Part shown: in pieces, positions 1-64,000 of the stretch
Layout: every line of letters starts with the position of its first letter
Position numbering within the stretch: position 1 is the stretch's first letter
Assembly (NCBI GenBank): GCA_903913285.1
Contig: CAIWKO010000068.1
Location: 1-64,000 of the forward strand
Reading direction: 5' to 3'
Length of the DNA stretch: 64,000 nt
Source of the DNA: an uncultured Bacteroidales bacterium
Lineage (GTDB): Bacteria; Bacteroidota; Bacteroidia; Bacteroidales; CAIWKO01
Position numbers and translations under genes: made by a program
Notes under the pieces: generated by a model
Databases searched by the model: none
What the model was told of the DNA's origin: nothing
The model's input: the letters and a program-made list of their open reading frames with translations, nothing else

Positions 1-130
1 AGAAGTCAAAAAAATCAAAAAACCCAACTGTCGATTTAATAAAGAACATCGTTTCAAATATATCAACTCAAAGGCACTATCATACTATTGAGAAAAGAAG
101 CCAGGAATTGGGTATTCTACAATGTCCTAA

Positions 131-862
131 AACATAACCACTGCAAATAAAGTTTATATATTTTCCACCAATTATAAAACTAATGATGGAATGGGACAAA
201 ATTATGCAGTAGCAAAAATCGGAACAACATGGTATCATGCCAGAGACTTAACTGTTGGCGGTTATGCTTACGATGCCGATTTTCTTATCAATCCTAGAGT
301 TTCGTATACTCTTGCAAATCCCACTTACACATATACTCCAACATGCTTAAACAATAATCAGAATGTTGCGTTTACTTTATCTGCACCTGCTATGTACACA
401 AACAAAATGTATAACTATTGGGCTTTTATTGATTCTGCTTATAATCAGTTTTATTGGATTTATGGTGATGGTTCAGCAGGGGTTTCAGCATTAAGCAATA
501 ATCATACTTACGCTGTTGCCAATACTTATACTAATAAATTATTCTTTTTGTTCGATGGTTGGTGTGTATCTTCAGCAATTGACTCTGTGAAACATACTAT
601 CAGTATCTGCACAGAAATAAATGAAAATTCAACATCCAACATTTCTATTTATCCAAATCCAGCTAAAAATGTTATCAATATTGAGAATGCTTCAAATGCT
701 TTTATTGAAGTTTATAGTTTAAACGGCAGTTTGGTTAAACAACAACAATTAAATACTGATTTCGAAAAAGTTGATCTCGGATCGCTATCAAATGGAAATT
801 ACATTCTCAAGTTAAATAACGGTAATAGTTCTTTAACCAAGAAAATTGTTGTAGAGAAATAA
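131..862 (+). pseudogene. 5'-truncated T9SS cargo protein (PKD-like domain plus sorting domain)
   Basis: The reading frame is open from a TAA at 128-130 to the stop at 860-862. The first ATG is at 191, but protein-like sequence (NITTANKVYIF...) runs upstream of it without a start, and further in-frame stops occur at 128 and 89. This suggests the 3' remnant of a longer secreted protein. About residues 90-125 after the ATG look PKD-like (WIYGDGSAG...HTYAVANTYT). The last ~75 residues are a type A T9SS C-terminal sorting domain (ISIYPNPAKNVINI, then YILKLNNGN and a basic KKIVVEK end). Such domains direct export through the PorP/GldKLMN machinery and are then cleaved. No signal peptide remains. 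If the ATG at 191 were used, the 223-residue product could not enter the periplasm. It could instead be an intact gene with sequence errors upstream, but I consider decay more likely. Confidence 0.6.
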
Positions 863-876
863 ATATATTATTTTCT

Positions 877-911
877 AAAAAAAGCTACTCAGATCGGGTA
901 GCTTTTTTTAT
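877..911 (+). terminator. Rho-independent terminator after the T9SS cargo remnant
   Basis: The arms AAAAAAGCTAC and GTAGCTTTTTT pair around a short loop and are followed by a T-rich tract. A near-identical hairpin lies at 3681-3713, because both belong to the duplicated segment. Confidence 0.85.
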
Positions 912-940
912 TTTTACCTCTCAATAAAAAACAGGTTCTT

Positions 941-1213
941 ATGGAAATGACGAACAATGATATAATGAAAAAGCTGCGTGTGGCTTTAAGTCTGAGAGAT
1001 GACGATATTATTCACATCCTTAAACTAGCTGGGTTCACCATGAGCCGAAGCCGTTTGAATTCATTGTTCCGCAATCCCGACCATCCGAATTATGAAGAAT
1101 GCGGTAATCAGGTGTTGCGAAATTTTCTCAATGGTTTGATAATTTATAACCGCGGCCCCCAAGCAGACGATAAGAAAAAGAATCCGCCTACAATGGATCC
1201 ACGTCAAGACTAA
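941..1213 (+). CDS. DUF1456 family protein (single YehS-like domain), copy 1
   Basis: The 90-residue protein begins MEMTNNDIMKKLRVALSL and contains the DUF1456 signature: an ...RDDDIIHILKLAG... helix, then SRSRLNSLFRNPDHPNYEECGNQVLRNFLNGLI. E. coli YehS carries this domain twice in about 156 residues, whereas this protein has one domain plus a polar, lysine-rich tail (DDKKKNPPTMDPRQD). The function of the family is not established. The gene is nearly identical to the one at 3746-4018; the few changes include Asn40 to Ser and QAD to RID near the tail. Its 3' end overlaps, on the opposite strand, the end of a priA fragment. There is no Shine-Dalgarno, as usual in this phylum. Confidence 0.8.
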   Translation: MEMTNNDIMKKLRVALSLRDDDIIHILKLAGFTMSRSRLNSLFRNPDHPNYEECGNQVLRNFLNGLIIYNRGPQADDKKKNPPTMDPRQD

Positions 1214-1354
1214 CTTTTACTGAAGGATGTTTTTTCGAAAATTCGAGAATGCAATTTTGAATTTCATCTTTATGCTTTTGCAGTGAAGCATTCCGTTCGA
1301 GTTTGATGAGAATGTTTTTTAAATAAAGATTTTTGATGCGCGACACAACAGGGT
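1188..1354 (-). pseudogene. Orphan 3' fragment of priA
   Basis: Reading the minus strand, the segment ends in V S L D V D P L followed by TAG, exactly as the intact priA at 3993 does. It matches priA codons for roughly the last 55 residues and then breaks off. There is no helicase core, so it cannot encode a functional protein. It marks the edge of the left-end duplication. Confidence 0.85.
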
Positions 1355-1363
1355 TTTGCATAA

Positions 1364-1765
1364 AAAATTGACCTGAAACAGGTTCAGCTTGAAGTTAAAA
1401 AAATACTTATAACTAAGGCAAACGATACTATAACTCCCGTTTGGGAATAAGAGAGCGGTTTCTATAAAGCCTCTTTCACCAAGGGTGAATTGAAAGCAGA
1501 AATACAGATCAAAGAAAATGGTGAATGGATAAAATCGATCTGGACTCTGCCATATACCTACGTCCCTCAAAAGATTAAAGATACTGTGCTTACCTCTTTC
1601 CCCGGTTCAAAGGTCATAGGAGCTTCCTTCCAGAATCGCACTGATGGGGATTATTATTTTATTGAAGCCAAAAAGAAAAAAGACATCCAATTATTATACT
1701 ATAGTCTTAAATCAGAATATATTAAAACCGAACCTAAAGAAGTTAATCGAGAGGAAGGTAAATAA
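1364..1765 (+). pseudogene. Truncated PepSY-like (BLIP-type) protein with an in-frame stop
   Basis: One frame reads from 1364 to the stop at 1763-1765 with a single internal TAA at 1448-1450. Both sides of the stop are protein-like: ...ITKANDTITPVWE before it and ESGFYKASFTKGELKAEI after it. The later part (WIKSIWTLPYTYVPQKIKDTVLTSF..., with PGSKVIGASF and YYFIEAKKKKD) resembles the PepSY-like/BLIP-like periplasmic proteins common in Bacteroidota. A TTG at 1490 could start a 91-residue remnant. The 5' end and signal peptide are missing because the frame begins where the upstream duplication breaks. The function of the intact family is poorly defined, although it is usually exported. Confidence 0.6.
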
Positions 1766-1856
1766 TATTTCTTATAATTTTCCCATGTGTAAAAAGGAAT
1801 ATGTCCACAATAAATAAGAAATCATAATAGATGTCAAAAACCTAAATAATTATATC

Positions 1857-1864
1857 TAAATTTG
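1857..1864 (+). promoter_or_regulatory. Bacteroidota -7 box (TAAATTTG) for the adhesin gene
   Basis: TAAATTTG fits TAnnTTTG and lies 21 bases before the ATG at 1886. No clear -33 TTG at the usual spacing. Confidence 0.55.
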
Positions 1865-1885
1865 TATCCAAACTTATTTTAAAAA

Positions 1886-3661
1886 ATGCTTATGAAAAAA
1901 TTTACGCTTTTCTTTTTAGCAATTAGTTTTGGTATGGTAAGTTTTAGCCAAACTAAAATTGGCAAAACAATCGTCAATGCAGCATTATTATCCAAAACCC
2001 AACTCAATGGGATGCTCCAAACATACAACAATTCGCAAGGAACAGTATATTATGCAGCACCTTCTCATCCATCAAAAGTTAGTTACATGACGCAAAACTT
2101 TGATGGCACTTGGTTGCCCACATCGTGGACCACTCAAGTATTATTAACGGCAAAATCGTGGTCGCAAGCCAATCCCACAACCACTCCATACACCACGATT
2201 GACCCTACCAATGTCTATTCAGCCACTTGTCCATATTGCTTACCTACAGAAACTCAAAACGAATGGTTGAAGACTCCTTCTATCACAGGAACCGCTGCTG
2301 CCACTTCTCTGTTTTTGAAGTTTTGGCTCGGATTCAGCTACAATTACTTGCCTGCTGGAGGCTTGGGAGCCCCCGGTGCAACTTTACAATGCAAGATATC
2401 CATCAACGGTGGTTCCACATGGACCACACTTTGGGATGCCAACACTGTTACCGCCTTCACAGGTTGGGGATGGCGCGAAGTTAGTCTTGACATAAGCACT
2501 TATAAAGCTGCACCATTCATGATTGCATGGAATGTAGTTGGTGCCGATGGCGATTTGTTTGCTCTTGATAATGTTTCTATAGCTGAACCTGCTGCTATTG
2601 ATGCCGGCGTAACCGCCATCACAGCTCCGCTTACTACCTGCAATAACTTATCCTCCGCAGAAAACATCGTTGTTACCATTAAAAATAATGGTGCTACTGC
2701 CATTTCTAATTTCCCTGTTTCCTATAAAATAAACAACAACACTCCTGTTACTGTTACCTACACAGGCTCCATCGCTTCGGCAGGCACAGCCCCCTACACC
2801 TTCACCGGTGCCCAAGCTGCCAACCTATCGGTTGCTGGTTTATATAAAATTAAAGCTTACACTTCCCTTTCCTTTGACGGCGTTGCCACAAACGACACCA
2901 CTACAGTCAACCTATCCATCGGAACAGCATCCATTCCTTATACTATGGGCTTCGAAGCCACCGATAATTTAGCTGGATGGACAACACTGAATGTTAATGC
3001 AGATGCTTTCACATGGGGAATCTACACAGGTGTGAAATATGCACATACAGGACTTGGTTTTACTGCCTATCCATTCAATACCAATGGAACCACTGCTGCC
3101 GACGATTGGTTGTTCACCAAATGTATCAGCATGTTTGCCGGAACCAACTATCGCTTAAGATTCTACTGCAGACCCTTCGACAGCTCTTATCCCGAAGCTA
3201 TGAACGTTAACATCGGCACTGCTGCTACAGTGGTTGGCATGGCGACTCAACTTGTGAACTTACCTTCAATAACCGACACCACCTATCCTGTATCCAACAC
3301 CGTATTCACCGTCCCTACCTAGGGCACCTATTATATAGGCTTCCACGCCAAAAGCGCTGCCAATATGGACTATCTCATCTTAGATGATATCTCTATTGAC
3401 ATCGTTACCGACGTTGCCGAGAACCCTTCATCCGACATTAGCCTCTTCCCAAATCCTGCCAGCACTATGCTTACTATCAACTCTCCCGAAAAAATAAAAC
3501 ATATCAAAGTCATCAACTTATTGGGAAGCGTGGTTTTCGAGCAAGGTATCTTCACAAACAGCCTACAATTAAACATCTCGGATTACACCAAAGGCATTTA
3601 TTTTGTTGTTGTGACTACCGAGAAACAAAACTTCACGCGCAAGATTCAAATCGTCAAATAA
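1886..3661 (+). pseudogene. Cleaved-adhesin T9SS surface protein split by an amber codon
   Basis: A single frame of 592 codons is interrupted by TAG at 3320-3322. The sequence on either side joins smoothly (NTVFTVPT, stop, GTYYIGFHAKSAANMDYL), so this is one gene with a nonsense change, most simply CAG to TAG. The start at 1886, or the second ATG at 1892, gives a signal peptide ending GMVSFSQ. Residues ~70-235 look like a cleaved-adhesin (gingipain-type) jelly-roll ending LFALDNVSIAEP. A CARDB-like segment follows (DAGVTAITAPLTTCNNL), then a second adhesin-like module spanning the stop and ending MDYLILDDISIDIV. The last ~75 residues are a T9SS sorting domain (DISLFPNPASTML...KIQIVK). Termination at the TAG would yield a protein without the sorting signal, so it would not be anchored at the surface. 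Confidence 0.8.
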
Positions 3662-3680
3662 GATAGTATCCAGCAAATAC

Positions 3681-3713
3681 GAAAAAAGCTACCCAAATCG
3701 GGTAGCTTTTTTT
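3681..3713 (+). terminator. Rho-independent terminator after the adhesin gene
   Basis: AAAAAAGCTACCC pairs with GGGTAGCTTTTTT over a five-base loop. This is the second copy of the hairpin at 877. Confidence 0.88.
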
Positions 3714-3745
3714 ATTTTTACCTCGTAATATAAAAACTGGTTCTT

Positions 3746-4018
3746 ATGGAAATGACGAACAATGATATTATGAAAAAGCTTCGGGTGGCTTTAAGTCTGA
3801 GAGACGACGATATTATTCACATCCTTAAACTGGCTGGGTTCACCATGAGCCGAAGCCGTTTAAGCTCATTGTTCCGCAATCCCGACCATCCGAATTATGA
3901 AGAATGTGGCAATCAGGTGTTGCGAAATTTCCTGAATGGTTTGATCATTTATAACCGCGGCCCGCGGATAGACGATAAGAAAAAGAATCCGCCTACAATG
4001 GATCCACGTCAAGACTGA
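3746..4018 (+). CDS. DUF1456 family protein (single YehS-like domain), copy 2
   Basis: This 90-residue near-twin of the gene at 941 has the same DUF1456 core (DIMKKLRVALSLRDDDIIHI, then SLFRNPDHPNYEECGNQVLR). Most nucleotide differences from copy 1 are silent and few change the protein, so both copies seem to have been under selection, or the duplication is recent. The last 26 bases, including the TGA, overlap the 3' end of the convergent priA. This forces the tail codons MDPRQD to share sequence with the last priA codons. Molecular role unknown. Confidence 0.82.
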   Translation: MEMTNNDIMKKLRVALSLRDDDIIHILKLAGFTMSRSRLSSLFRNPDHPNYEECGNQVLRNFLNGLIIYNRGPRIDDKKKNPPTMDPRQD

Positions 4019-6482
4019 CCTTTACCGAAGGATTTTTTTTCGAGAATTCAAGTATACTACTTTGAATTTCATCTTTATGCTTTTGCAGTGAAGCATTCCG
4101 TTCGAGTTTGATTAGTATGTTTTTTAAATAAAGATTTTTAATGCGCGAAACAACAGGGTATTCGGGTCCAAATACTTTTTTTGCAAAAATAATTTTAAGG
4201 TCGTGCGCCAGAAATCTTGCTGCATCATTCAATGTTGTAGTGTCCTGATGTTTTAATGTAATTTGAATTAATCGGCTGAACGGAGGATAAGCAAAACGTT
4301 GTCGCTGATGCAACTGTTCGTTGCACATGGCATGATAATCATTTTGCAATGCCTGTTTGATGATAGGATGATCGGGGTTATAAGTTTGTATCACCACTTT
4401 CCCGCGTTTGTTCTTGCGCCCTGCTCTTCCGCTCACCTGAGCGATCATCTGATAGCCCCTTTCGTGCGCCCTGAAATCGGGAAAACTTAACATATTGTCG
4501 GCGTTTAATATACCAACCAAACTTACATTTTCGAAATCCAAACCTTTGGTAACCATTTGTGTTCCGATCAATATCTGCGTTTTTCGGTCTTCAAAATCGT
4601 TGATTATTTGCTGATATGCATTCTTTGTTCGGGTTGAATCCAGATCCATACGCACGATATTGGTTTCTGAAAATAGCAAAGCTGTTTCTTCTTCAATCCG
4701 TTCGGTGCCAAAACCCTTGGTAAGTATTTTAGTGCTTCTGCAGGCAGGACATTCTGCAGGAACAGGAGCCGAATAGCCACAATAGTGACATTTCAACTGG
4801 TTGATCTGTTTGTGATAGATCAAGGTTACATCGCAATATTTGCAGGTGGGAACCCAACCGCAATCGTTGCATTCAACTCTGGTAGAGAACCCCCTGCGAT
4901 TTTGGAAAAGTATTACCTGTTCTTTATTTTTCAGTGCTTCGGTAGTGAGATCAAAAAGCGTTTCCGAGAAAAAAGCTTTCATCTTTTTATGACGGGTTTG
5001 TTCTTTAAGGTTGGCAATAATAATCTCGGGCAATTCCATATCGCCAAATCGTTTGTTCAGTTCCACCAATCCAAAGCGGGCGTTCAGAGCATTGTAATAA
5101 GTTTCGATGGAAGGAGTTGCCGAACCCAGCAATGTTTTTGCTCCGTGCAAATGGGCAAGATAAATAGCAGCATCGCGTGCATTATAGCGCGGAGCAGGCT
5201 CATTCTGTTTGTAGGAAGTATCGTGTTCTTCGTCAACTATCACTAATCCCAAATTGTGAAAAGGCAAAAACAACGACGAACGCGCACCTAAAACTATCTT
5301 ATAAGGTTCACCCACGGCTTCGGTCGCCTCAGGAGGAAGTACCTTGTTCCATACTTCAACACGTTCGTTGTTATTGTACTTGGAATGATATACCCCAACC
5401 TGCTTACCGAAGTATTTCCTCAGCCTGTTGATGATCTGTGTGGTAAGAGCTATTTCGGGCAATAAGAAAAGTACCTGTTTGTTCTGTGCAATGGTTTCGT
5501 TGATGAGTTTGATATAGATCTCGGTCTTGCCGCTCGAAGTAATGCCGTGAAGCAGCACCACATCTTTTGTTTGGAAATGATGATGAATTTCATCCACGGC
5601 CGTTGACTGGTCTTCGTTAAGAATAATAGAATCAACATCGGCTATACTATCATATTCTTTTAACCGCGATTGTGTTATTTCATAAGTTTCGAGCACGCCC
5701 TTTTTGACAAGTGCACTGAGCTGCGCCACCGAAGATTCGGCTTTAGCCAACAGATCTGTACGGCTAATATTCTTTGGAGCGGGTTTAACATTCCGGGTAA
5801 AATACAGATAAGCCATCATCAGTTGCATTTGCATTTTGGCTTTCCGATCGAGGGTATCGAGCAATTTATGCAAAGAGTCTTCATCGGTATATTGCTCTGT
5901 GAGCCTCACACAAACTTCTTTCTTAGGTTTGAATTTATCTCTGATCTCTTCTTCGGGCAACACTATGTTTTTTTCGATCATGGTTTTTATCAGCGGAATG
6001 ATCTTTTGCTGTTCGATAATATCAGATATTTCGGTCAATGTTAGTTTTTGACGGATATCCAAAGCTTCGGCTATAAGAAATTCTTTATCCGACAAGAGCT
6101 TATAATCCCTGTCGAATTCGGGATTGAGCACCACACAACTTTCAGAGGCCAGTTTTAAAGAAGAAGGCAAAGCTACATTCATCACTTCGCCTATGCGGCA
6201 CATATAATATTCGGCCATCCAATTCCAATACGTAAATTGAATGTCGTTCACAATGGGTGCATCGTCCAATACGGATAAAATATATTTTGGCGTATAGCCT
6301 TGTGGTACTTTCTCATGTATTTTATAAACCAGAGCCGTGTAGATCTTTTTTTTGCCGAACTGCACCACCACCCGAACACCCGTTGTCAACACATCATTCA
6401 ACTCGAAGGGAACCCGATAGGTATATACCCCCGGGATCGGCAACGGAAGAATGACTTCGGCAAACAGGGTGATCCGTTCCAT
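3993..6482 (-). CDS. priA: Primosomal protein N' (replication restart helicase PriA)
   Basis: This 829-residue protein is a 3'-5' DNA helicase that recognises stalled forks and reloads the replicative helicase. The N-terminal 3'-DNA-binding domain starts MERITLFAEVILPLP. Walker A (GITSSGKTE) is near residue 315 and the DEEH Walker B (VDEEHDTSYKQ) near 415. The zinc-binding insertion with four CxxC pairs (CNDCGW, CKYCD, CHYCGY, CPACRS) spans about 538-581. Helicase motifs V-VI include GTQMVTKGLDF and QVSGRAGR. The length is normal for Bacteroidota PriA. The gene lies 3 bases downstream of pfkA on the same strand, so the two are probably cotranscribed from the promoter at 7499-7506. The 3' end overlaps the convergent DUF1456 gene by 26 bases. 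Confidence 0.97.
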   Translation of the reverse strand: MERITLFAEVILPLPIPGVYTYRVPFELNDVLTTGVRVVVQFGKKKIYTALVYKIHEKVPQGYTPKYILSVLDDAPIVNDIQFTYWNWMAEYYMCRIGEVMNVALPSSLKLASESCVVLNPEFDRDYKLLSDKEFLIAEALDIRQKLTLTEISDIIEQQKIIPLIKTMIEKNIVLPEEEIRDKFKPKKEVCVRLTEQYTDEDSLHKLLDTLDRKAKMQMQLMMAYLYFTRNVKPAPKNISRTDLLAKAESSVAQLSALVKKGVLETYEITQSRLKEYDSIADVDSIILNEDQSTAVDEIHHHFQTKDVVLLHGITSSGKTEIYIKLINETIAQNKQVLFLLPEIALTTQIINRLRKYFGKQVGVYHSKYNNNERVEVWNKVLPPEATEAVGEPYKIVLGARSSLFLPFHNLGLVIVDEEHDTSYKQNEPAPRYNARDAAIYLAHLHGAKTLLGSATPSIETYYNALNARFGLVELNKRFGDMELPEIIIANLKEQTRHKKMKAFFSETLFDLTTEALKNKEQVILFQNRRGFSTRVECNDCGWVPTCKYCDVTLIYHKQINQLKCHYCGYSAPVPAECPACRSTKILTKGFGTERIEEETALLFSETNIVRMDLDSTRTKNAYQQIINDFEDRKTQILIGTQMVTKGLDFENVSLVGILNADNMLSFPDFRAHERGYQMIAQVSGRAGRKNKRGKVVIQTYNPDHPIIKQALQNDYHAMCNEQLHQRQRFAYPPFSRLIQITLKHQDTTTLNDAARFLAHDLKIIFAKKVFGPEYPVVSRIKNLYLKNILIKLERNASLQKHKDEIQSSILEFSKKNPSVKVSLDVDPL

Positions 6483-6485
6483 GCT

Positions 6486-7466
6486 CTATAACGATAAGAT
6501 GTTAGCCATAGTGAGCATGCTTTTGTTCATTTCCTGATGATGTTTGGTAGCTTTTTCGAATGGGATATAAACTGTTTTAAGATTCATCTGCCCTATCATC
6601 ACGCCTCTTTTGCCTTCGAGCAATCCATTCACAGCATCGTAGCCTAAAGTACTTGCCAGCACCCTGTCCATACAGGTGGGCGATCCGCCGCGTTGCATAT
6701 GTCCTATGATAGAAACACGGGTATCGTAATAATCAAATTTTTCTTTCACCTTACGGGCAATTTCTAAAGCGCCTCCCTGATCGTCGCCTTCGGAAACAAT
6801 GATAATTCCCGAAGTTTTATTTTCGCGTCTGTCGTTTTTCAGTTTATCGATCAGATCTTCGATGATTGTTTTGCTTTCAGGCACCAGAATATCTTCGGCT
6901 CCGCCGGCAATACCACTTCGTAATGCAATAAAACCTGCATCACGTCCCATCACCTCCACAAAAAACAAACGGTTGTGCGAAGCAGCCGTGTCGCGTAGTT
7001 TATCCACTACCTCAATAACTGTATTGATAGCTGTGTCATATCCAATGGTAAAATCGGTTCCGAAAAGGTCGTTATCGATAGTACCGGGAACTCCAACAAC
7101 GGGATAATCATATTCGTTGCCGAGCGCCATGGCACCTCGAAAAGTACCGTCGCCACCTATGGCAACCAATGCATCAATTCCGGCGTTTATCAAATTTTGG
7201 TATGCAGTTCTCCTTCCTTCTTCGGTGCGGAAACTTTCGCTTCGGGCTGTTTTCAATATCGTACCTCCCCGTTGAATAATATTGGCAACCGAACTATTAT
7301 TCATGGTTTGAAATTCCGAATTAATTAAGCCATCGTATCCGCGATAAATTCCGATCACTTCCAGTTTGTTATAATTTCCGGTGCGAACCACCGCACGTAT
7401 GGCAGCATTCATGCCCGGGGCATCACCACCTGAAGTGAACACGCCTATTCTTTTTATCTCTTTCAT
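6486..7466 (-). CDS. pfkA: ATP-dependent 6-phosphofructokinase
   Basis: The enzyme phosphorylates fructose 6-phosphate to fructose 1,6-bisphosphate, the committed step of glycolysis, in the cytoplasm. The 326-residue protein is the usual bacterial PfkA size. Visible motifs are the N-terminal FTSGGDAPGMNAAIRA nucleotide loop, GGDGTFRGA (~residue 102) and the GTIDNDLFGTDFTIGYDTA active-site segment (~125) with the catalytic Asp. MGRDAGFIAL and GHMQRGGSPT follow. The GGDGT form is typical of the ATP-dependent rather than the pyrophosphate-dependent clade. A -7 box lies just upstream and priA follows after 3 bases. Confidence 0.97.
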   Translation of the reverse strand: MKEIKRIGVFTSGGDAPGMNAAIRAVVRTGNYNKLEVIGIYRGYDGLINSEFQTMNNSSVANIIQRGGTILKTARSESFRTEEGRRTAYQNLINAGIDALVAIGGDGTFRGAMALGNEYDYPVVGVPGTIDNDLFGTDFTIGYDTAINTVIEVVDKLRDTAASHNRLFFVEVMGRDAGFIALRSGIAGGAEDILVPESKTIIEDLIDKLKNDRRENKTSGIIIVSEGDDQGGALEIARKVKEKFDYYDTRVSIIGHMQRGGSPTCMDRVLASTLGYDAVNGLLEGKRGVMIGQMNLKTVYIPFEKATKHHQEMNKSMLTMANILSL

Positions 7467-7498
7467 TGTAGTATTTATTGTATAAAATAACAGAAAAA

Positions 7499-7506
7499 CA
7501 AAGGTA
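7499..7506 (-). promoter_or_regulatory. -7 box (TACCTTTG) for pfkA-priA
   Basis: On the minus strand TACCTTTG matches TAnnTTTG and lies about 32 bases before the pfkA ATG. Confidence 0.65.
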
Positions 7507-7588
7507 TTATTTTTTTGGTTTTAGAGTAATTATTGCGGAGAGTATAAAATAAAGCGAACAAAACAGTGCTGAAAACGTATAAGTTTCG

Positions 7589-7596
7589 TAAATTTG
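7589..7596 (+). promoter_or_regulatory. -7 box (TAAATTTG) for the SDR epimerase gene
   Basis: TAAATTTG lies about 70 bases upstream of the ATG at 7666. Confidence 0.5.
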
Positions 7597-7665
7597 GAAA
7601 TCAAATACTCGTCTAATGAATATATTATATCATGAACCTATTGCATACCTAATGAGAAAAGGCTC

Positions 7666-8520
7666 ATGAAAATTGCGATCACAGGCGGCAGCGGTTTTAT
7701 CGGAACCAATCTGGTTACTTTTCTGAAACAACAGGGCCACGAAGTTGTGCTTATCGGGCGAAATGATATTTCGGGCGAACCTTCTCTATTAAAACAAAAA
7801 CTCAGCAAGGCCGAAGCAGTTATCAATATGGCCGGTGCTCCTATCGTTAAATACTGGACCCCAAAATATAAAGACAGTATTTACACCAGCCGCATCGAAA
7901 CCACCCGCGCTTTGCTGAAAGCCATCAATCCCGAAACTACCAAAGTACTGATAAGTTTTTCGGCAGTTGGAATTTATGAAGGACACAGCAAACAAAGCGA
8001 ATATAATTTTACTTACGGGAACGATTTTTTAGCGTCGGTTTGCACCGACTGGGAAGCGGAAGCTCAGCTTTTGGCTGTTGATGTGCGTACCGTGGTTTTT
8101 CGTCTGGGAGTGGTTTTGGGAAAAGGAGGAGCGCTGAAAAAAATGCTTCCCTTGTTTAAACTCGGTTTGGGTGGAAAGATCAGTAACGGACGACAAGGTT
8201 ATTCCTGGATACATATAGATGACGTGCTGCTGGCTATTGATTTTGCCCTGCAAAACACGATATGCGTTGGAACCTACAATTTAACTTCGCCCAAGCCTGT
8301 TTCGAACGCTATTTTTACAAAAACACTCGCCCGATTGGTTCACCGGCCTGCTTTACTGGCGATTCCGAAATTTGCTCTTTATTTAATATACGGTGGCGGT
8401 GCTGCAGCTTTAACCAATGGACAATTCGTGTATCCCGAACGTTTGCTCGATCAGGATTTCGTGTTCAAACATAATTATCTGATAGAAGCGCTGGAGAATA
8501 TTGTGAAAGATAGAGTTTGA
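7666..8520 (+). CDS. TIGR01777 family NAD(P)-dependent epimerase-like protein (YfcH type)
   Basis: This 284-residue protein has an atypical short-chain dehydrogenase fold. The N-terminal Rossmann loop is ITGGSGFIGTNLV, and the segment NMAGAPIV...WTPKYKDSIYTSRI is characteristic of the YfcH/SDR39U1 group. SWIHIDDVLLAI and a C-terminal part of the DUF1731 type (RPALLAIPKFALYLIYGG, then LLDQDFVFKHN) follow. The substrate is unknown for most members; some relatives affect cell division or membrane lipids. It stands alone between the divergent pfkA and the response regulator. Confidence 0.9.
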   Translation: MKIAITGGSGFIGTNLVTFLKQQGHEVVLIGRNDISGEPSLLKQKLSKAEAVINMAGAPIVKYWTPKYKDSIYTSRIETTRALLKAINPETTKVLISFSAVGIYEGHSKQSEYNFTYGNDFLASVCTDWEAEAQLLAVDVRTVVFRLGVVLGKGGALKKMLPLFKLGLGGKISNGRQGYSWIHIDDVLLAIDFALQNTICVGTYNLTSPKPVSNAIFTKTLARLVHRPALLAIPKFALYLIYGGGAAALTNGQFVYPERLLDQDFVFKHNYLIEALENIVKDRV

Positions 8521-8653
8521 AGCGCGGAGTTTATAGTTATTGGGATTATCAGAATTCTTCAAAAAAAATATGCAGGAGATAATAAACCGAAATAAAAAAA
8601 TACGAACTTTGAAATCATAAAACATTTAGTTCGGAATTTGAACAAATATTTTT

Positions 8654-9283
8654 ATGAAAATATTGATCTGCGACGATCATAAGCTTTTGCGCGAAGGCCT
8701 CATTCAAATACTTCGCCCCGTCGAAGAAATTACCTACATAGGTGAAGCCGGCACCGGCGAAGAGGTGCTTAAGCTTATGAAAAATACCGCCTTCGACATA
8801 CTTATTCTTGATATTGCGCTGCCCGGAAAAAATGGTTTGGAAATTCTGGCAACGGTTAAAACATTGTATCCTTCAACACCTGTATTAATGGTAAGCATGC
8901 ATACGCAGGTGCAATATGCCATAAGAGCTTTAAAGAAAGGAGCATCGGGCTATTTAACAAAAAATGTTGCATCGGACGAATTGATAATTGCCATTCGGAA
9001 GATTAAGAACGGCGGCAAGTATATTGCGAAAGACCTGGTTGAAGAAATAGCTGACACGGCTATTAATGGTAAAGATTTACAAAAGCATGAAACCCTTTCG
9101 GAGCATGAATTTGATATTATGATAAAAATTGCCAACGGGCAGACGCCTACCCAAATTGGCTTGGAAATGAATCTTTCGCGCAACACCATCAGCTCCCTCC
9201 GAAGCAAAATTTTATTTAAAATGCACTTCGAAACCAGTGCCGATATCACCAAATATTGCTACGAACAGAAACTGATAACATAG
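8654..9283 (+). CDS. NarL/FixJ-type response regulator
   Basis: This 209-residue two-domain response regulator has an N-terminal receiver with acidic pair DD (CDDHKLLREGL), phospho-acceptor Asp53 (ILILDIALPG), a conserved Ser in MVSMHTQ, and Lys in YLTKNVASDEL. The C-terminal LuxR-type helix-turn-helix spans about residues 145-205 (LSEHEFDIMIKIANGQTPTQ, then LSRNTISSLRSKI). The recognition helix has NTISSLRSKI where VxTH is more usual. No histidine kinase is adjacent, so it is an orphan regulator. Two palindromes, a C10 tract and a 21-bp tandem array follow it. Confidence 0.93.
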   Translation: MKILICDDHKLLREGLIQILRPVEEITYIGEAGTGEEVLKLMKNTAFDILILDIALPGKNGLEILATVKTLYPSTPVLMVSMHTQVQYAIRALKKGASGYLTKNVASDELIIAIRKIKNGGKYIAKDLVEEIADTAINGKDLQKHETLSEHEFDIMIKIANGQTPTQIGLEMNLSRNTISSLRSKILFKMHFETSADITKYCYEQKLIT

Positions 9284-9334
9284 CCTATTGAAATTACTGA
9301 ACTCCTGCTCTTTTCTGCTTTTTGCCTTATAATA

Positions 9335-9344
9335 CCCCCCCCCT
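9335..9344 (+). repeat. Poly-C tract (C10)
   Basis: Ten consecutive C residues sit between TTATAATA and TTTG. Such tracts are slippage-prone, and no coding frame crosses it. Confidence 0.85.
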
Positions 9345-9368
9345 TTGTTTTTTCTGAACGAATGTAGT

Positions 9369-9409
9369 TTGTAGTATATATACTACAAGCGAATAGTCGT
9401 TAGACTATT
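9369..9409. promoter_or_regulatory. Two adjacent palindromes, operator-like
   Basis: TTGTAGTATATATACTACAA (9369-9388) is a perfect 20-base palindrome. Three bases on, AATAGTC, GTTA, GACTATT (9392-9409) forms a second hairpin with a four-base loop. There is no U tract after either, so a protein-binding site is more likely than a terminator. Confidence 0.55.
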
Positions 9410-9497
9410 GCAGGGTTTTATACACCTTCTGACCTTTGTATTTTATTAGAAGTGTTAGTGTTCTTTGAACCATTGTAAAATTTGTTGAAAACAGGAA

Positions 9498-9842
9498 ATG
9501 GTCTTCCTAATGAAAGAAATGATATTCTCAATTGGAAAAAACATATTCTTAATTGGAGGAATGATATTCTCAATTAAAAAAAACATTTTCTTAATTGGAG
9601 GAACGATATTCTCAATTGGAAAATACATTTTCTTAATTGGAGGAACAATATTCTCAATTGGAAAAAACATTTTCTCAATTGGAGGAAAGATATTCTCAAG
9701 TGGAAAAAACATTTTCTTAATTGGAGGAAAGATATTCTCAATTAGAAAAAACATTTTCTCAATTGGAGGAATGATATTCTCAATTAGAAAAAACATTTTC
9801 TTAATTGGAAAAATGATTTTCTTAATTGGAGGAAACATTTAA
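9498..9842. repeat. Tandem array with 21-bp period (CAATTGG...)
   Basis: About sixteen units of 21 bases alternate between two forms. One has ATTCTCAATTGGAAAAAAC and the other TTTCTTAATTGGAGGAA, giving a 42-base higher-order period. Because 21 is a multiple of three and the units lack stops, long frames exist on both strands; on plus these read as repeats of FSIGKNIFLIGG. The composition is too simple to be a credible protein. Each unit holds an AATT or CAATTG palindrome. The array ends about 80 bases before the FnIII-like gene. Confidence 0.9.
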
Positions 9843-9922
9843 ATATTGATTAATTGAAAAAATATGTTGTTAATAAATTTAATATCAACCAAATAAATTA
9901 TTTATTTTAAAAACGTATAGCT

Positions 9923-10573
9923 ATGGTAAATTTAATCAGAGTAAAAAAAAGTTTAGGCAAAGTAAACATTAATGTAAAACTTACAAAAAATCGTAACATC
10001 GTTACGCAAATGCCTCTGCATCCCGAAATCACCATCTGGCCCTATACGGCAGCAGATTATAAAAGTGTATGCGATGAAGTGGATAAAGAAAATCAACTGC
10101 ATTTAACCGGCGATCACGAAGCTACTAAACGGATGCGTATAGCGGAAATTAATATGGATAAGTATTACAGCGGAACCGCCGCTTGTGTAGAAACATTTGC
10201 CAATCAAACCGATGATGCAGCTTTGCCTATCAGCATGGGTTTTGAATTATATTCAGAAAAGAAAGCCCGTTCGCCCAAGAAAATAACCGCCCGCGACGGC
10301 AATGTTGAAGGCGATATCATTGTTGAATATCCTAAGTTGCAGGGAGCAGCCTCTTATGTGTCGCAGATAGCCGAAGTTATTACCGGAAAAGACCCGGTTT
10401 ATTATTTCGACGCAGCCTGCTCTATAACATATATGGTGATACACAACTGTAAGCCCGGTACCAAATATCTGATAATCTTAGCCGCTGTGTATGCAACAGG
10501 CGAAAGTCCGTTCAGTGTTCCTCTCACATTCACAACAGCCCCATCGGTAACCGGGGGAAGGGTTAATGAATAA
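9923..10573 (+). CDS. Hypothetical protein with C-terminal fibronectin type III-like domain
   Basis: I do not recognise a named family for this 216-residue protein. It has no signal peptide, lipobox or membrane segment. The N-terminal ~40 residues are basic (VNLIRVKKSLGKVNINVKLTKNR). Residues ~45-105 look helical and polar, with DEVDKENQLHLTG and KRMRIAEINMDKYY. The C-terminal ~90 residues resemble a fibronectin type III fold (GDIIVEYPKLQGAASYVSQI..., then CKPGTKYLIILAAVYATGES and FSVPLTFTTAP). Similar short helical-plus-FnIII proteins are, as I recall, widespread and uncharacterised in Bacteroidota. It follows the 21-bp tandem array and has its own terminator, so the array plus gene may be one unit. 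Confidence 0.7.
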   Translation: MVNLIRVKKSLGKVNINVKLTKNRNIVTQMPLHPEITIWPYTAADYKSVCDEVDKENQLHLTGDHEATKRMRIAEINMDKYYSGTAACVETFANQTDDAALPISMGFELYSEKKARSPKKITARDGNVEGDIIVEYPKLQGAASYVSQIAEVITGKDPVYYFDAACSITYMVIHNCKPGTKYLIILAAVYATGESPFSVPLTFTTAPSVTGGRVNE

Positions 10574-10597
10574 TAATGTATAAAAGGTTGCTTCAAC

Positions 10598-10627
10598 AAA
10601 AGGCTTGCCCGTATGGTGAGCCTTTTT
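10598..10627 (+). terminator. Rho-independent terminator after the FnIII-like gene
   Basis: AAAAGGCT and AGCCTTTTT pair across a ~13-base loop and end in a T run. Confidence 0.7.
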
Positions 10628-10962
10628 CTATTCAGAATTCAAAAGGGAGAATTCAATATTCTTGTTTCTCCAAAACAACGAAAAATGCAGCACAGAAAGC
10701 ACTTGTTAGTTCACTTTAAAATATATTTTCAAAACAACCAAGTTATTGAAGGTGTTAATCGTTATTATTTCGATTGTATGAATTTTAATAAAAACGGTCA
10801 ATGCTATTCAGGCATGGACATTCTGACTTCTGTATTCTTCAAAAAAAAACAATAATTCAAAAAACTGAGCGTTACATTTATTTCCCGGCTTTTTTCAAAA
10901 AAAAAGGCTGCTATTTAACTCATTTTATTAATTTCGCTAAAATTTTAATTAAATTAATCAAC
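10628..10962. other. 335-base gap without a recognisable gene
   Basis: AT-rich sequence before the GT117 gene. A small frame of 80 codons (10613-10855) has no recognisable features and begins inside the terminator. The sequence TTAATTTCGC at 10928-10937 is a poor match to a -7 box. Confidence 0.6.
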
Positions 10963-13900
10963 ATGAATGTTTTTAAGAACTTTAAATTAGTGAACAACGT
11001 GTTGGGGTGGATCGTTTTTATTATCGCCGCCTCCTGTTTGTTAAGCACCGTTGAGCCTACAGCAAGCTGGTGGGATTGTGGCGAATACATCGCATCCTCC
11101 TATAAATTAGAAGTAGGTCACCCTCCCGGAGCACCTTTGTTTCAGTTGATGGGTCGTTTGTTCACCTTGCTTGCCGGAAATAATTTGCAGAGAGTAGCTG
11201 TTTATGTGAACGCCATGTCGGCAATATTAAGTGGTTTTGCAATATTATTTTTATTTTGGACCATTACAGCTTTAGCCAAGAAATTATATGTAAAAAGCTC
11301 CAGTTTTGATCTCACCCTGCCTCAAACCCTTGTTATAATGGGAGCCGGATTGGTTGGTGCGTTGGCTTTTGCCTTCACCGATTCGTTCTGGTTTTCGGCT
11401 GTCGAAGGCGAAGTTTATGCCACTTCCATCTTTTTCACCGCCATGGTGTTTTGGGCCATGCTGAAATGGGATGTGGCTGCCGACGAAAAATATGCCAACC
11501 GCTGGATCGTGTTCATTGCATTCATGATGGGTCTTTCCATCGGGGTTCACTTACTCAACCTGCTGTGTATTCCTGCCATGACCATGATTTATTATTTCCG
11601 CAAGGGAAAACAATCGCGCCGCAATTTTATTTTAGTATTGATACTTTCTATCGTAATACTCGGATTCGTTCAGTCTATCATCATTCCGTGGACGGTGAAA
11701 ATGGCAGGCTTTTTCGAGCTCTTTTTCGTGAATTCGGTTCGTATGCCTTTCAATTCGGGAACCGTAATTTATTTCATATTCCTTGCCGCACTGATCACTT
11801 TTGGTTTATGGATGACCAAAAAATATAAGAAAACGGTTCTAAATACTATTATACTGGCCTTTTCATTTATCGTTATCGGTTATTCTTCTTTTATGCTACT
11901 GCCAATTCGTGCAGGAGCCAACACACCTCTCAATGAAAATGATCCGGAGGATGCTTTGTCGATGCTCACTTATCTGAATCGTGATCAATATGGTGACTGG
12001 CCAGTTCTGTATGGACAGTATTTCAACGCGAAAGTTATAGATACCAAAGAAGGGGCATATAATTATATTAAGGGTAAGGACAAATATGTGCCAACAACCC
12101 GAAAAATAAATTACATCTACGATCCGAACAGCTGCGGTTTGTTTCCACGCATGTGGAGCGAACAGGATAAACATGTCAAGGCATATCATGCCTGGACAGG
12201 AGTGAGTGCGAACCGGAATCCGACATTCGGCGAAAACCTGGAGTTCTTTTTCCGAAACCAATTAGGAAGCCAATATTGGCGCTATTTTATGTGGAACTTT
12301 GTGGGCAGACAAAACGATCAGCAGGGCTTTGGTATTGACGATGGTGGCAACAAAGATGTGATGAACGGCAACTGGATATCGGGTATCAAGTTCCTCGATG
12401 CGGCACGACTCGGAAATCAGGATAAGATCACCGACAAAATGATGCAGAACAAAGGCCGCAACACTATGTTTTTCCTTCCTTTTTTGCTTGGTTTAGCGGG
12501 TTTGATATATCATTTTTGGAAGCATAAAAAGGATGCGTTTGTTATTACGCTCTTGTTCATAATGACAGGGGCTGCCATCATCGTGTACCTTAATCCAACG
12601 CCCTATCAGCCGAGAGAAAGGGATTACGCTTATGTAGGCTCGTTCTATGCCTTTGCTATCTGGATCGGATTGGGGGTTATAGCCTTGTATCAGTTGCTTT
12701 CGAAGAAACTTCCGCAATTGACCAGTGTTTTCATAGCTACCATTGCATGTTTGCTACTGGTGCCTACTATTATGGCCAAACAGGAATGGAACGATCACGA
12801 CCGTTCGCACAAATATGCCATGCGCGATTTTGCCAAAGATTATCTGTCGTCATGCGCACCTAATGCGATACTGATCACCAACGGCGATAACGATACTTTC
12901 CCCTTATGGTATGTTCAGGAAGTTGAGGGATTCAGAACCGATGTGCGCGTGGTGAATTTCACTCTGGCTTCGGGCGATTGGTATATACACCAGTTATTTA
13001 ATAAGATCTATAATTCGGAACCATTGCCTTTCACGATACCATCGGATAAATATACGGCAGGAACCAACGATTTTATTCCTTACTACGAAAAAGACCCCGA
13101 TAATGTATGGGATCTGAAAAAACTCATCAACTTCATCAACAGCGATAATGAAGATAACAAAGTGATGCTTCAGGATAAACGCAAGGTATCCTATATGCCC
13201 ACTAAAAATTTATCTCTGCGGGTTGATTCGCTCAAAGTATGCAACAACGGAACGGTTCCAGGATATTTGGCCGATAAGGTAGTGAAATCGATCAATTGGA
13301 AGGTTCAAAAAAGCACGTTAATGAAAAATGATCTGATGCTGCTTGACCTTTTGGCAACCAACAATTGGAGCAGACCGATCTATTTCGCCAGCCCGTCGAG
13401 TGTAAGCGATTTTCTGAATATAGAAGATTATTGCTATCTGGAAGGTTCCGTTTATCGTTTCATGCCTGTTAAAGGCGATACCAAGCGTGGCGGTGTGTTG
13501 CCCGACGAAACCTACAATGCAATGATGAATAAATTTGTTTATGGCAATTTGAACGATAAACGGGTTTATGTGGATAAAGAAAGCTATGGAATGGCATTGT
13601 ATATGCGTAATAACTTTGCCCGTCTGGCTCAGGGTTTGATATCAGAAGGTAAAAAAGATAAAGCCATTAAAGCCCTCGATAAGGGTATTGAAATGTTTCC
13701 CGACTATGCAGTAGCCTACGACCTGTATATGATAGGCTATGGCGAATTGTATTTCCGTCTGGGTCAACCCAAAAAAGCCAACGAGATTTTTGACATCGTG
13801 GGCGAAATATACGATCAGAATTTGCAGTATTATATGAGTCTCGAACCGAAATATACCGGTCTTGTGAGAGATGATATGCAACAGGCGCTTTCAATTGTTA

Positions 13901-14028
13901 AGGCATTGGTCGACTATTCGCAATTATACGGTCAGAAAGAACAAGCTAAAAAATTCGGCACTATGCTGAACCAATATGTACGTTACTCGCCTCAAGATTC
14001 TGTTCAGGGAGGTCCCGGCGGTAAGTAA
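10963..14028 (+). CDS. GT117/DUF2723 polytopic membrane glycosyltransferase-like protein
   Basis: I place the start at the ATG at 10963 (MNVFKNFKLVNNVLGW). The frame is open further upstream, but that stretch is low-complexity and unlike the family. The 1021-residue product starts with several membrane helices and the hallmark WWDCGEYIASSYKLEVGHPPGAP, DUF2723's acidic DCGE loop. About ten helices follow to residue ~640, with the NPTPYQPRERDYAYVGSFYAFAIW signature. A large periplasmic part then has TNGDNDTFPLWYVQE and a TPR-like C-terminus (GKKDKAIKALDKGIEMFPDY). The family is GT-C-like (CAZy GT117); the animal homologue TMEM260 is a protein O-mannosyltransferase. A role in protein O-glycosylation here is inference. 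The substrate is unknown. Confidence 0.88.
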   Translation: MNVFKNFKLVNNVLGWIVFIIAASCLLSTVEPTASWWDCGEYIASSYKLEVGHPPGAPLFQLMGRLFTLLAGNNLQRVAVYVNAMSAILSGFAILFLFWTITALAKKLYVKSSSFDLTLPQTLVIMGAGLVGALAFAFTDSFWFSAVEGEVYATSIFFTAMVFWAMLKWDVAADEKYANRWIVFIAFMMGLSIGVHLLNLLCIPAMTMIYYFRKGKQSRRNFILVLILSIVILGFVQSIIIPWTVKMAGFFELFFVNSVRMPFNSGTVIYFIFLAALITFGLWMTKKYKKTVLNTIILAFSFIVIGYSSFMLLPIRAGANTPLNENDPEDALSMLTYLNRDQYGDWPVLYGQYFNAKVIDTKEGAYNYIKGKDKYVPTTRKINYIYDPNSCGLFPRMWSEQDKHVKAYHAWTGVSANRNPTFGENLEFFFRNQLGSQYWRYFMWNFVGRQNDQQGFGIDDGGNKDVMNGNWISGIKFLDAARLGNQDKITDKMMQNKGRNTMFFLPFLLGLAGLIYHFWKHKKDAFVITLLFIMTGAAIIVYLNPTPYQPRERDYAYVGSFYAFAIWIGLGVIALYQLLSKKLPQLTSVFIATIACLLLVPTIMAKQEWNDHDRSHKYAMRDFAKDYLSSCAPNAILITNGDNDTFPLWYVQEVEGFRTDVRVVNFTLASGDWYIHQLFNKIYNSEPLPFTIPSDKYTAGTNDFIPYYEKDPDNVWDLKKLINFINSDNEDNKVMLQDKRKVSYMPTKNLSLRVDSLKVCNNGTVPGYLADKVVKSINWKVQKSTLMKNDLMLLDLLATNNWSRPIYFASPSSVSDFLNIEDYCYLEGSVYRFMPVKGDTKRGGVLPDETYNAMMNKFVYGNLNDKRVYVDKESYGMALYMRNNFARLAQGLISEGKKDKAIKALDKGIEMFPDYAVAYDLYMIGYGELYFRLGQPKKANEIFDIVGEIYDQNLQYYMSLEPKYTGLVRDDMQQALSIVKALVDYSQLYGQKEQAKKFGTMLNQYVRYSPQDSVQGGPGGK

Positions 14029-14047
14029 AATTCAGTAATTTTTTTAG

Positions 14048-14088
14048 CAAATAGTCATTTGTAGTTCTATAAATGACTATTTGTTTTT
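14048..14088 (+). terminator. Strong terminator after the GT117 gene
   Basis: CAAATAGTCATTT and AAATGACTATTTG form a perfect 13-base-pair stem over a 10-base loop, followed by TTTTT. It overlaps a possible upstream start of the next gene and so argues for the start at 14109. Confidence 0.88.
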
Positions 14089-14108
14089 ATAGACTCAAAA
14101 TTCGATCT

Positions 14109-15032
14109 ATGAAGGAACATTGGAAAGTGATTATCAATCCGAATGCAGGTGGTAAGACAGACCCCGGTCAATGGGAACATATTTTTGATGAACTGCGAAA
14201 AGAAGAAATTGAGTTTGATTCAATAATATCCAATTATCATAAGCATATCATCGAGATCGTTCATACTGCAATTGAAAACGAGTATCGTAAATTTATAGTT
14301 ATCGGAGGAGATGGTTCGTTGAACGAAGTTGTTAATGGTTTTTACACCCAAACAAAGGTATTGCCCACTGAATTAACTGTTGTACAGTTGCCGCTCGGAA
14401 CAGGTAACGACTGGCAAAAAACACACAAGCCTGCATCGACTATAGAAGAAACGATCCAACGCATAAAAAGAGGAGAATATGCTTTTCAGGATGTTGGAGT
14501 TGTGAAATATTATGAGGAGAGTGAACAGAAAACAAATTATTATGCCAATGTTGCCGGTATGGGATTCGATGCTTATGTTGTTGTTAAAACCAATCAGAAG
14601 AAGGAAGTTAAAGCGAGAAGCAAATTCACGTATCTGTTTAATCTTTTCACATCACTGATGAGCTATAAATGTATAAAAGCAAAAGTAACTATTGATGGAA
14701 ATCAGGTATTCGAAGAAAAATTATTTAGTTTCAATGTTGGCATCGGTAAGTATAACGGCGGAGGTATGATGCAGGTTCCGGATGCTATTCCCGACGATGG
14801 GTTTTTGGATGTTACAATATTCAGGAAGATCTCAAAAATAAAAGTACTTGCGAATGTTAAACGACTGTATAACGGTTCGTTCAGAACATTAAAGGAAGTG
14901 AGTATTTATAGAGGAAAAGAAATTGAAATTGCATCAGAAAAACCCTTGTTTTTAGAATGTGACGGAGAATCGCTCGGGCACACTCCTGCTGTATTTACAA
15001 TAATTCCGCTTGGATTACGGTTTATTTGTTGA
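14109..15032 (+). CDS. Diacylglycerol kinase-family lipid kinase (YegS/BmrU-like)
   Basis: With the start at 14109 (MKEHWKVIINPNAGG) the protein has 307 residues, usual for the family. An in-frame ATG at 14073 lies in the terminator stem of the previous gene and is rejected. The nucleotide-binding motif GGDGSLNEVVNG is near residue 66, LPLGTGNDWQK follows near 97, and a C-terminal ECDGESLGHTPA completes the DAGK_cat/YegS pattern. These cytoplasmic or membrane-associated enzymes phosphorylate lipids such as diacylglycerol. The exact substrate cannot be read from sequence. It is monocistronic as far as I can see. Confidence 0.92.
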   Translation: MKEHWKVIINPNAGGKTDPGQWEHIFDELRKEEIEFDSIISNYHKHIIEIVHTAIENEYRKFIVIGGDGSLNEVVNGFYTQTKVLPTELTVVQLPLGTGNDWQKTHKPASTIEETIQRIKRGEYAFQDVGVVKYYEESEQKTNYYANVAGMGFDAYVVVKTNQKKEVKARSKFTYLFNLFTSLMSYKCIKAKVTIDGNQVFEEKLFSFNVGIGKYNGGGMMQVPDAIPDDGFLDVTIFRKISKIKVLANVKRLYNGSFRTLKEVSIYRGKEIEIASEKPLFLECDGESLGHTPAVFTIIPLGLRFIC

Positions 15033-15166
15033 TAGTTCCTAATGGTATTTAGGAAATATATTGACTTCAGTAAATAATGGATAATTGTGATAATACAAAT
15101 CTTCTTTAACTAACTTCTAAAAATTAGCAAAGAAAATCTATCAAAAAGGTAAGGTGGAATGAAAAA

Positions 15167-15475
15167 TTATTTTCTGCCTGCCGATAAAGTTTCTACATAG
15201 CCTATTAATCTTTCAAAGTATTCCTCGTCGACAAAGTAAAGGCTTTTTTTACCTTCTCTTGTGCGTTTCACTACGCCAAAATCTTTTAAAAGCGTCAGAT
15301 GGTGAGAAGCTTCTGCCTGAAATATTTTTAGTTTTTGGAATATCTCTGTAACAGACATTTTTTTGTTTTCCAGTAACATCAGAATAATTTCAGCACGCCT
15401 TGGATGAGTAATTATGCTGAGCTTTTTAGCTGCTCTGTCAATTCTGTGGTAATCTATTTGTTCGCTTAACAACAT
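15167..15475 (-). CDS. ArsR-family winged-helix regulator
   Basis: The 102-residue protein has the ArsR layout: helix ITHPRRAEIILMLLENKKMS, recognition region TEIFQKLKIFQAEASHHLTLL, and wing KRTREGKKSLYFVDEEYFERL. There is no CxC metal-binding pair in the recognition helix; the protein has no cysteine at all. A metal-sensing role of the classical ArsR/SmtB type is therefore unlikely. It probably senses another cue or acts through a different site. No obvious target gene is adjacent. Confidence 0.9.
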   Translation of the reverse strand: MLLSEQIDYHRIDRAAKKLSIITHPRRAEIILMLLENKKMSVTEIFQKLKIFQAEASHHLTLLKDFGVVKRTREGKKSLYFVDEEYFERLIGYVETLSAGRK

Positions 15476-15622
15476 ACAAAATATTTTTGGTTACATTTTT
15501 GGCAAATATAGTCAAAATAATAGAGATTACAAACCTTGAACCCTGATTTTTATCAGTTATGGATATTAAAATATTAAAGTTTAGAATTCTAATTATGAAC
15601 AAATGTTCATCTAGATCAATAA

Positions 15623-15652
15623 AAAAGAGCTGTTTTTCAGGCAGCTCTTTTA
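15623..15652 (-). terminator. Terminator downstream of nrdJ
   Basis: AAAAGAGCTG and CAGCTCTTTT flank a ~10-base loop. On the minus strand it lies 25 bases beyond the nrdJ stop with a T run after the stem. It may also act on the plus strand. Confidence 0.8.
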
Positions 15653-15677
15653 ATCTAATTATTATTCCCGTTTATCT

Positions 15678-18365
15678 TTATCCGCATTTTGAGTAACCAC
15701 AACTGGTGCAAGCCAAACATCCTTCTTTATAAATTAATCCCGAAGGGTCGTCGCATTGTGGGCATTTATGGTCGGGAGCTGCTGTTCCGTCCGGAATGAA
15801 TTTCTTTAAAGCCCGAACAACTCCGTTCTTCCATGTGTTAATGGAATCGTTGTCAAGATGTAAATTTAAAATCAGATCAACAGCGTAATGCAAAGGCATT
15901 CCATGGCGCAAAATACCGGAAATAAGTTTTGCATAATTCCAGAATTCAACATCAAATGAACGCGATAAGCCTTCTATTGTAGTTTTATATCCTTGTTTAT
16001 CTTCATATTGAAAATCGTATCTGGTGTTTTCCTGATCGTCTTTGTTTTTGAGAACCCAGCCTTTATTAACAAATGGTGGCAAATAAAAATCTTCGGCTTT
16101 ACCTGTGAATATTTCATAGGGTTTCCCATTTATATGACCCACTACTGCCATCCATTTTTCATAGTCGTTTTGAAAACGAACAACTTCAGCCTCCAGTCTT
16201 CTGGGACGTTGAGGAGCCCTGGTATCATGAAATTCATTTGGCTCTTCTTTCTTTTGTGAATCTGAGATCAAAACTCCGGATCGGGAACCATCACGATAAA
16301 TAGTAACCCCTTTGCACCCAGATTCCCATGCTGTTCTGTAAATATCGCTTACCATAGCTTCTGTGGTATCTGCAGGTACATTTACCGTGACACTTATTGA
16401 ATGGTCGACCCACTTTTGTATTGCTCCTTGCATTTTAACTTTTGCAAGCCAATCAATATCATTAGCGGTAGCCTTGTAGTAAGGAGATTTTTTTATAATA
16501 GGTTCTAGCTGTTCTTCATTATATTTTTTTACGGCATTAACATCATAATCATTTATTTTCAGCCATTTTAAAAATTTGGAATGAAAAACATTGTATTCTT
16601 CCCACGAATCCCCTTCGTCATCAACAAAACTAACTTCAGCAGTTCTATCATTGGGGTTTACCTTTCTTCTGCGTTTGTAATTGACTTTAAAAGCTGGTTC
16701 AATGCCTGAAGTAGTTTGAGTGCAGATACTAACACTGCCGGTTGGAGCAATAGTGAGCAGGGCAATATTTCTTCTGCCGTATTTTGCCATTTCATCGTAA
16801 ACTGCAGGGGCTGCCTCTTTAATTCGCTGAATGAACGGATTATTTTTTTCTTTCTCTGTGTCGTAAATAGGAAAAGCACCACGTTCTTTTGCCAAAAGTA
16901 CTGAAGAACGGTAAGCCACAATAGCCATTTGTTTGTGCACTTCTGTAGAAAAATTGATAGCTTCTTCTGATCCATAGCGACAACCAAGTGCAGCGAGCAT
17001 ATCTCCTTCAGCGGTAATACCAATACCAGTTCGGCGACCCTGCAGTGTTTTTGTTTTTATTTTTTCCCAAAGCATGCGTTCAATGCGTTTAGTTTCTTCA
17101 TCTTCGGGATCGGATATAATTTTATTCAGGATATTGTCGATCTTTTCAGCCTCTAGATCAATGATATCATCCATAATCCGCTGAGCGTAATGAACATGTT
17201 CGGTAAACAATTCGGAATTAAAATATGCTTCTTCAGTAAACGGGTTTTCAACATAGCTATAAAGGTTTAATGCCAATAGACGACAACTATCGTATGGACA
17301 TAATGGAATTTCACCGCAAGGATTTGTTGAAACTGTTGTAAACCCTAAATCGGCATAAGAATCAGGAACTGATTCTTTAAGTATGGTATCCCAGAATAAA
17401 ATTCCTGGCTCCGCAGATTTCCATGCATTATGAATGATTTTATTCCAAAGAGGCAAAGCATCAATTTCTCTGGTTACAATCGGTTTATCAGATTTAATGG
17501 GGTATTGTTGATGGTAGGTGGTATTGTTTTTTACAGCTTGCATGAATTCGTCGTCAATTTTTACAGAAACGTTTGCTCCTGTAACCTTCCCCTGTTCGAG
17601 TTTTGCATCAATAAAATTTTCCACATCGGGATGTTTTATCGATATGCTGAGCATCAATGCACCGCGGCGTCCGTCTTGGGCCACTTCACGGGTAGAATTT
17701 GAGTAACGCTCCATGAAAGGAACAATTCCTGTGGATGTTAGTGCACTGTTTTTAACAGGGCTACCACCAGGACGAATATGAGACAAATCATGGCCAACAC
17801 CTCCTCTTCGTTTCATAAGTTGAACTTGTTCCTGATCAACTTTCATAATGCCTCCATAGGAATCGGATGGACCATTACTTCCAATTACGAAACAGTTCGA
17901 AAGAGATGAAATTTGAAAATCGTTTCCGATTCCTGCCATAGGACTTCCCTGAGGAATGATATATCTAAATTCTTTCAACAAAGAATAAACTTTTTCTTCA
18001 GACAAGGGGTTAGGATAATTGTTTTCAATTCGTGAAATTTCTTTGGCAATACGACGGTGCATATCATCGGGAGAAGCTTCTAAAAGTTTGTTTTCGCTAT
18101 TTTTTAATGCATATTTATTAATCCATACATTGGCAGCTAATGCATCACCATGAAAATATTCAACGCTGGCTTTAAAAGCCTCATCATTGCTATATATTCT
18201 TCTGCTATTTTTTGTTTGGGATGTTGGTATACTCATATTTTCCTGTTCAAATTCTTCTTCAGGTAGCATAGGACGGACTCTGTTCTCTAAAACCTTTTCA
18301 TAGGATGTTTCCGGTGTGTGTTCCTCCGTTTTCTTCGGGATGTAGGTTGAGAGATTATCTTCCAT
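15678..18365 (-). CDS. nrdJ: Adenosylcobalamin-dependent (class II) ribonucleoside reductase
   Basis: The enzyme reduces ribonucleotides to deoxyribonucleotides using a B12-derived radical and needs no oxygen or second subunit. The 895-residue protein shows PQGSPMAGIGNDFQISSLSNCF with the first redox cysteine (~residue 155), RRGGVGHDLSHIRPGG (~185) and TSTGIVPFM. STNPCGEIPLCPYDSCRL (~350) holds the thiyl-radical cysteine region, and LLTIAPTGSVS follows. The C-terminal tail has two CxxC pairs (CPQCDDP, CTSCGYSKCG) that form the zinc ribbon and redox-shuttle cysteines. A possible -7 box sits ~100 bases upstream. I see no B12-box riboswitch in the leader. Confidence 0.96.
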   Translation of the reverse strand: MEDNLSTYIPKKTEEHTPETSYEKVLENRVRPMLPEEEFEQENMSIPTSQTKNSRRIYSNDEAFKASVEYFHGDALAANVWINKYALKNSENKLLEASPDDMHRRIAKEISRIENNYPNPLSEEKVYSLLKEFRYIIPQGSPMAGIGNDFQISSLSNCFVIGSNGPSDSYGGIMKVDQEQVQLMKRRGGVGHDLSHIRPGGSPVKNSALTSTGIVPFMERYSNSTREVAQDGRRGALMLSISIKHPDVENFIDAKLEQGKVTGANVSVKIDDEFMQAVKNNTTYHQQYPIKSDKPIVTREIDALPLWNKIIHNAWKSAEPGILFWDTILKESVPDSYADLGFTTVSTNPCGEIPLCPYDSCRLLALNLYSYVENPFTEEAYFNSELFTEHVHYAQRIMDDIIDLEAEKIDNILNKIISDPEDEETKRIERMLWEKIKTKTLQGRRTGIGITAEGDMLAALGCRYGSEEAINFSTEVHKQMAIVAYRSSVLLAKERGAFPIYDTEKEKNNPFIQRIKEAAPAVYDEMAKYGRRNIALLTIAPTGSVSICTQTTSGIEPAFKVNYKRRRKVNPNDRTAEVSFVDDEGDSWEEYNVFHSKFLKWLKINDYDVNAVKKYNEEQLEPIIKKSPYYKATANDIDWLAKVKMQGAIQKWVDHSISVTVNVPADTTEAMVSDIYRTAWESGCKGVTIYRDGSRSGVLISDSQKKEEPNEFHDTRAPQRPRRLEAEVVRFQNDYEKWMAVVGHINGKPYEIFTGKAEDFYLPPFVNKGWVLKNKDDQENTRYDFQYEDKQGYKTTIEGLSRSFDVEFWNYAKLISGILRHGMPLHYAVDLILNLHLDNDSINTWKNGVVRALKKFIPDGTAAPDHKCPQCDDPSGLIYKEGCLACTSCGYSKCG

Positions 18366-18461
18366 TAGTACTGAAATTTTTAAAAAACTTAATAAATTGT
18401 AACCTTGGTATTTGCTTTTCTTATTTGGAGATTTATTGGGATGGCTAAATTATATAAAGGC

Positions 18462-18469
18462 CAAAGTTA
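18462..18469 (-). promoter_or_regulatory. Candidate -7 box (TAACTTTG) for nrdJ
   Basis: On the minus strand TAACTTTG lies about 97 bases before the nrdJ ATG, implying a leader of ~90 bases. Confidence 0.45.
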
Positions 18470-18564
18470 ATACAAGCCATTTTTATTAACAAAATCGTTT
18501 TTTTATTAACGATTATCAAAAATTTTCTATATTATGAATTTATATATTATAATATGGAAATAGA

Positions 18565-19023
18565 TTAAAAATCAGCGATATAATTCCAAATTATTTTTTT
18601 TCCAAAACCTAAATTGTTGTTGGTCAATTTGAAAAAATCGGGGATAATTTGCCAAAAAGCAGTGTCTTTTAAAAATGGTTTTGCATAAGGGAACCTATTT
18701 ATATACTCCTTACGTGATTCTTTAAGTTTTTCTTCAGTCAGCTCTTCTATTTTTCCTGTGAATTGAATACCCTGGATTTTGCCAATAACTCTGGTCTCTA
18801 AGGCGATTGCTCCTGCAATTATTTTTTGTTGCACAGCTTCATGGATATGTCGCGTGTCTTTATCGGATGTAATAATAAAAACGTTTTTTTCGCGAATATA
18901 TGCATAGAAACAAGTTGCACAGAAAGGTTTATTATCAAACGATGTCGCTAAGGTTAAAATATGATGTTTTCGAATAAATTTAATGATTTGTCTATCTATA
19001 GGATTCGAAGTAAAAGTCATCAT
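18565..19023 (-). CDS. Pyridoxamine 5'-phosphate oxidase-fold (FMN-binding split barrel, YhbP-like) protein
   Basis: I choose the ATG at 19023, whose ATGA overlaps the TGA of the upstream ABC exporter gene; the frame itself is open to 19044. The 152-residue product is in the PNPOx-like split-barrel superfamily, with HHILTLATSFDNKPFCATCFYAYI, then NVFIITSDKDTRHIHEAVQQ, then GIQFTGKIEELTEEK. Relatives bind FMN, F420 or haem, and the substrate here is unknown. Translational coupling to the exporter suggests a shared transcript, not necessarily a shared function. Confidence 0.82.
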   Translation of the reverse strand: MMTFTSNPIDRQIIKFIRKHHILTLATSFDNKPFCATCFYAYIREKNVFIITSDKDTRHIHEAVQQKIIAGAIALETRVIGKIQGIQFTGKIEELTEEKLKESRKEYINRFPYAKPFLKDTAFWQIIPDFFKLTNNNLGFGKKIIWNYIADF

Positions 19024-20843
19024 GAGAATGTTTGGAGTTCGCAAAGTTTATGATACACTCCGCCAAGCGCAGTAAGTTCCGCATGATTTCCACGTTCAAC
19101 AATTTTCCCATGTTGCAAAACAATGATTTCATCTGCAAATTGCACAGTGGATAAACGATGCGCAATTACAATGGATGTACGATTTTGCATTAGTTTTGTC
19201 AATGCATCCTGAACTAATCGTTCCGATTCAGTATCTAGGGAAGATGTTGCTTCATCAAGTATCATTACCGGAGGATTCATCAATACTGCACGGGCAATAC
19301 TCAAGCGTTGTTTTTGCCCTCCTGAAAGTTTCATACCACGGTCGCCGATATTTGTATTGTATCCATATTCCAATTGAACAATAAACTCATGGGCATTGGC
19401 AATTTTCGCTGCACGAATTACATCTTCTTCAGTTACATTGGGCATTCCAAAAGCAATGTTGTTAAAAACCGATTCGTTGAAAAGTATGGTTTCCTGGGTG
19501 ACAATACCCATTAAGCGACGCAGATCGGAAATTATATAATCTTTCACATTTATTCCATCTACCAAAAGCTCCCCTTCAGTACAATCGTAAAAACGTGGTA
19601 ACAAATCAACCATAGTTGACTTACCTGCACCTGAAGGACCGACTACAGCAATAGTTTTTCCTTTTTTAATTTCAATGTTGATATCGTGAAGCACTTCTTC
19701 TTTTTCGTAAGTAAAACATACACCTTTATATATAATAGAATCATTAAAATCATTTATTGATTTTGCATCAGGTTTTTCTGTAATTACTTCATCAGCATCA
19801 AGAACCTGCTGAATACGTTCGACAGAAGCTGCACCTTTCTGAACGTTGGAATATGCATCTGTAATAGATTTTACAGGATTCAGCAGCTGAGAAAATATTA
19901 AAATATAGGTAATAAAAACAGACGCAGTTAAGGTATGCGAGCCAGGTGTTAAAATTAGGGTACCACCATACATAAGTACACCTCCAACAACAATTATAGC
20001 TAGAAACTCACTCATTGGAGAGGCTAAATCGCGTTTACGAAACAAACGATTCATTAATCGGGTATAGTTATTGTTGATTTTTTTAAAGCGGTCGTTGGTG
20101 GAATCAATGGCATTAAACGCCTTTATTATCCTTAAACCACCAATAGTTTCTTCAATATTAGAAAGTAATTCGCCCATTTTTGCCTGTCCTTTGTCGGAAG
20201 TTCGGCGCAGACTACTGCCAACTTTTGCAATAATAAAACCACTAACGGGAAATAGTATCAATACGAAAAAGGTTAGTTGAGGGCTAATTAAAAACATTGA
20301 AACCAAATAAAAAACAATGGATATAGGCTCACGGAAAAGCATTTCGAGAGAAGTCATGATTGTCCATTGAATTTCCTGAACATCGGCCGTCATCCTCGAT
20401 ATGATATCGCCTTTGCGTTGCTCAGTATAATATGCTAAGGGCAATATCATTATCTGTAAGTACAATTCATTGCGAATATCTTTAACAACTCCGTTACGAA
20501 TTGGAGCCAAAAAATACATGGCCAGATAACGAAACAGATTTTTTAAGAAAAATAGTATCACCACAGAAATACAAATATATGTTAAGGCAGTAATGCTTCC
20601 TGAGGTCTCAATAATATGACTGATCAAGTGATAAAAGTTTAGTTTTATAGATTCGATTGTTAAAGCAAAAGGGGGCGCAACCACTACTGCTGGTGTTTCT
20701 TTGAACAGAATATTCAGTACCGGAATAAAAAGAACTAATGAAACCACCGAAAACAAAACTGAAAGTAAATTGAAAAATATGGTTAATAGAGTTTGTCTCC
20801 AATATGGAATAACGAAGCGGAGTACTTGTCTGAGTTTTTTCAC
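19020..20843 (-). CDS. MsbA-like ABC exporter (lipid A/multidrug type half-transporter)
   Basis: This 607-residue fused membrane plus ATPase protein has six membrane helices in residues ~15-330. The ATPase has Walker A GPSGAGKST (~402), Q-loop TQETILFNE, signature LSGGQKQRLSIARA and Walker B MILDEATSSLD. The H-loop is VIAHRLSTV. Such homodimers flip lipids or extrude drugs, and MsbA-like lipid export is the likeliest role but is not proven. Translation starts at a GTG at 20843 that sits only four bases after a TATCTTTG box, so the mRNA is probably leaderless. The gene is divergent from rbfA. Confidence 0.93.
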   Translation of the reverse strand: MKKLRQVLRFVIPYWRQTLLTIFFNLLSVLFSVVSLVLFIPVLNILFKETPAVVVAPPFALTIESIKLNFYHLISHIIETSGSITALTYICISVVILFFLKNLFRYLAMYFLAPIRNGVVKDIRNELYLQIMILPLAYYTEQRKGDIISRMTADVQEIQWTIMTSLEMLFREPISIVFYLVSMFLISPQLTFFVLILFPVSGFIIAKVGSSLRRTSDKGQAKMGELLSNIEETIGGLRIIKAFNAIDSTNDRFKKINNNYTRLMNRLFRKRDLASPMSEFLAIIVVGGVLMYGGTLILTPGSHTLTASVFITYILIFSQLLNPVKSITDAYSNVQKGAASVERIQQVLDADEVITEKPDAKSINDFNDSIIYKGVCFTYEKEEVLHDINIEIKKGKTIAVVGPSGAGKSTMVDLLPRFYDCTEGELLVDGINVKDYIISDLRRLMGIVTQETILFNESVFNNIAFGMPNVTEEDVIRAAKIANAHEFIVQLEYGYNTNIGDRGMKLSGGQKQRLSIARAVLMNPPVMILDEATSSLDTESERLVQDALTKLMQNRTSIVIAHRLSTVQFADEIIVLQHGKIVERGNHAELTALGGVYHKLCELQTFS

Positions 20844-20847
20844 AATG

Positions 20848-20855
20848 CAAAGATA
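20848..20855 (-). promoter_or_regulatory. -7 box (TATCTTTG) directly before the ABC exporter GTG
   Basis: The minus strand reads TATCTTTG, four bases, then GTG. The predicted start point falls on or next to the start codon. Confidence 0.7.
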
Positions 20856-20914
20856 TTATTAATTGATTGATTTTAGATTTGCGATTTTAGATTTTTCACA
20901 TTTAATAAATATTG

Positions 20915-20922
20915 TATCTTTG
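20915..20922 (+). promoter_or_regulatory. -7 box (TATCTTTG) directly before rbfA
   Basis: TATCTTTG, five bases, then ATG at 20928. It is divergent from the exporter promoter, 59 bases away. Confidence 0.72.
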
Positions 20923-20927
20923 CGTTT

Positions 20928-21266
20928 ATGGATAGCATTCGACTCAATAAAGTTTCGCGTTTGGTTCAGAAAGAACTGGCAGAAATATTTATTTTACAAG
21001 CAAAAAAAATTGCAAAAAATGCAATGATAACGGTTACTGAAGTTAAAGTTTCCAAAGATCTGGGAGTTGCCCGGGTTTATTTAAGTTTGTTCGGCATCAA
21101 AGATAAATCACAATTGATGAGCAGTATCCGAGACAATCAGAGAGAGCTCCGACGAGAATTAGGCAATCGTCTTAAAAATAATTTAAGGCTTATACCAAAC
21201 CTTGAATTTATCTTAGACGATTCTCTCGACTATATCGAACATATTGACGATTTGCTGAAACAATAA
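20928..21266 (+). CDS. rbfA: 30S ribosome-binding factor A
   Basis: The 112-residue RbfA binds the 30S subunit during late maturation and is important in the cold. The KH-like fold is recognisable from MDSIRLNKVSRLVQKELAEI, the VTEVKVSKDLGVARVYLSLFG strand-turn-strand, and LGNRLKNNLRLIPNLEFILDDSLDY. The length is normal. The ATG follows the -7 box by five bases, consistent with leaderless translation. The next gene, a membrane permease, begins one base after the TAA. Confidence 0.95.
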   Translation: MDSIRLNKVSRLVQKELAEIFILQAKKIAKNAMITVTEVKVSKDLGVARVYLSLFGIKDKSQLMSSIRDNQRELRRELGNRLKNNLRLIPNLEFILDDSLDYIEHIDDLLKQ

Positions 21267-21267
21267 G

Positions 21268-22497
21268 TTGAATCTACCGGTTTACATAGCAAAACGATAT
21301 CTCTTCGCGAAAAAATCGCATAATATTATTAATATAATCTCCATCATTTCAGTGGTTGGAATAACTATCGGAACAGCTGCTCTGATAATTGTTCTCTCTG
21401 TTTTTAATGGTTTCGAACATGTTGTGGTGGGTATGTTCAATTCATTCAATCCCGACTTGCTCGTTGTTCCAAAGACAGGAAAAACCTTTCACGAGAAGAA
21501 TATTTCTTTCGATAAATTATATACTATCGATGGAGTGGGTAATATTACTAAGGTTATTGAAGATAATGCTTTGTTAAAATATCGCGACAAGCAATATATT
21601 GCCACCATTAAATCTGTCAGCGACGATTTTCATAAAACAAGCCGCATTGATTCGATGGTTACTGAAGGGAACAGCCGACTCGAAATCGGTGCACAAAACC
21701 TTGCAATAGTGGGCGAAGGCATTGCTTATTATTTGGATCTGGCATTAAATGATTACGAAAACCCCATAACGGTTTTTGTTCCGCGGAGGTTTAAAGGAAA
21801 CCAAATAAACCCTATGGAAGCATTTAACAATATGATGATTCAGCCTGCCGGTGTTTTTTCTATTCAACAGGAATATGATCAGAAATATGTGATAGTGCCT
21901 TTGCGTTTTGGAAGGGAATTGCTTGAATATAAAGATGAACTTACAGCACTTGAAATAAAAGTGAAATCAACAGATCAGATTGAAAGCGTCAGAAAACAGG
22001 TTCAATCTCAATTGGGTGAAGGATTCATTATTAAGAATAGATACGAGCAGGAAGAAACTATGTATAAGATCATGAAATCAGAAAAACTTGCGGTTTTCAT
22101 GATACTCTCGTTTATTTTGCTGATTGCTATTTTCAATGTTATTGGTTCGTTAAGCATGCTGATACTCGACAAGAAAAAGGATATTTCGGTCTTAAAGAGT
22201 TTGGGAGCAAATCGTTTGGTAATTCGAAAAATATTCTTCACAGAAGGTATGATGATAACATTGCTGGGTGCAACTATCGGATTGATTATTGGAGGTGTGA
22301 TTTGCTGGATTCAACAGAAATTTGGCTTAGTAAAAATTAACACAGGTTCTACATTTGTTATCGAAGCTTACCCGATTCGTATGTTGGTGCTCGATTTTGT
22401 TTATGTATTTGGAGTGGTAGGGTTTATTGGGTTTATTGCTGCATGGTACCCGGTAAAATATATCTCGAAGAAACACATTGAGTCGAGATTAGATTGA
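21268..22497 (+). CDS. LolC/LolE-like FtsX-family ABC permease
   Basis: This 409-residue inner-membrane permease has one N-terminal helix (NIISIISVVGITIGTAALIIVLSVFNGFE), a ~220-residue periplasmic MacB-like domain, and three C-terminal helices in the FtsX domain. The domain has FMILSFILLIAIFNVIGSLSMLILDKKKDIS, then LKSLGANRLVIRKIF. This layout is that of LolC/E, which extract lipoproteins from the inner membrane. The matching LolD ATPase is not adjacent. The start is a TTG at 21268, one base after the rbfA stop, which implies translational coupling. Confidence 0.9.
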   Translation: MNLPVYIAKRYLFAKKSHNIINIISIISVVGITIGTAALIIVLSVFNGFEHVVVGMFNSFNPDLLVVPKTGKTFHEKNISFDKLYTIDGVGNITKVIEDNALLKYRDKQYIATIKSVSDDFHKTSRIDSMVTEGNSRLEIGAQNLAIVGEGIAYYLDLALNDYENPITVFVPRRFKGNQINPMEAFNNMMIQPAGVFSIQQEYDQKYVIVPLRFGRELLEYKDELTALEIKVKSTDQIESVRKQVQSQLGEGFIIKNRYEQEETMYKIMKSEKLAVFMILSFILLIAIFNVIGSLSMLILDKKKDISVLKSLGANRLVIRKIFFTEGMMITLLGATIGLIIGGVICWIQQKFGLVKINTGSTFVIEAYPIRMLVLDFVYVFGVVGFIGFIAAWYPVKYISKKHIESRLD

Positions 22498-22509
22498 ATT
22501 AATTCCAGA

Positions 22510-23055
22510 TTAAGAAAGATTGAAGCGCTCGGGGTGTCTGCCAACCCTTCCGCGATAGAATTCCTGAATTATTTTAAAATCTTCTTCATAGTTTCCTGTT
22601 GGGTGCAACACATCGGCAACACAACAGATTTTTTGTTTGTAATCAACATACCCAAGCACTATCGGCACATTGGCTGCGTGAGCAATAAAATAATATCCTT
22701 TTTTCCAATGCGTGGTCAATTTACGGGTTCCTTCGGGCGTAATTACCAATCCAAAGTCATGCGATTTTTTTAAAAGATCCACTATCGGTTTCACCACATT
22801 GCTGCCATTTTTCCTGTCAACGGGCACACCGCCGAACCATGTTAACAAATGTTTGAATGGAAATCGAAACATCTCTTTTTTTATCATAAACTTTCCGTGA
22901 AGGTTCAATGCCGACATGGTGAGACGTCCGATAATAAAATCCCATAAACTCGTATGCGGGGCAACAATAATAATATAACTGTCAAGCGGTTCCTTAACTG
23001 TGTATAATGCCTTCCAGCCGAATATTTTTAAAATGGAGGTTGAAATTAATCCCAT
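22510..23055 (-). CDS. 1-acyl-glycerol-3-phosphate acyltransferase-family protein
   Basis: This 181-residue member of the PlsC-like family has the catalytic HxxxxD as APHTSLWDF (~residue 33). GGVPVDRKNGSN follows, and the ITPEGTRK motif lies near 110. It is shorter than PlsC (about 240 residues) and resembles the short YihG/PlsC-like acyltransferases of Bacteroidota. These transfer acyl chains to a lipid or other acceptor at the inner membrane. It is convergent with the permease gene, with a 12-base gap, and has its own -7 box. Confidence 0.88.
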   Translation of the reverse strand: MGLISTSILKIFGWKALYTVKEPLDSYIIIVAPHTSLWDFIIGRLTMSALNLHGKFMIKKEMFRFPFKHLLTWFGGVPVDRKNGSNVVKPIVDLLKKSHDFGLVITPEGTRKLTTHWKKGYYFIAHAANVPIVLGYVDYKQKICCVADVLHPTGNYEEDFKIIQEFYRGRVGRHPERFNLS

Positions 23056-23071
23056 AGTTTTTTTCTTGCGA

Positions 23072-23079
23072 CAAAATTA
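23072..23079 (-). promoter_or_regulatory. -7 box (TAATTTTG) for the acyltransferase
   Basis: The minus strand shows TAATTTTG 16 bases before the ATG. Confidence 0.6.
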
Positions 23080-23186
23080 GCATAACAACCAATCGGACGT
23101 TTGTTTTTTTTGTGAAATAGTGTTAAATTCATCTAATGGCACTCTCCTAATTTTGAATAGCACTATAAAAAATCAATAAAAATGTA

Positions 23187-23194
23187 TAATTTTG
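23187..23194 (+). promoter_or_regulatory. -7 box (TAATTTTG) directly before lepA
   Basis: TAATTTTG ends five bases before the ATG at 23200 and overlaps the codons of a possible upstream ATG at 23182, which supports the later start. Confidence 0.65.
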
Positions 23195-23199
23195 CAGCA

Positions 23200-24987
23200 A
23201 TGAAAAATATACGAAATTTTTGCATTATTGCTCACATCGACCATGGTAAAAGCACTTTGGCCGACCGACTTTTAGAAACAACCGGTACTATTTCTGCACG
23301 CGATTTTCAGAATCAGATTTTGGACGATATGGAACTGGAACGCGAACGCGGAATTACAATAAAGAGCCATGCAATTCAGATGCAATTCACACTGAACGAC
23401 GAATTGTATTTTATGAACCTCATAGATACGCCCGGTCATGTTGATTTTTCGTACGAAGTTTCGCGTTCCATTGCTGCCTGCGAAGGTGCTTTATTGGTGG
23501 TTGATGCCACTCAGGGAATTCAGGCGCAAACTATTTCTGTGCTCTATCAGGCTTTGGACCATGAACTCGAAATCATTCCTGTGTTGAACAAAATGGATAT
23601 GGAAAGCGCCATGCCCGAAGATGTGAAAGATCAAATCGTAGAACTTCTGGGCTGCAAACGCGAAGAAATTATTGAAGCAAGTGCCAAAACGGGGTTGGGA
23701 ATTCAGGAGATACTCGAAGCTATTGTCAGTCGAATTCCGTGTCCGAAAGGCGACCCGGATGCCCCTTTGCAAGCATTGATCTTCGATTCGGTTTTCAACT
23801 CCTACAGAGGTATTATTGCCAATTTTCGTATTTTCAACGGACAGTTGAAACGAGGCGATTTTGTAAAGTTTTTTGCTACCGGCCACGAATATAATGCCGA
23901 TGAAATTGGCATCCTGAAATTGGATCTTCAATCCAAAGATGTGATGTATGCCGGTGAAGTTGGTTATATAATTTCAGGTATAAAATCAGCCAAGGAAGTA
24001 AAAGTAGGGGATACTATAACACAAGTGGATAATCCTTGTCTGAAAGGTGTACCAGGATTTCAGGATGTAAAACCTATGGTGTTTGCGGGTGTTTATCCGG
24101 TAGATGCTGACGATTACGAAGAACTGCGAAACTCTTTGGAAAAACTGCAGCTAAATGATGCTTCACTGCATTTCGAACCCGAATCATCAGCAGCATTGGG
24201 GTTTGGTTTCCGTTGCGGCTTCTTGGGTTTATTGCACATGGAAATTGTTCAGGAACGTTTGTATCGCGAATTCGATATGGACGTGATTACAACGGTGCCA
24301 AATGTTTCTTACAAAGTTTATACTACCAAAGGAGAAGAAGTCGATGTGCACAATCCTTCGGGTTTGCCACTCATCACCACCATCGAGCACATCGAAGAAC
24401 CATACATCAGTGCCCAGATAATCTCAAAGTCGGATTATACAGGCCAAATAATGACCTTATGCATTGACAAACGAGGGACTCTTAAAAATCAGGTTTATCT
24501 CACAAGCGATCGGGTGGAACTTACTTTCGAAATGCCCTTGAGCGATATTGTTTTCGATTTTTACGACAAACTGAAAAGCATTTCGCGCGGATATGCTTCA
24601 TTTGATTATCATATCATCGGCAACCGACCTGCTACTTTAGTGCGTTTAGACATTTTGCTCAACGGTGAAATGGTCGATGCATTATCGACGCTCATTCATC
24701 GCGATTATGCCTACGATTTTGGCCGCAGAATGTGCGAAAAACTTCAGGAACTTATTCCGCGTCAGCAATACGAAGTTGCAATTCAGGCTGCCATTGGCGC
24801 TAAAATTATTGCCCGCGAAACCATACGCCCTATGCGCAAAGACGTCACCGCAAAATGCTATGGCGGAGACATTACCCGTAAACGCAAACTACTCGAAAAA
24901 CAGAAAAAAGGTAAAAAACGTATGCGTCAAATAGGTAATATCGAAGTTCCTCAATCCGCATTCCTTGCCGTGTTGAAATTGGATTAA
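23200..24987 (+). CDS. lepA: Elongation factor 4 (LepA), back-translocating GTPase
   Basis: LepA acts on 70S ribosomes and in 30S assembly. I start at 23200 ([19 protein letters not shown]), giving 595 residues, the usual size. The ATG at 23182 lies inside the promoter element. G1 is AHIDHGKST, the switch region includes [12 protein letters not shown]3 is DTPGHVDF and G4 is NKMD. The family-specific C-terminal domain ends [20 protein letters not shown]...[10 protein letters not shown]. The gene is monocistronic and probably leaderless. Confidence 0.96.
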
Positions 24988-25075
24988 TTCCGACACCAAA
25001 AAATTACACTTTTATATAATAGTATAGGCTTTCAAAATATCATTTCTCAAATCCCGTTTTTTCAAAAAAAAATCG

Positions 25076-25083
25076 TAGGTTTG
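25076..25083 (+). promoter_or_regulatory. -7 box (TAGGTTTG) for dnaX
   Basis: TAGGTTTG lies 36 bases before the dnaX ATG. Confidence 0.6.
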
Positions 25084-25119
25084 TCTTCTTAAAAAACAAA
25101 GCTAATTTGCTTCTTTTTC

Positions 25120-26805
25120 ATGGATAATTTCATCGTTTCTGCCCGTAAATACCGTCCCGCAACTTTCGATACCGTTGTCGGGCAAACTGCCATAACTTCC
25201 ACACTCAAAAATGCCATCATCAAACAGCAGTTAGCTCAGGCTTTTTTATTTTGCGGGCCGCGCGGCGTGGGCAAAACCACCTGTGCACGCATTCTGGCAA
25301 AAACCATCAACTGCCTAAACCTTAACGAAAGAAACGAGGCTTGCAACGTCTGCGAATCCTGTCGCTCGTTCAACGAACTTACCTCATTTAATATCCACGA
25401 ACTGGATGCCGCTTCCAACAATTCGGTCGACGACATCCGGGCTCTGGTTGATCAGGTGCGCATCCCGCCACAGGCAGGCAAATATAAAGTGTATATAATC
25501 GACGAAGTTCACATGCTTTCTTCATCCGCTTTCAACGCATTTCTCAAAACTCTTGAAGAACCGCCTCCCTTCGCCAAATTTATTCTCGCGACCACCGAAA
25601 AACATAAAATTATTCCCACTATATTGTCGCGTTGCCAGATATTCGATTTTCGCCGCATCACCGTCGACGATATTGCTCATCACCTGGCTTTCGTGGCCCA
25701 AAGCGAAGGCATTGCAGCCGATTCCGACGGCTTGCACCTGATTGCTCAAAAAGCCGATGGCGCTTTGCGTGATGCGTTGTCTATTTTCGACCAAATTGCC
25801 ATTTCATCGAACAACAACATCACCTTCCAAACCGTTATCGAAAACCTCAACATCCTCGATTACGATTATTATTTCAAGATGACCGAAATCATTCTCGAAA
25901 ACCGCGTGTTCGATGCCATGAATCTTATCGATAAAGTTATTGAAAACGGTTTCGAGGGACAGATATTTTTGGCAGGATTTGCTTCGCATTTGCGCAATTT
26001 GCTGGTCAGCCGCGATGCAGCCACTCACAAACTGATGGAAGCCAGCGAAAACATTAAAAATCGTTATAAACAATTGGCAGCGCAATGCACCGACCGTTTC
26101 ATCATCCGCAACCTCGACATTGCCAACCGCTACGATTTCGACTATAAAAACTCGAACAACAAACGTCTGCATCTCGAACTCGCTTTTATCGAAATGTGCG
26201 AACGCAGCAATACCCCCATGGCAAACCCTGCACAGCCCGTTCAGGAAATTAAAAAGAAACCCGAAACGGCAACTCCTTCTTCTCAGCCCAAAACCGAAAC
26301 CTCACAGCCTGCTTCCGGCCCCGAGCCTTTGCAGCCCGTTAAGGTTACCAACATTTCATACAGCAACGTGGTTTCGTTGAAAGAAGAAAAAAAACAAGAG
26401 CCCGATACCGTTCACGAACAAGAAACAAACTACGGTGAAGAACCCCTTTCGGAAGATGCTTTGCGCGATGCATGGTTGGCAATGGCCCGAAACTACGACA
26501 AGTCGCCCAGTTTTTATGCGGCACTCACAAAACATGCACCCGAAATAACCGAACCCGACCATATAAGTTTTACGTTCGACAACCGTTTGCAGCTAAATGA
26601 TTTTGTTTCGAAAAAACCTGCCATACTCCATGCATTGAAAACCGCGTTGAAAAACGCTAAACTTCAAATTTCCGAACTCCTTAGCGAAACCGAACCGCAA
26701 ACCATAAAACCTTACACCCCCGCCGACAAATTTAAAACCATGGTCGAAAAAAATCCCGACCTGCAAAGCCTAAAAGACCAGTTGGACCTTGAAATAGAAT
26801 ATTAG
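25120..26805 (+). CDS. dnaX: DNA polymerase III subunits gamma/tau
   Basis: This is the clamp-loader ATPase of 561 residues. The AAA+ domain has ARKYRPATFDTVVGQ, Walker A GPRGVGKT (46-53), zinc ligands (CLNLNERNEACNVCESC, ~66-82), Walker B IIDEVHML and the sensor-1 region TEKHKIIPTILSRCQ. Domain III extends to ~370. A proline- and glutamate-rich linker follows (PVQEIKKKPETATPSSQPK). The C-terminal ~130 residues would contact the polymerase or helicase in tau. I see no A-rich slippery site that clearly predicts a programmed frameshift. A stable terminator follows. The gene uses many C-ending codons compared with the AT-rich T9SS operon. Confidence 0.96.
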   Translation: MDNFIVSARKYRPATFDTVVGQTAITSTLKNAIIKQQLAQAFLFCGPRGVGKTTCARILAKTINCLNLNERNEACNVCESCRSFNELTSFNIHELDAASNNSVDDIRALVDQVRIPPQAGKYKVYIIDEVHMLSSSAFNAFLKTLEEPPPFAKFILATTEKHKIIPTILSRCQIFDFRRITVDDIAHHLAFVAQSEGIAADSDGLHLIAQKADGALRDALSIFDQIAISSNNNITFQTVIENLNILDYDYYFKMTEIILENRVFDAMNLIDKVIENGFEGQIFLAGFASHLRNLLVSRDAATHKLMEASENIKNRYKQLAAQCTDRFIIRNLDIANRYDFDYKNSNNKRLHLELAFIEMCERSNTPMANPAQPVQEIKKKPETATPSSQPKTETSQPASGPEPLQPVKVTNISYSNVVSLKEEKKQEPDTVHEQETNYGEEPLSEDALRDAWLAMARNYDKSPSFYAALTKHAPEITEPDHISFTFDNRLQLNDFVSKKPAILHALKTALKNAKLQISELLSETEPQTIKPYTPADKFKTMVEKNPDLQSLKDQLDLEIEY

Positions 26806-26813
26806 AAATGGTG

Positions 26814-26842
26814 GGGCACAAAACTTTGTGCCCTTTTATTTT
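26814..26842 (+). terminator. Terminator after dnaX
   Basis: GGGCACAAA and TTTGTGCCC form a 9-base-pair stem on a two-base loop, followed by TTTTATTTT. Confidence 0.85.
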
Positions 26843-26987
26843 AAATTCCAAAAAAACAATTTACAAAAAAACATTCGTCAGCCGACGGATCAACAAATTC
26901 GTAATCGCCAGAAAAACAAGTTCATTGTAATAGAAAAAAAGGATTAGGCAGTATAATAACGGCCTGAAGGCAGTTGTGCAACGGTAT

Positions 26988-27163
26988 GCAGGCCGTTCGA
27001 AACGGGATAACAGGCCGTTCGAAACGGGGTAACAGGCCGTTCGAAACGGGGTAACAGGCCGTTCGAAACGGGGTGACAGGCCGTTCAAAACGGGGTAACA
27101 GGCCGTTCAAAACGGGGTGACAAGGCGTTGGTTAACCGCCTGCAGGCCGTTGACGAACGGGAT
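26988..27163. repeat. Tandem array with 22-bp period (GGCCGTTCGAAACGGGG...)
   Basis: About six units of 22 bases (GGCCGTTCGAAACGGGGTAA plus CA, with variants) run from 26988 to 27121, followed by degenerate units to 27163. Each unit has the inverted arms CCGTT and AACGG around CGA. There are no spacers, so this is not a CRISPR. It sits between the dnaX terminator and the 3' end of miaB. Apart from the terminator, I see nothing else in the 524-base gap. Confidence 0.9.
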
Positions 27164-27329
27164 AATGAGAAAACAGAACAAAATTAAAAGAACCGGTGAT
27201 AGTTTTGCTTTGAGTGGGGCTATCACTTTAATTAGAACTTTAAAGTGAAAGCCGGAAGTTGTGGCTCAAACCTAATGGCTTATGGCAAATCAAATCACCA
27301 ACCGCCAATCACTAATCGCACCATATCCC

Positions 27330-28643
27330 TCATTCCTCCACTTCTCCCTTCAGGGTTGCCGAGGTGCAATCGGTGATGCGCACCACAACATAATCGCCTC
27401 CGCGGTGGGTGGTATCGTTAAACACCACCACCTTGTTTTGTGAGGTTCGGCCCGTGAGTTGTTTTTTCGAGCGTTTCGAAGTTCCTTCCACCAGCACTTC
27501 CATCAGCTTGCCCATATCTTTTTGGTTGCTTTCCAACGAAAGTTGCTGTTGCATGGCGATGATTTCGTTCAGGCGGGTGGTTTTAATATCTTCGGCCACA
27601 TTGTCGTTAAGTTTGTCGGCGGCGGCGGTTCCGGCGCGTTCCGAATATTTAAACATAAAAGCATAGTCGAACCGAGCCAGTTGCATTGCCGAAAGGGTGT
27701 CGCAATGGTCGGCATCGGTTTCCGAACAAAAGCCCGTGATGATGTCGGTCGAAATTCCGCAATCGGGTATGGCTTTATAGATGGCTTCCACCCGGCTGAG
27801 GTAATATTCGCGGGTGTAGCGACGGTTCATCAGTTTCAGCATGGCGTTGCTTCCCGATTGCAAGGGCAGATGGATGGATTTGCAGATGTTGGGCCGGGAG
27901 GCAATAACCTGAATTAGCTCGTCGGACAAATCTTTGGGATGTGAAGTAGCAAAACGCACGCGCAGCGCGGGGTTGATTTGGGCAACCATCATCATCAGTT
28001 TCGGAAAGTTTACACTATTATAATAGTATGAATTTACGTTTTGACCCAGCAGGGTTATTTCGCGAAAACCCCTGGAAAATAAATCAACGGCTTCGGCTAC
28101 TATGGTTTCGGGCTGGCGGCTTCGTTCTTTTCCGCGGGTATAGGGCACCACGCAATAGGAGCAATAGTTCTGGCAACCTCGCATGATTGAAATGAAAGCC
28201 GAAATACCGTTCGAGTTGATGCGTACGGGTTTGATGTCGGCATAGGTTTCTTCGGCCGAAAGCACGATGTTGAAAGCCCTGTTGCCCGATTTGATGGATT
28301 CGATCAGCCGGGGCAATTCGCGGTACGAATCGGGTCCTGCCACCAAATCAACCACTCCGCCTTCGAACAACTCTTCTTTCATGCGTTCGGCCATGCAGCC
28401 CAGCAAACCGACTATCAATCCCCTGTTTTTTCCTTTTAAAGCTTTCAGATGTTTCAGGCGGTTGATGACGCGTTGTTCGGCATGGTCGCGAATAGAGCAG
28501 GTGTTGAGCAAAATCAGGTTTGCTTTTTTAAGGTCGGGCTCGAATTCGTAGAGGTTATCTTTGAGCACCGAAGCTACAATTTCGCTGTCCGAAAAATTCA
28601 TCTGACATCCGTACGTTTCAATAAAAAAACTTTTCCTGGCCAT
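27330..28643 (-). CDS. miaB: tRNA-2-methylthio-N6-dimethylallyladenosine synthase
   Basis: This radical-SAM methylthiotransferase modifies A37 of tRNAs reading UNN codons. I place the start at 28643 (MARKSFFIETYGCQMNFSDS), giving 437 residues. The open frame upstream is not family-like and overlaps the promoter. The N-terminal UPF0004 domain has cluster cysteines Cys13, Cys49 and Cys83. The radical-SAM cluster is CQNYCSYC (157, 161, 164), followed by VVPYTRGKERSR. A C-terminal TRAM domain covers the last ~65 residues. The gene is divergent from topA with 117 bases between start codons. Confidence 0.96.
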   Translation of the reverse strand: MARKSFFIETYGCQMNFSDSEIVASVLKDNLYEFEPDLKKANLILLNTCSIRDHAEQRVINRLKHLKALKGKNRGLIVGLLGCMAERMKEELFEGGVVDLVAGPDSYRELPRLIESIKSGNRAFNIVLSAEETYADIKPVRINSNGISAFISIMRGCQNYCSYCVVPYTRGKERSRQPETIVAEAVDLFSRGFREITLLGQNVNSYYYNSVNFPKLMMMVAQINPALRVRFATSHPKDLSDELIQVIASRPNICKSIHLPLQSGSNAMLKLMNRRYTREYYLSRVEAIYKAIPDCGISTDIITGFCSETDADHCDTLSAMQLARFDYAFMFKYSERAGTAAADKLNDNVAEDIKTTRLNEIIAMQQQLSLESNQKDMGKLMEVLVEGTSKRSKKQLTGRTSQNKVVVFNDTTHRGGDYVVVRITDCTSATLKGEVEE

Positions 28644-28660
28644 AAATTTCAAATCTTCTG

Positions 28661-28668
28661 CAAAAGTA
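28661..28668 (-). promoter_or_regulatory. -7 box (TACTTTTG) for miaB
   Basis: The minus strand reads TACTTTTG, 17 bases before the chosen ATG. This supports the start at 28643 over the longer frame. Confidence 0.62.
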
Positions 28669-28760
28669 GGCAAACAAACTTTTACAAAAATAAATTGGAC
28701 TTGAAAAATATTTTTTGTTTTAATTTGCAAAAATTTCGTGTTTTACAATTTATATATAGT

Positions 28761-31190
28761 ATGATAAAAAACCTGGTAATTGTTGAATCACCCGCTAAAG
28801 CTAAGACTATTGAAAACTTTTTAGGCAAAGATTATACTGTAAAATCGTGTTTCGGCCATATCCGCGATCTGCCGAAAAAAGATATCAGCATCGACATCGA
28901 GCACGGTTTTTTGCCCAAATACGAGATACCTTCCGACAAGACCAAATTGGTAAACGATTTGAAAAAAAGCGCGAAAGAAGCGGAAACCGTTTGGTTGGCA
29001 TCTGACGAGGACCGTGAAGGAGAAGCCATTTCGTGGCATCTGGCTGAAGCATTGAAGTTGGATAAGACAAAAATAAAACGCATCGTATTTCACGAAATAA
29101 CCAAAAACGCCATACTCGAGGCCATTTCACATCCCCGCCTCATTAATAATGATCTGGTAGATGCACAACAAGCGCGCCGCGTGCTTGACAGACTGGTGGG
29201 ATATGAATTGTCGCCATTGTTGTGGAAAAAAGTACGCCCGTCATTATCGGCAGGCAGGGTTCAATCGGTTGCCGTTCGGCTCATCGTTGAGAGAGAAGAA
29301 GAGATCAAGAATTTCAAGATAGTTTCGTTTTTCAGAGTTTCGGGAATTTTCAGCATAAATAAAGACGGTAAAACCTATAAAATAAAAGCCGAGCTGTCGG
29401 CGCGGTTCAAAACCAAGCAAGAAGCGGAATCGTTTCTGAAAAAATGTGTAGGTGCCGATTTTGTCGTGAGAGATGTTGAAACCAAACCGGCAAGGAAATC
29501 GCCTGCACCTCCTTTCACTACATCGACACTTCAGCAGGAAGCCAGCCGGAAATTGGGTTTCTCGGTAACGAAGACCATGGTGGTGGCTCAGCAATTATAC
29601 GAAGACGGGAAAATAACCTACATGCGTACCGATTCGGTCAACCTATCGAAGATGGCGTTGGGCATGGCCAAAAAAGAAATAGAATCGGCTTTTGGCGCAA
29701 GCTACGTGAAAATACGCAACTACATAACCAAGAGTAAAGGCGCACAGGAAGCGCATGAAGCAATTCGCCCGACATACTTAAATAACAATAGTATAAACGG
29801 CACTAAAGATCAGGAAAGATTGTATGACCTGATCTGGAAACGCACCATTGCTTCCCAGATGAGCGATGCGGAACTTGAAAAAACCAATATCAATATAAGC
29901 AGCAAATCATTTAGCGAGATTTTTGTTGCTTCAGGTGAAATAATCAAATTCGACGGGTTCTTAAAAGTGTATCTAGAATCGTCGGACGACGAAGATGAAG
30001 AAACGCAAAAAGGATTGTTGCCTCCGATTAAAAAAGATGATGTACTTGATTCGGAAGAAATAACAGCTCTTGAAAGAAATACGTTGCATCCGCCACGATA
30101 TACGGAAGCCAGCCTGGTTAAAAAACTTGAAGAACTTGGCATCGGACGGCCTTCAACGTATGCTCCCACGATTTCGACCATACAGAAACGCGAATACGTG
30201 GTGATTGAGACCAAAGAAGGCATCAACCGCAATTATATTTCTTTGATTTTAAAGGATAATAAAATTTCGGAATCGATAAAGACTGAAAATACGGGTTATG
30301 AGAAGTCAAAACTTTCGCCAACGGATATAGGAGTGTTGGTCACGAATTTTTTAACCGAGCATTTTAAAAATATTCTTGACTATAATTTTACTGCAAAAGT
30401 TGAAAAAGAATTTGATGAAATTGCTGACGGGAAAAAGGTTTGGAACCAAGTGATAAAAGAATTTTACTTCCCCTTTCACGAACAAATAAATGAAACAACA
30501 AAAACATCAAAGAAGGTAAGCGGTGAACGATTATTAGGATTGGATCCGACAAGCGGGAAAAATGTTTATGTAAAGCTCGGAAGATTTGGTCCTATGATTC
30601 AAATTGGTGAGAATACGGATGAAGAAAAACCCAAATTTGTAGGCCTGTTGAAAGGACAATCGATGGATGTCATAACTCTGAAAGAAGCCTTGGCATTATT
30701 CCTGTTTCCGAAATTATTAGGAAAATATGAGGATGAAGATGTATTTATCGGAATCGGACGCTTCGGCCCATATGTCAGGCATAAGGGCGGATTCACATCA
30801 TTGCAGAAAACCGATGACCCTTTGAAAATTACGTTATCCAGAGCTATTGAACTCATAGTTGAAAAAGGCCTGAAAAACGAAAAAATAATAATCAAAGAAT
30901 TTGCTGAAAATCCAGATGTAAAGGTTATCAATGGCCGCTATGGGCCTTACATTTCAGCTATGAAATTAAACTATAAAATTCCGAAAGACAAAAAACCGGA
31001 AGAACTGACTTTGGAAGATTGTTTGCAGATTGTGAGTCAAACAGCAACTACCAGTGGTACTAAAAGGGCTTTTGGAAGAAAAAAAACAGTAACTCCGAAA
31101 AAAACGGGTACAGCAAAAAAAACAGTACCAGTCAAAAAGACCGCGGTTATAAAAGCATCGTCAAAAGCCACCAAAAAAAGCCCGAAATGA
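28761..31190 (+). CDS. topA: DNA topoisomerase I
   Basis: The type IA topoisomerase relaxes negative supercoils. I start at 28761 (MIKNLVIVESPAKAKT), giving 809 residues; the frame runs 104 codons further upstream but that part overlaps miaB antisense. The Toprim domain has VIVESPAKAKTIENFLG and SDEDREGEAISWHL. The catalytic tyrosine lies in ITYMRTDSVNLS. Instead of zinc fingers, the C-terminus has Toprim C-terminal repeats (GRFGPYVRHKGG, GRYGPYISAMKLN). It ends in a lysine-rich histone-like tail of about 50 residues, a common actinobacterial/Bacteroidota feature for DNA retention. The next gene starts one base after the stop. Confidence 0.96.
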   Translation: MIKNLVIVESPAKAKTIENFLGKDYTVKSCFGHIRDLPKKDISIDIEHGFLPKYEIPSDKTKLVNDLKKSAKEAETVWLASDEDREGEAISWHLAEALKLDKTKIKRIVFHEITKNAILEAISHPRLINNDLVDAQQARRVLDRLVGYELSPLLWKKVRPSLSAGRVQSVAVRLIVEREEEIKNFKIVSFFRVSGIFSINKDGKTYKIKAELSARFKTKQEAESFLKKCVGADFVVRDVETKPARKSPAPPFTTSTLQQEASRKLGFSVTKTMVVAQQLYEDGKITYMRTDSVNLSKMALGMAKKEIESAFGASYVKIRNYITKSKGAQEAHEAIRPTYLNNNSINGTKDQERLYDLIWKRTIASQMSDAELEKTNINISSKSFSEIFVASGEIIKFDGFLKVYLESSDDEDEETQKGLLPPIKKDDVLDSEEITALERNTLHPPRYTEASLVKKLEELGIGRPSTYAPTISTIQKREYVVIETKEGINRNYISLILKDNKISESIKTENTGYEKSKLSPTDIGVLVTNFLTEHFKNILDYNFTAKVEKEFDEIADGKKVWNQVIKEFYFPFHEQINETTKTSKKVSGERLLGLDPTSGKNVYVKLGRFGPMIQIGENTDEEKPKFVGLLKGQSMDVITLKEALALFLFPKLLGKYEDEDVFIGIGRFGPYVRHKGGFTSLQKTDDPLKITLSRAIELIVEKGLKNEKIIIKEFAENPDVKVINGRYGPYISAMKLNYKIPKDKKPEELTLEDCLQIVSQTATTSGTKRAFGRKKTVTPKKTGTAKKTVPVKKTAVIKASSKATKKSPK

Positions 31191-31191
31191 T

Positions 31192-32367
31192 ATGGATATA
31201 TCAATTTACTTTGAACCGATAAAAGTAGACTCAATCCTTGATTCGGAAAATCTGCATCCGAATCAACTTTATAATTTTATAAATATTTTCAATGCCGGAA
31301 AAACTTTTCCCGAAATTGATGAAGTGGATATTGCTATAATTGGTGTGAATGAAGGCCGCGCATCAGTTAATAATATGAGTTGTTCCAAAGCTGCCGATTC
31401 TGTTAGAAAATATTTATACTCCTTATTCAAACCAAATTATAACCTAAGAATAATTGACTTGGGCAACATAAAATCAGGCAAAACAATCAACGATACTTAT
31501 TTTGCTTTGCAAGATGTGGTTGCCACACTTTTGAAAAAAAATATTTTACCTTTTATAATAGGGGGGGGACAGGACCTGACATTTGCAAATTACCTTGCTT
31601 ATGAATCAATTGGAAAAATAATCAATATTGTTACGGTTGATCCGGCTTTTGATTTAGGAGAAGGGGATTCTAAATTGACATCGAAAACCTACCTGAATAA
31701 TATTATTACTCATAAACCCAGTTATTTGTTTAATTTTTCCAACATTGGTTATCAATCATACTTTGTTGATTCGGAAGCTGTGGATCTGATGAAGAAGCTC
31801 TATTTTGATGTTTATCGACTGGGATTTGTCCAATCTGATATTGAGGAAGTGGAGCCCATGGTTCGAAATGCTGACATGATTTCTGTCGATATTTCATCTG
31901 TCAGACATTCCGACGCTCCCGGATGCGGCAATGCAAGCCCAAACGGATTTTATGGAGAAGAGCTATGCCGCATTATGCGATATGCCGGATTGAGCGATAA
32001 ACTCAGCTCAATTGGAATATACGAGATAAACACTGATAAGGACATCAACGGACAAACACCACATTTGGTTGCTCAGGCAATTTGGTATTTTATTGATGGA
32101 TTTTATAATCGGAAGATGGATTTTCCCGTAAAAGATAAAAAGGACTATTTGAAATATCGGGTTGTAATAAAAGAAATCCAAAATGAAATTGTTTTTTATA
32201 AAAGTAAAAAAAGCGATCGTTGGTGGATGGAGGTTCCTTGCCCAACGAAGTTAAAATCAAAATACGAGCGACATTATTTAGTTCCATGCTCATATAAAGA
32301 TTACCAAATTGCTATGAAAGAAGAAATTCCTGATCGTTGGTGGCAAGCTTATCAAAAGTTGATGTAA
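31192..32367 (+). CDS. Arginase/formimidoylglutamase-fold protein with degenerate metal site
   Basis: The 391-residue protein has the ureohydrolase fold: VDIAIIGVNEGR near the N-terminus, then IIGGGQDLTFANY where arginases have GGDHS. VDPAFDLGEG stands in place of DAHxD, and MISVDISSVRHSDAPGCG in place of SxDxDxxDP. By alignment, three of six manganese ligands are replaced (His to Gln, His to Ala, Asp to Ser). Databases usually call Bacteroidota homologues formimidoylglutamase, but hydrolase activity is doubtful. The C-terminal ~90 residues are an extension beyond the arginase core (DRWWMEVPCPTKLKSKYERH). It follows topA by one base and precedes the T9SS operon. A run of eight G at 31561-31568 encodes the GGG. 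Confidence 0.85.
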   Translation: MDISIYFEPIKVDSILDSENLHPNQLYNFINIFNAGKTFPEIDEVDIAIIGVNEGRASVNNMSCSKAADSVRKYLYSLFKPNYNLRIIDLGNIKSGKTINDTYFALQDVVATLLKKNILPFIIGGGQDLTFANYLAYESIGKIINIVTVDPAFDLGEGDSKLTSKTYLNNIITHKPSYLFNFSNIGYQSYFVDSEAVDLMKKLYFDVYRLGFVQSDIEEVEPMVRNADMISVDISSVRHSDAPGCGNASPNGFYGEELCRIMRYAGLSDKLSSIGIYEINTDKDINGQTPHLVAQAIWYFIDGFYNRKMDFPVKDKKDYLKYRVVIKEIQNEIVFYKSKKSDRWWMEVPCPTKLKSKYERHYLVPCSYKDYQIAMKEEIPDRWWQAYQKLM

Positions 32368-32402
32368 AAATTCTCTAACTTTATTTCTTGGAAAGTTTTT
32401 TT

Positions 32403-32433
32403 AAAGACAAAATTTTAATGTCTTTATTTTTTT
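32403..32433 (+). terminator. Terminator after topA and the arginase-fold gene
   Basis: AAAGACA and TGTCTTT pair over nine bases and lead into ATTTTTTT. Confidence 0.7.
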
Positions 32434-32686
32434 ATTTAATTTTTTTTTTTGATTTCAATTATTATAATTAATAAAAAAAATTATCTTTGCATAGTGAAAC
32501 ATTTTCTTTATTAAAAGTGTATAAATGATTTTACTTATTTATTAAAAAATATTCAATATTAGTTTTATAAACAAGGAATTAGTAAAATAATTGTCAAACA
32601 TTCAGTCTTTTTTATTAACAATTGTTTGTTAATATGGAAAAATATATGTTACTTTATGCCCAATTTTCATTAATAAAATAATCCAT
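32434..32686 (+). promoter_or_regulatory. AT-rich promoter and ~190-base leader of the T9SS genes
   Basis: TATCTTTG at 32482-32489 is a perfect -7 box. It would give a leader of about 190 bases before the porP ATG at 32687. The leader is very AT-rich and I see no strong hairpin in it. Confidence 0.65.
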
Positions 32687-33694
32687 ATGAAAAAAATTTA
32701 CTTTGTACTTCTTTTTTTCTTTTCATTTTCATTAATATCTTTTGCTCAACAAGATGCACAATTTACTCAAAACATGTTTACAAATATGTTTGTCAATCCT
32801 GGGTACGCGGGAATAAATAAGCAAATTTGCCTGACAACTTTATTCCGCCAACAGTGGACTGGGTTTACCGATACTTATACAGATGCTTCCGGACAACAAC
32901 AAACACATAAAGGAGCCCCTCAGACAATATTACTTTCTGTGGATGCTCCAATCCGTGTGTTACGTGGTGGTATTGGTTTATCTATCTATAGTGACAAACT
33001 TGGGTTTGAAAATAATTTAGGTGTAAAACTTGCTTATTCATATCATCAGCCTTTACCGCTTGGCGTTTTGGGTATAGGAATTCAAGTCGGTTTTTTAAAT
33101 AAAACACTTGATTTTACAAACTTTAATCCTATTGATTTGAACGATCCTTTACTTATGGGTCAATCAGGGAAAAAATCTGCATTTATTACCGATATTGCTG
33201 CTGGTTTATTTTACAATATTCCTGGGAAAGCTTATGCAGGAATATCATCAGATCAATTGATTCAAAGTAAAATGAGCAAGATTAGCCCAAATTCGAGACT
33301 TAAAAGAACTTATTATTTATCTGGTGGCTATCACTGGACAATCCCCAGTGCTCAGGACTGGGAACTTAGCCCATATTTGTTGATAAAAACTGATTTCGCC
33401 TCGGCTCAATATGATATTACTGCAATGTGTAAATGGAGAAATATGATATGGGGTGGCATTTCCTATAGAGTTCAGGATGCTGTTGCTATTATCCTTGGTG
33501 CATATCCGTTTAATGAGCCTACTATGAAACCTGCTTTGCAGCAATTAAGAATAGGATACTCTTATGATATTACTACTTCTGCTTTGGGTAAAAATGGTAG
33601 AAGCAGCGGAACACATGAAATAATGCTTGGTTATTGTTTTAAAATTGTAACAACCCCGAAAATTACAAAATACCTTAATGTAAGATTTTTATAA
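32687..33694 (+). CDS. porP: PorP/SprF family T9SS outer-membrane protein
   Basis: This 335-residue outer-membrane beta-barrel is associated with type IX secretion and tethers the PorE/PG complex in characterised systems. The signal peptide is KIYFVLLFFFSFSLISFAQ. The mature start QDAQFTQNMFTNMFVNPGYAG is the PorP/SprF hallmark, followed by RQQWTGF and repeated barrel strands such as GGIGLSIYSDKLGFENNLG. The end KYLNVRFL carries an aromatic C-terminal residue typical of barrels. It is about 100 bases upstream of gldK, and a further promoter lies in between. Confidence 0.94.
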   Translation: MKKIYFVLLFFFSFSLISFAQQDAQFTQNMFTNMFVNPGYAGINKQICLTTLFRQQWTGFTDTYTDASGQQQTHKGAPQTILLSVDAPIRVLRGGIGLSIYSDKLGFENNLGVKLAYSYHQPLPLGVLGIGIQVGFLNKTLDFTNFNPIDLNDPLLMGQSGKKSAFITDIAAGLFYNIPGKAYAGISSDQLIQSKMSKISPNSRLKRTYYLSGGYHWTIPSAQDWELSPYLLIKTDFASAQYDITAMCKWRNMIWGGISYRVQDAVAIILGAYPFNEPTMKPALQQLRIGYSYDITTSALGKNGRSSGTHEIMLGYCFKIVTTPKITKYLNVRFL

Positions 33695-33722
33695 AAAAAA
33701 TAAAAAAACGAAACAAAAATAG

Positions 33723-33730
33723 TATTTTTG
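33723..33730 (+). promoter_or_regulatory. -7 box (TATTTTTG) for gldKLMN
   Basis: TATTTTTG lies 68 bases before the gldK ATG and 29 bases after the porP stop, so gldKLMN can be transcribed independently of porP. Confidence 0.65.
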
Positions 33731-33797
33731 CGTTTAAATGATATAAACAGCAAAAAAGTGAATACAAAATAAAATATTAGTTACAAAAATTCATAAT

Positions 33798-35180
33798 ATG
33801 AAAAAATTCCTGGTGATTATAGCTTTATTTACAATTATTTTTATTAGTAGCTGCAAAAATAATGGAAGCGGAGAACTTATAGGAGTTCAAGGTAGGGAAG
33901 GATTTTATCAGCCAACCCCATATGGGATGTTATTTATTCCTCCTGGTAGCTATCAAATGGGTCCAAGTGATCAGGATGTTCCATATTCAATAACTGCTCA
34001 ACAAAAAACAGTTACTGTACAAGCTTTTTATATGGACGAAACGGAAATTACTAATAACGAATATCGCCAATTTGTTTATTATGTAAAAGATTCACTTGCC
34101 AGAGAACGTTTAGGTGGAGTTACACCAGAAGATTGGTGGATAGAAGAAGATAAGTTTGGAGAACCTTTAGATCCACATCATTTAAATTGGGATACCCGTT
34201 TAAAATGGGATGATTTGGAACAAGAACAAATTGAAGCTTTAGAACCATTATTTATGCCTGAACATGAAAGATATTTCAGACGTAAAGAAATAGATACTAG
34301 AAAATTAAATTATGAATATTATTGGGTAGATTATAAGGCTGCTGCAAGAAAAGATTTTTCATCTGAAGCAACTGCTACTCAGGATCAAGCTGATCACGAT
34401 CTTTCAAGTTTGGCTAATCGTCCTCAAGGTGTTAAGGATAGATCTGTTTTTATTAAAAAAGATATAATTAATGTGTATCCAGATACTCTCTGTTGGGTGC
34501 ATGATTTTACATATTCTTATAATGAACCCATGTTAAACTATTTTTCACATCCAGCTTACGATAATTATCCAGTTGTTGGTGTGAGTTGGAAGCAAGCTCG
34601 TGCGTTTTGTATTTGGAGGTCTAATATGCTTAATGAATATCTTGAATCAAATAGAGATGTTACAGTAAATGACTTTCGTTTGCCTACCGAATCTGAATGG
34701 GAATGGGCTGCTCGTGGAGGTTTAGACCAAAGTCCCTATCCTTGGGGAGGTCCTTATATACGTAATAGTAATGGATGTTTTTTGGGTAACTACAAACCTC
34801 TACGTGGAAATTATATTGACGATGGAGGTATTCAAACACTTATTGTTGCTCATTATGCTCCTAACGACTTTGGTTTGTATGATATGGCAGGAAACGTTGC
34901 TGAATGGTGTGCAGATGCTTTTGATGAATCAGCCTATAATTTTGCTCACGACCTTAATATGAACTATTCATATGAAGCAAAAAAATCGGACCCTGAAGTT
35001 TTAAAACGTAAAGTTATTCGTGGTGGTTCATGGAAAGATATAGGTTATTATATGCAAACAGGAACTAGAACATACGAATATCAGGATACTGCAAAATGTT
35101 ATATAGGATTCCGATGTGTTCAAACATATTTAGGTCGTCATATTGATGACGGTTCCGGATCTTCAAATGTTTATAGATAG
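33798..35180 (+). CDS. gldK: T9SS ring lipoprotein GldK/PorK
   Basis: This 460-residue outer-membrane lipoprotein forms the periplasmic ring with GldN. The type II signal ends IIFISSC with the lipidated Cys19. The protein has a formylglycine-generating-enzyme/sulfatase-modifying fold: LFIPPGSYQMGPSDQD, YMDETEITNNEYRQF, then PVVGVSWKQARAFCIWR, FRLPTESEWEWAARGG, YDMAGNVAEWCADAF and VIRGGSWKD. A ~100-residue insertion in the middle (residues ~110-250) is typical of GldK. In this family the FGE fold is structural, not catalytic. It is first gene of gldK-gldL-gldM-gldN. Confidence 0.95.
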   Translation: MKKFLVIIALFTIIFISSCKNNGSGELIGVQGREGFYQPTPYGMLFIPPGSYQMGPSDQDVPYSITAQQKTVTVQAFYMDETEITNNEYRQFVYYVKDSLARERLGGVTPEDWWIEEDKFGEPLDPHHLNWDTRLKWDDLEQEQIEALEPLFMPEHERYFRRKEIDTRKLNYEYYWVDYKAAARKDFSSEATATQDQADHDLSSLANRPQGVKDRSVFIKKDIINVYPDTLCWVHDFTYSYNEPMLNYFSHPAYDNYPVVGVSWKQARAFCIWRSNMLNEYLESNRDVTVNDFRLPTESEWEWAARGGLDQSPYPWGGPYIRNSNGCFLGNYKPLRGNYIDDGGIQTLIVAHYAPNDFGLYDMAGNVAEWCADAFDESAYNFAHDLNMNYSYEAKKSDPEVLKRKVIRGGSWKDIGYYMQTGTRTYEYQDTAKCYIGFRCVQTYLGRHIDDGSGSSNVYR

Positions 35181-35241
35181 AGAATAATAATCATAGTTAA
35201 ATATAGTATTAACCAATTAAAAACCAATAACAATTTAAATT

Positions 35242-36267
35242 ATGGGACTTTATAATTTAGTAAGAAGTAAGGGTTACAAATCTTTTATGGCCAAATTATA
35301 TGGCTGGGGTGCTTCAGTAGTTATCTTAGGGGCACTATTTAAAATTAACCACTATCCAATGGCAAATCTTATGCTTATTTGCGGTCTTGGAACGGAAGCG
35401 TGTATTTTCTTTTTCTCTGCTTTCGAGCCATTACACGTTGAACATGACTGGTCTTTGGTATATCCTGAATTAGCTGGTATGGAAGATCTTGATCATGGAA
35501 AAAAAGATAGTAAAAAACCTTTAAGCCAGCAATTAGATAAAATGCTTGAAGACGCAAAAATTGGTCCGGAACTCATTGCCAGTTTAGGGGATGGTATGAG
35601 AAATTTGGGCGAAAATGCTTTGAAATTATCAGGGGTTGCTGATGCAGCTTCTGCTACAGATGGTTATGTTACTAATCTTAATTCTGCTGCCGGTTCTGTT
35701 AAAAACCTTTCAGATGTTTATAACAAAACAGCTAACGTTTTAGAGAATGATATTACTACCGCTGAGGAGTTTTCCAGCAGCATCAAAAATGCTTCTGCAA
35801 CTGCAAATAATTTGGCTGGAGCATATAGTCAGGTTGCTGAAAATATTCAAAAAGATATTAATGCTACCGACGAATACGTTAATAGTATTAAATATGCAAC
35901 AGAATCTGCTCATAGTTTAGCTGATAAATATGCGAAATCAGCAGAATCACTAACAAAATCAGCTGATGCAATTGATTTCTCTGCCGTTGACGGAAAAGTA
36001 TATGGTGAACAGATACAGAGAATTTCAAAGAACTTAACGGAATTGAATTCGGTTTATGAGCTTCAATTGAAGAGCTCTTCAGATCAGCTCCAAAAAACAA
36101 ATCAAGTTAAAGAAAGCATTGACGGCTTTTTGGCAAATCTTAATGAATCTATTGAAGGTACAGCAATGTACAAGGAACAAGTTCATGTTTTGGCTAAAAA
36201 TGTGGCAGCACTTAATCAGGTATATGGAAATATGCTAACTGCTATGAATGTAAACAAAGTTAATTAA
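35242..36267 (+). CDS. gldL: T9SS inner-membrane motor protein GldL/PorL
   Basis: GldL forms the pentameric proton-driven motor with GldM. The 341-residue protein has the conserved start SKGYKSFMAKLYGWGASVVILGALFKINHYP, a first membrane helix (~19-35), a second (~41-60), and FSAFEPLHVEHDW. The motor glutamate lies in the second helix (GTEACIFFFSAFEP). The cytoplasmic part is long and alanine/serine-rich, with repeated ~45-residue coiled-coil units (AGSVKNLSDVYNKTANVLEND, SAHSLADKYAKSAESLTK). This makes it longer than the ~215-310 residues common for GldL. It has no Shine-Dalgarno. Confidence 0.94.
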   Translation: MGLYNLVRSKGYKSFMAKLYGWGASVVILGALFKINHYPMANLMLICGLGTEACIFFFSAFEPLHVEHDWSLVYPELAGMEDLDHGKKDSKKPLSQQLDKMLEDAKIGPELIASLGDGMRNLGENALKLSGVADAASATDGYVTNLNSAAGSVKNLSDVYNKTANVLENDITTAEEFSSSIKNASATANNLAGAYSQVAENIQKDINATDEYVNSIKYATESAHSLADKYAKSAESLTKSADAIDFSAVDGKVYGEQIQRISKNLTELNSVYELQLKSSSDQLQKTNQVKESIDGFLANLNESIEGTAMYKEQVHVLAKNVAALNQVYGNMLTAMNVNKVN

Positions 36268-36292
36268 TGCTTTATTAATTTATAAAAAAAAC

Positions 36293-36297
36293 AGGAG
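36293..36297 (+). promoter_or_regulatory. Shine-Dalgarno before gldM
   Basis: AGGAG, six bases before the ATG. Most genes in this window have no such site. Confidence 0.7.
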
Positions 36298-36303
36298 CAT
36301 AAT

Positions 36304-37914
36304 ATGGGTGCAACAAATTGTCCGGAAACCCCGCGGCAGAGAATGATATCAATGATGTATCTTGTATTGACGGCACTTTTGGCTCTCAATGTGTCGAAGG
36401 AAATATTAGATTCATTTCTTATCGTTAACGAAAGTTTGATAGTAACAAACGAAAACTTTACTAAAAAAGTTGAAGGTACTTATGCACAATTTGAAAAGCA
36501 ATTGCTTATCAACAAAGCAAAAGTTCTTCCTTATTATGAAAAAGCTCAGCAAGCTAAAAAATTAACCAAAGAGTTAATAGAATATGTTGAAAATTGTAAA
36601 GCTGAAGTAATAGCTAAAGAATCGGGTATGCCTGTCGAACAATGCAGATCAATTGATTTGAGAGAAGTTTCTGCCCGCGATAAATACGATGAAGGTACAC
36701 ATTATTTTATTGGAGATTCTCAAGATGGATCTGGAGGTAAATCACGTGAATTAAAAGAGAAAATAGACGCTTATAAAACAGCAATACTTAATCTCGTGGA
36801 CCCAAAATATCGCAGTATGCTAAAGCTTGGTTTAGATACGAAAGGACCGTATAAGGATTCTGACGGTAAGCAACAAAATTGGGAAATGCATAATTTCTAT
36901 CATTCTATTCTAGCAGCAAATGTGGTTATTTTAAATAAACTTATTGGAGAAGCAAAAAATGCTGAATTTGATGTTGTAAATCAATTATTGTCTAACGTCA
37001 GTTTGGAAGACTTTAAATTTGATAAAGTAGGCGCAAAAGTGGTTGCTAAAAGCAATTATGTACTTACCGGTGAAACTTTTGAAGCCGACATTTTTGTTGC
37101 TGCTTATGATACCAAGCAAACACCGGAAATTATTGTTGGTTCTGGAGTTGATTCAAATACTCTTGTAGTATCCGGTGAACAAATGAAAGTTGAAGGCGTT
37201 GGCGGTGTTGGAAAACTTAAGCTTCCTGCTGGAGGACCTGGAGTTAAACAATTTGGTGGTGTAATTAAAATTACTGGTGCAGATGGTACAGCTAAGGCAT
37301 ATCCTTTTAGTAGTGAATATGTTGTTGGAACACCTTCAGCAACTATTTCTCCTACTAAAATGAATGTATTTTATATTGGTGTTGATAATCCGGTATCTAT
37401 TTCAGTACCGGGTGCTTCAAACGAACAAGTTACAGCTACAATCACCGGCGGTGGAGGAACAATTTCAAAAGTTACTGGAAATGGTACATACAATGTGAAA
37501 GTAACAACACAGGGAGAATGCACAGTAAATGTTGGTGCAAGAATGGGTGCAACTTCGCATTCAATGGGATCAATGAATTTTCGTGTAAAACGTATTCCTG
37601 ACCCTGTTGCTTATGTGGCTGGAGTTAAAAGTGGACCGGTTCCAAAGGCAACTTTACTTGCTGCTGGTGGCGTGATACCTAAAATGGATGGTTTTGATTT
37701 CGAATTGTATCCTACTATTGTTAGTTTTACATTAACTATGAATAAGGCAGGAGATTTAATTTCGGAATATGCTACTGGTGGTAGATTTACTCCTAAAATG
37801 GTACAAATGCTGAATTCCGCTAATAAAGGTCAAAAGGTGTTTTTCGAAGATATTAAAGCAAAAATGCCTGATGGAACACGTAGTTTAAGTTCAGTTGCTA
37901 TAAAAATTAATTAA
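36304..37914 (+). CDS. gldM: T9SS periplasmic shaft protein GldM/PorM
   Basis: This 536-residue protein has one N-terminal membrane helix that sits in the GldL pentamer and a long periplasmic shaft reaching the GldK/N ring. The start MGATNCPETPRQRMISMMYLV and helix LTALLALNVSKEILDSF are family hallmarks. The four periplasmic domains D1-D4 are represented by the helical D1 (~30-220) and three Ig-like parts, the last with FRVKRIPDPVAYVAG and DFELYPTIVSFTL. The gene is preceded by AGGAG at 36293-36297, an unusual Shine-Dalgarno for this phylum. Confidence 0.95.
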   Translation: MGATNCPETPRQRMISMMYLVLTALLALNVSKEILDSFLIVNESLIVTNENFTKKVEGTYAQFEKQLLINKAKVLPYYEKAQQAKKLTKELIEYVENCKAEVIAKESGMPVEQCRSIDLREVSARDKYDEGTHYFIGDSQDGSGGKSRELKEKIDAYKTAILNLVDPKYRSMLKLGLDTKGPYKDSDGKQQNWEMHNFYHSILAANVVILNKLIGEAKNAEFDVVNQLLSNVSLEDFKFDKVGAKVVAKSNYVLTGETFEADIFVAAYDTKQTPEIIVGSGVDSNTLVVSGEQMKVEGVGGVGKLKLPAGGPGVKQFGGVIKITGADGTAKAYPFSSEYVVGTPSATISPTKMNVFYIGVDNPVSISVPGASNEQVTATITGGGGTISKVTGNGTYNVKVTTQGECTVNVGARMGATSHSMGSMNFRVKRIPDPVAYVAGVKSGPVPKATLLAAGGVIPKMDGFDFELYPTIVSFTLTMNKAGDLISEYATGGRFTPKMVQMLNSANKGQKVFFEDIKAKMPDGTRSLSSVAIKIN

Positions 37915-37924
37915 TCCTTTCAAC

Positions 37925-37930
37925 AGGAGG
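37925..37930 (+). promoter_or_regulatory. Perfect Shine-Dalgarno before gldN
   Basis: AGGAGG with six-base spacing to the ATG at 37937. It is the strongest ribosome-binding site that I noticed in the window. Confidence 0.75.
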
Positions 37931-37936
37931 TATATT

Positions 37937-38791
37937 ATGAAAAAATGCATTTCTATTTTAAGCGTTGTCGGGCTCTTGATGGCAATTCCGGTTATTGCGT
38001 ATTCACAAAATAATTTGGGTAAACCACCTTTGGATGGTGTTTACAATAAATACAATAGCCCAAACCGTGAACCTATTCCCTACACTTCTTTACGTGAGGC
38101 TGATGTAATGTGGTCAAAGCGGATATGGAGAGTAATTGATTTGCGCCAAAAAATAAATCTCCCGTTTTATTATCCTATTGATGTTCAAAATGGTCGTAAA
38201 AGTCTGATGAAGATTATATATGATGGGATTACTGAAAATACAATTACGGCTTATGGCACTGGGGATGAAGAATTTCTTTCACCTATGACATCTGTTGAAT
38301 TATCCAAAGTTCTTGATAAAATTGATACTGTTACGGTAACTGATCCTGAACCGCCTTATAATACACACACCTCAGTAGTTACGAACAAATTTACTCCTTC
38401 AGATATTTATCTGATTAGAGTAAAAGAAGATTGGTTTTTCGATAAACAACGCTCTGTAATGGATGTAAGAATTATCGGACTTTGCCCAGTTAAAGAAGTT
38501 TTGGACGAAAACGGAGAACTGAAGGGAATGCAACCAATATTCTGGGTTTATTTTCCGGAATGTCGAAAATTGTTTGCAAACAATGAAGTTTATAATAAAT
38601 GGAATGATGCAGAACGTAGAACATACGATGATATTTTCTTTAAACGGTTGTTTGGAAGTTATATTTATAAGGAAAGTAATGTCTATGATAGAAAAATTGG
38701 TCAGTATGCTAAGGGAATGGATGCATTACTTGAAGCTGAACGTATAAAAGATGAATTATTTACTAAGGAACACGACCTTTGGGAATATTAA
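37937..38791 (+). CDS. gldN: T9SS ring protein GldN/PorN
   Basis: GldN associates with lipoprotein GldK in the periplasmic ring of the T9SS. The 284-residue protein has a signal peptide ending VIAYSQ (~24) and the family segments READVMWSKRIWRVIDLRQKIN, then FYYPIDVQNGRKSLMKIIYD. DIYLIRVKEDWFFDKQRSVMDVRIIG and PIFWVYFPECRKLFANNEVYN follow. This is the last gene of the operon, followed by a strong terminator. Confidence 0.95.
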   Translation: MKKCISILSVVGLLMAIPVIAYSQNNLGKPPLDGVYNKYNSPNREPIPYTSLREADVMWSKRIWRVIDLRQKINLPFYYPIDVQNGRKSLMKIIYDGITENTITAYGTGDEEFLSPMTSVELSKVLDKIDTVTVTDPEPPYNTHTSVVTNKFTPSDIYLIRVKEDWFFDKQRSVMDVRIIGLCPVKEVLDENGELKGMQPIFWVYFPECRKLFANNEVYNKWNDAERRTYDDIFFKRLFGSYIYKESNVYDRKIGQYAKGMDALLEAERIKDELFTKEHDLWEY

Positions 38792-38802
38792 GATTTGACT
38801 TT

Positions 38803-38833
38803 AAACCCCGACAAATTGTCGGGGTTTTTTTTT
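38803..38833 (+). terminator. Terminator after gldN
   Basis: AAACCCCGACA and TGTCGGGGTTT form a GC-rich stem followed by a long T run. Confidence 0.92.
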
Positions 38834-38894
38834 GAACATGTTTCTGAATTTTGTTTATTGAAGAAATTATTTTAGGTTTGTAAAAAATTAATAG

Positions 38895-41003
38895 ATGATT
38901 CATTCTTTTTTAGAAACACCAATTGAATATTGTAAAGGTGTTGGACCTGTTCGGGCAGATTTATTTAAGAAAGAGCTTTCTATTTTTACATTTGGTGATT
39001 TGCTTATTTATTACCCGTTTCGGTATATTGATAAGACAAAGTTTGTGAAGATTTCGGAAATCCATGATGATAATTCCTATGTTCAGATTATTGGCAGAAT
39101 TGCAAGCGCCTCTATTGTTGGTGTTCGCCGAAGTACACGCTTGGTTGCCGAGTTAAGGGATGATACCGGTGATTTGGAGTTGATATGGTTCAATGGTGTG
39201 AAATGGCTTAAAGATAAAGTTATTGCAGGAGCGCTATGCATCATCTACGGGAAACCCTCTTACTTTAACGGGAAGCTAAATATTACTCATCCGGAGTTTG
39301 AATTGTATAATCCACTTGATCCTGCCTCGGCTCATAATCTTCTATATCCTTATTATTCTTCTACTGAAAAATTAAAAAGTAGAGGATTGGATAGTAAAGG
39401 AATAAGCAAAATTGTTAGAGCGATATTGAATGATGCATCAGAAAAGATTTCTGAAATATTATCGGGGGATATTATCAGGAAGCTAAATTTGGTTTCGAGA
39501 GAGGAATCAATTTTTAATATTCATTTTCCGGAGAACGAAAGGATACTCGCAAGGACTACTGCACGTTTGAAATTTGATGAATTGTTCTATACGCAACTAA
39601 GGTTAGTAAAGCTAAAACTCTACAGGATCCAAAAAATAAAAGGCCATGTGTTCGAAAAAGTTGGGGATTATTTAAATGATTTTTATTTTAAAGCGTTGCC
39701 ATTTGAACTAACCGATGCACAGAAGAGGGTTATTAAGGAAATCAGAAAGGATATGGCTTCGGGAACACAAATGAACCGTTTGTTGCAGGGGGATGTGGGT
39801 AGCGGAAAGACTTTGGTGGCATTGATGTGCATGTTGATCGCGCTGGATAACGGTTTTCAATCGTGTATAATGGCTCCGACAGAGATATTGGCATTTCAGC
39901 ATTATAAAACCTTAAACAAGTTTTTGGTAAACCTTGATATTAAAGTTGAGTTGTTGACAGGTTCGACCAAAGCGGCTAAGCGTCGGGAAATTTTGGAGGG
40001 AATTCAAGCGGGAGAAATAAAGATTTTAATCGGGACTCATGCCTTAATTGAAGACGTGGTTGTTTTTAATAATTTGGGATTTGCTGTGATAGATGAGCAA
40101 CATAGGTTTGGAGTTGCACAAAGAGCGAGGCTTTGGAAGAAAAGCGATATGCCTCCGCATATTTTGGTAATGACAGCAACGCCCATTCCGAGAACGCTGG
40201 CAATGACTATTTATGGCGATCTGGATGTTTCGGTGATAGATGAACTACCGCCCGGAAGAAAATCGGTGAAGACTTTGCATTTTAAGGATTCGAACAGGCT
40301 GAGAGTGTTTGGTTTTATGAAGGAACAAATAAAGCAGGGAAGGCAAATTTATGTGGTTTATCCGTTGATTCATGAGTCGGAGACTTTGGATTTGAAACAT
40401 TTAATGGAAGGATATGATGCGATTGTTCGCGATTTTCCACTACCAGATTACGCGATAAGCATGGTTCACGGGCAAATGAAGACGAAGGAAAAGGAATATG
40501 AAATGGGACGGTTCGTTAAAGGGGAAACCAACATTATGGTGGCTACTACAGTGATTGAAGTGGGAGTGGATGTGCCGAATGCTTCGGTGATGGTTATTGA
40601 AAATGCGGAACGGTTTGGTTTGTCGCAGTTGCACCAGTTGCGGGGGAGAGTGGGAAGAGGAGCCGACCAGTCGTATTGCATTTTGATGTCTTCTGTGAAG
40701 GTTTCGAATGATGCTAAGCAAAGGATTGAAACGATGCTTGAGACCTCGGACGGGTTTTTGATTGCGGAAGCGGATTTGAAATTGAGAGGGCCGGGCAATA
40801 TAGAGGGACTGGAGCAAAGCGGAATTACCGACCTGCATATTGCCGACATTGTTCAGGATGAGAAAATATTGAAGTATGCCCGCCAGATTGCGATTGAATT
40901 GCTGGAAGCAGATCCGGAAATTGAGAAACCCGAAAATCAAGCTATAAAAAATTATATCCGCCAGGAAAATAAACGAAAGGGCTCGTGGGGGATGATCAGT
41001 TGA
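38895..41003 (+). CDS. recG: ATP-dependent DNA helicase RecG
   Basis: RecG regresses stalled forks and migrates branched DNA. The 702-residue protein has the N-terminal wedge/OB domain (ELSIFTFGDLLIYYPFRYID, then YVQIIGRIASASI). Walker A GDVGSGKTLVAL is near residue 299 and motif II DEQHRFGV near 400. TATPIPRTLAMTIYGDLDVS and the DELPPGRKSVKT turn are specific to RecG. Motif VI is QLRGRVGRGADQSYC, followed by the TRG motif region (SDGFLIAEADLKLRGPG). The dispersed element A begins at the stop codon. Confidence 0.97.
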   Translation: MIHSFLETPIEYCKGVGPVRADLFKKELSIFTFGDLLIYYPFRYIDKTKFVKISEIHDDNSYVQIIGRIASASIVGVRRSTRLVAELRDDTGDLELIWFNGVKWLKDKVIAGALCIIYGKPSYFNGKLNITHPEFELYNPLDPASAHNLLYPYYSSTEKLKSRGLDSKGISKIVRAILNDASEKISEILSGDIIRKLNLVSREESIFNIHFPENERILARTTARLKFDELFYTQLRLVKLKLYRIQKIKGHVFEKVGDYLNDFYFKALPFELTDAQKRVIKEIRKDMASGTQMNRLLQGDVGSGKTLVALMCMLIALDNGFQSCIMAPTEILAFQHYKTLNKFLVNLDIKVELLTGSTKAAKRREILEGIQAGEIKILIGTHALIEDVVVFNNLGFAVIDEQHRFGVAQRARLWKKSDMPPHILVMTATPIPRTLAMTIYGDLDVSVIDELPPGRKSVKTLHFKDSNRLRVFGFMKEQIKQGRQIYVVYPLIHESETLDLKHLMEGYDAIVRDFPLPDYAISMVHGQMKTKEKEYEMGRFVKGETNIMVATTVIEVGVDVPNASVMVIENAERFGLSQLHQLRGRVGRGADQSYCILMSSVKVSNDAKQRIETMLETSDGFLIAEADLKLRGPGNIEGLEQSGITDLHIADIVQDEKILKYARQIAIELLEADPEIEKPENQAIKNYIRQENKRKGSWGMIS

Positions 41004-41440
41004 AGTGCCTAAAGTGAACTAGAGTACTTAAAGTGCCTAAAGTAGTTAGCTGAAAGTTTAATATATAAAGTTCAAATTTTGAAGTTATTAATGGTTTTAC
41101 CCCCATTTATTGAAAAAACCCCTATTTATTAAAAAAAAACCGTTAGGTTGGAATAAACCCCCGTTAAGTTGGAGAAAACCCCTGTTAGGTTGGAATAAAC
41201 CCTCGTTAGGTTGGAATAAACCCCCATTAGTTTGGAGAAAACCCCAAACGGAATTTTAGGAAAGTTGGAAAAATGGAATATTGGAGAAATGGAATGATGG
41301 AAAGGCGATGTGTACTTAATTTTATGGGAGGCTGTTTGCCCCCGCGCCAGGGATAGGAACGGAAAGCCCGGAATGGAGCGCAGCGGAATGAGGACTTGAA
41401 GTGTATAGCCCGGCCCGACTTTAGGAGGGGGCGCCCAAAT
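41002..41440 (+). repeat. Dispersed non-coding element, copy A
   Basis: Reading 5' to 3', it starts GAAGTGCCTAAAGTGAACTA. An AT-rich block follows, then a ~21-bp tandem array of GTTAGGTTGGAATAAACCCC-type units (41140-41250). Next is GGAAAGTTGGAAAAATGG, and then a GC-rich core from GGCTGTTTGCCCCCGCGCC to GGGGGCGCCC. Copy B at 52778-53286 is the reverse complement with very high identity over most of its length. Copy A fills the convergent gap between recG and the Nramp gene, and holds no credible open frame. Confidence 0.92.
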
Positions 41441-41471
41441 TAGTGAATAGTTAATAGTGAATAGTTAATAG

Positions 41472-42734
41472 TTATTTTAGGCTTTCGATGAGAAGGTAGA
41501 TGTTAAGCCCTGTCACCACCAAAGCAATAAGGTAGAGCAGCACCTTAAGAAAGGTTTTGTTGGCATAATTGCCCATCACTTTTTTGGAGGAAGTGAGATA
41601 TACCTGCAAAAAAATGGTGAACGGCAGCACGATGCTGAGCCCCATCTGCGAATAAATGAGCGCCATAAAAGGATTGCGGATGAAAAAGATGACAAACAGC
41701 GCCACCACCACCGAAATAAGCACGCCGAGGCGCGAATGATTGTCTTTAATATCGTAAGGCTCCATGAAAATGCCCGAAAAAATGCTGCCGCCCGCCATGC
41801 CCGAGGTAACGCTGGAAGCAATGCCCGAAAACAACAGCGCAACAGCAAATATCACCGCCGAACTATTGCCGAGCAAGGGATGAAGAATTTGTTCGGCCTG
41901 CTCTAACTGGTCGACCACGAGCTTATGTTTGAAGAACGTGGCAGCGGCAAGCAGTATCATGGCGCTGTTTATGGCCCATCCTACTATCATAGAGAGTATG
42001 GTGTCGGTAAATTCGAAATCCAACTGGCGTTTAATCACCTTCGCGTCTTTGAGATTCCACTGGCGGCTTTGAATTATTTCGGAATGCAAAAACAAATTGT
42101 GAGGCATCACCACCGCCCCAAGCACGCTCATGATGATTATCATGGAATTGTGGGGCACGACGGGCATTATCCAGGCCACAGCGGCCGCGCTCCAGTTGAT
42201 ATCGACCAGATACAGCTCATAAATGAACGACAGGCCGATGATAGACACGAAACCGATGATCCACCGCTCGATGCGTTTGTAGGAATTGGTGAACAGCAGG
42301 ATGAGCACCAGCACCGCCGTTAGCAAAGCGCCCGCGGGGATGGGTATGCTGAGAAGCATTTTAAGCGCGATAGCCGCACCGATGATCTCGGCGAGGGATG
42401 TTGCCACCGATGCCATCATATTGAGGCTTAAAACGGGCCGTGAGACCCATTTAGGGGTGTAGCGGGTGGCAGCTTCGGACAAACATAAACCCGTAGCGAT
42501 GCCCAGATGGGCCACATTGTGCTGCAGGATGATGAGCATGACGGTGGACAGGGTTACTACCCACAGCAAAGCGTAGCCAAACTGCGAGCCGGCGGCAATG
42601 TTGGATGCCCAGTTGCCGGGATCGATAAAACCCACGGTGACCAATAGGCCGGGACCGATGTATTTGAGTATCTCGAGGCCCCCGAAACGGGGTTTGTGGG
42701 CTTGTTTTTTGAAAAGACTGTCGAGTGGTTTCAT
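41472..42734 (-). CDS. Nramp-family divalent metal transporter (MntH-like)
   Basis: This 420-residue, ~11-helix proton-coupled metal importer (typically manganese or iron) has the TM1 metal site TVGFIDPGNWASNI (~residue 40) and the TM6 site GAVVMPHNLFLHSE (~210), with the selectivity Met before Pro-His. The canonical DPGN and MPH motifs suggest a true transition-metal Nramp rather than a magnesium or aluminium variant. The ATG overlaps the moaA stop as ATGA, and the gene is the last of moeA-moaA-nramp. The coupling with molybdenum-cofactor genes is unusual. Confidence 0.93.
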   Translation of the reverse strand: MKPLDSLFKKQAHKPRFGGLEILKYIGPGLLVTVGFIDPGNWASNIAAGSQFGYALLWVVTLSTVMLIILQHNVAHLGIATGLCLSEAATRYTPKWVSRPVLSLNMMASVATSLAEIIGAAIALKMLLSIPIPAGALLTAVLVLILLFTNSYKRIERWIIGFVSIIGLSFIYELYLVDINWSAAAVAWIMPVVPHNSMIIIMSVLGAVVMPHNLFLHSEIIQSRQWNLKDAKVIKRQLDFEFTDTILSMIVGWAINSAMILLAAATFFKHKLVVDQLEQAEQILHPLLGNSSAVIFAVALLFSGIASSVTSGMAGGSIFSGIFMEPYDIKDNHSRLGVLISVVVALFVIFFIRNPFMALIYSQMGLSIVLPFTIFLQVYLTSSKKVMGNYANKTFLKVLLYLIALVVTGLNIYLLIESLK

Positions 42735-43531
42735 CCGCCGATGTTATGAAACTGATTGTTTCTACTGAAAGTGCCGCATTCGGGCTTGCTTTGTATGGCC
42801 TGAGTGATGGCATGAAACGGACCCAGACGGCGCACATCGAATTCGAGGTCGCTGAACAGGCAAGGTTTAATTTTTCCGTCGGCAGTGAGGCGTAAACGGT
42901 TGCACTGGGGGCAATCGCCTCCCGAACCGCCTTCGACAACGGAGAATTCGCCCTTATCGAGTCTCATGCGATGAATGAAACGCACCTCAAGCCCGGCATT
43001 TTTGCAGAATTCTTTCACACCAAGGGCGTCGGGTTCATCGGAAGTTTGGTTGATGACACAATTTATCTTGATAGGATGCAATCCGGCTTTTTGTGCAGCC
43101 ACAATTCCCCTGACCACTTTGCGGATGTCGCCGCCGCGGGTGATGGCGGCATAACGGTCGGGGTCGCAAGTGTCGAGACTGATGTTGAGACGATGCAAGC
43201 CGGCATCGGCAAGAGGCTTGGCAAACTCTTCGAGTAGCACTGCATTGGTGGTTAGCGACAGGTCGTTGATGCCTTCGATGTGGGCTATACTTTCGATGAG
43301 GGATGTGACGCCTTTGCGCACCAGAGGTTCGCCACCCGTGACGCGCACTTTACGGATGCCCGACTGAACGGCGACGTTCACCACTTCGATGATCTCTTCG
43401 AAACTGAGAATATCTTCGTGTTTCAGCAAACTGATGCCTGTTTCGGGCATGCAATAGGTGCAACGCAGGTTGCAGCGGTCGGTAACCGAGATGCGGAGGT
43501 AGTTGATATCGCGTTTAAAGGGGTCTAACAT
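42731..43531 (-). CDS. moaA: Compact GTP 3',8-cyclase (MoaA)
   Basis: MoaA makes the first intermediate of molybdenum-cofactor synthesis by radical-SAM chemistry. The N-terminal cluster CNLRCTYC (near residue 18) in RISVTDRCN is present, as is RVTGGEPLVRKG. So are the C-terminal cluster and arginines (CPQCNRLRLTADGKIKPCLF) and the terminal GG (HNIGG). The protein has only 266 residues against ~325-330 usually. The loss is mainly about 45-50 residues between RFI and the second cluster, where only RMRLDKGEFSVVEGGSGGD is left. The frame is uninterrupted. The gene overlaps moeA by 17 bases and the Nramp gene by 4. Confidence 0.85.
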   Translation of the reverse strand: MLDPFKRDINYLRISVTDRCNLRCTYCMPETGISLLKHEDILSFEEIIEVVNVAVQSGIRKVRVTGGEPLVRKGVTSLIESIAHIEGINDLSLTTNAVLLEEFAKPLADAGLHRLNISLDTCDPDRYAAITRGGDIRKVVRGIVAAQKAGLHPIKINCVINQTSDEPDALGVKEFCKNAGLEVRFIHRMRLDKGEFSVVEGGSGGDCPQCNRLRLTADGKIKPCLFSDLEFDVRRLGPFHAITQAIQSKPECGTFSRNNQFHNIGG

Positions 43532-44690
43532 CTATGAGTTCTCCTTTTTCGACGGTTGTCTTCCCGATGGGGATAAACGCAAAGGCTTGTGCCCGCGTGA
43601 TGGAATGAATGTGTGCCGAGCCATGATAATCGATGGGGGCCGCGGTGCCGTCGGCATTGATGACGACAGGCAAAACGGAGAGGCGGTCGTCGCGGCGACG
43701 CTTATATGGGTTGGCAAAGGGCAATTTGAACATCAAAGGCGTGAAGTTATGGCCCATGAGCTGATAGAGCAAAGGTTTTGCCATCAGTTCGAACAACACA
43801 AAGGAGGAAACAGGATTTCCGGGCAGACCGAAACAAAAGGTATTGCCTTTGGTGGCGAAAACCGTAGGCTTGCCCGGCTGAATAGCGACGGAACGGAAAC
43901 AAATTTCGAGGCCCGCTTTGGCCATCATATCGGGCACCAGGTCGAAATCGCCCATGGAGACACCTCCCGTGAGCAACACCACATCGTTTTGCAGCAAGGC
44001 TTCGTTGATTTTGTCGAGGGTGGCTTGTTCGGTATCTTTTGCAATGCCATAGTAGTTGACATCGACATTCATTTGGCGCGCCTGCGCGATCAACTGCCAC
44101 GAATTGCTGTTGCGGATCTGCGACACAGAAGGAACTACGGAAGGTTCGACCAGTTCGTCGCCGGTAGATATAATACCTACCCTGGGTTTTGCGGAAACCA
44201 GCGGATGATGACACCCCACAGAAGCCAACACAGCAATATGTTCGGGGCGCAGTAAAGTTCCGGCGGGTAATACCAGAGTGCCGGCGCGGACATCTTCGGC
44301 TTTGTAGCAAATGTTGGGAGCAGAAAGTTGTTTAAGGTAACGGACCCGGTTCTGATCGTCGACCTCAGTATCTTCGACCATGATAACACAGTCGGCTCCC
44401 CGAGGAATCATGGCCCCTGTCATGATCTTAGCGCATTCGTTTTCGGCAACATGCTTTTGTGGAGGACATCCTGCAGCTATGGTTTCGATGAGGCGGAGCG
44501 GTTTGGTTAAATCAGCGGTGCGGCAAGCATAACCATCCACCGCCGACTTGTTGAAAGGGGGCATATCCATGTCGGAAACCACATCCTGAGCCAAAACTCG
44601 TCCGGTGCAATGATCAAGTATAATGGATTCGGGCGCGGTTCGGTAGTTCTGCGAAAGTACGATCTGTAGGGCTTTATCAAAAGGAATCAT
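43515..44690 (-). CDS. moeA: Molybdopterin molybdenumtransferase MoeA
   Basis: MoeA inserts molybdate into adenylated molybdopterin. I take the ATG at 44690 (MIPFDKALQIVLSQN); a TTG two codons upstream is possible. The 391-residue protein has MPPFNKSAVDGYACRTAD, GAMIPRGADCVIMVEDTEVD, then GIISTGDELVE and NSWQLIAQARQ. VLLTGGVSMGDFDLVPDM and the GLPGNPVSSFVLFELM motif of the MogA-like domain follow. It is the first gene of the moeA-moaA-nramp operon, with a -7 box 20 bases upstream. Confidence 0.95.
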   Translation of the reverse strand: MIPFDKALQIVLSQNYRTAPESIILDHCTGRVLAQDVVSDMDMPPFNKSAVDGYACRTADLTKPLRLIETIAAGCPPQKHVAENECAKIMTGAMIPRGADCVIMVEDTEVDDQNRVRYLKQLSAPNICYKAEDVRAGTLVLPAGTLLRPEHIAVLASVGCHHPLVSAKPRVGIISTGDELVEPSVVPSVSQIRNSNSWQLIAQARQMNVDVNYYGIAKDTEQATLDKINEALLQNDVVLLTGGVSMGDFDLVPDMMAKAGLEICFRSVAIQPGKPTVFATKGNTFCFGLPGNPVSSFVLFELMAKPLLYQLMGHNFTPLMFKLPFANPYKRRRDDRLSVLPVVINADGTAAPIDYHGSAHIHSITRAQAFAFIPIGKTTVEKGELIDVRPL

Positions 44691-44709
44691 AATCAAAACA
44701 ACTAAAGCA

Positions 44710-44717
44710 CAAAGTTA
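44710..44717 (-). promoter_or_regulatory. -7 box (TAACTTTG) for moeA-moaA-nramp
   Basis: The minus strand reads TAACTTTG, 19 bases before the ATG at 44690. I see no molybdenum-cofactor riboswitch-like leader. Confidence 0.6.
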
Positions 44718-44868
44718 CGAAAATAATGCATGTTGCGTTTAAAGATAAAATTATGGGAAATCCACCTCATAAACTTGAGTTGAAATACGTTGAAATATAT
44801 AGTGGATAAAGGTTTGGAAAAAGCTTGTAAATAATGCAAAGGGGAGTTTCGTTTTTCGGTTTTATTAT

Positions 44869-44876
44869 TAAATTTG
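44869..44876 (+). promoter_or_regulatory. -7 box (TAAATTTG) for recJ
   Basis: TAAATTTG lies 19 bases before the recJ ATG. Confidence 0.58.
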
Positions 44877-44895
44877 CATAAATAACACATAGTGG

Positions 44896-46659
44896 ATGGA
44901 AAAGCGTTGGGTAATAAGGCAACTGGGTAATAAAGAACTCATTGAACAATTTGCGAAGGAACTGAATGTTTCTTTTCCGATCGCGAATTTGCTTTACCAG
45001 CGCGGTATCACGAACTTTGATGATGCCAAAGACTTTTTCCGCCCTCAGTTGAGCCATTTGCACGACCCTTTTTTGATGAAGGATATGGACAAAGCTATTA
45101 TCCGTATCGAAAACGCCATCAAGCAGGGTGAAAAGATATTAATTTACGGCGATTATGATGTTGACGGGACTTCGGCAGTGGCTTTAGTTTACTCTTTTTT
45201 GAAAGATTTTTATGACAACATCGATTTCTATATCCCCGACCGTTACGCCGAAGGCTATGGCATATCGAAACAAGGGATAGATTATGCTGCCGAAAATAAT
45301 TTTAAACTCGTTATTGCTCTCGACTGCGGCATCAAAGCGGTTGAGAAAATAAATTATGCCAACAGCAAAAATGTAGATTTCATTATTTGCGACCACCACC
45401 GTCCCGGAAACGAAGTACCGCAGGCTTATGCTGTGCTCGACCCTAAACGGCCCGATTGTGATTATCCGTATAAAGAACTCTCGGGCTGCGGCATCGGCTT
45501 TAAACTTATACAGGCATTTTCACAGAAAAGAAATATTAAAGTTGAACAACTCACGAAGTATCTCGACCTTGTGGCTGTGAGTATAGCCTCTGACATTGTT
45601 CTGATAACAGGCGAGAACCGAATATTAGCTTATTACGGACTTAAGCTTATCAACACCAAACCGCGTCCCGGCTTTGAAGCGGTGTTGCAAAGCGGTGGTA
45701 TCAGACGTAAGACTGAAGAAAATTGTGAAAAAGACGGGTATATATTTTGCCGGCAACTGAACATCAATGATATTGTTTTTCTGATAGGCCCCCGAATCAA
45801 TGCTGCAGGCCGGATTGAGAGCGGACGAGATTCTGTGAAGCTTCTGATCACAGAAAACATGGAGGACGCTACACTTATTGGAGCTCAAATTGATAATTAC
45901 AACACCGAGCGTCGGACCCTGGATAGTTCAATTACGATTCAGGCCATCGACATGATCAATAACAATCCCGAATTTTTAAAAAGCAAGGCTACTCTGGTTT
46001 ATCATCCCGACTGGCACAAAGGTGTTGTTGGAATTGTGGCATCGCGTCTGACAGAAACCTTTTACCGGCCGACCATAGTACTCACAGAATCGAATGGATT
46101 GATATGCGGTTCGGCACGTTCGGTTAAAGATTTTGATATTTATGACGCCATAGATGCCTGCAGCGATCTGCTTGAACATTTCGGCGGACATAAATATGCT
46201 GCTGGGCTTTCGCTGAAAGCAGAAAATTTGCCTGCATTCCGCAAACGTTTTGAAGAAATTGTGGAATCGACCATTACCGAAGATATGCAGGTTCCGGAAG
46301 TTGAAATTGACGAAGTGATCGATCTGCGTCAGATCACTCCGAACTTTAATAAGATCATCAAGCAATTTGCGCCTTTCGGTCCCGGCAATATGGCACCCAT
46401 ATTTAAAACTACCGGTGTGGTTGATTTTGGCACAGCACGATTGGTTGGCAAAAACGACAGAAACCATCTGAAACTTTCCATCACCTATCCCGAGATTTCT
46501 ATCGGGCCCTTCCCTGCAATCGGTTTTCAACTCGGCGACTTTTTCAACTATATTTATTCGGGAAATCGTTTTGATATTTGCTACCACATCGAAGAAAACG
46601 ATTGGAACGGCAATACATCGCTTCAACTGAACATTAAAGATATCAAGAAAAGCAACTGA
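44896..46659 (+). CDS. recJ: Single-stranded-DNA-specific exonuclease RecJ
   Basis: RecJ is a 5'-3' exonuclease of recombination and repair, 587 residues here. The DHH-family motifs are DYDVDGTSAVAL (~83), ALDCGIKA (~140), FIICDHHRPG (~165) and DLVAVSIASDIV (~222). The DHHA1 part has PDWHKGVVGIVASRLTE and EHFGGHKYAAGLS. An OB-fold tail ends in LQLNIKDIKKSN. Metal-binding Asp/His residues are all visible. Its last 17 bases overlap the convergent GGGP synthase gene. Confidence 0.96.
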   Translation: MEKRWVIRQLGNKELIEQFAKELNVSFPIANLLYQRGITNFDDAKDFFRPQLSHLHDPFLMKDMDKAIIRIENAIKQGEKILIYGDYDVDGTSAVALVYSFLKDFYDNIDFYIPDRYAEGYGISKQGIDYAAENNFKLVIALDCGIKAVEKINYANSKNVDFIICDHHRPGNEVPQAYAVLDPKRPDCDYPYKELSGCGIGFKLIQAFSQKRNIKVEQLTKYLDLVAVSIASDIVLITGENRILAYYGLKLINTKPRPGFEAVLQSGGIRRKTEENCEKDGYIFCRQLNINDIVFLIGPRINAAGRIESGRDSVKLLITENMEDATLIGAQIDNYNTERRTLDSSITIQAIDMINNNPEFLKSKATLVYHPDWHKGVVGIVASRLTETFYRPTIVLTESNGLICGSARSVKDFDIYDAIDACSDLLEHFGGHKYAAGLSLKAENLPAFRKRFEEIVESTITEDMQVPEVEIDEVIDLRQITPNFNKIIKQFAPFGPGNMAPIFKTTGVVDFGTARLVGKNDRNHLKLSITYPEISIGPFPAIGFQLGDFFNYIYSGNRFDICYHIEENDWNGNTSLQLNIKDIKKSN

Positions 46660-47383
46660 TAATTTTTGTTATTTCGGGTATCAATGAAGTATTCTTTTCG
46701 ATGGCATTACCCACAACTATCATATCGGCACCTGCATTATAAATGTCTTTAGCTACTTGCGCAGTTCTGATACCACCGCCAATAATTAAAGGAACCGATA
46801 TGTTATTCTTTACTTTTTCGATCATCGAAAAGCTGATATGGTTTTGAGCACCACTTCCGGCATCCATATAGATCATTTTCAGTCCAAGCATTTCGCCGGC
46901 AATGGCAGTGCACACGGCAATATCATCCTTATCGGAAGGAATCGGAAGCGAATTACTCATATAAAGGGCCGTTGTGGGTTTTCCGCTTTCGATGAGCATA
47001 TAACCGGTTGGAATAACCTCAAGGCCATATTGACGAATGTAGGGTGCAGCAATAACATGCTTCCCGATGAGCATTTCTGCATTTCGTCCTGAAATTAGCG
47101 ACAAGAACAAAATTCCGTCTGCATTTTGGTTCACCTGCATGGTGTTACCCGGAAAAATTATTACAGGAATTCGGGAGTTTTTCTTCAGTATTTTAACACA
47201 ATTGTCAATATTATCGTTGGTAATTAAGCTTCCTCCTATAAAAAAACTATCAACCGCCGATTGGTTCGCCATAAGGGCGATTTCTTCGAGCTGTTGAACA
47301 GAAGGTTTATCAGGGTCGATCAACACGGCAAGTTGCTTTTTGCCTGAAGTTGTTTTTTCGATAATTTGATTGTAAATGTTCAT
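46643..47383 (-). CDS. Geranylgeranylglyceryl/heptaprenylglyceryl phosphate synthase
   Basis: This TIM-barrel prenyltransferase forms an ether between glycerol-1-phosphate and a polyprenyl diphosphate. I start at 47383 (MNIYNQIIEKTTSGKKQ), giving 246 residues; the longer frame runs into metF antisense. Motifs are LIDPDKP (23-27), FIGGSLIT, VIIFPGNTMQ, MLIESGKPTTALYMSNS, YMDAGSGAQ and IIGGGIRTAQVAKDIYNAGAD with VVGNAIE, the phosphate-binding loops. Bacteroidota homologues (for example from Flavobacterium johnsoniae) are characterised GGGP synthases. It lies 16 bases after metF and so probably belongs to the sfp-metH-metF transcript. Confidence 0.93.
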   Translation of the reverse strand: MNIYNQIIEKTTSGKKQLAVLIDPDKPSVQQLEEIALMANQSAVDSFFIGGSLITNDNIDNCVKILKKNSRIPVIIFPGNTMQVNQNADGILFLSLISGRNAEMLIGKHVIAAPYIRQYGLEVIPTGYMLIESGKPTTALYMSNSLPIPSDKDDIAVCTAIAGEMLGLKMIYMDAGSGAQNHISFSMIEKVKNNISVPLIIGGGIRTAQVAKDIYNAGADMIVVGNAIEKNTSLIPEITKIISCFS

Positions 47384-47399
47384 TGCATTGCGAAGATAA

Positions 47400-48353
47400 T
47401 CAAAAAACTGATTCGCACACTTTTCGGACATTATCCGATTTGCCCATAGTGAAAAAATGCAGGGCGGGCACACCGTGGTCAATGAGTTCTTTTGCCTGAG
47501 CAGTAGCCCATTCAACACCCAATTGCTGAACTTCGGAGTTTGTATTGCATTTACTAACTTCTTTCGCCAATTCATTGGGCAGATCGATATTAAAAGTTTG
47601 TGGAAGTATTGATAACTGCTTTTTCGTTGTTATCAGTTTTAAACCCGGTATTATCGGGACATGGATTCCTGCTTCGCGGCACTGCCGAACAAACCTGAAA
47701 TACCTGCTGTTGTCGAAGAACATTTGCGTAACGATATATTCTGCACCTGCATCAACCTTTTGTTTCAAATAAAAAAGATCCGACTCCAGATTGGGCGACT
47801 CAATATGTTTTTCAGGATATCCTGCCACACCTACCGTGAAATTTGTCGGGGCATTATTTTCAATTTCTTCGTCAATATATTTTCCGTGATTCATTTCCAA
47901 CACCTGTTTGACCAGATCAAGGGCATACTTATGACCGTCGGGTTCGGGAATAAAATAGCGTTCGCTCTTCATGGTATCGCCACGCAACACCAACAAATTA
48001 TGAATTCCAAGGAAATGAAGATCGATTAACGCATTTTCGGTTTCCTCCCTATTGAAACCACCACAAATAATATGAGGGATCACTTCAATTTTGTATTTAA
48101 ATTTAATGGCAGCGGTAATGCCGACAGTCCCCGGCCGTTTTCGTACAATCTTTTTTTCGAGCAACCCTGCTTCACGGGTTTTATAAACCACTTCTTCACG
48201 ATGATAGGTAACGTTGATATAAGCCGGATTAAACTCCAGCAAGGGTTCAATAATATTATAAATTGACTCTATATTATCGCCTTTTAAGGGTGGCAGCAAT
48301 TCGAATGTAAACAACGTTTTATCCGCCTGTTTGAAGCAATCAGTTACTTTCAT
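47400..48353 (-). CDS. metF: 5,10-methylenetetrahydrofolate reductase
   Basis: This flavoprotein reduces methylene-THF to methyl-THF, the methyl donor for MetH. The 317-residue barrel starts MKVTDCFKQADKTLFTFELLPPLKGDNIESIY with the catalytic Glu in TFELLPP. It continues YINVTYHREE, HIICGGFNREETENALIDLHFLGIHNLLVLRGD with the FAD loop, then AGAEYIVTQMFFDN and HVPIIPGLKLITTKKQL. It follows metH by seven bases, in keeping with the shared pathway. Confidence 0.95.
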   Translation of the reverse strand: MKVTDCFKQADKTLFTFELLPPLKGDNIESIYNIIEPLLEFNPAYINVTYHREEVVYKTREAGLLEKKIVRKRPGTVGITAAIKFKYKIEVIPHIICGGFNREETENALIDLHFLGIHNLLVLRGDTMKSERYFIPEPDGHKYALDLVKQVLEMNHGKYIDEEIENNAPTNFTVGVAGYPEKHIESPNLESDLFYLKQKVDAGAEYIVTQMFFDNSRYFRFVRQCREAGIHVPIIPGLKLITTKKQLSILPQTFNIDLPNELAKEVSKCNTNSEVQQLGVEWATAQAKELIDHGVPALHFFTMGKSDNVRKVCESVF

Positions 48354-48360
48354 TGTTCAA

Positions 48361-51300
48361 TTAATTCTGAGTTGATAAAAACTTTTCAATAATTTGTACA
48401 TGGCATTTTTTGCGTTCGCAATAATCCTGTAATTGGTCTTCCTGAATTTTTCCTGCCGAAAAGTATTTGGCATCAGGATTTGCCAGATAGAATCCACAAA
48501 CCGAAGAGGCAGGCTTCAAAGCATAATTTTCTGTCAGGGCAATACCCAGGTTCTTTTCCGCTTTTAGCAATTCGAAAAGTGTTTTCTTTTCACTGTGGTC
48601 AGGACAGGATGAATACCCTATTGCCGGACGTATTCCGTGAAAATGTCCTTTTAATATCAGCTCCGGGTTAAAAACTTCGTCTGGATTATAGCCCCACCAT
48701 GAGGTCCGTATTTGATAATGCAAGTATTCCGAAAGGGCTTCCACAACTCTGTCTGAAACTATTTGCAGCATCAATTTCTCATAATCATCGGTTATTGTTT
48801 CCGACTTTTCTGAATAATAACCCGATGTGGCAGCAAAAAACCCTATAAAATCTTTCTTTGCCAAAAAATCGGTTAAACACAGATTCGGGATTCCTTCACC
48901 CTGCTTTTCCTGATTTCGCAAAAAATATAACCTTGCTATTTCCTGGCCTTCTTCATAAACCTTCAAATCGTCTCCTGATGACTCACACGAAAAGATTCCA
49001 GCAACAGCCTTCGGTTGGAAAAAACCGCTCTTTCCGTTTTCCGTCAATAACTTCAGAGCATCATCATAAAGTTGTTTTGCTTCTTTTCCTTTAATTGGAT
49101 GATTAAAAATGTCAGGATACCTTCCCGGAATTCCCCATGCATGGAAAAAAGATGTCCAATTTATCAAAGGAATCAACGATTCTATTGTGATATCTTCAAT
49201 CAGCCTTATCCCTGTTTCTTTTGGAGCAATGGACTGATAATTCTCAAAAATAGCCTTGTTTGCTCTGGCCTCTGCTATTCCGATATATTGCTTTTCTTCA
49301 CTTTCAAATTTGTCAGCTATGCTTTTGTATCGTTCATCAATTTCTTTCGCAAAAACAGCCCGGCTTAGGTTGTTCATCAGTTTGCTGACAACCGTTACCG
49401 ATTGCGAAGCATCGCCGACGTGTACAACAATTCCCGAATAGTTTGGTTTAATTCTTATCGCCGTATGTTCCTCCGAAGTAGCTGCTCCACCTATCAACAA
49501 AGGAGTTTGAATTCCCGCTTCATTCAGTGCTGTGGCAATATGATTCATCTCGTCCAGCGAGGGCGTTATCAATCCGCTCAATCCAATAATATCGGGCTGT
49601 TCGGCCAGTGCGGTTTCAACAATTTTTTCCGTCGGAACCATCACACCCAAATCAATAACTTCATAATTATTGCAAGCCAGCACAACTTTCACAATATTTT
49701 TCCCAATATCGTGCACATCTCCCTTCACGGTTGCCAGTAATATTTTTCCCGAACTGCTGCTTTTTCCCACTTCTTTTTCTTTTTCAAGAAAAGGTCTCAG
49801 GCAAGTTACAGCATTATTCATAACCCGTGCAGACTTAATCACCTGAGGCAAAAACATCTTCCCGGTCGAAAACAATTCCCCTACTTCGTTCATTCCTGCC
49901 ATCAAGGGTCCTTCTATTACCTTGATTGCCTTGCCCAATTCTGTGTATGCAAGATTGATATCCTCTTCAATATATTCGCTGATTCCTTTGATCAACGCAT
50001 ATTTTATCCGTTCCCCAACCTCGAAATTTCTCCATGTTTCAATAGTATTTGCATCTGCTTCATTTTTCGAATATCGTTTCGAAATCTCAACCAAACAGTC
50101 CGATGCATCCACTCTCCGGTTCAATATCACATCCTCCACAGCCTGCAGTAGATCCCCGGGAATATCCACATAAACCGGCAAATTTCCTGCATTCACAATG
50201 GCCATATCCAAACCTGCATGTATCGCATGATATAAAAAAACCGAATGCATGGCCTCACGAATCAAATTATTTCCACGAAACGAAAACGAAAGATTGCTGA
50301 TGCCGCCACTGGTCTTTGCATACGGAAGGTTCGCTTTTATCCATCTAACGGTTTCAATAAAATCAACAGCGAAATTGTTATGTTCATCTATCCCGGTTGC
50401 AATGGTCAGCACATTCGGGTCAAAAATAATATCTTCAGCCGCAAAGTCCAGTTGCTTTGTCATTATTTCATAAGCCCTTTTGCAAATCGCGGTTTTCCGT
50501 TCAAAGGTCACGGCCTGTCCTTCTTCATCAAAAGCCATCACAACCACAGCAGCACCATATTGTTTAATCAGCAAGGCCTTTTCAATAAAAGCCTTTTCGC
50601 CTTCTTTCAAACTAATGGAATTAATTATGGGCTTTCCCTGCACATTCTGCATTCCTGTTTCCAAAACCTCCCATTTCGACGAATCTATCATGAACGGAAC
50701 CCTTGCTATATCAAAATCCGACGATATCATGCTTAAAAACACCTCCATTTCATGCTTTGCATCCAGCATCGAATCGTCGAAATTAATATCGATAACCTGT
50801 GCTCCCGCATCAACCTGCTGGCGGGCAACACTGATGGCTTCTTCATATTTTTTATCCCGGATAAGATTGGCAAATTTCTTCGAGCCTGTCACATTGGTCC
50901 GTTCCCCTATATTGATAAAATTCTTCTCTTTCGAAATTTCCAGGGGTTCGAGTCCGGCAACAATAAGTGTTTTCTTTTCGGGCAAAGGTTTACGCGGAAC
51001 AGCATTCTCTGCAATTTCAGCTATTGCTTTTATATGCGCAGGAGTAGTTCCGCAACAGCCGCCAATAATGTTCACCAACTGTTTATCCAGCAAATATTGA
51101 ACGTTTCGCGCCATAGTGTCGGGCAACTCGTCATAATTCCCGAATTTATTCGGCAATCCCGCGTTAGGATAAATGCAAACAAAGGCCGAAGTTTCCGAAG
51201 CCAGTTGTTCTGCAAATGGCAACATCTGTTTCGCTCCGAACGAACAATTCATCCCGAACGCCAAAGGTTTTGCATGTTTCAAAGTGGCAATAACTCCTTC

Positions 51301-51981
51301 CAGAGTTTGCCCCGACAAAATTCGCCCTTCATTACTATTAATGGTCATCGAAATTATCAGCGGAATCCTTACGTTTTTCTCTGCCATCACCTGTTCCAAA
51401 CCAAAAACGGCTGCTTTAGCATTCAACCCGTCAAAAATCGTTTCTATCATTATCAGGTCAACGCCCCCATCTATCAGCCCTCTATATTGTTCTGCATAAG
51501 CCTCTGCCATATCCGTAAACGTCACCTTTTTGCCGCTTGCATTTCTTTCATCGCTCATCAGCGACAACATTTTGTTCGTCGGTCCTGCCGACCCTGCCAC
51601 AAAGCGTGGCTTACCCGGGTTTCGTTCCGTATATTCCTCACACGCTTTCTTCGCAATTTGGGCGGCCTTCAGGTTTATTTCGTAAACCAGATGCTGCGTC
51701 CCGTAATCCGCCTGACCGAAACGTGTCGCATTAAACGTGTTGGTCTCAATAATATCAGCCCCGGCCTCCAGATATAAACTGTGTATCTCGGCTATCACCT
51801 GCGGTTGAGTGATACAAAGTATGTCATTATTCCCTTTCAAATTCACCCCGTGCCCGGCAAACCTATCTCCTCTATAATCCGCTTCCGTCAACTTATAACC
51901 CTGAATCAGCGAACCCATCGCGCCGTCCAGCACAAACACTTTCTCATTCAAAAGTCTTTCTATTTCTTCTGTTTTCCCCAT
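48361..51981 (-). CDS. metH: Cobalamin-dependent methionine synthase
   Basis: MetH transfers a methyl group from methyl-THF through B12 to homocysteine. The 1206-residue protein has all four modules. The homocysteine domain carries zinc cysteines in GMNCSFGAKQM and GGCCGTTPAH (~240-310). The folate barrel starts INIGERTNVTGSKKF, and the B12 cap and Rossmann domain have GDVHDIGKNIV (~750), whose His is the cobalt ligand. The SAM-binding activation domain holds the RxxxGY motif as IRPAIGYSSCPDH (~1125). The full-length form includes reactivation. The upstream gene sfp ends two bases before. Confidence 0.97.
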   Translation of the reverse strand: MGKTEEIERLLNEKVFVLDGAMGSLIQGYKLTEADYRGDRFAGHGVNLKGNNDILCITQPQVIAEIHSLYLEAGADIIETNTFNATRFGQADYGTQHLVYEINLKAAQIAKKACEEYTERNPGKPRFVAGSAGPTNKMLSLMSDERNASGKKVTFTDMAEAYAEQYRGLIDGGVDLIMIETIFDGLNAKAAVFGLEQVMAEKNVRIPLIISMTINSNEGRILSGQTLEGVIATLKHAKPLAFGMNCSFGAKQMLPFAEQLASETSAFVCIYPNAGLPNKFGNYDELPDTMARNVQYLLDKQLVNIIGGCCGTTPAHIKAIAEIAENAVPRKPLPEKKTLIVAGLEPLEISKEKNFINIGERTNVTGSKKFANLIRDKKYEEAISVARQQVDAGAQVIDINFDDSMLDAKHEMEVFLSMISSDFDIARVPFMIDSSKWEVLETGMQNVQGKPIINSISLKEGEKAFIEKALLIKQYGAAVVVMAFDEEGQAVTFERKTAICKRAYEIMTKQLDFAAEDIIFDPNVLTIATGIDEHNNFAVDFIETVRWIKANLPYAKTSGGISNLSFSFRGNNLIREAMHSVFLYHAIHAGLDMAIVNAGNLPVYVDIPGDLLQAVEDVILNRRVDASDCLVEISKRYSKNEADANTIETWRNFEVGERIKYALIKGISEYIEEDINLAYTELGKAIKVIEGPLMAGMNEVGELFSTGKMFLPQVIKSARVMNNAVTCLRPFLEKEKEVGKSSSSGKILLATVKGDVHDIGKNIVKVVLACNNYEVIDLGVMVPTEKIVETALAEQPDIIGLSGLITPSLDEMNHIATALNEAGIQTPLLIGGAATSEEHTAIRIKPNYSGIVVHVGDASQSVTVVSKLMNNLSRAVFAKEIDERYKSIADKFESEEKQYIGIAEARANKAIFENYQSIAPKETGIRLIEDITIESLIPLINWTSFFHAWGIPGRYPDIFNHPIKGKEAKQLYDDALKLLTENGKSGFFQPKAVAGIFSCESSGDDLKVYEEGQEIARLYFLRNQEKQGEGIPNLCLTDFLAKKDFIGFFAATSGYYSEKSETITDDYEKLMLQIVSDRVVEALSEYLHYQIRTSWWGYNPDEVFNPELILKGHFHGIRPAIGYSSCPDHSEKKTLFELLKAEKNLGIALTENYALKPASSVCGFYLANPDAKYFSAGKIQEDQLQDYCERKKCHVQIIEKFLSTQN

Positions 51982-51983
51982 TT

Positions 51984-52628
51984 CTAATCTGTTCCCACCA
52001 CGAACGACAAAAAGTATTCGCCTATTTTCTCGTAAAACACCTTAAATTCCTCAACATTCTTTTCACCTCTAACCCGGCAGTCTATCACTCCCTGTTCCGC
52101 ATATCCGAATGGCTCCAACCCAATCTGCTCCTTAAAATCAAAACACGAATTCCCTTCCAGCTTAAACAGCGCTTCCTTCGCCGTCCAGCAAATCGTCAAA
52201 TGATTCTGATAATTCTCCGCGTCCATAAATTTCAGCTCCTCATCCGACAAGAAACGCTCCTTAACCCGCTCGATCCTCTTGGTCGATTTCTCAATATCAA
52301 TCCCCACAGCGCAACATTCATTAATAACCACAGCCGAATAATCCCCCGAATGCGTTATCGAAAGATGATGATTCCTGCTGTCCAGCTTCAAAAAAGGCTT
52401 CCCGAAATCCGTATACGTAACCTGATGCGATTCCTCGATCAACTCACGTATCAAAATCCTGTAACTCAGCCAATGCTTTTTCCGTCCCTCATGCTTATAC
52501 GATTCCAGCAATCTCTGCTCCTCCGCCGTCAAACTCACCATTTCCATCAGCTCATCCACTGCCTCCGTAATATGCCACACCCCTATCAGGGTATCATTAT
52601 TCAAGTGCTTTAATAATAAAACAGGCAT
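51984..52628 (-). CDS. 4'-phosphopantetheinyl transferase (Sfp-type)
   Basis: The enzyme attaches phosphopantetheine to carrier proteins. The 214-residue length fits Sfp/Gsp, not AcpS. Motifs are LSITHSGDYSAVVIN, then CAVGIDIEKSTKRIERVKERFLSDEE with the Mg-binding GIDIE. The ICWTAKEALFKLEG helix supplies the WxxKEA signature. It is first in the sfp-metH-metF-GGGP synthase group. The promoter box is 15 bases before the ATG. I see no S-box or B12 riboswitch in the short leader. Confidence 0.93.
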   Translation of the reverse strand: MPVLLLKHLNNDTLIGVWHITEAVDELMEMVSLTAEEQRLLESYKHEGRKKHWLSYRILIRELIEESHQVTYTDFGKPFLKLDSRNHHLSITHSGDYSAVVINECCAVGIDIEKSTKRIERVKERFLSDEELKFMDAENYQNHLTICWTAKEALFKLEGNSCFDFKEQIGLEPFGYAEQGVIDCRVRGEKNVEEFKVFYEKIGEYFLSFVVGTD

Positions 52629-52643
52629 CTTTCAAATTTCCTG

Positions 52644-52651
52644 CAAAGGTA
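52644..52651 (-). promoter_or_regulatory. -7 box (TACCTTTG) for sfp-metH-metF
   Basis: The minus strand reads TACCTTTG, 15 bases before the ATG at 52628, leaving almost no room for a riboswitch. Confidence 0.65.
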
Positions 52652-52777
52652 TTCAAAAATTTCGTCATCAAAAACACGAAACTCAAGCCCCAAACTTTCA
52701 ACTAACTTTTCACCAAACGCCTCATGTCTGTTGCCTTACTTTCTCCTTGCTCCTTGCTCTTTGTCCCTTTTTCCTCA

Positions 52778-53286
52778 TTTGGGCGCCTCCGCTTCCCAGC
52801 GGACCGGGCTGTCCGCTTATAGTCCTCGCGCCGCTTGCGTGCATCTTCGTCTGGTTTGTACCTTATTTTCAAACTTCAGTCATCTTCAAATAGTTTTGGG
52901 CTGCGGCCGCTGTGGGCTATCCGCTTCCATCCCTGGCGCGGGGGCAAACAGCCTTCCAATAAATTAAGAGCACATCTCCTTTCCATCATTCCATTTCTCC
53001 AATATTCCATTTTTCCAACTTTCCTAAAATTCCTTTTGGGTTTTTCTCCAACCTAACGGGGGTATTCTCCGACCTAACAGGGGTGTTTTCCAATCTAACG
53101 AGGGTTTTCTCCAACTTAACGGGGGGTTTCTCCAACCTAACAGGGGTTTATTCCAACCTAACGGGGGTTTATTCAATAAATGAGGGTAAAACCATTTAAT
53201 AACTTCAAAATTTGAACTTTATATATTAAACTTTCACCTAACTACTTTAGGCACTTTAAGTACTATAGTTCACTTTAGGCACTTCC
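52778..53286 (-). repeat. Dispersed non-coding element, copy B (inverted)
   Basis: Reverse complement of the element at 41002-41440, with the same order of blocks. The 21-bp array is at 53048-53170. The GC-rich core (52778-52940) is ~70 bases longer than in copy A, with extra sequence between the two GC-rich halves. It contains self-complementary stretches such as GCGGCCGC and GGGCGCC. It lies between the sfp promoter and the 3' end of mscS. I see no gene in it. Confidence 0.92.
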
Positions 53287-53293
53287 AACTCGC

Positions 53294-55747
53294 CTACTTC
53301 ACATTAACAAACAACTCGTCGGCGGTAAACGAAGTAAACTCAAAACCTATGTTCTTGGCGGTAAAAGCATCGCTCAGGCGCACTATGGCATCGCTTTTCA
53401 CCTCGTCGGATTTATGAAAGATGCACCAAAAATGAACCGTCAGCGAATAGCTGTCGTGTTTCACCTTGGTATACAATATGACGGGTTTGCGTTTGGCGAT
53501 GGCGTGCGGAATGGTTTTAACGGTGGCATTGATCACATCGTTGATGAGGTTGGCATCGAGCTCCTTGCCCGACAGGGCGAAATGTATTTGCAGGCGGCGT
53601 TCGTCGTTGCTCAGGGTCCAGTTCACGATGTTTTGTGAAAGAATGTTGCCGTTGGGGATGATTACCTCGGAGCCGTCGTTGGTGTGAAGCGTGGAGGCGC
53701 GCAAGCCTATTTCTTTCACGGTGCCAGCCTGTCCGCCCACCTCAATTTCGTCGCCGATTTTGAGCGAACCGTCGAAGATGAGTATGATGCCCGACACGAA
53801 GTTGTTGACCATGTTTTGCAAGCCCATGCCGATGCCGATGCCTAAAGCGCCGAGCAGGAAGGTGAGCTTATCCAACGGCAGGCCCGAGGCGGCAATGGCC
53901 AGCAGATAGCCGCCGATGAGAACCAGCAGGCGGGTGATGAGCAGGCGCGAGTGCTGCCCCTTGGAAACGGGTGTCATATCTTCGGCTTCGGTGCCCGTTT
54001 CGCCGAACAAGAAGCTGATGAGCTGCTGCAGGATGTGGGCAAACCAAATGATGACGAAAAAGAATAGCAGGTTGACCAGTTTGAACGATATGCTGCCGAT
54101 GCTGCGTTGCACGGTCATCATCTCGACCACGCGGTTGCTGAGGCCATGATAGATGTTGAGGTTGGATGCCAGCATGACGAACCACAAAATGAGCGCCAGA
54201 ATGACCAAAGGCATTTTGATCTTTTTGATGACCACATCGACACGGAAAGCCTTGTCGACGCCTTTTTTGAGGCGGCTGCTCTGAAGCTGCAACAGTATGA
54301 TTTCGATGACGGTTTGGATGAATATGGGCAGCACAACGGCTTGCGTTAGCGCGAAGATACCTGCAACACCCACGATGTTGGACAAGGAAAACCTGCCGAA
54401 CAGATTGCAGATGATGCCAACTGCCATCAGAAATATGGCAACAAGGGCGGCAGTGCGGATGAGTTTGAAGTAGGGCGTGCGGCTGTCGAGTTTGCGATAG
54501 AAACGTAGCGAGAAAAAGATGATGGCGGCATGGAGCGATAAAAGCCACAGGCGGGCAGGCAAGTTGGGTTCGATGAGCAAAAATGTGAGCGTGGCAGCCA
54601 CAAAGAGCAGGGCCAGGATCAGAAAATCGAAACGGAAGTGTTCCCGTTTTTTGAACAGTATGAAGTTTGCCAGGGTGAGCAATATGAGATATTCGACAGC
54701 CAGATAGGCGGTGGGGGCATAGGCATCGAAAAACGGCATGAGGCAAAACAACAACAGCAGCAGCGGCAAAACGGAACTATGGTTGAGGTATTGCAGATGC
54801 AGATGCTCGTAAGCATCTTTTTGCCTGCGGACCGTTTTGAGGAGTTTGCGCCGCATGATAAGCCAAATGAACAACAGAACAGCCAACAGAAGAATGACGA
54901 TTCGCTGCTGCGAAGTTTGACTGAAATAATAGCCGATGGCTTTGCCTTCGTTGCGCAAAATGCTTAGGGTGCGGTTTGTGGTGTCGGGGGTTGCGGGGCC
55001 CGAAACAGGGGCTTGCCACAAGCAATTTGTTTCCTGCCCGAAAAGTTGTTGAGCCGCTTTGTTAAGTCTGGTTTCGATAAAAACCAGCATATTGGTGAGG
55101 CTGATAGAATTGTCGGCCACTTTAAGTTTCAAAGCATTCAGGCTATCGATATTGGCTTTGGCGGTGGAATCGGTTTTAGTCCATTTGCGTTCGAGGCGGC
55201 TGAGTTTTTTGTCGTAGGTTTTGCGCAGGCTGCTGTCGGCATACAACTTGCGAAAAACAGAATCGGTGAGCACTTTTTTTAGTCGGAGTTTGGCCCGATA
55301 GACTGTATTGTACATGCGGATGATACGTTCCTGATATCCATCGACCTCCAGATCGAGATTGTTAGTGAAATTCTGATAGAGATAGAGGTTCTTGATACGA
55401 ACAACGGCATGTTTGTCACGGATGTTTTGACGGATGGTTTTAATATCGTTAGCGATGTCGCCGATTCTCGTTTCCATGAAAGTCATGTCGAAACTAAGCT
55501 TAATACTGTCCTGTATTTCGTTCAAGTTGTCGTTCACACGTTGGATGCTGAGCATATAATCGCTCGAAACAAGAGTGTCGGCCACAATCAATAATTTGTT
55601 ATGTATGGTGCTGCTGTCGGCCTTGCGTTTCGAACCAAGGGAATCAGTTTTGTGGCCCTGAGGAACGGAGGTGTGCATTTTTTTCGGTTGACCGAAAACA
55701 CTCAAACCCGCAAAAAGAAAGAAGCAAATAACAATAAAACGTTTCAT
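53294..55747 (-). CDS. Large MscS-family mechanosensitive channel (MscK-like)
   Basis: I start at 55747 (MKRFIVICFFLFAGLSVFGQ), a cleavable signal peptide, giving 817 residues; an ATG 30 bases upstream is less likely. A long periplasmic helical region (residues ~20-270) is followed by ~11 membrane helices from ~275. The MscS core is near residues 600-815: LTFLLGALGIGIGMGLQNMVNNFVSGIILIFDGSLKIGD is the pore helix and upper beta domain, and NDGSEVIIPNGNILSQNIVNW follows. It resembles multi-helix MscK/YnaI-type channels that release ions on hypo-osmotic shock. Confidence 0.92.
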   Translation of the reverse strand: MKRFIVICFFLFAGLSVFGQPKKMHTSVPQGHKTDSLGSKRKADSSTIHNKLLIVADTLVSSDYMLSIQRVNDNLNEIQDSIKLSFDMTFMETRIGDIANDIKTIRQNIRDKHAVVRIKNLYLYQNFTNNLDLEVDGYQERIIRMYNTVYRAKLRLKKVLTDSVFRKLYADSSLRKTYDKKLSRLERKWTKTDSTAKANIDSLNALKLKVADNSISLTNMLVFIETRLNKAAQQLFGQETNCLWQAPVSGPATPDTTNRTLSILRNEGKAIGYYFSQTSQQRIVILLLAVLLFIWLIMRRKLLKTVRRQKDAYEHLHLQYLNHSSVLPLLLLLFCLMPFFDAYAPTAYLAVEYLILLTLANFILFKKREHFRFDFLILALLFVAATLTFLLIEPNLPARLWLLSLHAAIIFFSLRFYRKLDSRTPYFKLIRTAALVAIFLMAVGIICNLFGRFSLSNIVGVAGIFALTQAVVLPIFIQTVIEIILLQLQSSRLKKGVDKAFRVDVVIKKIKMPLVILALILWFVMLASNLNIYHGLSNRVVEMMTVQRSIGSISFKLVNLLFFFVIIWFAHILQQLISFLFGETGTEAEDMTPVSKGQHSRLLITRLLVLIGGYLLAIAASGLPLDKLTFLLGALGIGIGMGLQNMVNNFVSGIILIFDGSLKIGDEIEVGGQAGTVKEIGLRASTLHTNDGSEVIIPNGNILSQNIVNWTLSNDERRLQIHFALSGKELDANLINDVINATVKTIPHAIAKRKPVILYTKVKHDSYSLTVHFWCIFHKSDEVKSDAIVRLSDAFTAKNIGFEFTSFTADELFVNVK

Positions 55748-55952
55748 AGAGTATGTATTTTGAAAACTATGGTGCATGATGAAAAAACTAAATCCGAATG
55801 AAGTTCAACAATGAACAAAACTATGCTTTTTTTCGGAGAAAGGGTAGTGAGAAAATGGAAAATTTATAATATCAAGACACCTGACTGAAATGCTCCGTTT
55901 GGTGGATGTGATTTGGTTCTCTTGGAAAACATGGTTAAAGTAATATTGAGGA

Positions 55953-55989
55953 GGGTAATTATGTGAAGGGTAATTTCGTGAAATTACCC
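55953..55989 (+). promoter_or_regulatory. Operator-like repeats upstream of moaC
   Basis: GGGTAATT occurs at 55953 and again at 55968, 15 bases apart. The second copy extends into an inverted repeat: GGGTAATTT at 55968-55976, loop CGTG, AAATTACCC at 55981-55989. It ends 18 bases before the moaC -7 box, where a -33 element would be expected. Confidence 0.6.
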
Positions 55990-56007
55990 TACGATGGAAA
56001 TTATTAT

Positions 56008-56015
56008 TAATTTTG
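56008..56015 (+). promoter_or_regulatory. -7 box (TAATTTTG) for moaC
   Basis: TAATTTTG lies 20 bases before the moaC ATG. Confidence 0.62.
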
Positions 56016-56035
56016 AACATTAAAAAAAACAATCT

Positions 56036-56482
56036 ATGCCGAAACTATCGCACACCGATGCCTCGGGCAAAGCCAATATGGTGGATGTGGGGCACAAACC
56101 CCAGCAAACACGTATCGCCAAAGCGTCGGGCATTATCGTTCTGCAATCCGAAACGCTGAAACTGATACGCGAAAACCTTATTAAAAAAGGTGACGTGCTC
56201 ACCATAGCCGAAATTGCAGGCATACAGGCAGCCAAACAAAACGCACAACTGATACCGCTTTGCCATCCGTTATTGCTCACGAAGGTGGAGGTGGTGTGCA
56301 CCCTGACCGAAACCGGAGTGAAAGCCGAAAGTATGGTGAAATGCACAGGGCAAACCGGTGTAGAAATGGAAGCTCTGACTGCAGTGAGCATCGCCCTGCT
56401 GACTGTGTATGATATGTGTAAGGCGGTTGATAAGCAGATGGTGATAGGAGAGGTGAGGTTGGTGAGTAAGGAGAAAATATAA
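56036..56482 (+). CDS. moaC: Cyclic pyranopterin monophosphate synthase MoaC
   Basis: MoaC converts the MoaA product to cyclic pyranopterin monophosphate. The 148-residue protein starts LSHTDASGKANMVDVGHKPQ, close to the family start, and has GIQAAKQNAQLIPLCHPL with the conserved His. The C-terminal motif is TGVEMEALTAVSIALLTVYDMCKAVDK, with the conserved Asp and Lys. It is about ten residues shorter at the C-terminus than E. coli MoaC, where the SGG tail is missing. It stands 14 kb from moaA-moeA and has its own promoter. Confidence 0.95.
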   Translation: MPKLSHTDASGKANMVDVGHKPQQTRIAKASGIIVLQSETLKLIRENLIKKGDVLTIAEIAGIQAAKQNAQLIPLCHPLLLTKVEVVCTLTETGVKAESMVKCTGQTGVEMEALTAVSIALLTVYDMCKAVDKQMVIGEVRLVSKEKI

Positions 56483-56500
56483 TTTGAAAATGATATAATT

Positions 56501-56552
56501 GGTTGGAAGACGGAAGACCGAAGTCGGAAGTCCGAAGACCGAAGTCCGAAGA
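56501..56552. repeat. Heptanucleotide repeat (GAAGnCC)
   Basis: About six tandem heptamers of the form GAAGACC, GAAGTCG, GAAGTCC. Non-coding; short degenerate arrays of this kind recur in Bacteroidota genomes. Confidence 0.75.
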
Positions 56553-56593
56553 TGAATTAATGGCAAATGGATAATAATAGAAATAATTAAGAG

Positions 56594-57736
56594 ATGCGAA
56601 TCATAAAAAAAATACTTCTTTGGCTGGTGGCTTTGATCGTGGTGTTGAACTTGGTACTTGTCATGACAGGCAATTCGTATGTTTATTATGCTCTTTATTA
56701 TCGGTATGCAGGTATAGACGATTACAAGCATTTTGAAAACAGACGCGTTCAGGCAGGTACCTTTATCCCGATTCCGGATGCGGTTTCGTATAACAAAACA
56801 AAGCTATCGGAAGAATTCAGAAACTATCTGGTGAAGACCCAAACCACGGCATTTCTGGTTCTGAAAAACGATTCGGTTTGCTATGAAGAATATTGGGACG
56901 GCTATGGCGCTGATTCGTATTCGAATTCGTTTTCGGCTGCAAAAAGCATCGTCAGCTTGCTGGTAGGCATAGCCATCGACGAAGGGAAGATAAAAAGCAC
57001 AGACGAAAAGGTGAGTGATTTTATACCTGAATATACAAAAGGTTTAAATGCGCAACTGACCATAAAGCATCTGCTGACCATGAGCGCAGCCTTCGATTAT
57101 GACGAAAGCTATGCTTCGCTTTTTTCGATGACCACCAAAGCCTATTACGGAAGAAACCTGAAACATTTGTTGCTGCATCTGAGAGTGATGGAAACACCGG
57201 GTAAGAAATTCAATTATCAGAGTTGCAACCAGCTTGTGTTGGCTTATATTATTGAAAAAGCCACGGGAAAGACCCTGAGTGAATATGCATCGAAAAAACT
57301 ATGGAAACCACTGGGCGCAAAAAATACTGCATTGTGGAGTGTAGACCGAAAGAACGGGATGGAAAAAGCCTATTGTTGTTTCAACAGTAACGCGCGTGAT
57401 TTCTCACGTTTCGGAACATTGATGCTGCATGGGGGAAAGTTCAACGGAAAACAACTGGTTTCGGAAGATTATGTGAAATGTTCGGTTGAACCTGCACCGC
57501 TGGTGGATGATGAAGGACAAAAATCGGATTGCTACGGCTATTCATGGTGGTTGGATACCGTTGAAGGAGAAAAGGTTTTTTACGCGCAAGGCATACTGGG
57601 GCAGTTTATTTTTGTGATTCCGGGAAAAAATATCGTAGCGGTTCGTTTGGGTAAGAAACGTGAACCCAAGGGCGAAGTAGCGGCTTCTTTTTATATGATA
57701 AGTTCAATTATTCATGCATTTAATACACAACCATGA
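56594..57736 (+). CDS. Beta-lactamase/serine hydrolase-family (class C-like) protein
   Basis: This 380-residue protein has an N-terminal membrane anchor or signal (IIKKILLWLVALIVVLNLVLV). The serine hydrolase fold shows SFSAAKSIVSLLVG with the SxxK nucleophile (~residue 112), TIKHLLTMSAAFDYDE, and FNYQSCNQLVLAYIIEKATG where the usual YxN reads YQS. The substrate could be a D-amino-acid peptide or an ester, and beta-lactam resistance is not implied. It lies between moaC and the MOSC-MogA gene and overlaps the latter by ATGA, so it is translationally coupled to a molybdenum-cofactor gene. Confidence 0.88.
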   Translation: MRIIKKILLWLVALIVVLNLVLVMTGNSYVYYALYYRYAGIDDYKHFENRRVQAGTFIPIPDAVSYNKTKLSEEFRNYLVKTQTTAFLVLKNDSVCYEEYWDGYGADSYSNSFSAAKSIVSLLVGIAIDEGKIKSTDEKVSDFIPEYTKGLNAQLTIKHLLTMSAAFDYDESYASLFSMTTKAYYGRNLKHLLLHLRVMETPGKKFNYQSCNQLVLAYIIEKATGKTLSEYASKKLWKPLGAKNTALWSVDRKNGMEKAYCCFNSNARDFSRFGTLMLHGGKFNGKQLVSEDYVKCSVEPAPLVDDEGQKSDCYGYSWWLDTVEGEKVFYAQGILGQFIFVIPGKNIVAVRLGKKREPKGEVAASFYMISSIIHAFNTQP

Positions 57737-58662
57737 TACCCATCAAAATTGATTCGGTGAATGTTTCCGAGAAAAAAGGTACCGTAAAACACGCCGTTCC
57801 GCAAATTATTGTGAATTTAAACGGGGTGGTGCATGATGCACATGCCGGCGACTGGCACCGTCAGGTGAGTATGCTGTCGACGGAGAGTATCTCGAAATTT
57901 GAGAAAGAAGCCAAACGGAAAATTAAGTTCGGTGAGTTTGCCGAAAACCTGACCATAACAGGGATGAACTTAATTGACTCAGCGCCCCTCGATACATTTA
58001 TTATCAATGATGTGGAACTTGAAGTAACCCAGATTGGCAAAAAGTGCCATGGAGATTCGTGCGCCATATTTCGCGAGGTGGGCAATTGCGTTATGCCGAA
58101 AGAAGGAATATTTTGCAGGGTAAGACACGGGGGTACAATCAAAGCAGGTGATAAAGGAACATTCATCCCAAAGATCTTCACGACACACATCATTACACTC
58201 AGCGACCGCGCGAGCAAAGGCATATATGAAGACCGAAGCGGACAACGTATAGTTGAACTTACAGAACATTATTTTGAATCGAAAAAGCGCAGGCAAAAAA
58301 TTCAGAAGACCTTAATACCCGACGACCCGCAACTGCTTGAGCAACTTATTTTAGAGTCCGCTAATAAATACGATATTATTATTACCACTGGAGGTACCGG
58401 TATTGGCCCAAAGGATTTTACGCCCGATGTGATTAAGCCGATGCTGGATAAAGAAATTCCAGGAATCATGGATATGATACGGATAAAATACGGGCAAGAA
58501 AAACCGAACGCTCTAATAAGCCGGTCGGTAGCCGGAGTTATTGGCAACACCCTGGTGTTTGTGCTGCCGGGAAGTGTGAAAGCAGTGGAAGAATACATGA
58601 AAGAAATATTAAACCTGTTGGAGCATTTAATTTACATGCTGCGCGGATTGGATACTCATTAG
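57733..58662 (+). CDS. MOSC domain-MogA fusion (molybdenum cofactor)
   Basis: This 309-residue two-domain protein has an N-terminal MOSC domain (~1-145) with NGVVHDAHAGDWHRQVSMLS, FGEFAENLTITGM and the conserved Cys-rich loop GKKCHGDSCAIFREVGNCVMPKEG. A C-terminal MogA/MoaB domain (~150-305) follows, with THIITLSDRASKGIYEDRSG, TTGGTGIGPKDFTPDV and VLPGSVKAVEEY. MogA adenylates molybdopterin before MoeA inserts molybdate. MOSC domains carry sulfur for cofactor sulfuration. Such fusions occur in several anaerobes. The start overlaps the serine hydrolase stop. Confidence 0.93.
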   Translation: MIPIKIDSVNVSEKKGTVKHAVPQIIVNLNGVVHDAHAGDWHRQVSMLSTESISKFEKEAKRKIKFGEFAENLTITGMNLIDSAPLDTFIINDVELEVTQIGKKCHGDSCAIFREVGNCVMPKEGIFCRVRHGGTIKAGDKGTFIPKIFTTHIITLSDRASKGIYEDRSGQRIVELTEHYFESKKRRQKIQKTLIPDDPQLLEQLILESANKYDIIITTGGTGIGPKDFTPDVIKPMLDKEIPGIMDMIRIKYGQEKPNALISRSVAGVIGNTLVFVLPGSVKAVEEYMKEILNLLEHLIYMLRGLDTH

Positions 58663-58667
58663 GAAGT

Positions 58668-58730
58668 TGGGAGTGCCTAAAGCCCGCCTGACCGTCGGGC
58701 AGGTGAACTAGAGTGACTAGAGTTATAAAG
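58668..58730 (+). repeat. Partial dispersed element with nested palindrome
   Basis: GAGTGCCTAAAG and GTGAACTAGAGT match the 5' edge of the elements at 41002 and 53286. Here they are split by a ~20-base insertion (CCCGCCTGACCGTCGGGCAG) that resembles the abundant CCTGCC...GGCAGG palindromic repeats of Bacteroidota. Confidence 0.75.
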
Positions 58731-58747
58731 GAAAAATTTAAATAAAA

Positions 58748-59314
58748 ATGACAATTGGAATTACAAGAGAAAAAGCATTGGAGTTGTTACATCAATACAT
58801 CAAAAAAGAAAACATGATAAATCATTGTCTGGCTTCGGAAGCAGTGATGAAAGCACTTGCCTTACGACTTGGACAGGATGGGGAAAAATGGGGCCTTGCA
58901 GGACTTTTGCACGACATTGATGTGGAAATTACGCATGCCGATGCAAAAACCCACGGACAAGTGGCCATTGGAATATTGCGGGAACACGGAGTTGATGAAG
59001 AAATTATTGAGGCCATTAGTTTGCACAACGAAGAATCTGCACAGAAACCGCGCTCAGAACAATTTCATTATGCTTTGGCTGCCGGAGAAACTATTACAGG
59101 CTTAATAATGGCTACAACTATGGTTTATCCTGAAAAGAAACTGTACGCGGTGAAATCAAAATCGGTAGTGAAACGTATGAAAGAAAAAGCATTTGCTGCT
59201 TCGGTGAAACGGGAAACTATTATGGAGTGCGAGAAAATTGGTTTACTCATTGCCGAATTTGCTGAAATTTCGGTGGATGCCATGAGAGAAATTGCTGAGC
59301 AGATAGGACTTTAA
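58748..59314 (+). CDS. HD-domain (HDIG-type) protein
   Basis: This 188-residue metal-dependent phosphohydrolase-fold protein has HCLASEAVMKALALRLGQD with the first His, then LAGLLHDIDVEITHADAKTHG with the HD pair and a downstream His. AISLHNEESA completes the site with a later His. The ALAAGETITGLIMATTMVYPEKK stretch is typical of the small bacterial HDIG proteins. The substrate is unknown. It lacks a signal peptide and starts about 85 bases after the MOSC-MogA gene, with the partial element between. Confidence 0.88.
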   Translation: MTIGITREKALELLHQYIKKENMINHCLASEAVMKALALRLGQDGEKWGLAGLLHDIDVEITHADAKTHGQVAIGILREHGVDEEIIEAISLHNEESAQKPRSEQFHYALAAGETITGLIMATTMVYPEKKLYAVKSKSVVKRMKEKAFAASVKRETIMECEKIGLLIAEFAEISVDAMREIAEQIGL

Positions 59315-59338
59315 GAACAAGAGAATAAAGGATAGCGT

Positions 59339-59806
59339 ATGGAAATTACATTAAGGAATGCTGTTAAAACGGATATCCCTGATATACTTGAATTGATCAA
59401 AGAACTGGCTTTATACGAACGTGCACCGCTGGAAGTAACTATCACTACAGAAGATCTTGAAAAAGACGGGTTCGGTGAGAATCCGATCTTTCATGTGATC
59501 ATGGCTTACGCCGATGGTCTGGTTGCAGGTATGGCATTTTATTTTTTCAGCTATTCGACCTGGAAAGGTAAATGCCTGTATCTGGAAGATATTATTGTGA
59601 AAGAACATCTACGTGGGAATAAAATCGGAAAGATATTATTTGAAGCCGTTATTGATATTGCCAAAGCGACCCGGGCAAAACGTATGCACTGGCAAGTGCT
59701 CGACTGGAACGAACCGGCAATAAATTTTTACGGAAAATACAATGCATTGCTAGACAATACCTGGGTAAACGGAAAATTCACAGAAGAGCAATTGCAGAAA
59801 CTTTAA
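59339..59806 (+). CDS. GNAT-family N-acetyltransferase (SSAT-like)
   Basis: The 155-residue protein resembles diamine or thialysine N-acetyltransferases: TLRNAVKTDIPDILELIKELALYERAP at the N-terminus. YFFSYSTWKGKCLYLEDIIVKEHLRGNKIGKILFEA contains the acetyl-CoA binding Q/RxxGxG/A-type loop (RGNKIGK). RMHWQVLDWNEPAINFYGKYNA is the C-terminal family signature. Polyamine substrates are typical but unproven here. It starts 24 bases after the HD gene, so the two may be cotranscribed. Confidence 0.92.
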   Translation: MEITLRNAVKTDIPDILELIKELALYERAPLEVTITTEDLEKDGFGENPIFHVIMAYADGLVAGMAFYFFSYSTWKGKCLYLEDIIVKEHLRGNKIGKILFEAVIDIAKATRAKRMHWQVLDWNEPAINFYGKYNALLDNTWVNGKFTEEQLQKL

Positions 59807-59867
59807 TGTTGACACACCGAAGTTGATAAAAAAAGTCAGCACTTTTTATTTTTAATTCAGTATTTAC

Positions 59868-59875
59868 TATCTTTG
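59868..59875 (+). promoter_or_regulatory. -7 box (TATCTTTG) directly before divIC
   Basis: TATCTTTG, seven bases, then ATG at 59883. Likely leaderless. Confidence 0.68.
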
Positions 59876-59882
59876 TGATGAT

Positions 59883-60215
59883 ATGAAAAGAGTACTCAAA
59901 GTTATCTGGAGCATCGTTAAGAATTATTACATTATTGCAACCCTCGGTTTTGTGGTATGGGTTGGTTTTTTCGATAACGATAATCTTGTGAGCCAGTATA
60001 AGCAACGAAAAGAATTACGCGAGTTAATGCAGCAAAAGAAATATTATGTTGATGAAATACAGAAGAACAAGGATTTGGTAAAAGCCTTGACCACCGATAA
60101 AAAAGCTTTGGAGAAATTTGGCCGTGAACACTATCTGATGAAACGGAAAAATGAGGATATTTATCTTATCATCAACGAAAATGCTGCTGAAAATATAGCA
60201 ATAAATCAGAAGTAA
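59883..60215 (+). CDS. FtsB/DivIC-family septum formation protein
   Basis: This 110-residue bitopic division protein has a basic N-terminus and one membrane helix (NYYIIATLGFVVWVGFF, ~16-32), preceding the DNDN turn. A coiled coil then runs from ~36 to 80 (QYKQRKELRELMQQKKYYVD). The segment KFGREHYLMKRKNEDIYLI is the DivIC/FtsB signature where the usual ARExYxM appears. It bridges FtsL and FtsQ at the septum. The promoter box is seven bases upstream. It converges on rsmG. Confidence 0.92.
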   Translation: MKRVLKVIWSIVKNYYIIATLGFVVWVGFFDNDNLVSQYKQRKELRELMQQKKYYVDEIQKNKDLVKALTTDKKALEKFGREHYLMKRKNEDIYLIINENAAENIAINQK

Positions 60216-60229
60216 ATTTAGTAGCCGTT

Positions 60230-60853
60230 CTACAAATTATACAAATACACTATTTTTTTAGTTTCGAAATACTCTTCTGCAAAGTAGCTGCTGATATCAA
60301 AAATAAACTTTCCGGCTTTTAGTTTCTTTATTTCATTTAAAGCATCATCTCCTTTGAGGTATAAAATGCCGTTCTGCAAAGCGTTTGAACTTTCGGTACT
60401 GATCTTGTTTTTAACCCATCTAATAAATTCGGGTAAATTGGTTACTGCACGGGCCACAACAAAATCGAAAGAATACTCAATTTCTTCGGCTCTTTTTTGT
60501 TTGGCAGTTACATTTTGAAGGTTAAGAGCCTTGACAACTTCATTCACTACCTGGATTTTTTTTCCGATAGAATCAATCAAATAAAAATCGGTTTCCGGAA
60601 ACATTATTGCCAGCGGAATTCCTGGAAATCCACCGCCTGTTCCTACATCCAGTATCGTAGTTCCGGCAACAAACTGAATCAATTTGGCTATGCTTAGTGA
60701 GTGCAGCACATGATGAAGGTATAATTCTTTAACATCCTGCCGGGAGATCACATTGATCTTTTCATTCCAGTCGTTGTATAATGATTCGAGTTGTTCGAAC
60801 TGCTGAAGTTGCTCAGTTGATAACTCCGGGAAGTATTTTTTTATCAATTGCAT
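60230..60853 (-). CDS. rsmG: 16S rRNA (guanine-N7) methyltransferase RsmG
   Basis: The enzyme methylates G527 of 16S rRNA. I start at 60853 (MQLIKKYFPELSTEQLQQFE), giving 207 residues; the open frame beyond runs into the divergent glucosaminidase gene. Motifs are YNDWNEKINVISRQDVKELYLHHVLHSL, TTILDVGTGGGFPGIPLAI (SAM loop), LIDSIGKKIQVVNEV and FDFVVARAVTNLPEFI. The length and order are standard for RsmG/GidB. Loss of function of the family can give low-level streptomycin resistance. Confidence 0.95.
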   Translation of the reverse strand: MQLIKKYFPELSTEQLQQFEQLESLYNDWNEKINVISRQDVKELYLHHVLHSLSIAKLIQFVAGTTILDVGTGGGFPGIPLAIMFPETDFYLIDSIGKKIQVVNEVVKALNLQNVTAKQKRAEEIEYSFDFVVARAVTNLPEFIRWVKNKISTESSNALQNGILYLKGDDALNEIKKLKAGKFIFDISSYFAEEYFETKKIVYLYNL

Positions 60854-60918
60854 AGCCTTTAACAAATTTGTGTGGAAAATTACTAAAAACATGCCGTTCG
60901 GCAATAGAATCATTTGTT

Positions 60919-60926
60919 TATTTTTG
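60919..60926 (+). promoter_or_regulatory. -7 box (TATTTTTG) for the glucosaminidase gene
   Basis: TATTTTTG lies 15 bases before the GTG at 60942. Confidence 0.55.
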
Positions 60927-60941
60927 TTAAAATTTTCAATA

Positions 60942-61952
60942 GTGAGAAAATACGCAATAATTATACTTTTTTTCGTGATCGGATTTAAAGGTTTCGCGCA
61001 AGATAAGATCACGCTGGAGGAGTATATATTAAAGTATAAAGACCTAGCTATTGAAGAAATGAAAAAAAACAAGATACCGGCAAGTATAACATTAGCGCAG
61101 GGTATATTGGAATCTGCTAACGGAAATAGCGTATTGGCCCGAAATGCAAATAACCACTTCGGCATTAAATGTAAACCGGAATGGAAAGGCGGAAGATATT
61201 ATTACGACGATGACCTGAAACACGAATGTTTCCGTAAATATAGCTCCGATATTGAATCATATCACGACCATTCTTTGTTTTTAAAATCGCGTGAATACTA
61301 TAAGTCCTTATTTTTGCTTGATGAATCCGATTACAAAGGTTGGGCTTACGGACTGAAAAGAGCCGGTTATGCCACTTGTTCCACTTATGCAGAACAGCTG
61401 ATAGGCATAATTGAAGATAACTGTCTTTTTATTTACGACATTCCAGAAAGACCGGTAAAAAAGGATACAATTACCACTATAAAAACAAAATCGAATTTAA
61501 TAAAACCATTGGCAAATGCTGATTCAAGCAATGCAAAAAGTAAACTGGCAAAGCAAAACAATAATGATGATGATTTTACCGACGTTGCGCTTGATGAAGG
61601 ATATCGGATAATATATCATAATAACGGTGTTAAATATATTAAGGCAGGGTCAAAAGATAATTTCGAAAGTATAGCGAAGGATTTTGGTTTAAATGTTAGC
61701 GATATCTTACGGTTTAATGACTTGGATGGTGTTTATCAACTGAAACCCAAGGAAATTATTTATGTTGAGCCCAAAAAGAAAAGATCGGATACGGATTTTT
61801 ATATTGCTGTCGAAGGTGATACCATGCGAATTATTTCACAGGCTTTTGCCATTCAACTCAAAGAACTCTATTCAAAGAACCACATGAAACAGGGTAGCGA
61901 GCCCAAACCTGGTCAAAAAGTATGGCTTAATAATCAAAGCCCGGTCTATTAA
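60942..61952 (+). CDS. Secreted LysM glucosaminidase (peptidoglycan hydrolase)
   Basis: I choose the GTG at 60942 because it follows a -7 box by 15 bases and gives a clean signal peptide (RKYAIIILFFVIGFKGFAQ). An in-frame ATG at 60870 would add 24 residues that overlap the rsmG side. The 336-residue protein has a glucosaminidase domain (~25-170) with ASITLAQGILESANGNSVLAR, whose Glu is catalytic, and NNHFGIKCKPEWKGGRY. A variable linker follows, then two LysM-like modules (SIAKDFGLNVSDILRFNDL; YIAVEGDTMRIISQAFAI). It cleaves the glycan backbone during growth or division. Confidence 0.92.
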   Translation: MRKYAIIILFFVIGFKGFAQDKITLEEYILKYKDLAIEEMKKNKIPASITLAQGILESANGNSVLARNANNHFGIKCKPEWKGGRYYYDDDLKHECFRKYSSDIESYHDHSLFLKSREYYKSLFLLDESDYKGWAYGLKRAGYATCSTYAEQLIGIIEDNCLFIYDIPERPVKKDTITTIKTKSNLIKPLANADSSNAKSKLAKQNNNDDDFTDVALDEGYRIIYHNNGVKYIKAGSKDNFESIAKDFGLNVSDILRFNDLDGVYQLKPKEIIYVEPKKKRSDTDFYIAVEGDTMRIISQAFAIQLKELYSKNHMKQGSEPKPGQKVWLNNQSPVY

Positions 61953-61988
61953 AAAAAGAGGGTACAAGTAATTGCCCCCTCTTTTTTT
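61951..61988. terminator. Bidirectional terminator between glucosaminidase and tonB
   Basis: AAAAAAAGAGGG and CCCTCTTTTTTT flank a ~14-base loop, with T runs on both strands; it serves both convergent genes. Confidence 0.88.
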
Positions 61989-62002
61989 GCTTATGCGATT
62001 CA

Positions 62003-62776
62003 TTAATCTTTTAACGTAAATGCTATTGGCATATTAAATTGAACTCTGACTTCTTTCCCGTTCTGACGACCTGGTTTCCATTTCGGCATAAGTTTTAATA
62101 CACGCATCGCTTCTTCGTCGCAACCGGCACCAATTCCGCGTAATAAATTTACATTGGTGATGCTTCCGTCTTTTTCAACAACAAATGTCAAATATACCGG
62201 TCCTTGAACACCAGATTCTCTTGCGATTTGCGGATATTTGATGTTTTCGCTCAAGAACTTAATTCTGTTTACATCACCACCCGGAAATTCAGGCATTTCT
62301 TCAACAAACGTGAACGGTGTTGATTCATGTTCAGTTTCAATAACTTCTTTCCCGCCCCCGTCAGTTGGGATATCTGCGGTTTTCATCGTATCAAAAGGAT
62401 TTTTATTTGCAGTGTTATCCTTCAGATCGGCCAGATCAACATCAGTCACTTCATTTGGGTCAGCTGTAACTATTGGAGCTCTGAAAACCGTTGCTTTTTT
62501 GGTTTCAGGAGGAAGTTGCGGAAGTATTGGCTTTACTTCAGGTGGTTTATTAAAGATACTCACTTTTTCATTAACTTCTGTTTTGAAGTTCCTGTTGTTT
62601 CCGTTTATGTAACTTGCTATCAGCGGAATTGAAATTCCCATCAGGAAGATTACAATTGCAATACACAATGCGGACATCATATTTTTGTTGTAAGTTCTCC
62701 GCATTAAATAGGCACCATACTCCTTGTTCCTTTTTTCGAAGATGATGTCATCGAGGTTTTTGGTTGTTGTTTTCAT
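62003..62776 (-). CDS. TonB-family energy transducer
   Basis: This 257-residue inner-membrane protein couples the ExbBD proton motor to outer-membrane TonB-dependent receptors. It begins MKTTTKNLDDIIFEKRNKEYGAYLMRR, the Bacteroidota TonB start, then one membrane helix (ALCIAIVIFLMGISIPLIASYI). A proline-rich segment follows (PPEVKPILPQLPPETKK), then the TonB_C domain from FPGGDVNRIKFLSENIKYPQIA to EVRVQFNMPIAFTLKD, with GPVYLTFVVEKDGSI and LMPKWKPGRQNGK. ExbB/ExbD are not adjacent. A repeat-containing control region lies upstream. Confidence 0.95.
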   Translation of the reverse strand: MKTTTKNLDDIIFEKRNKEYGAYLMRRTYNKNMMSALCIAIVIFLMGISIPLIASYINGNNRNFKTEVNEKVSIFNKPPEVKPILPQLPPETKKATVFRAPIVTADPNEVTDVDLADLKDNTANKNPFDTMKTADIPTDGGGKEVIETEHESTPFTFVEEMPEFPGGDVNRIKFLSENIKYPQIARESGVQGPVYLTFVVEKDGSITNVNLLRGIGAGCDEEAMRVLKLMPKWKPGRQNGKEVRVQFNMPIAFTLKD

Positions 62777-62790
62777 GACTTTTTGTTTTT

Positions 62791-62819
62791 TGTGTTAAAC
62801 ATTAAATTAATTTAACACA
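62791..62819 (-). promoter_or_regulatory. Inverted repeat in the tonB leader
   Basis: TGTGTTAAA and TTTAACACA (nine bases each) flank an 11-base spacer just upstream of the tonB ATG. Confidence 0.55.
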
Positions 62820-62834
62820 ATAATACAACAACAT

Positions 62835-62842
62835 CAAAGTCA
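62835..62842 (-). promoter_or_regulatory. -7-like box (TGACTTTG) for tonB
   Basis: The minus strand reads TGACTTTG, one mismatch to TAnnTTTG, about 60 bases before the ATG. A LytTR-like repeat begins 18 bases upstream. Confidence 0.4.
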
Positions 62843-62860
62843 ATGCAACCGCAAATCAGT

Positions 62861-62910
62861 TAACGGTAGGAAGAAAAAAGCTAACGGTAGGTTTTAGCAA
62901 GTTAACGGTA
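62861..62910 (-). promoter_or_regulatory. Three direct TACCGTTA repeats at 21-base spacing (LytTR-like operator)
   Basis: On the minus strand TACCGTTA occurs at 62910, 62889 and 62868, each followed by A/G then C. The period is exactly 21 bases, two helical turns. This matches the LytTR regulator pattern of paired nine-base sites spaced 12-13 bases apart. Confidence 0.7.
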
Positions 62911-62914
62911 AAGG

Positions 62915-63679
62915 CTATTTTTGTGCCGTAACAAAAAAGTCGAAACAACGTTCATTTGCAGGTTCAATAAAAAAGTCGGAGGTCAGTACTTTTTCAACCA
63001 GAGTGGTGTTCTTTTTCATAAGTTTGTTACGGTTCATACGGTTGGCAAGGTCGTATGGAATCTGTAAAAGTCTCCGTGGCAAAATATATTGTAATCTGAA
63101 AATATCGAAGCGGGTGATTTTCTTTACCGAACGCCTGTTCTCTTCATAATAGGCCATTACTTTCTCGTTCCCGTAAACACCTTTAATATCAAATTCGTCA
63201 AACGTTGCTGAAATAAGTTTAGTGATACCTTCAGGTGTGTATTCACGAACATGCCAGGGGTTTCGCGTCAGCGACATCCTGATATTGGGTGTGGTTAAAA
63301 CCAATATTCCTCCGGGCTTGAGTACGCGTTTTATTTCCTGCAGAAAAAATCTATCGTTTTTAATGTGTTCTATCACCTGAAATGTAACTACAGCATCAAA
63401 ACTATTATCTTCAAGTCCTGCCAGTGGCGGAACGCTCAGCTGAAAGAACTTAATGTTGCCCGAACCGGTTTCCACGGGTGTGGCATGTTTGTCCACAGCG
63501 ATATACGATGTAGCATTGGGCGCTAATATCTTTATTCCGTATCCTTCGCCGCTGCCGATTTCCAGAACATTGCCTTTAATAACCTTCAGCGCTTCGTTGT
63601 ATGCAATTAAATGGCGATGATGTATCACATTATCTTCCGGCAGGGTTCCTGAATTTCGTTCTGCAGTTTTTATACTCAT
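62915..63679 (-). CDS. Class I SAM-dependent methyltransferase
   Basis: The 254-residue protein shows the class I fold: NVLEIGSGEGYGIKILA (SAM loop, ~residue 37), YIAVDKHATP, then FDAVVTFQVIEHIKNDRFFLQEIKRVLKPGG, the typical post-I motif, and LTTPNIRMSLTRNPWHVREY. Methyltransferases of this layout often act on polysaccharide or lipid intermediates. The upstream neighbour on the same strand is a polysaccharide deacetylase 19 bases away, which supports a cell-surface glycan role, but the substrate cannot be named. Confidence 0.9.
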   Translation of the reverse strand: MSIKTAERNSGTLPEDNVIHHRHLIAYNEALKVIKGNVLEIGSGEGYGIKILAPNATSYIAVDKHATPVETGSGNIKFFQLSVPPLAGLEDNSFDAVVTFQVIEHIKNDRFFLQEIKRVLKPGGILVLTTPNIRMSLTRNPWHVREYTPEGITKLISATFDEFDIKGVYGNEKVMAYYEENRRSVKKITRFDIFRLQYILPRRLLQIPYDLANRMNRNKLMKKNTTLVEKVLTSDFFIEPANERCFDFFVTAQK

Positions 63680-63698
63680 AGCGCTATGCAGTTACTTT

Positions 63699-64000
63699 TT
63701 ATTGTAAAGGATGTTTTATTTCTTTCTGGTGCATCGGTATGGCCTTGAACCTGTATCCTTGTTTCGAAAAATGCTCCAGAAAAGCAGGTAAAGCATAAAC
63801 CAGGTTCTTTTCTGCTTTCAAACTGTCGTGAAAAACCACGATTGAACCTTTTTCGGTGGCTGAAAGAGCATTTTCAAGACATTTCTCAGGTGTGATGGTC
63901 TTGTCGAAATCTCCCGAAATAACAGTCCAGTAAACCAGTTTATAATGCTTCTTTAGGAACTTATGTTCTGCAACCGATATCTTTCCGTAGGGCGGCCTGA
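63699..64000 (-). CDS. Polysaccharide deacetylase-family protein, 3' part (runs off the window)
   Basis: Reading the minus strand from the window edge, the frame gives RPPYGKISVAEHKFLKKHY, then LVYWTVISGDFDKT, then KGSIVVFHDSLKAEKNLVYALP, ending in TAA (stop at 63699-63701). The RPPYG and VVFHDS motifs are the C-terminal metal-site and catalytic motifs of NodB-type carbohydrate esterase family 4. About 99 residues are visible; the N-terminus with the first Asp/His motif lies beyond the window. The gene is followed after 19 bases by the methyltransferase. Confidence 0.88.
   Translation of the reverse strand, partial: RPPYGKISVAEHKFLKKHYKLVYWTVISGDFDKTITPEKCLENALSATEKGSIVVFHDSLKAEKNLVYALPAFLEHFSKQGYRFKAIPMHQKEIKHPLQ

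Follow-up and report, generated by a model that had tools for sequence, protein, structure and literature searches.

LytTR regulons have been studied mostly in Gram-positive bacteria and in Pseudomonas. The parts of the literature available to us describe several systems close to the one considered here. For AgrA, P2 and P3 are immediately preceded by two direct repeats (PMC4227749), and SilA has 10-bp repeats separated by an 11-bp A/T-rich spacer (PMC2766830). LytTR regulatory systems such as HdrRM and BrsRM use 9-bp repeats, most of them spaced by 12 bp, with a marked preference for a position 10 bp upstream of the -35 element, and in an LRS-like operon of Bacteroides thetaiotaomicron 11-bp repeats stand 11 bp apart and 11 bp before TGTA-19 bp-TATCTTTG (PMC6193735). 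A two-component system has also been linked to type IX secretion, namely PorY-PorX-SigP, in which an ECF sigma factor acts on secretion component genes (PMC4800418).

In the window, the whole 64,000-nucleotide stretch of DNA from an uncultured Bacteroidales bacterium that was analysed here, a first-pass annotation had pointed to three LytTR-like direct repeats upstream of tonB. On comparative sequence grounds we consider it probable that positions 62858-62910 form the operator of a LytTR two-component response regulator, likely a protein encoded on contig C5 of the same genome, that would help transcription of tonB to start. Like AgrA and SilA as described in those reports, the candidate protein combines a receiver with a LytTR domain, and its sites are direct-repeat pairs upstream of a promoter; unlike them, the system has a Bacteroidota-type -33/-7 promoter and a Reg_prop propeller sensor, its likely targets are TonB parts and exported proteins, and some of its operators are triple. 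The design is close to that reported for the B. thetaiotaomicron LRS-like operon, whereas the repeat sequence differs from those published for LytTR regulatory systems and LRS-like operons. The regulators of HdrRM and BrsRM are described as pairing with an inhibitory membrane protein, but the C5 regulator is paired with a histidine kinase, and no membrane inhibitor lies beside it, its neighbors being the kinase gene and a plug gene. The likeness to PorY-PorX-SigP, as far as that account extends, lies in the link between a two-component system and type IX secretion, although here a LytTR protein would act, and its likely targets are exported substrates and TonB parts. A literature search, in which subscription journals were thinly covered, found no publication on this operator or regulator, and the nearest match in the sources available was the LRS-like repeats of Bacteroides (PMC6193735). 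Papers matching the 8-mer TACCGTTA numbered 307, and none of the 20 listed seemed related. The system is of a known kind, and this particular LytTR regulon is apparently undescribed.

The probable tonB operator and its promoter

The features of the tonB upstream region are as follows.

62915-63679, minus strand: methyltransferase gene upstream of the tonB operator and outside it
62900-62910, minus strand: distal repeat TACCGTTAACT, starting 5 bp past the stop of the upstream gene
62879-62889, minus strand: middle repeat TACCGTTAGCT
62858-62868, minus strand: promoter-proximal repeat TACCGTTAACT
62846-62848, minus strand: -33 element (TTG), separated by 10 bp from the 9-bp repeat ACCGTTAAC
62818-62825, minus strand: -7 box TATTATTG, with 5 of the 6 letters of the consensus TAnnTTTG
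62813, minus strand: predicted transcription start of tonB, placed from the reported box position of -12 to -5 relative to the start (PMC9723704)
62003-62776, minus strand: tonB, 257 aa, with a TonB_C domain

The three TACCGTTA direct repeats that the first-pass annotation had placed upstream of the -7 box of tonB were recovered on the minus strand at 62910-62903, 62889-62882, and 62868-62861, with a period of exactly 21 bp. The unit is present as annotated, but the repeat proved longer, extending to TACCGTTAACT in the outer copies and TACCGTTAGCT in the middle one. The nearest repeat had also been thought to abut the -33 element, and this did not hold, the TTG at 62848-62846 being separated from it by 10 bp. 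LytTR sites have the base consensus [TA][AC][CA]GTTN[AG][TG], and the tonB repeat fits it at 8 of 9 positions, the last being C rather than T or G. The window contains 4 copies of TACCGTTA against 1.29 expected, three of which are the tonB triplet. With up to 3 mismatches allowed, the pair TACCGTTA-13-TACCGTTA is found 4 times against 0.38 expected, a count reached in none of 100 shuffles, and both exact pairs belong to the triplet.

The genome-wide scan that had been proposed turned up further sites, with 22 occurrences of the exact pair in the 4.0-Mb genome (G000). With 0-1 mismatch there were 25 pairs versus 2 for the reversed pattern used as a control, and at up to 3 mismatches the pattern was lost in noise (118 matches versus 189 for the reversed control), so weak sites are not countable with it. 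One of the 25 pairs was removed as tandem array-like (C54:3089), and the remaining 24 were merged, overlapping or adjacent pairs being counted as one, into 21 promoter places. Their consensus is TACCGTTAACT, about 10 mainly A/T bases, and a second TACCGTTAACT, often with AAATTT ahead. Within the genus, two further species contain 14 and 12 pairs at 0-1 mismatch (controls 6 and 5); at the same threshold, a third relative in the genus (G002) has none, and 11 of 55 other genomes have a single pair each, which is not above control.

The repeats keep a fixed distance to the promoter. In 16 of the 21 places, including tonB, a TAnnTTTG box with at least 5 of 6 letters begins exactly 43 bp after the proximal repeat does; in the other five the offset is 42 bp in one and 52-53 bp in three, and no box was found in one. 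Across 2,000 shuffles, at most 6 places shared any single offset, as opposed to the 16 observed. A TTG-like -33 element occupies positions +20 to +22 (T in 15, T in 16, and G in 11 of 16 aligned sites), from which it follows that the 9-bp repeat generally ends 10 bp before the -33 element, and the complete layout reads ACCGTTAAC-12-ACCGTTAAC, 10 bp, TTG-20-TAnnTTTG. The ACCGTTAAC-12-ACCGTTAAC pair recurs at the 21 places and falls within the LytTR-type range of roughly 9-bp direct repeats with 11-13 bp between them; in 16 of the 21 the pair also keeps a short fixed distance upstream of the promoter, as LytTR-type sites do from the -35-like element. The earlier suggestion of a LytTR-like geometry is in line with this, since the length of the repeats, their spacing, and how far they lie from the -33 element agree with the sites described in the available parts of two reports (PMC6193735 and PMC2766830). 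A sigma-70-type promoter scan returned a single site, on the other strand and at chance level.

The tonB promoters of two relatives in the genus, G001 and G003, have three degenerate repeats with the same 21-bp period and, by eye, TAATTTTG at the same 43-bp offset; that of G002 retains a mere trace of the site. Among 30 loci holding the best tonB match, the operator is clear in 3, all in the genus, marginal in 2 (G015 and G023), and lacking in 22; the other 3 were unreadable or misread (L073 and L086, no gene; L066, other frame taken). The tonB site is a genus-level feature and is clear only inside the genus. This restricted distribution, together with the fact that the direction of control is not readable from sequence, would suit a LytTR response regulator that represses, or that acts mainly elsewhere, so that tonB is not activated. 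We regard this as improbable, as the site lies upstream of the -33 element rather than over the promoter and at a fixed distance from it, like the LytTR activation sites in the available accounts (PMC6193735 and PMC4227749).

Candidate regulator and its co-occurrence with the operator

The first-pass annotation had supposed that tonB is controlled by a LytTR system encoded outside the window, and had proposed correlating such sites with LytTR genes. Fourteen LytTR genes are present, none of them in the window, and control from outside is supported by sites before 4 LytTR genes. A further site directly follows the gene of a LytTR response regulator, and this order is kept in many genera. The product of this last gene, our candidate regulator, is a 248-aa receiver-LytTR protein (G000:C5:10975-11718, on a contig other than that of the window) with matches to PF00072 (75.5 bits) and PF04397 (58.3 bits), both above cut-off. 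The gene ahead of it encodes a 1002-aa protein with Reg_prop, Y_Y_Y, and His_kinase (PF06580, 79.7 bits) domains. The operator starts 31 bp past the stop codon of the regulator and is followed by a gene for a 1220-aa protein with CarboxypepD_reg and Plug domains. In the mechanism we propose, the Reg_prop/Y_Y_Y/His_kinase sensor would, on receiving its signal, phosphorylate the C5 regulator, which would then bind the pair of direct repeats (at tonB, the triplet) that lies just upstream of the -33 element and assist RNA polymerase in starting transcription of tonB. It would also serve about 20 further promoters in G000, including those of the exbB-to-tonB operon and of plug/receptor-like, type IX-type exported, and short LytTR genes.

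We examined 35 orthologue loci of the regulator, of which one was dropped for having no downstream DNA (G189) and another because the regulator runs to the contig edge and the wrong frame was scored (G015). An operator pair lies within 383 bp downstream of the regulator in 32 of the 33 usable loci, above the 99th percentile of 200 shuffles, G212 being the only scored orthologue whose downstream pair fails to exceed the shuffles; a -7 box (5/6 letters) stands at an offset of 41-44 bp in all 33. Fourteen paralogues or non-orthologues served as controls, and once 6 without a recognized gene had been excluded, the operator was found behind none of the 8 scored. A set of named records, mostly metagenome-assembled and titled Bacteroidales, Bacteroidetes, or Bacteroidota, partly overlaps the orthologue set. 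Here the operator follows 17 of 18 relatives that have at least 50% identity and downstream DNA, one of the 17 (L232) having one good half only, and 2 of 61 relatives with less than 50% identity. The kinase gene lies upstream of the regulator in 18 of 19 named loci, the missing one having 31 bp of upstream sequence, and the plug gene lies downstream in 16 of 19, the missing ones having 4, 380, and 723 bp of downstream sequence. One of the two positive relatives below 50% identity (L280, 42%) is accompanied by a pair that resembles the operator but is not the same, CGCCGTTAAC and CGCCTTTAAC. A -7 box stands at 43 bp there as well, and this is possibly a sister regulon.

An operator sequence model was made from 29 sites, 22 from G000 and 7 from G001 and G003. 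Of 247 genomes sampled from the order, 37 are matched by it at E 0.01 and 34 have a match to the regulator at E 1e-80 or better; both occur in 25 genomes, the operator only in 12, the regulator only in 9, and neither in 201 (Fisher 4.9e-18, kinship not corrected for, with G000 and G001 matching the model by construction). Genomes with at least 4 operator sites have the regulator in 10 of 12 cases. The exceptions are G015, with a 208-residue, 57% identical regulator match at a contig end, and G229, with 7 operator sites and a best regulator match of just 38% identity. Another genome (G132) has 18 operator matches, mostly to model positions 2-37, and seems to use a variant operator without the last ACT. 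We also considered whether G002, which has no exact sites, might have no regulator either, and rejected this, as an orthologue is present there, followed by a degenerate pair.

In an alignment of 54 regulator rows, in which the query and L212 are the same protein counted twice and some genomes appear in both sets, the phospho-acceptor Asp is invariant. The DNA-contact motif FhRhHRS retains F, R, H, and S in all 54 rows, and the second R is K in 53; this motif and its role have been described for AgrA in the part of the report available (PMC4227749). A search of solved structures gave no LytTR-DNA complex among the 60 of 150 matches listed, which were aligned over the receiver part or over the further domains of other families.

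The 13 LytTR genes in G000 other than that of the C5 regulator encode proteins that could in principle be alternative binders. Short LytTR-only proteins of about 123-160 aa might be the main binders, controlling tonB and the other targets along with their own genes, with no kinase involved: the operator stands in front of four short LytTR genes, and G002, which alone in the genus has no short LytTR match, is also without strong sites. Against this, G002 keeps its degenerate pair behind the full-length regulator, the operator accompanies the regulator gene across families, and in the contact motif the S is missing in 4 of 4 short proteins and the R in 2 of 4, both being kept in 54 of 54 regulator rows. 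Owing to this altered motif, we rank the short proteins second as main binders and find that role unlikely for them; they are read, from their sequences and promoters, as probable targets rather than main binders.

Genes carrying the operator

At the 21 promoter places in G000, six first genes are TonB-related (TonB/ExbB/plug-type), comprising tonB, the ExbB-led operon, a VIT/VWA/TonB_C protein gene, and three genes with Plug domains. The ExbB-led, or exbB-to-tonB, operon consists of the ExbB gene, two genes that by eye are ExbD-like, and a TonB gene. Four first genes are short LytTR genes (p ~1e-6, assuming 3,400 genes), three are small (about 85 aa), three are of type IX type, one encodes a GWxTD protein, one an adenosine deaminase, and the remaining three are those on C6, C18a, and C51. 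Two of the type IX-type genes have a Por_Secre_tail domain, and that on C54 is assigned through the position of a tail match (G000:C54:17532-17765). At the C6 place (L133), the operator precedes a tRNA-Ser gene, beyond which lies a PBP_like_2 gene. The first-pass annotation had extended the same control to nutrient receptors; the Plug-domain genes and the exbB-to-tonB operon bear this out in part, but the site also precedes genes for type IX-type exported proteins.

Of the ~85-aa genes, one of two scanned has a weak Mga helix-turn-helix match, and since three operator places precede such genes, a DNA-binding protein of another family might use the repeats. This seems very unlikely, given that the LytTR regulator gene is the constant partner of the operator across genera and that the sites have LytTR-site geometry. 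A LytTR response regulator, probably that of C5, is the reading that we carry forward.

For targets elsewhere, we turned to G070, G110, G117, and G209, which represent three families other than that of the window and contain 48 model matches, and read the surroundings of 45 of these. The -7 box lies at 42-44 bp in 32 of the 45 loci. GWxTD genes carry the operator in all four genomes and C54-like genes in G070, G110, and G117, and the operator also occurs at an ExbB gene in G110 and at a C60-like plug gene in G209. Among 20 complete genes hand-picked from 60 loci, with C5-, C18-, C39-, C54-, C56-, and C60-like genes omitted and the second gene taken in L350 and L355, 18 have a type IX sorting domain, a sample that leans toward type IX because 10 of the 20 were already similar to the type IX proteins C26 or C36 and because of the second gene in L350 and L355. 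Genomes with the operator have at least 134-150 Por_Secre_tail matches each, so that the operator seems to be absent from the majority of type IX substrates.

The tonB operator is likely part of a regulon with the C5 kinase-regulator pair as its master, and the regulon is apparently common to many uncultured Bacteroidales-type bacteria. Its interest lies in joining TonB parts with type IX-exported proteins. It is quite possible, if short of probable, that an undescribed propeller-kinase/LytTR global switch, present in many families of the order, links the production of type IX-exported surface proteins to the energy supplied by TonB-ExbB and to a plug protein of the outer membrane, and that in one genus this switch is strengthened by triple operators and by short LytTR genes under its control. 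An operator, its likely regulator, a sensor, and a target list are in this way tied together by sequence alone across many genera, which gives a starting point for learning how TonB parts and type IX-exported proteins are switched on in bacteria that are for the most part uncultured.

The third repeat and 21-bp tandem arrays

Triple operators with a strict 21-bp period were found at 8 distinct places in the examined loci of G000, G001, and G003, including tonB, the VIT/TonB_C gene, and, in G001 and G003, the plug gene that follows the regulator. AAAACC stands ahead of the middle repeat in all 8. Occurrence at 8 places marks the third repeat as a recurring design; it may act jointly with the other two, and might allow the graded binding that the first-pass annotation suggested. 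Period-21 arrays are themselves frequent in G000, and the triplet could be imagined to be one more ordinary 21-bp tandem array. We rejected this, and give it next to no credence: the units of the arrays vary from place to place, whereas the operators share one consensus, a fixed promoter offset, and conservation at related genes in other families.

The arrays, with a period of 21 (or 42) bp and a unit differing by place, are frequent between genes in G000, and we found no paper on 21-bp intergenic repeats in Bacteroidetes. Their period equals that of the LytTR sites. Downstream of 11 of the 12 short LytTR or ~85-aa genes in G000, the exception being C33, such an array is found at a distance of no more than about 1.3 kb, and others lie elsewhere; the array loci are L004, L005, L007, L012, L017, L021, L022, L024, L028, L113, and L118. 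Three arrays occur in the window.

9518-9840: tandem array
41140-41245: tandem array
53038-53170: tandem array

The second and third of these, separated by 12 kb, have a near-identical 21-bp unit in opposite orientation, and their flanks are alike. Several arrays (L017, L021, L022, L024, and L028, and 9923-10570 in the window) are followed by a gene whose product has up to about 200 aa; the one such protein scanned, of 191 aa on C43, gave no Pfam match. The operator, the small gene, the array, and this following gene together look like a repeated cassette.
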